Positions 1 to 10,000 of a stretch of 10,000 bases of DNA are shown piece after piece (positions within the stretch are counted from its first letter, which is position 1; each line of letters begins with the position of its first letter). The position numbers and the translations under genes are program-made. Origin of the DNA: Kiritimatiellota bacterium. Its GTDB lineage: Bacteria > Verrucomicrobiota > Kiritimatiellia > JAAZAB01. Under the pieces are notes generated by a model. It saw only the letters and a program-made list of their open reading frames with translations. It did no database searches and was not told the origin of the DNA. Where the stretch lies: contig VSJD01000314.1 in assembly GCA_008636095.1 (NCBI GenBank), forward strand, positions 1 to 10,000. Reading direction: 5' to 3'.

Positions 1-122
1 AATAATTCTTATCAGTCGGACTATGCCTTGCCGCTGTAAAACCTTGTCCATGAACACGGCGTTCGTGATCGAAACCCTGCTGTCCGGTGCCGGCCAGGGT
101 CATACGGGATAGGGAGGTGCTT
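1..122 (+). other. Left-edge segment, possible 3' tail of an upstream gene
   Basis: Two plus-strand frames are open from the window edge. One stops at 37-39 and the other at 110-112. Either could be the C-terminal end of a gene starting outside the window, but neither tail is recognisable. The second would end only ten bases before the start of the next gene, with its stop next to that gene's ribosome binding site, which would suit an operon. I see no convincing promoter here. Confidence 0.3.
112..117 (+). promoter_or_regulatory. Ribosome binding site that fixes the flavoprotein start
   Basis: GGGAGG lies five bases before the ATG at 123. It favours this ATG over an in-frame GTG at 87, which would add twelve residues of no recognisable character before the first beta strand of the flavodoxin fold. 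Confidence 0.75.
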
Positions 123-1493
123 ATGAAGATCGTTGTCCTGGCTGGAAGTCCCAAGGGTGAGATGAGCATTACCCTGCAATATGTCCGGTACATCCAGAAA
201 AAAAATCCGGCCCATTTATTCATCATTATCCAGATCGGGAACCAGATCCGGAAACTGGAAAAGGATGCCGCGGCGTTTCAGGCCGTCCTCGATGAAATCC
301 GGAGGGCCGATGCCGTTCTCTGGTGTTTCCCCGTTTATTTTTTAATGGTTCCCTCCCCGTTGAAACGGTTCATTGAGCTGGTGCTCGAACGGCACGCTGA
401 GGCGGCGTTCGCCGGAAAATATGCGACGGCTTTGACCACCTCGGTTCATTTCTACGATCATACCGCTCATAATTATATCCGGGCGATCAGCGAAGACATG
501 GGCATGCAGGCTATCCCCGGTTTCTCGGCCGACATGGAAGACCTGCTGAAGCCGGCCGGTCGGGCCGGTTTTATTTCTTTTGCCCTGAATTTCATACGGA
601 CCATTGCCGCGCAGGCGCCGGTCGAAAAAGCGTTCGCGCCTGTGAATGTTTCCATTCCGGAATACCTGTCGCCGGCGATTCCGGACGTCCCCAAGACGGG
701 GCGTCGCCGGATCGTATTGTTGACCGACGCCGGTGAGGCCGACGTCAACCTGCGCCGTATGACGGATGCCTTTGTGCGTTTCCTGCCGAATGCCGTGGAC
801 GTAGTCAATATCAACAGCTTGGACCTCAAGGGCGGATGCCTGGGATGTTGTCAGTGCGGCGACAACAACGTCTGCGTGTACCACGACGATCTGATGCCGT
901 TGTTCCGGGATAAACTCATGCCGTCCGACGCCATCGTCTTTGCCGGAAGGATCCGGGACCGCTATCTCTCCGCCCGGTGGAAAATGTTTTTCGACCGGTC
1001 GTTCTGTAATGGCCATGCTCCGGTGATGATGGGCAAACAGATGGCATGGATCGTATCCGGGGCGCTCCGGCAATTGCCAAATCTAAGGCAATTGCTGGAA
1101 GCAGAAGCCGAAATGGGCCGAATGTATCTGGCCGGTATCGTCACCGATGAAGATGCCGATTCCGTCCGGATAACGGCGCTGTTGAGGGACCTGGCAACGC
1201 GCCTCCTGCGGCATGTAGAGGAAAACACGCCGGTCCAGCCGACCTTCCTCAGCGTCGGTGGTCACAAGATTTTTCGGGACCTGATTTACGAGCTCCGGTT
1301 TGTCTTCAGGGCGGACTATCGTTTTTTTGCAAAGCACGGCATGTTCGATTACCCGCAGAAAAATATCCGGAAGCGCCTGCAAAGCGGGTTCCTCTCCCTG
1401 CTGATGGCAATCCCGGCATTCCGGCCCGCCTTCTTCCGGATGGCAAAGTCCAGGATGCTGGAGCCGTATCAGAAAATCGTTGACCAGGCATAA
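123..1493 (+). CDS. Two-domain flavodoxin-fold oxidoreductase with iron-sulfur flavoprotein motif
   Basis: This 456-residue cytosolic protein joins two flavodoxin-like (NADPH-dependent FMN reductase type) domains. Domain 1 (about 1-165) starts with the strand MKIVVLAGSP, then a phosphate-binding loop GSPKGEMS (8-15). It continues with ADAVLWCFPVYF (62-73) and PSPLKRFIE (78-86), as in FMN-binding relatives. Domain 2 (about 195-345) has only a weak loop (LLTDAGEAD) but carries cysteines 239, 242, 245 and 251, spaced C-x2-C-x2-C-x5-C, plus an extra Cys243. That spacing matches iron-sulfur flavoproteins, where it binds a 4Fe-4S cluster. The C-terminal 110 residues are basic and not recognised. 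Single-domain relatives are usually about 180-250 residues, so this is a tandem fusion. A redox role is inferred and the substrate is unknown. A terminator follows the gene. Confidence 0.85.
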   Translation: MKIVVLAGSPKGEMSITLQYVRYIQKKNPAHLFIIIQIGNQIRKLEKDAAAFQAVLDEIRRADAVLWCFPVYFLMVPSPLKRFIELVLERHAEAAFAGKYATALTTSVHFYDHTAHNYIRAISEDMGMQAIPGFSADMEDLLKPAGRAGFISFALNFIRTIAAQAPVEKAFAPVNVSIPEYLSPAIPDVPKTGRRRIVLLTDAGEADVNLRRMTDAFVRFLPNAVDVVNINSLDLKGGCLGCCQCGDNNVCVYHDDLMPLFRDKLMPSDAIVFAGRIRDRYLSARWKMFFDRSFCNGHAPVMMGKQMAWIVSGALRQLPNLRQLLEAEAEMGRMYLAGIVTDEDADSVRITALLRDLATRLLRHVEENTPVQPTFLSVGGHKIFRDLIYELRFVFRADYRFFAKHGMFDYPQKNIRKRLQSGFLSLLMAIPAFRPAFFRMAKSRMLEPYQKIVDQA

Positions 1494-1560
1494 TTTCCGT
1501 CGTTGCATTGCCCACGTTCATAACAGGTGACTATCCGCATGCCGATAAGCATCGGTCCGC

Positions 1561-1590
1561 CGCGCTGTATGCAGCGCGCCTTATTTTTTC
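1561..1590 (+). terminator. Rho-independent terminator after the flavoprotein gene
   Basis: CGCGCTG (1561-1567) pairs perfectly with CAGCGCG (1572-1578) across a TATG loop. A T-rich run, TTATTTTTT, follows at 1581-1589. The orientation terminates plus-strand transcription only; reading the other way there is no T-run. A smaller hairpin, CCGAT/ATCGG, sits just upstream at 1542-1555. The rest of the 132-bp convergent spacer holds nothing recognisable. Confidence 0.8.
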
Positions 1591-1625
1591 ACGAGCGCGC
1601 ATTGTGTCCGGAGGTCGAGCGTCGG

Positions 1626-3107
1626 TCATGGAGACGGGGCCGGGGTGGTGTGGAGGGTCCAAACGCGGCGGTTGACGGTGGCGAGACGTTCGACTAGGGG
1701 GAGGTAAGGTTCATCCTGAATATTGACGAGGCCATAGTTGCCGTTCTCGCCGTCAAAGCGTCCGCCTTTGGGCTCGTCCATGTATTCGAACCAGTGATAG
1801 CCGAGGAAGTAGGGCTGGGTGATCCAGGTATTGACGCAGTGCTCGAATTTGTCGGCGCGGGCCATTTGGTTCGGGACCGTGGGCTGGATGAAGAGGGGTG
1901 GCGGGTAGGTATTAGGCATGCCGCTGTCCATGGCTCGGAAGCTGAACTCTGTGATGAGCAGCGGCTTCTGGGCAAGATCATAGAACGGGCGGAACGTCAG
2001 ATCAGTGCGTACGCGCATGGAGGTCGTCAGCCACAGTGCCAGTTTGCCGAGCACGCCCGCCTCATAGTAGTTGATTGAAATCACGTCGCAATACTTGCCG
2101 CAGGCCTGCACAACCGGCCATGGGGCAATGGCCCAGAAGAACCGGCAGCCTAGGATCAGATGGTGGGGGTCTTTAGCGCGAATTGCCTCGGTAGCCGTCT
2201 TGAAATACTCGCGGGCTACGAGGAGAACGAAGGCCTCGCGGTCCCGCCGCGCTTGGACCGGCCTCCGGGAGATCAGTTTTTGCCGCACAGCCAGGTCATT
2301 CCAATCTTTCAGGTTCGCGAACCATATGGCGTTGAACCTGTTTACGGTCTGGTAGCGTTCTTTGAAGAACTCGACGAGCCGTTGCTTGCCGGGTGCTTCG
2401 GGCGGGAGCGCCATGTATCCGGGGAAAAGGTCGGAGCCGAGCCGCCAGTCTTTGGCCCAGGGCAGTTCGTTGTCCAGGTAGTATCCGATGAGGTAGGGAT
2501 CGTTGGCGGTGGCCTCGGCGGCGGCGGCGCGGTCCCGGATATGTGCCTGAACCTCCGGGCTGAAGAAGTCAGGGACTGTCTTTTGGCCCCTTAACCCACC
2601 AGCTCCCAACTGGCCCCATAGTCCGCCGGATACCGACAGTTCTTTCGTGTAAGGAAAGGTATCGCATAATTCGCTGCCAGACCAGTTGCCCAGCGTATTA
2701 AGACCCCATGTGCGGAGCCGGTTGGCCGTAACCGTTGTCCAGGCCTCGACCGACCCATACTTGGCCAGCACGTTCTCGCGATAGGGCTGGCGGTTCGTAT
2801 CTCGTTCCGTATCGCCGGTCGGATTGACCACGCAAACTCCTATCGACAGGAATGCGCCGCCATCAGGTGTAACGAGCCACCAACGTCGGCCGTCATAATG
2901 CGTGCGGAATGCCGGGCCCGGTCCGAACGACAGTTTCTTCAGGCCGCCAAAGCGATCCAGCACCAGAGGCTCTTCAGCGTAACTCACCAGGCTGAGCGCG
3001 AGACTCACGAGTAGCGTGGCCAGAATGACTATTTGACTGGGAAGCAATCTCTTTTCTGCTGGTAAGGGCACCTGCCCCCCGGCATCAGTCTGAAAAAGCT
3101 TGTGCAT
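1626..3107 (-). CDS. Exported glycoside-hydrolase-like protein (clan GH-A type, agarase-like)
   Basis: From the ATG at 3107 the product is 493 residues. Residues 23-44 form a hydrophobic signal sequence after a basic Lys-Arg, with likely cleavage after VSYA (44). The mature part begins with a short domain containing WWLVTPDGGAFLSIGV (76-91), a pattern seen in agarase-like TIM-barrel glycosidases. GYYLDNELPW (208-217) supplies the expected acid/base Glu214. KPLLITEFSF (381-390) supplies a candidate nucleophile, Glu387. GYHWFEYMDEP (436-446) fits the end of the barrel. The likely role is retaining hydrolysis of a polysaccharide outside the cytoplasm. The exact GH family and substrate cannot be set by eye; it most resembles proteins annotated as beta-agarase-like. 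An in-frame GTG at 3206, three bases after the upstream stop, would add 33 residues, but I prefer 3107 because it gives the shorter signal peptide. Confidence 0.82.
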   Translation of the reverse strand: MHKLFQTDAGGQVPLPAEKRLLPSQIVILATLLVSLALSLVSYAEEPLVLDRFGGLKKLSFGPGPAFRTHYDGRRWWLVTPDGGAFLSIGVCVVNPTGDTERDTNRQPYRENVLAKYGSVEAWTTVTANRLRTWGLNTLGNWSGSELCDTFPYTKELSVSGGLWGQLGAGGLRGQKTVPDFFSPEVQAHIRDRAAAAEATANDPYLIGYYLDNELPWAKDWRLGSDLFPGYMALPPEAPGKQRLVEFFKERYQTVNRFNAIWFANLKDWNDLAVRQKLISRRPVQARRDREAFVLLVAREYFKTATEAIRAKDPHHLILGCRFFWAIAPWPVVQACGKYCDVISINYYEAGVLGKLALWLTTSMRVRTDLTFRPFYDLAQKPLLITEFSFRAMDSGMPNTYPPPLFIQPTVPNQMARADKFEHCVNTWITQPYFLGYHWFEYMDEPKGGRFDGENGNYGLVNIQDEPYLPLVERLATVNRRVWTLHTTPAPSP

Positions 3108-3209
3108 AATGTGTGGTGATAATATCCCAGACGGGGGCAGGGATATCAAGCGGGAAGGATCATTAGAGATAATAAAATATGTGCTTAAAGGATTTAAGAA
3201 ATCCACCGT

Positions 3210-3875
3210 TTAAGTTTTACCCCGATTTTCGGCGGATTCCGGCAAGATCAGAAAAAGCCCGAGTTGCCAAAGCAGCACCGCCGAAAAAATGGCCCACTGT
3301 AAAACCGGAAAATTCGACATGAAAGGTATAATGATCGCAAAATAGAATACAATCAAAAAAAGGATAAAAAATTGTCCCCAAGAAGGCCACGATTCTTTTT
3401 TGCGCAATTTCAGGGATAAAATAAGAAAGGATAGCCCCATGGCACTACCCAAACCACCGTATGCCATCTCAGCCCCAAAGTCGTGCATCATTTGCATCGC
3501 ATGCCCGCTTCCTTCCGGGCAAACCCCAACCAGGCTAAACCCAATTCCGCCGACACACCCGCATAATAAAAAAAGACGCGACAGGAAGGTATAACTACCC
3601 AGTAAGCGGCGATACGCAAAAATGAAATAAAAGATAAAACAAAGACCGGCGATCCCCGTGCTGATAATAAAAAACCAGCCACCGACCGGATTCATGCTTA
3701 TGTTTCCCTGCCGGCTGATGCGATAGACATCAATGCAATATCCTTTGTCCAGGGGATAGAACGCCCGGGCAATGGCCCAACAGCAAAGTAAAAGGAATAT
3801 GACGGGAAGGTAAAGTGCGGAAAATTTCTTCTTGTTCCACCGCCCAGTGAGCAATCCATGCCAATCGAATGCCAT
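3210..3875 (-). CDS. Six-helix integral membrane protein, DUF998-like
   Basis: The 221-residue product has about six predicted membrane helices (near 19-39, 65-87, 99-118, 134-155, 166-186 and 190-211), with basic residues in the short N-terminal tail and after helices 2 and 4. The segment SRQGNISMNPVGGW (54-67) and the VGVCPEG...H element (116-125) resemble conserved positions of DUF998-type proteins, a membrane family without an agreed function; this match is tentative. The start has AAGG nine bases upstream. The gene is visibly more AT-rich than its neighbours, in part because of Phe/Ile/Lys codons. Its stop lies three bases from an upstream GTG of the glycosidase frame, so the two may be co-transcribed. 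No enzymatic motif is seen. Confidence 0.75.
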   Translation of the reverse strand: MAFDWHGLLTGRWNKKKFSALYLPVIFLLLCCWAIARAFYPLDKGYCIDVYRISRQGNISMNPVGGWFFIISTGIAGLCFIFYFIFAYRRLLGSYTFLSRLFLLCGCVGGIGFSLVGVCPEGSGHAMQMMHDFGAEMAYGGLGSAMGLSFLILSLKLRKKESWPSWGQFFILFLIVFYFAIIIPFMSNFPVLQWAIFSAVLLWQLGLFLILPESAENRGKT

Positions 3876-4101
3876 ATGTGGGGCCTTAATTTTGTACGAA
3901 CATCAGTGTTTCAGCGATTATTGTTCAACCTGCCGCCCGCCTGTAACGCTGTAGCATTGGGGCAGGGGGTGTCTTGATATGGGTTGGGGTGTGATAGGCG
4001 GCGGGAGTGTGTCCAAACTTATTGCCTGGAGCGTTGCTGGCCATTTGCGGTCTGGGTATTCGGGAAGCGCGCCTACGGCTGGGCGCATAAGCGCCAGCAG
4101 A
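3876..4101. other. Gene-free spacer between lipoprotein and membrane-protein genes
   Basis: This 226-bp spacer contains no supported gene. It holds a G-rich stretch at 3959-3989 with runs of 4, 5, 3 and 4 G on the plus strand. Near the lipoprotein end there are several short GC hairpins, for example GGCGC (4082-4086) with GCGCC (4091-4095). A promoter for the membrane-protein gene could lie around 3900-3950 but no pair of boxes is convincing. Confidence 0.5.
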
Positions 4102-4114
4102 TTATTTCTGCTGG
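4094..4114 (-). repeat. Perfect hairpin across the lipoprotein stop codon
   Basis: CCAGCAG (4094-4100) and CTGCTGG (4108-4114) are perfect inverted repeats with a seven-base AT loop that contains the stop codon (4102-4104). A second hairpin (4082-4095) abuts it. No T-run follows in the direction of transcription, so this is not a standard terminator. It may protect the 3' end of the message. Confidence 0.45.
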
Positions 4115-4803
4115 ACGGTCCAGTTCAAAAACTTGCCGCGTTCGGTCTCATCGGCTTGCCGCCACCAGTGTTTCAATTGCTCAAGGACCGCGGGATCACT
4201 AGCTGTGGTCGGTGCCGATGCTTGTGTTACCGAAGGTGATGCGGTGAGTGATGTGGGCGTCGGCGATGCCACTGGCTTGGGCGCTGTAGTCGAAGCCGCT
4301 TGCCTCGTCGGCTCATGAATTATAACACTGCATGTCTGCCAACCGCGATTCAACTGCTTGACGATTGCCGGGTTGGCCGTGATGTCCTCCACGCGGACGG
4401 TGATGTTGGTCAATTGCTTGGCGAACATGCGATCAATATCAGCCCGCGCATAGGTCAGGCGGTAGGTGTGGCCCTGGGCGGCTTCGAGGGCAACCGTGAC
4501 CGGCGGGGAATTAATCATTTCTTCCTGCTCGCTGGATGGTCCCCCGGCCAGGCCTGAGTAGCGCACTACGAACGTATGCGCGCCCGGGAGCAATTCGATC
4601 TTGTAGCGATCGCTGACGGGAATAAAGTGCGGACCTGCCTTTTGACCGTCCACATCCAGCGGTTCCAGGTTGATGGGTATCCAGAGCACGGCGATCTGGT
4701 CCGGCGACCGGGGCTGATCAAAGGTGCGATAGGTCATAATGCTGGAACAGCCGGCGAGCAACAAAACCGCGAGGAGGGAAAATTCGGTCTTATATAATGT
4801 CAT
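4102..4803 (-). CDS. Predicted outer-membrane lipoprotein with PEGA-like/DUF2846-like domain
   Basis: This 233-residue protein starts with a type II signal peptide, and the lipobox LLAGC gives lipidated Cys19. Ser at +2 favours the outer membrane under the usual sorting rule. Residues 35-160 form a beta-rich domain with PINLEPLDVDGQKAG and IELLPGAHTFVVRYSG, a layout like carrier domains in which a pro-Gly 'LLPGAHTF' turn precedes an edge strand. This resembles DUF2846 or PEGA-type domains, but the assignment is weak. Residues 166-203 are a Pro/Thr/Ser/Ala-rich linker. The last 28 residues form a charged amphipathic helix with WW and ending FLNWTVQQK. The start has AGGA ten bases upstream, and a promoter lies at 4840-4868. 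The function is unknown; a cell-envelope role is inferred. Confidence 0.82.
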   Translation of the reverse strand: MTLYKTEFSLLAVLLLAGCSSIMTYRTFDQPRSPDQIAVLWIPINLEPLDVDGQKAGPHFIPVSDRYKIELLPGAHTFVVRYSGLAGGPSSEQEEMINSPPVTVALEAAQGHTYRLTYARADIDRMFAKQLTNITVRVEDITANPAIVKQLNRGWQTCSVIIHEPTRQAASTTAPKPVASPTPTSLTASPSVTQASAPTTASDPAVLEQLKHWWRQADETERGKFLNWTVQQK

Positions 4804-4839
4804 GGTATGACAGTCCTATCAGGTGCATGAAACCACAAG

Positions 4840-4868
4840 ACCATAGCCATAATTAAAATTTGGATCAA
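4840..4868 (-). promoter_or_regulatory. Sigma-70-like promoter of the lipoprotein gene
   Basis: On the minus strand TTGATC (plus coordinates 4863-4868) and TATGGT (4840-4845) are 17 bp apart. The predicted start of transcription is near 4833, giving a leader of about 30 nt. The 11-bp direct repeat at 4875-4896 sits immediately upstream of the -35 box. Confidence 0.4.
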
Positions 4869-4874
4869 GCCAAT

Positions 4875-4896
4875 ATTGACACTCAATTGACACTCA
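4875..4896. repeat. Two perfect tandem copies of an 11-bp unit, possible operator
   Basis: ATTGACACTCA occurs twice head to tail with no mismatch. Relative to the predicted lipoprotein promoter the pair covers about -42 to -63, the usual place for an activator. An 11-bp direct repeat is the geometry recognised by OmpR/PhoB-type response regulators (established for that family). The regulator here is unknown. Confidence 0.45.
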
Positions 4897-4908
4897 ATGG
4901 GTTCCATC

Positions 4909-4924
4909 CCCGACTGCGGTCGGG
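4909..4924. repeat. Small GC-rich inverted repeat in the divergent spacer
   Basis: CCCGAC (4909-4914) pairs with GTCGGG (4919-4924) over a TGCG loop. No T-run follows. It sits between the two divergent promoters and resembles short repetitive palindromes, but it is present only once here. Confidence 0.35.
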
Positions 4925-4955
4925 ATATGCGCTCCCTTCGTCGGGGAATGTTTTC

Positions 4956-4985
4956 TTGATTTCATCCGTTAAATCAGTGTAATCT
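4956..4985 (+). promoter_or_regulatory. Possible promoter of the LmbE-like gene
   Basis: TTGATT (4956-4961) and TAATCT (4980-4985) are 18 bp apart, giving a leader of about 60 nt before the ATG at 5055. Part of the match lies in a loosely repetitive ATC-containing stretch with a period near ten, so the resemblance may be fortuitous. Confidence 0.3.
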
Positions 4986-5054
4986 ACCCGCCTTCAATGA
5001 CCGGTTTGGATGTCCGGGTAGTTACGAACTTTAAACCTCAATAACTAAGGATTT

Positions 5055-5909
5055 ATGAATAACCCCTATCAGCAATTTGTGTCAACCTATGCGCGGTTAG
5101 TCGGTGAACAATACCCGCTGGGAACTGCCAGTCCCTGTCCCCGCGTCATCATCCCACGGGAAGCCCCTTGTGTTCTGCTGTTTTCGCCGCACCCGGATGA
5201 CGAGTGCATTACCGGCGCTTTGCCCTTGCGGCTAATGCGCGAACGGAAGCTGAACGTGATCAATGTGGCCGTGACCCAGGGCAGTCGCAAGGACCGGCAG
5301 GATGAACGCCTGGCAGAACTGCGCCAGGCCTGCGATTACCTGGGTTGGGGCGTGCTCCAGACGGCGGAACGGGGCCTGGAAAAAATCAATCCGGCCAACC
5401 GGGAACAGAATCCGGCCGCCTGGGCGGAGATGGTCGGTGTGGTTGCCGAAATTTTGAGGAAAAAACAGCCGCGTCTGATTTTTGTGCCGCATGAAAAGGA
5501 CTGGAACAGCACCCATGTAGGCACATATTATCTGGTCAACGATGCGCTCAAGATCATGGAGGAAAGTTTCTGCTGTGGCGTGTGCGAGACGGAATTCTGG
5601 GCGCCCATGGGCAATCCCAATCTGATGATCGAGTCCAGCGTGGCGGATGTGACCGACCTGGTCACGGCCTTGTCGTTTCATGTGGGCGAAGTCAGCCGCA
5701 ATCCGTACCATGTGCGCCTGCCGGCCTGGATGCAGGATAATGTCCGCCGGGGCGGGGAATTGGTGGGTGGGCAAGGGGGGGCTGCGCCCACTTATGCCTT
5801 TGCCACGCTGTACCGGTTCCGGTCCTGGGTCCATGGGAAATACAAGAAGGCCGACAAGGCCGGCAAGTTTGTGTCGTGTAACGATAATCTGGAAAATATT
5901 TTCGGCTGA
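5055..5909 (+). CDS. LmbE/PIG-L-family zinc-dependent N-deacetylase
   Basis: The 284-residue product has the family's hallmark FSPHPDDE at 43-50. His46 and Asp49 are expected zinc ligands and Asp48 the catalytic base. The Rossmann-like strand NVINVAVTQGSR (67-78) and the helix DERLAELRQACDYLGW (83-98) follow as in LmbE proteins. HEKDWNSTHVGT (146-157) supplies the third zinc ligand, probably His154. Family members remove acetyl or related acyl groups from N-acyl sugars such as GlcNAc-containing conjugates; the substrate here cannot be told. No signal peptide is present, so it should act in the cytoplasm. AAGGA precedes the ATG closely. The gene is followed on the same strand by a ceramidase-like hydrolase, and the two may share a pathway. 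Confidence 0.9.
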   Translation: MNNPYQQFVSTYARLVGEQYPLGTASPCPRVIIPREAPCVLLFSPHPDDECITGALPLRLMRERKLNVINVAVTQGSRKDRQDERLAELRQACDYLGWGVLQTAERGLEKINPANREQNPAAWAEMVGVVAEILRKKQPRLIFVPHEKDWNSTHVGTYYLVNDALKIMEESFCCGVCETEFWAPMGNPNLMIESSVADVTDLVTALSFHVGEVSRNPYHVRLPAWMQDNVRRGGELVGGQGGAAPTYAFATLYRFRSWVHGKYKKADKAGKFVSCNDNLENIFG

Positions 5910-5950
5910 GTGAGGACTGTCAAAATTCACGTGGCGAGGCGCTTGCGCGT

Positions 5951-6000
5951 CTTGCTCAAGGTTAACCCTTCGCCGTGCTGAAAGGCAAACCCTGAGCAAG
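5951..6000. repeat. Long imperfect inverted repeat in the spacer after the LmbE-like gene
   Basis: CTTGCTCA (5951-5958) pairs with TGAGCAAG (5993-6000). After one mismatch the stem continues with GGTT (5960-5963) and AACC (5988-5991). The loop contains a further CCTT/AAGG pair. An alternative stem, GTGCT (5975-5979) with AGCAC (5999-6003), would compete with it. Sequence such as CCTGAGC...GTCGAAGCCC resembles dispersed REP-type intergenic repeats, but no second copy lies in the window. Confidence 0.45.
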
Positions 6001-6036
6001 CACCGCTTTTACGGGGCGCGTCGAAGCCCGCAGGGT

Positions 6037-6065
6037 GGATATTTAACGCCAAGTGTGAAATATCC
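6037..6065 (+). promoter_or_regulatory. Hairpin just upstream of the ceramidase-like gene's ribosome binding site
   Basis: GGATATTT (6037-6044) and AAATATCC (6058-6065) are perfect 8-bp inverted repeats with a 13-base spacer. The arm ends seven bases before GGGAGG (6073-6078), which in turn is six bases from the ATG at 6085. It could be a protein-binding operator or an mRNA hairpin; no evidence separates the two. Confidence 0.4.
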
Positions 6066-6084
6066 GGGTTAAAGGGAGGTTGTC

Positions 6085-7449
6085 ATGCAAGCAGGGTTGG
6101 CCCGAATTGAAATTACGCCGTCAGGCCCGATTCGAATGGAAGGCATGTTGCGCGCGCACGACTCGACCGGAGTGCATGACCCGATTTTTGCGAAAGCCCT
6201 GGTGCTGTCCAACGGGCCGCAAGCCTCCGATGCTTTTGCCATTGTCGCCTTGGATGTCTGCGCGATGTCGGCGGAGAGTTGCCGTACGATCCGGGCCCTG
6301 GCGGAAAAAAGGACCGGTATTCCCTTTGACCGGATCATTGTGGCGGCGAAACACAATCATTCCGGACCAGCCACCCGGAATCCCGAGGATGCCACGACGA
6401 GCACGGCCAAATATAATCACTCCGCACAGGCCGTCCGGGATAGCCGAAACGAGCGCGAAAACGACTATGTCCGGAGTTTGGTTCAGAAAGTTGTGGCGCT
6501 GATTGAAGAGGCGGCCGGCCGGCTGGAGCCGGCGGCAATCGGCTGCGCCTCGGGACGCGAGGAGACCATCAGTCATTACCGCAGACTGCTGGCGGATGAT
6601 GGGCATGTGGTCATGAACTGGGAGCCGTGGCCGACGGAGCGCATTGTCCGCCCGCTGGGTGTGATTGATCCGGAAGTGGGTATCTTGAAAATTGTGTCGG
6701 CGGACGGGAAGAATCGTCTGCTGGGGGTGCTGTTCAATCACGCGGGTCATCCGAACGTGATGTCGGGGGATAATTACCTGATCAGTCCGGATTATCCCGG
6801 GCGAGCCGAAGTTTTGCTGGAGAAGAAGTTTGGCGCTTTGGCGATTTTTGTCAATGGCGCGCAGGGGACGATGGATATTGACGGATTGCGTGACCGCGAT
6901 TGGGCGGGGGTGGAGCGGGTAGGCCGCGCGCTGGCGGATGCCGTGGCGGGCACCCTGGCAGAGGTTACGCCGCGGACGACGAGCCGCCTGCGGAACGGGA
7001 CGTGCCGTTATACCGTGCCGGCGCGCAAGATTTCAGACAAAGAAAAAACCTGGGCGGAAACGATCGTCAAACAAACGGGCGGGGTAGTGAAGCCGGTGGC
7101 CGACGGGGTGGGGGACGATTACAAGGCCAATCTGTTTTTGCGCTTATGGCAAGCGCAGGATCAGGCGATTGACCTGGAGCAAATCTGCCTGGCCGTGGAT
7201 GATTGCGCGTTCATCAGTTTTCCGGGCGAGTTGTTCACTGAAATTGGCCAGCGGATCAAGGCGGCCAGCCCGTTCCGCCACACCTATATTCTCGGACTGG
7301 CCAACGGCAGCATTGGTTATATACCGACCCGCGAGGCCATCCGGCAGGGCGGCTATGAGCCGCTGACACGACGTGTGGATGACAGTGCGGCCGAAATCAT
7401 CGAAGAGCAAAGTCTGGCCCTGCTCCGCCGCATCCATGAGTTGGCGTGA
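6085..7449 (+). CDS. Neutral/alkaline ceramidase N-terminal-domain-like hydrolase
   Basis: This 454-residue protein aligns by eye with the N-terminal catalytic domain of neutral/alkaline non-lysosomal ceramidases. It opens with AGLARIEITPSGP. KHNHSGP (89-95) corresponds to the ceramidase zinc loop, giving His90 and His92, and NHAGHPNVM (218-226) supplies a further histidine ligand. FVNGAQGTMD lies near 255-264, and FPGELFTEIG near 378-387, both typical of the family. True ceramidases hydrolyse the N-acyl bond of ceramide, are usually exported and carry a C-terminal Ig-like domain. This protein lacks both a signal peptide and that domain, so a cytosolic substrate other than membrane ceramide is likely. 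The start is set by a strong GGGAGG. It follows the LmbE-like gene after 175 bp and converges on the lectin-like gene. Confidence 0.87.
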   Translation: MQAGLARIEITPSGPIRMEGMLRAHDSTGVHDPIFAKALVLSNGPQASDAFAIVALDVCAMSAESCRTIRALAEKRTGIPFDRIIVAAKHNHSGPATRNPEDATTSTAKYNHSAQAVRDSRNERENDYVRSLVQKVVALIEEAAGRLEPAAIGCASGREETISHYRRLLADDGHVVMNWEPWPTERIVRPLGVIDPEVGILKIVSADGKNRLLGVLFNHAGHPNVMSGDNYLISPDYPGRAEVLLEKKFGALAIFVNGAQGTMDIDGLRDRDWAGVERVGRALADAVAGTLAEVTPRTTSRLRNGTCRYTVPARKISDKEKTWAETIVKQTGGVVKPVADGVGDDYKANLFLRLWQAQDQAIDLEQICLAVDDCAFISFPGELFTEIGQRIKAASPFRHTYILGLANGSIGYIPTREAIRQGGYEPLTRRVDDSAAEIIEEQSLALLRRIHELA

Positions 7450-7481
7450 TACCGCGAGCGCCATCTGCGCCCTGTTCGGCA

Positions 7482-8225
7482 TTACTGCGCGGAATCCGCG
7501 GCAACGGTTGGGCGGTAAAGCCGGTCGTTAATTTCCTCAAGGTCGCTGAAGCCGTCTCCATCTGAATCCACGCGGAGCGGATTGGTCTTCCAGGTGTGGA
7601 TCTCCTCGTAATCGGAAATACCGTCGCCATCCGTGTCGGTTGCCACCGTCACCCGCACCTTCAGTTCTCCGCTCATGCCTGAAGACAGGGAAAAATTGTT
7701 GCGGAACTTCAGCTCGCCGGAACCGCCCGCCACCACATTGGTCTCCTGGCCGATGAAGTAGACCATGTTTGTATCGTTCCCGATCCGCATCAGGAGTCCG
7801 CAGGCCGGCGCACTGACGCCCAGATGGTTTTTCATGATCTCCGGGTTGCCTGCCGCTCCATATTTGGCAAAGGAATCGCTCCATTGGCCGGTGGCGACAC
7901 AATGAATGATGTTGCTATAGTTGACGGATATCCTGCTGGGTTGCCAAAGTTGGTTGGCCTGCACGGTGACCAGGTGCTCTTCCGGTCGGTCCGGATTCGC
8001 CTGGGGCGTCGTGCAACCGGCGATGGCCAACCCCAGCAAGAGACAGAAGCAAATACCCTCTCCCTGGGGAGAGGGCAGGGTGAGGGGTTGCTGCTGGCGA
8101 CGGCCCCTCACCCGATCCCGTAACGCGGGATTGACCTCTCCCGAGGGAGAGGTAATAGAATTGCCCCTGCCGAGGGCGACAAATCGCCGAATCAGTGAAT
8201 CAATGAATCGGTAAATACCCATCAT
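7482..8225 (-). CDS. Lipoprotein with LecA-like lectin domain and two calcium-loop repeats
   Basis: The 247-residue frame starts with an ATG overlapping the serC stop (ATGA). Residues 58-71 contain a hydrophobic core and lipobox, LAIAGC, with Cys71. Residues 85-195 resemble the PA-I galactophilic lectin (LecA) fold: W..SRISV near 94-101, ATGQWS (111-116), a YGAAGNPE stretch, CGLLMRIGN (142-150), then a GSGELKF strand and a final GELKVRVTV strand. DTDGDGISDYEE (197-208) and DSDGDGFSDLEE (220-231) are calcium-binding loops like thrombospondin type 3 repeats. The likely role is a surface sugar-binding protein; the lectin match is by eye and moderate. The lipobox is unusually far from the start because a 98-bp palindromic element interrupts the signal-peptide region (residues 25-58). 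Without it the cysteine would be residue 37. Export may be impaired, or translation may start elsewhere. Confidence 0.78.
   Translation of the reverse strand: MMGIYRFIDSLIRRFVALGRGNSITSPSGEVNPALRDRVRGRRQQQPLTLPSPQGEGICFCLLLGLAIAGCTTPQANPDRPEEHLVTVQANQLWQPSRISVNYSNIIHCVATGQWSDSFAKYGAAGNPEIMKNHLGVSAPACGLLMRIGNDTNMVYFIGQETNVVAGGSGELKFRNNFSLSSGMSGELKVRVTVATDTDGDGISDYEEIHTWKTNPLRVDSDGDGFSDLEEINDRLYRPTVAADSAQ
8056..8153. mobile_element. 98-bp palindromic (REP/MITE-like) element inside a coding sequence
   Basis: Three hairpins lie in a row, with a longer stem between the first and second. They are CCCTCTCCC/GGGAGAGGG (8056-8075), a 10-bp stem GGGTGAGGGG (8078-8087) with CCCCTCACCC (8104-8113), ATCCCG/CGGGAT (8115-8131), and ACCTCTCCC/GGGAGAGGT (8134-8153). 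The two ends are inverted repeats of each other with one mismatch in nine. AATA flanks both sides (8052-8055 and 8154-8157), as a target duplication would. No transposase is present, so any movement would need one in trans. The same CCCTCTCCC/GGGAGAGGG type of palindrome is common as an intergenic repeat in many bacteria. Confidence 0.75.
8181..8209. repeat. Short 8-bp-period tandem repeat (GATTCxxx)
   Basis: Read on the minus strand, GATTC recurs three times exactly eight bases apart (plus coordinates 8205-8209, 8197-8201 and 8189-8193), with a fourth partial GATTT copy at 8181-8185. It lies in the first 15 codons of the lectin-like gene, just after the serC stop, and encodes RFIDSLIRRF. Confidence 0.55.
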
Positions 8226-9286
8226 CCGTTCTTCTTTTCAAATTCCTTCATGAACGCTACCAGTGCTTCGATGCCTTCCACGGGGCAGGCGTTGTAAATC
8301 GAAGCCCGAATGCCGCCCACGGAACGATGTCCTTTCAGGCCTTTCAGTCCCTGCTTGGATGCTTCCTTAATGAACGTTTCTTCCAGCGTTTCATTGGGCA
8401 ACCGGAAGGTGATATTCATGTCGGAGCGGCATTCAGGCCGGGCCGTTCCCTTGTAAAAGCCGCCGGCATCCAGCAGGGCATAGATCAGGCCGGCCTTGTC
8501 CGCGTTTTGACGATGCAATGGGCCCAAGCCCTTTTTCAGGATCCAGCGCGAAACCAGCATCATGATATAAATACTGAAACAGGGCGGGGTATTGTAAAGC
8601 GAATTTTCCTCAATAAATGTTTTATAGCGCAAAATGGTCGGCACTGTGGGCGCGGCCCGTTCGGCCAGATCCTTGCGGATCACCACCAGGGCTATGCCGG
8701 AAGGCCCCAGGTTCTTCTGGGCGCCGGCATAGACCAGTCCGAATTGATTAATGTCAAAAGGACGCGAGAGGATGTCCGACGACATATCCGCCACGAGCGG
8801 CGCTTCGGTTTCAGGGAATGTTTTCCATTGTGCGCCGGAAATCGTTTCATTCGATGTCAGGTGAACATAGGCAGCGCCGGGGGTCAGTTTGAGTTCAGCT
8901 GCCGTGGGGATTTCCTTGCCGCAATCGGCGGCGATGTGTACCTGGCCGATATGGGCGGCTTCCTTGATTGCCTTGCCGGCCCAGGCGCCGGAATTGATAT
9001 AATCGGCTGTCTGGCCCGCGCCCAGTAAATTCAGGGGTACCATGGCAAACTGCATACTGGCGCCGCCAGCCACAAATAGCACGGCATAATCATCGGAACA
9101 GCCCAGCAATTGCTTGTAGTTGGCCACAGCCTCGGCATGCACCGCGTCATATTCCTTGCCGCGGTGACTGCTCTCCAGGATGGACATGCCCGAGCCTTTG
9201 AAATCCAGCAATTCGCGTTGGGCTTCCTGCAGGACTTCCCGTGGCAAAACAGCTGGACCGGCATTGAAATTGTAGACACGCGACAT
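8222..9286 (-). CDS. serC: Phosphoserine aminotransferase
   Basis: SerC transfers an amino group from glutamate to 3-phosphohydroxypyruvate, the second step of serine synthesis from 3-phosphoglycerate, in the cytoplasm with PLP. In many bacteria it also acts in vitamin B6 synthesis. The 354-residue length is normal for the family. Diagnostic segments are YNFNAGPAVLP at the N-terminus, SGMSILESSHRGKEY (32-46), FVAGGASMQFAMVPLN, the ADMSSDILSRP stretch (Asp binds the pyridine nitrogen) and YAGAQKNLGPSG with the PLP lysine at Lys191. The C-terminal GHRSVGGIRASIYNA is also typical. AAGGAGG five bases before the ATG gives strong initiation. The stop overlaps the start of the lectin-like gene by four bases. 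The 98-bp gap upstream, to the HEPN gene, contains heptamer repeats. Confidence 0.96.
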   Translation of the reverse strand: MSRVYNFNAGPAVLPREVLQEAQRELLDFKGSGMSILESSHRGKEYDAVHAEAVANYKQLLGCSDDYAVLFVAGGASMQFAMVPLNLLGAGQTADYINSGAWAGKAIKEAAHIGQVHIAADCGKEIPTAAELKLTPGAAYVHLTSNETISGAQWKTFPETEAPLVADMSSDILSRPFDINQFGLVYAGAQKNLGPSGIALVVIRKDLAERAAPTVPTILRYKTFIEENSLYNTPPCFSIYIMMLVSRWILKKGLGPLHRQNADKAGLIYALLDAGGFYKGTARPECRSDMNITFRLPNETLEETFIKEASKQGLKGLKGHRSVGGIRASIYNACPVEGIEALVAFMKEFEKKNG

Positions 9287-9289
9287 GGG

Positions 9290-9296
9290 AACCTCC
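9290..9296 (-). promoter_or_regulatory. Consensus ribosome binding site of serC
   Basis: On the minus strand AAGGAGG is followed by five bases and the ATG at 9286. This is the strongest Shine-Dalgarno match in the window and leaves no doubt about the serC start. Confidence 0.75.
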
Positions 9297-9313
9297 TTGG
9301 TTGCGTTAATTTA

Positions 9314-9355
9314 TGATTGCTGATTGCAGATTACTGATTGCTGATGACTGATGAA
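9314..9355. repeat. Six tandem 7-bp units between the HEPN gene and serC
   Basis: Reading the plus strand in sevens gives TGATTGC, TGATTGC, AGATTAC, TGATTGC, TGATGAC and TGATGAA. Three units are identical and the others differ by one to three bases. The array fills much of the 98-bp spacer, so any serC promoter would have to overlap it or lie inside the HEPN gene. Confidence 0.7.
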
Positions 9356-9384
9356 ATGTGCCTGACCATGCCCTGCGTTCCCGG

Positions 9385-9786
9385 CTATGCGCGTCGTTCT
9401 TGTCGTGGAATCTTCAGCGCCTGGCGGATATGTTCCCGGAACGCTCTGCATCGTCTGATGGCATCCTTGGCCTGGTCGCGCGTTGCCGACTCGCCAGGAT
9501 ACCGGAAAACCACGGCAAAATCGGACAAGTAAGCCAAATCACGGCGAAAAACTTCCCACAGAGGCTCTCGCGGAACAATTAAATCGAGAAGGGCCGGAAG
9601 ATCGTGAGTGTTTCTAAACTCGATGGCGGACTCGCTCAACCGAGCCTTGAGATATTTTTCGGCGCATTGCTGCGCGTGGAAACATATCCCGTCATAGTTG
9701 GGCTGTTTGCGGGCGCGCCCTTCCCGTTCCATCATTGCGAAGTCGCCCTCGGCTTTTTCAATCCATTCACGCGTGATCGGCTTCAT
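9385..9786 (-). CDS. HEPN-domain protein, partner of the adjacent nucleotidyltransferase
   Basis: The 133-residue product is an all-helical HEPN protein. YDGICFHAQQCAEKYLKA (31-48) is the family's core helix, NTHDLPALLDL (59-69) the conserved HDL turn, and FRYPGE (94-99) the conserved YP element. An R-x4-H arrangement, RAFREH (114-119), lies near the C-terminus. In HEPN ribonuclease toxins an R-x4-6-H motif is the active site, but whether this copy is the equivalent needs alignment. The gene begins inside the 3' end of the nucleotidyltransferase gene (20-base overlap), the arrangement of MNT-HEPN toxin-antitoxin pairs, in which the MNT partner can AMPylate and silence HEPN. If active it would cut RNA; if not, it may be a cofactor of the nucleotidyltransferase. 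Confidence 0.88.
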   Translation of the reverse strand: MKPITREWIEKAEGDFAMMEREGRARKQPNYDGICFHAQQCAEKYLKARLSESAIEFRNTHDLPALLDLIVPREPLWEVFRRDLAYLSDFAVVFRYPGESATRDQAKDAIRRCRAFREHIRQALKIPRQERRA

Positions 9787-10000
9787 AAATGACCTTCCCT
9801 CGCGCTAAAATAGAACGGACAAACTGGTCGCCCATGCTCAGGCGCTTGCGGATGGCTTGCGGTGTACGGACCAGCAAATCCACCGGGAACGGAGGATGGA
9901 TCTGCATGCGGATTTCGACCGACTGATCAACCGGCGATCCTTTGAACGGCATCACGACAAGCAAATCCACGTCCGAATCCGGCGTGACATGGCCTTCGGC
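9767..10000 (-). CDS. Minimal nucleotidyltransferase (MNT), 5' end outside window
   Basis: The 3' part of a nucleotidyltransferase gene, open to the window edge. The visible protein starts AEGHVTPDSDVDLLVVM, which is the catalytic part of the Pol beta-type fold. Its two aspartates, in SDVDLL, bind the metal. The Gly-Ser that normally precedes this segment should lie just outside. A third acidic strand, PVDLLVRTPQAI, follows, as is usual in MNT proteins. The C-terminus is ISxxGKVIYE-like (LARGKVIYEADHA). Only 77 codons are seen; the family is usually around 100 residues, so about 20-30 are missing. An internal GTG at 9970 is within the catalytic motif and cannot be the true start. The protein is expected to act with the HEPN product encoded by the overlapping gene. 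Confidence 0.88.
   Translation of the reverse strand, partial: AEGHVTPDSDVDLLVVMPFKGSPVDQSVEIRMQIHPPFPVDLLVRTPQAIRKRLSMGDQFVRSILARGKVIYEADHA

Follow-up and report, generated by a model that had tools for sequence, protein, structure and literature searches.

A palindrome resembling an inverted pair of intrastrand-triplex motifs in the predicted signal-peptide region of a Kiritimatiellota lipoprotein gene

The lipoprotein gene and the palindrome within it

The window, i.e. the whole stretch of 10,000 nucleotides analysed here, contains an open reading frame of 247 amino acids (7482..8225, minus strand) which is predicted to encode a lipoprotein. A lipobox-like IAGC can be read at residues 68-71 (8013-8024, minus strand), and a domain search found a TSP3_bac repeat at residues 197-217. 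The upstream gene (8222..9286, minus strand) has an Aminotran_5 domain and was taken as serC; its stop codon overlaps the ATG of the lipoprotein frame (ATGA). The neighbourhood of these two genes is kept in the relatives that were read, and orthologues of the lipoprotein occur in named records of Kiritimatiellaeota, Kiritimatiellae and Lentisphaerae MAGs. The window also encodes, at 9385-9970 (minus strand), a HEPN-domain ORF beside a short upstream ORF which by eye is minimal-nucleotidyltransferase-like, and the two form a possible HEPN/MNT toxin-antitoxin pair.

Within the lipoprotein frame lies a palindromic unit of 98 bp (CCCTCTCCC...GGGAGAGGT, 8056-8153), which accounts for residues 25-57. 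An earlier sequence-only reading of this DNA had described this palindrome with AATA on both sides, and had noted that the frame 7482-8225 (minus strand) stays open across it and that the lipobox-like IAGC ends at residue 71. All of this was confirmed. The two AATA are read directly at 8052..8055 and 8154..8157, and in a repeat search of the window 8057-8077 pairs with 8132-8152 (21 nt, 90% complementarity). The DNA fold of the 98-bp single strand has -41.5 kcal/mol (z -9.07) and the RNA fold of the minus strand -66.3 (z -7.18). Both are far beyond chance, since none of 200 shuffles was as good in either case.

Each of the terminal "inverted repeats" is itself a hairpin (CCTCTCCC/GGGAGAGG), one per end, and the unit can be divided into two halves. 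The first half (8056..8087, plus strand) reads CCCTCTCCC-TG-GGGAGAGGG-CA-GGGTGAGGG-G and thus ends in GGGTGAGGGG. Its arms occupy 8056-8064, 8067-8075 and 8078-8086, with nine of nine Watson-Crick pairs and a third arm of nine positions; with the short loops between them, they could give Watson-Crick and reverse-Hoogsteen triads. The second half (8104..8153, minus strand) is inverted and fits the triplex motif loosely: CCTCTCCC-TC-GGGAGAGG is followed by a second loop of 21 nt and again by GGGTGAGGGG. According to the DNA fold this loop holds a hairpin, GATCCCGTAACGCGGGATT (8114..8132), whose size differs among copies. The central spacer of 16 nt (8088..8103) is variable across the 13 aligned copies described below.

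The 98-bp element is open in three of six frames, the mean of its shuffles being 3.09, and 701 of 1000 shuffles were at least as open, which does not point to selection for codability. A small home-made codon score gives the palindrome -0.09 per codon (slightly non-coding), the leader in front of it 0.15 and the rest of the gene 0.25. Between the leaders of the window genome (G000) and the genus-mate G003, 12 of 63 nucleotides are substituted, two, five and five of them at codon positions 1, 2 and 3, which is not a coding pattern.

Relatives of the palindrome

As judged from its arms, the 98-bp unit is not a new element: it consists of two inverted copies of a known intrastrand-triplex motif (PIT/TM). 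To call it unrelated to known elements would be too strong, as these arms are the published motif. TM_ECO, as described by Holder et al. (2015, PMC4666352), has the arms CCCTCTCCC/GGGAGAGGG/GGGTGAGGG joined by short loops and is one of the PIT-type sequences of earlier work (Hoyne et al. 2000, cited in PMC4666352). Table 1 of PMC4666352 gives 23 TM copies for E. coli MG1655, ten of them as five inverted pairs, whose coordinates correspond to lengths of 85, 98, 99, 100 and 129 bp. The window unit has the same three arms, and three of the five E. coli cases are, like it, convergent inverted pairs of 98-100 bp. Two differences are seen. One half of the window unit has a 21-nt loop bearing a hairpin, whereas the search described in PMC4666352 took loops of 1-6 nt. 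In addition, the window copy is placed within an ORF, and section 18 of that paper states of the E. coli motif that it is "always located intergenically". The window form can therefore be described, from its sequence, as a Kiritimatiellota variant with a hairpin in one loop and in an unusual place.

A blastn search of E. coli with the 98 bp gave only partial matches, in 19 of 5426 genomes. The exact half-motif was found in 10 of 288 sampled genomes of the phylum, all belonging to one class, and its reversed control in none. In a set of 38 genomes, blastn revealed places in seven, many of which are half-motifs: three in the window genome, four each in G001 and G004, at least 13 in G003 (from 23 of 31 first-look candidates scored), two in G018, at least two in G034 (from 23 of 34) and one in G021. 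No blastn place was found in G002. Related places are thus present in four of the five genomes of the genus, the window genome and three of its four genus-mates (4, 13 and 4), which supports the view that the palindrome is dispersed.

The intergenic habit, from which the window copy departs, is kept by 10 of the 12 other full-length copies, which overlap no coding-like ORF by a test with a codon table derived from five ORFs of the window and with a cut-off set for this analysis. L065 overlaps such an ORF by two bases and the copy at L070 lies in the 5' part of one. The latter (1452-3106, plus strand, in G003) is an exported-looking ORF with 551 amino acids in the stretch. Its triplex palindrome (1501-1606) is situated in the N-terminal part just before a hydrophobic signal-like stretch, and the ORF may start later.

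The Rfam family whalefall-1 (RF01762) matches the minus-strand half of the window unit (8104-8155, minus strand) with 28.4 bits and the plus-strand half with 21.1 bits, both short of the curated cut-off (37 bits). The consensus of this family can be read as a single triplex half whose second loop carries a hairpin, i.e. as one half of the window palindrome, and the same can be seen at L047 (1546-1597, minus strand). A scan of 38 genomes with at most 109 candidates per genome gave at least 14 matches, spread over 6 genomes, and the 14 control genomes had none; those above the cut-off are two loci, one each in G001 and G003. Twelve of the 14 matches coincide with blastn places, and G002:C15 and G018:C158 show the same motif by eye. 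Rfam and PMC2864571, in contrast, treat whalefall-1 as a structured RNA; the latter lists it as certainly RNA and as known only from whalefall sequence, and the window copy stays below the cut-off. Our comparison suggests that this "RNA" family may be half of a DNA repeat.

Similarities to other repeat families are more distant. Rickettsia palindromic elements are likewise palindromic repeats in frame within genes (PMC3733652), whereas the window palindrome is situated in a signal peptide expected to be cleaved off. The frame is retained in the window protein and in the orthologue P0002, and both inserts may be translated. REP/REPIN, BIME and GTAG- or CGTC-tagged repeats share with our family the short hairpins, the inverted pairs and a dispersed, mostly intergenic distribution (PMC3733652). 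According to the same source some REPs are located in ORF 5' ends, and some REP dimers, each of one family, lie within conserved longer palindromes, in A. variabilis among others. Inspection of the hairpin foot in 8056-8153 by eye revealed neither a GTAG nor a CGTC tag, and in the genomes studied here, unlike in these families, one shell holds many different cores. The Y1 tyrosine transposase (PF01797) has four matches in the window genome and occurs in 8 of 10 genomes, but also in 5 of 14 control genomes. Neisserial intergenic mosaic elements consist of constant short repeats around exchangeable cores. They resemble our family in this architecture, and differ in that our shell is asymmetric and comes from a different phylum.

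In many of the 12 other full copies the palindrome is enclosed by two conserved ends, the left end resembling TTCAATGCATAGGAATTTCAA and the right end GAAACAGTTGCCG..GGCCTAATTC. A constant asymmetric shell (left ATGCATAGGAATTTCAA, right AGTTGCCG..GGCCTAAT) surrounds nine named unrelated core kinds at L047, L124, L126, L133, L142, L149 and other loci. When up to three mismatches are allowed, 9 of 12 genomes contain the left end, with 101 matches in all (reversed control 0); 100 of these are in the bacterial family of the window organism and one is outside it in G010. At one mismatch it is found in 3 of the 288 phylum genomes, all of that family. The right-end pattern has 27 matches in 6 of 12 genomes (control 1), and it follows within 240 nt at 16 of 29 left-anchored loci, two of which end at a contig edge, as compared to random stretches, in which this was the case for 184 of 3000. 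Among loci chosen for carrying a part, a lenient scan revealed 40 left-core-right units with the nine named palindromic core kinds: GGTTCTA (7), the triplex pair (6), GTAGGGC (6), GTAGGAG (4), GTAGCCG (3), GTAGGGGC (3), GTCATTCCGAG (3), TTCCCG..CGGGAATGACA (3) and GTAGAGCC (1), the remaining four being other cores. In this count L143 and L133 give two overlapping readings each, and at least one of the "other" cores looks false.

We do not claim the shell for the window copy, because its right flank fits weakly and its left flank not at all. For the right flank 93 and 139 of 1500 random stretches were as good in unanchored comparisons, and 87 and 151 of 4000 in anchored ones; for the left flank this number was 1347 of 1500. 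Between a gmk-like and a coaBC-like gene (names by eye) the shell with a triplex core is present in G003 and absent from G000, G002 and G004. In these three genomes (L151, L153 and L152, respectively) the gmk-like frame ends in a low-complexity repeat of the AACGCTCAACG type, where G003 has shell and palindrome. The possibility that the shell is an integron attC site was discarded by eye. In the open-access literature, searched with limited terms, no report of one shell with many cores was found.

Orthologues and the origin of the insert

A protein search yielded 81 homologues, of which P0001-P0062 are orthologue-like by length and score. Nine of them with the leader of the window protein (type 1) were aligned: P0007, P0009, P0011, P0016, P0024, P0025, P0014, P0044 and P0051. 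All nine lack residues 23-62, i.e. a segment of 120 bp or 40 codons (8040..8159, minus strand), and retain an IYRFIDS-like leader with the cysteine at 30-31; three of them also lack residue 1. Text rules count ten such insert-free proteins, and P0027, which has other extra sequence, was left out of the alignment. The starts of these orthologues are gene predictions, and the DNA was read for G003 among the nine. The in-frame insertion proposed earlier is thus upheld by nine of nine same-leader orthologues, while its proposed size of 34 codons has to be replaced by 40 (residues 23-62). The existence of these proteins also means that the segment is not common to all orthologues; its presence in all of them would have spoken against the earlier proposal.

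By the same text rules, 2 of the 62 orthologue-like proteins carry the insert, the window protein (P0001) and P0002, and one carries a remnant. P0002 is 86% identical to the window protein (insert 31/33, leader 19/24, core 12/13, mature part 140/166). Given these differences, the frame was either maintained through real divergence or passed from one lineage to another. The remnant is found in P0035 of G001, where APQGEE (CTCCCCAGGGAGAGG in the DNA) precedes ICFCLLL at the same junction, and a second half-copy lies just upstream. At this lipoprotein start (L089, about 3000-3160) a similar stretch, ATCTG..CCTCCTGCTGG, comes behind each of two degenerate half-palindromes, which looks like a tandem duplication of half-palindrome and gene start. 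Among the other genus-mates, the type-1 leader is present in G003, where the palindrome is lacking; in G002 and G004 the leader is another one.

Lipoprotein signal peptides comprise a basic n-region, a hydrophobic core and a lipobox, and are removed before the conserved cysteine. The explanation that we prefer, with moderate confidence, is that a dispersed PIT/TM inverted pair was captured in such a signal peptide, as part of an in-frame segment of 120 bp that separates the n-region from the hydrophobic core, and that the mature lipoprotein is unchanged. We infer that the insert-bearing precursor is translated and exported. Translation would begin at the ATG overlapping the stop of the upstream gene, and the insert would extend the n-region by a basic linker rich in Pro, Gly and Gln. 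Behind the insert, the core CFCLLLGLAIAG and the lipobox are intact and could still direct export, and signal peptidase II would discard the insert together with the signal peptide. With an unchanged mature lipoprotein the repeat would be tolerated by selection, because only the n-region is lengthened and the insert, if translated, never forms part of the mature protein. A palindrome in this place therefore probably does little harm.

The main alternative, which we regard as unlikely, is that the palindrome is really extragenic or 5'-untranslated. Translation would then start at an in-frame GTG inside the palindrome (8109..8111, minus strand, read from 8111 to 8109), and the last part of the palindrome would give the n-region (MRGRRQQQPLTLPSPQGEG...). 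This start would place the cysteine at 33, as in many orthologues, and the upstream ATG overlaps the stop of the preceding gene and may thus be fortuitous. In G004 the frame that an ATG at the same place would open is closed after six codons, the start predicted in G001 is downstream of one repeat copy and beside the remnant, and many REPs at ORF N-termini may be extragenic according to section 15 of PMC3733652. However, for all ten insert-free orthologues of this leader type the gene-caller chose a start within the leader, although in individual cases the true start may lie further downstream, and P0002 has leader, insert and core all in one frame.

We consider it rather improbable that the 5' end is a product of recombination or assembly, in which a type-1 leader was joined via the repeat to the core of another orthologue with no insertion event. 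The hydrophobic core of the window protein, CFCLLLGLAIAGC, is unlike that of all nine aligned same-leader orthologues (e.g. TAGVLGLAIAGC) and is common to orthologues bearing another leader; recombination could therefore have built the junction. On a tree of the mature domain, drawn from 23 hand-picked proteins of the 62 and poorly resolved (2 of 20 inner branches starred), P0002 groups at 100/99 with the insert-free P0007 and not with the window protein. P0002 and P0007 share the mature part (3 of 165 positions differ) and not the leader, as 10 of 30 aligned signal-peptide positions and the insert differ, and both come from contigs of less than 1.4 kb. Near-identical mature parts, insert carriers that are not sisters and short contigs make exchange or assembly chimerism possible. 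Furthermore, the leader kind does not cluster on this tree: 12 changes are needed, the shuffled mean is 11.9, and 143 of 200 shuffles were as low. Against this explanation, the join is present in two sequence clusters, those of P0001 (2 member sequences) and P0002 (5), and the remnant is present in G001 as well. An old insertion at the junction with later losses would fit too; a SerC tree (8 rows, G002 left out) pairs G000 with G004 at 87/91 and does not resolve G001 and G003.

The sequence-only reading had proposed a MITE-like element that transposed with a 4-bp duplication of AATA, which now appears very improbable. AATA on both sides, the inverted ends and related copies in the genus would agree with it. 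Thirteen full-length copies, including that of the window, were aligned with their flanks. None of the 12 other copies is duplicated at the boundary matching the window AATA, a result which that reading had itself named as contrary to it, and AATA is therefore probably no target-site duplication. If the boundaries are slid, one copy (L049) gives AATA; left and right flanks paired across different copies reach four or more in 10 of 156 pairs. In addition, AATA occurs in the first seven right-flank bases of 5 of the 12 copies (L053, L049, L054, L069 and L059), so that an AT-rich 4-mer at the right flank looks like family sequence. The predicted empty site with a single AATA was not seen in any orthologue examined, and the same-leader orthologues are shorter by 120 bp, not 102. 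Terminal inverted repeats are thus present, as in MITEs, whereas end duplications in independent copies are absent, and this analysis gave no sign of a 4-bp-duplicating transposase. After this test on 13 full copies the target-site duplication was rejected. It is hardly credible, finally, that the segment is kept because it forms a regulatory mRNA structure between the two genes, be it a stabiliser, an attenuator or a coupling block: in spite of the very stable RNA fold and of an E. coli motif that is commoner upstream of ORFs than downstream (PMC4666352, section 18), that section gives no hint of a general regulatory role, and only 2 of the 62 orthologue-like proteins carry the insert and one a remnant by text rules.

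Exchangeable leaders and their meaning

The leaders of the 62 orthologue-like proteins are of at least four kinds. Text rules assign 10 to type 1 without insert, 2 to type 1 with insert, 15 to an RLFN/RSTL-like, 5 to an NGKTGK/FTVS-like and 4 to a KAQRRKA/FAPLRLC-like kind, one each to the palindrome remnant and to another PNPSQEG-like sequence, and leave 24 unclassified; some proteins are misplaced by these rules, and P0006 and P0019 look by eye like types 2 and 3. Inspection of the N-termini of P0003-P0050 likewise revealed several unrelated leader types ahead of a conserved mature domain. Either signal peptides are often exchanged or replaced in this family, or assemblies of short contigs mislead.

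The evidence that the leaders themselves are dispersed repeats is thin in a search that covered types 1 and 2. For type 1 (8155-8225) the result speaks against the idea, as in 10 genomes nothing else matched besides the G003 orthologue. The type-2 leader (L088) has four extra places of about 30 nt beyond its own locus and the G002 orthologue, with weak E values of 0.001-0.007. The distant orthologue P0061 starts with MTQPTPNPSQEGSL (residues 1-16), which we take to resemble the translation of another C-rich repeat.

Tentatively, and with some doubt on our side, the signal-peptide region might be a recurrent landing and exchange pad. Repeats would be captured there repeatedly as signal-peptide sequence and cut off before the mature protein works, and selection would see only charge, hydrophobic core and lipobox. 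The cases in point are the triplex pair in the window protein and P0002, the remnant in G001 and other repeat-like leaders elsewhere. If this holds true, signal peptides would be a safe harbour for dispersed palindromic DNA and would partly be made of it.

If the insert is translated, it would be a natural case of a structured, instability-associated repeat which is tolerated inside a gene on account of its position in a part of the protein that is later removed. This would offer a testable rule for the survival of repeats in coding DNA, namely in export signals. The Rfam "RNA" family that looks like half of a DNA repeat is a further point of interest. The shell with its many cores and the variable lipoprotein leader may matter more than the insert in the window. 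The presence of many unrelated palindromes in one shell within one bacterial family bears on the spread of REP-like elements.
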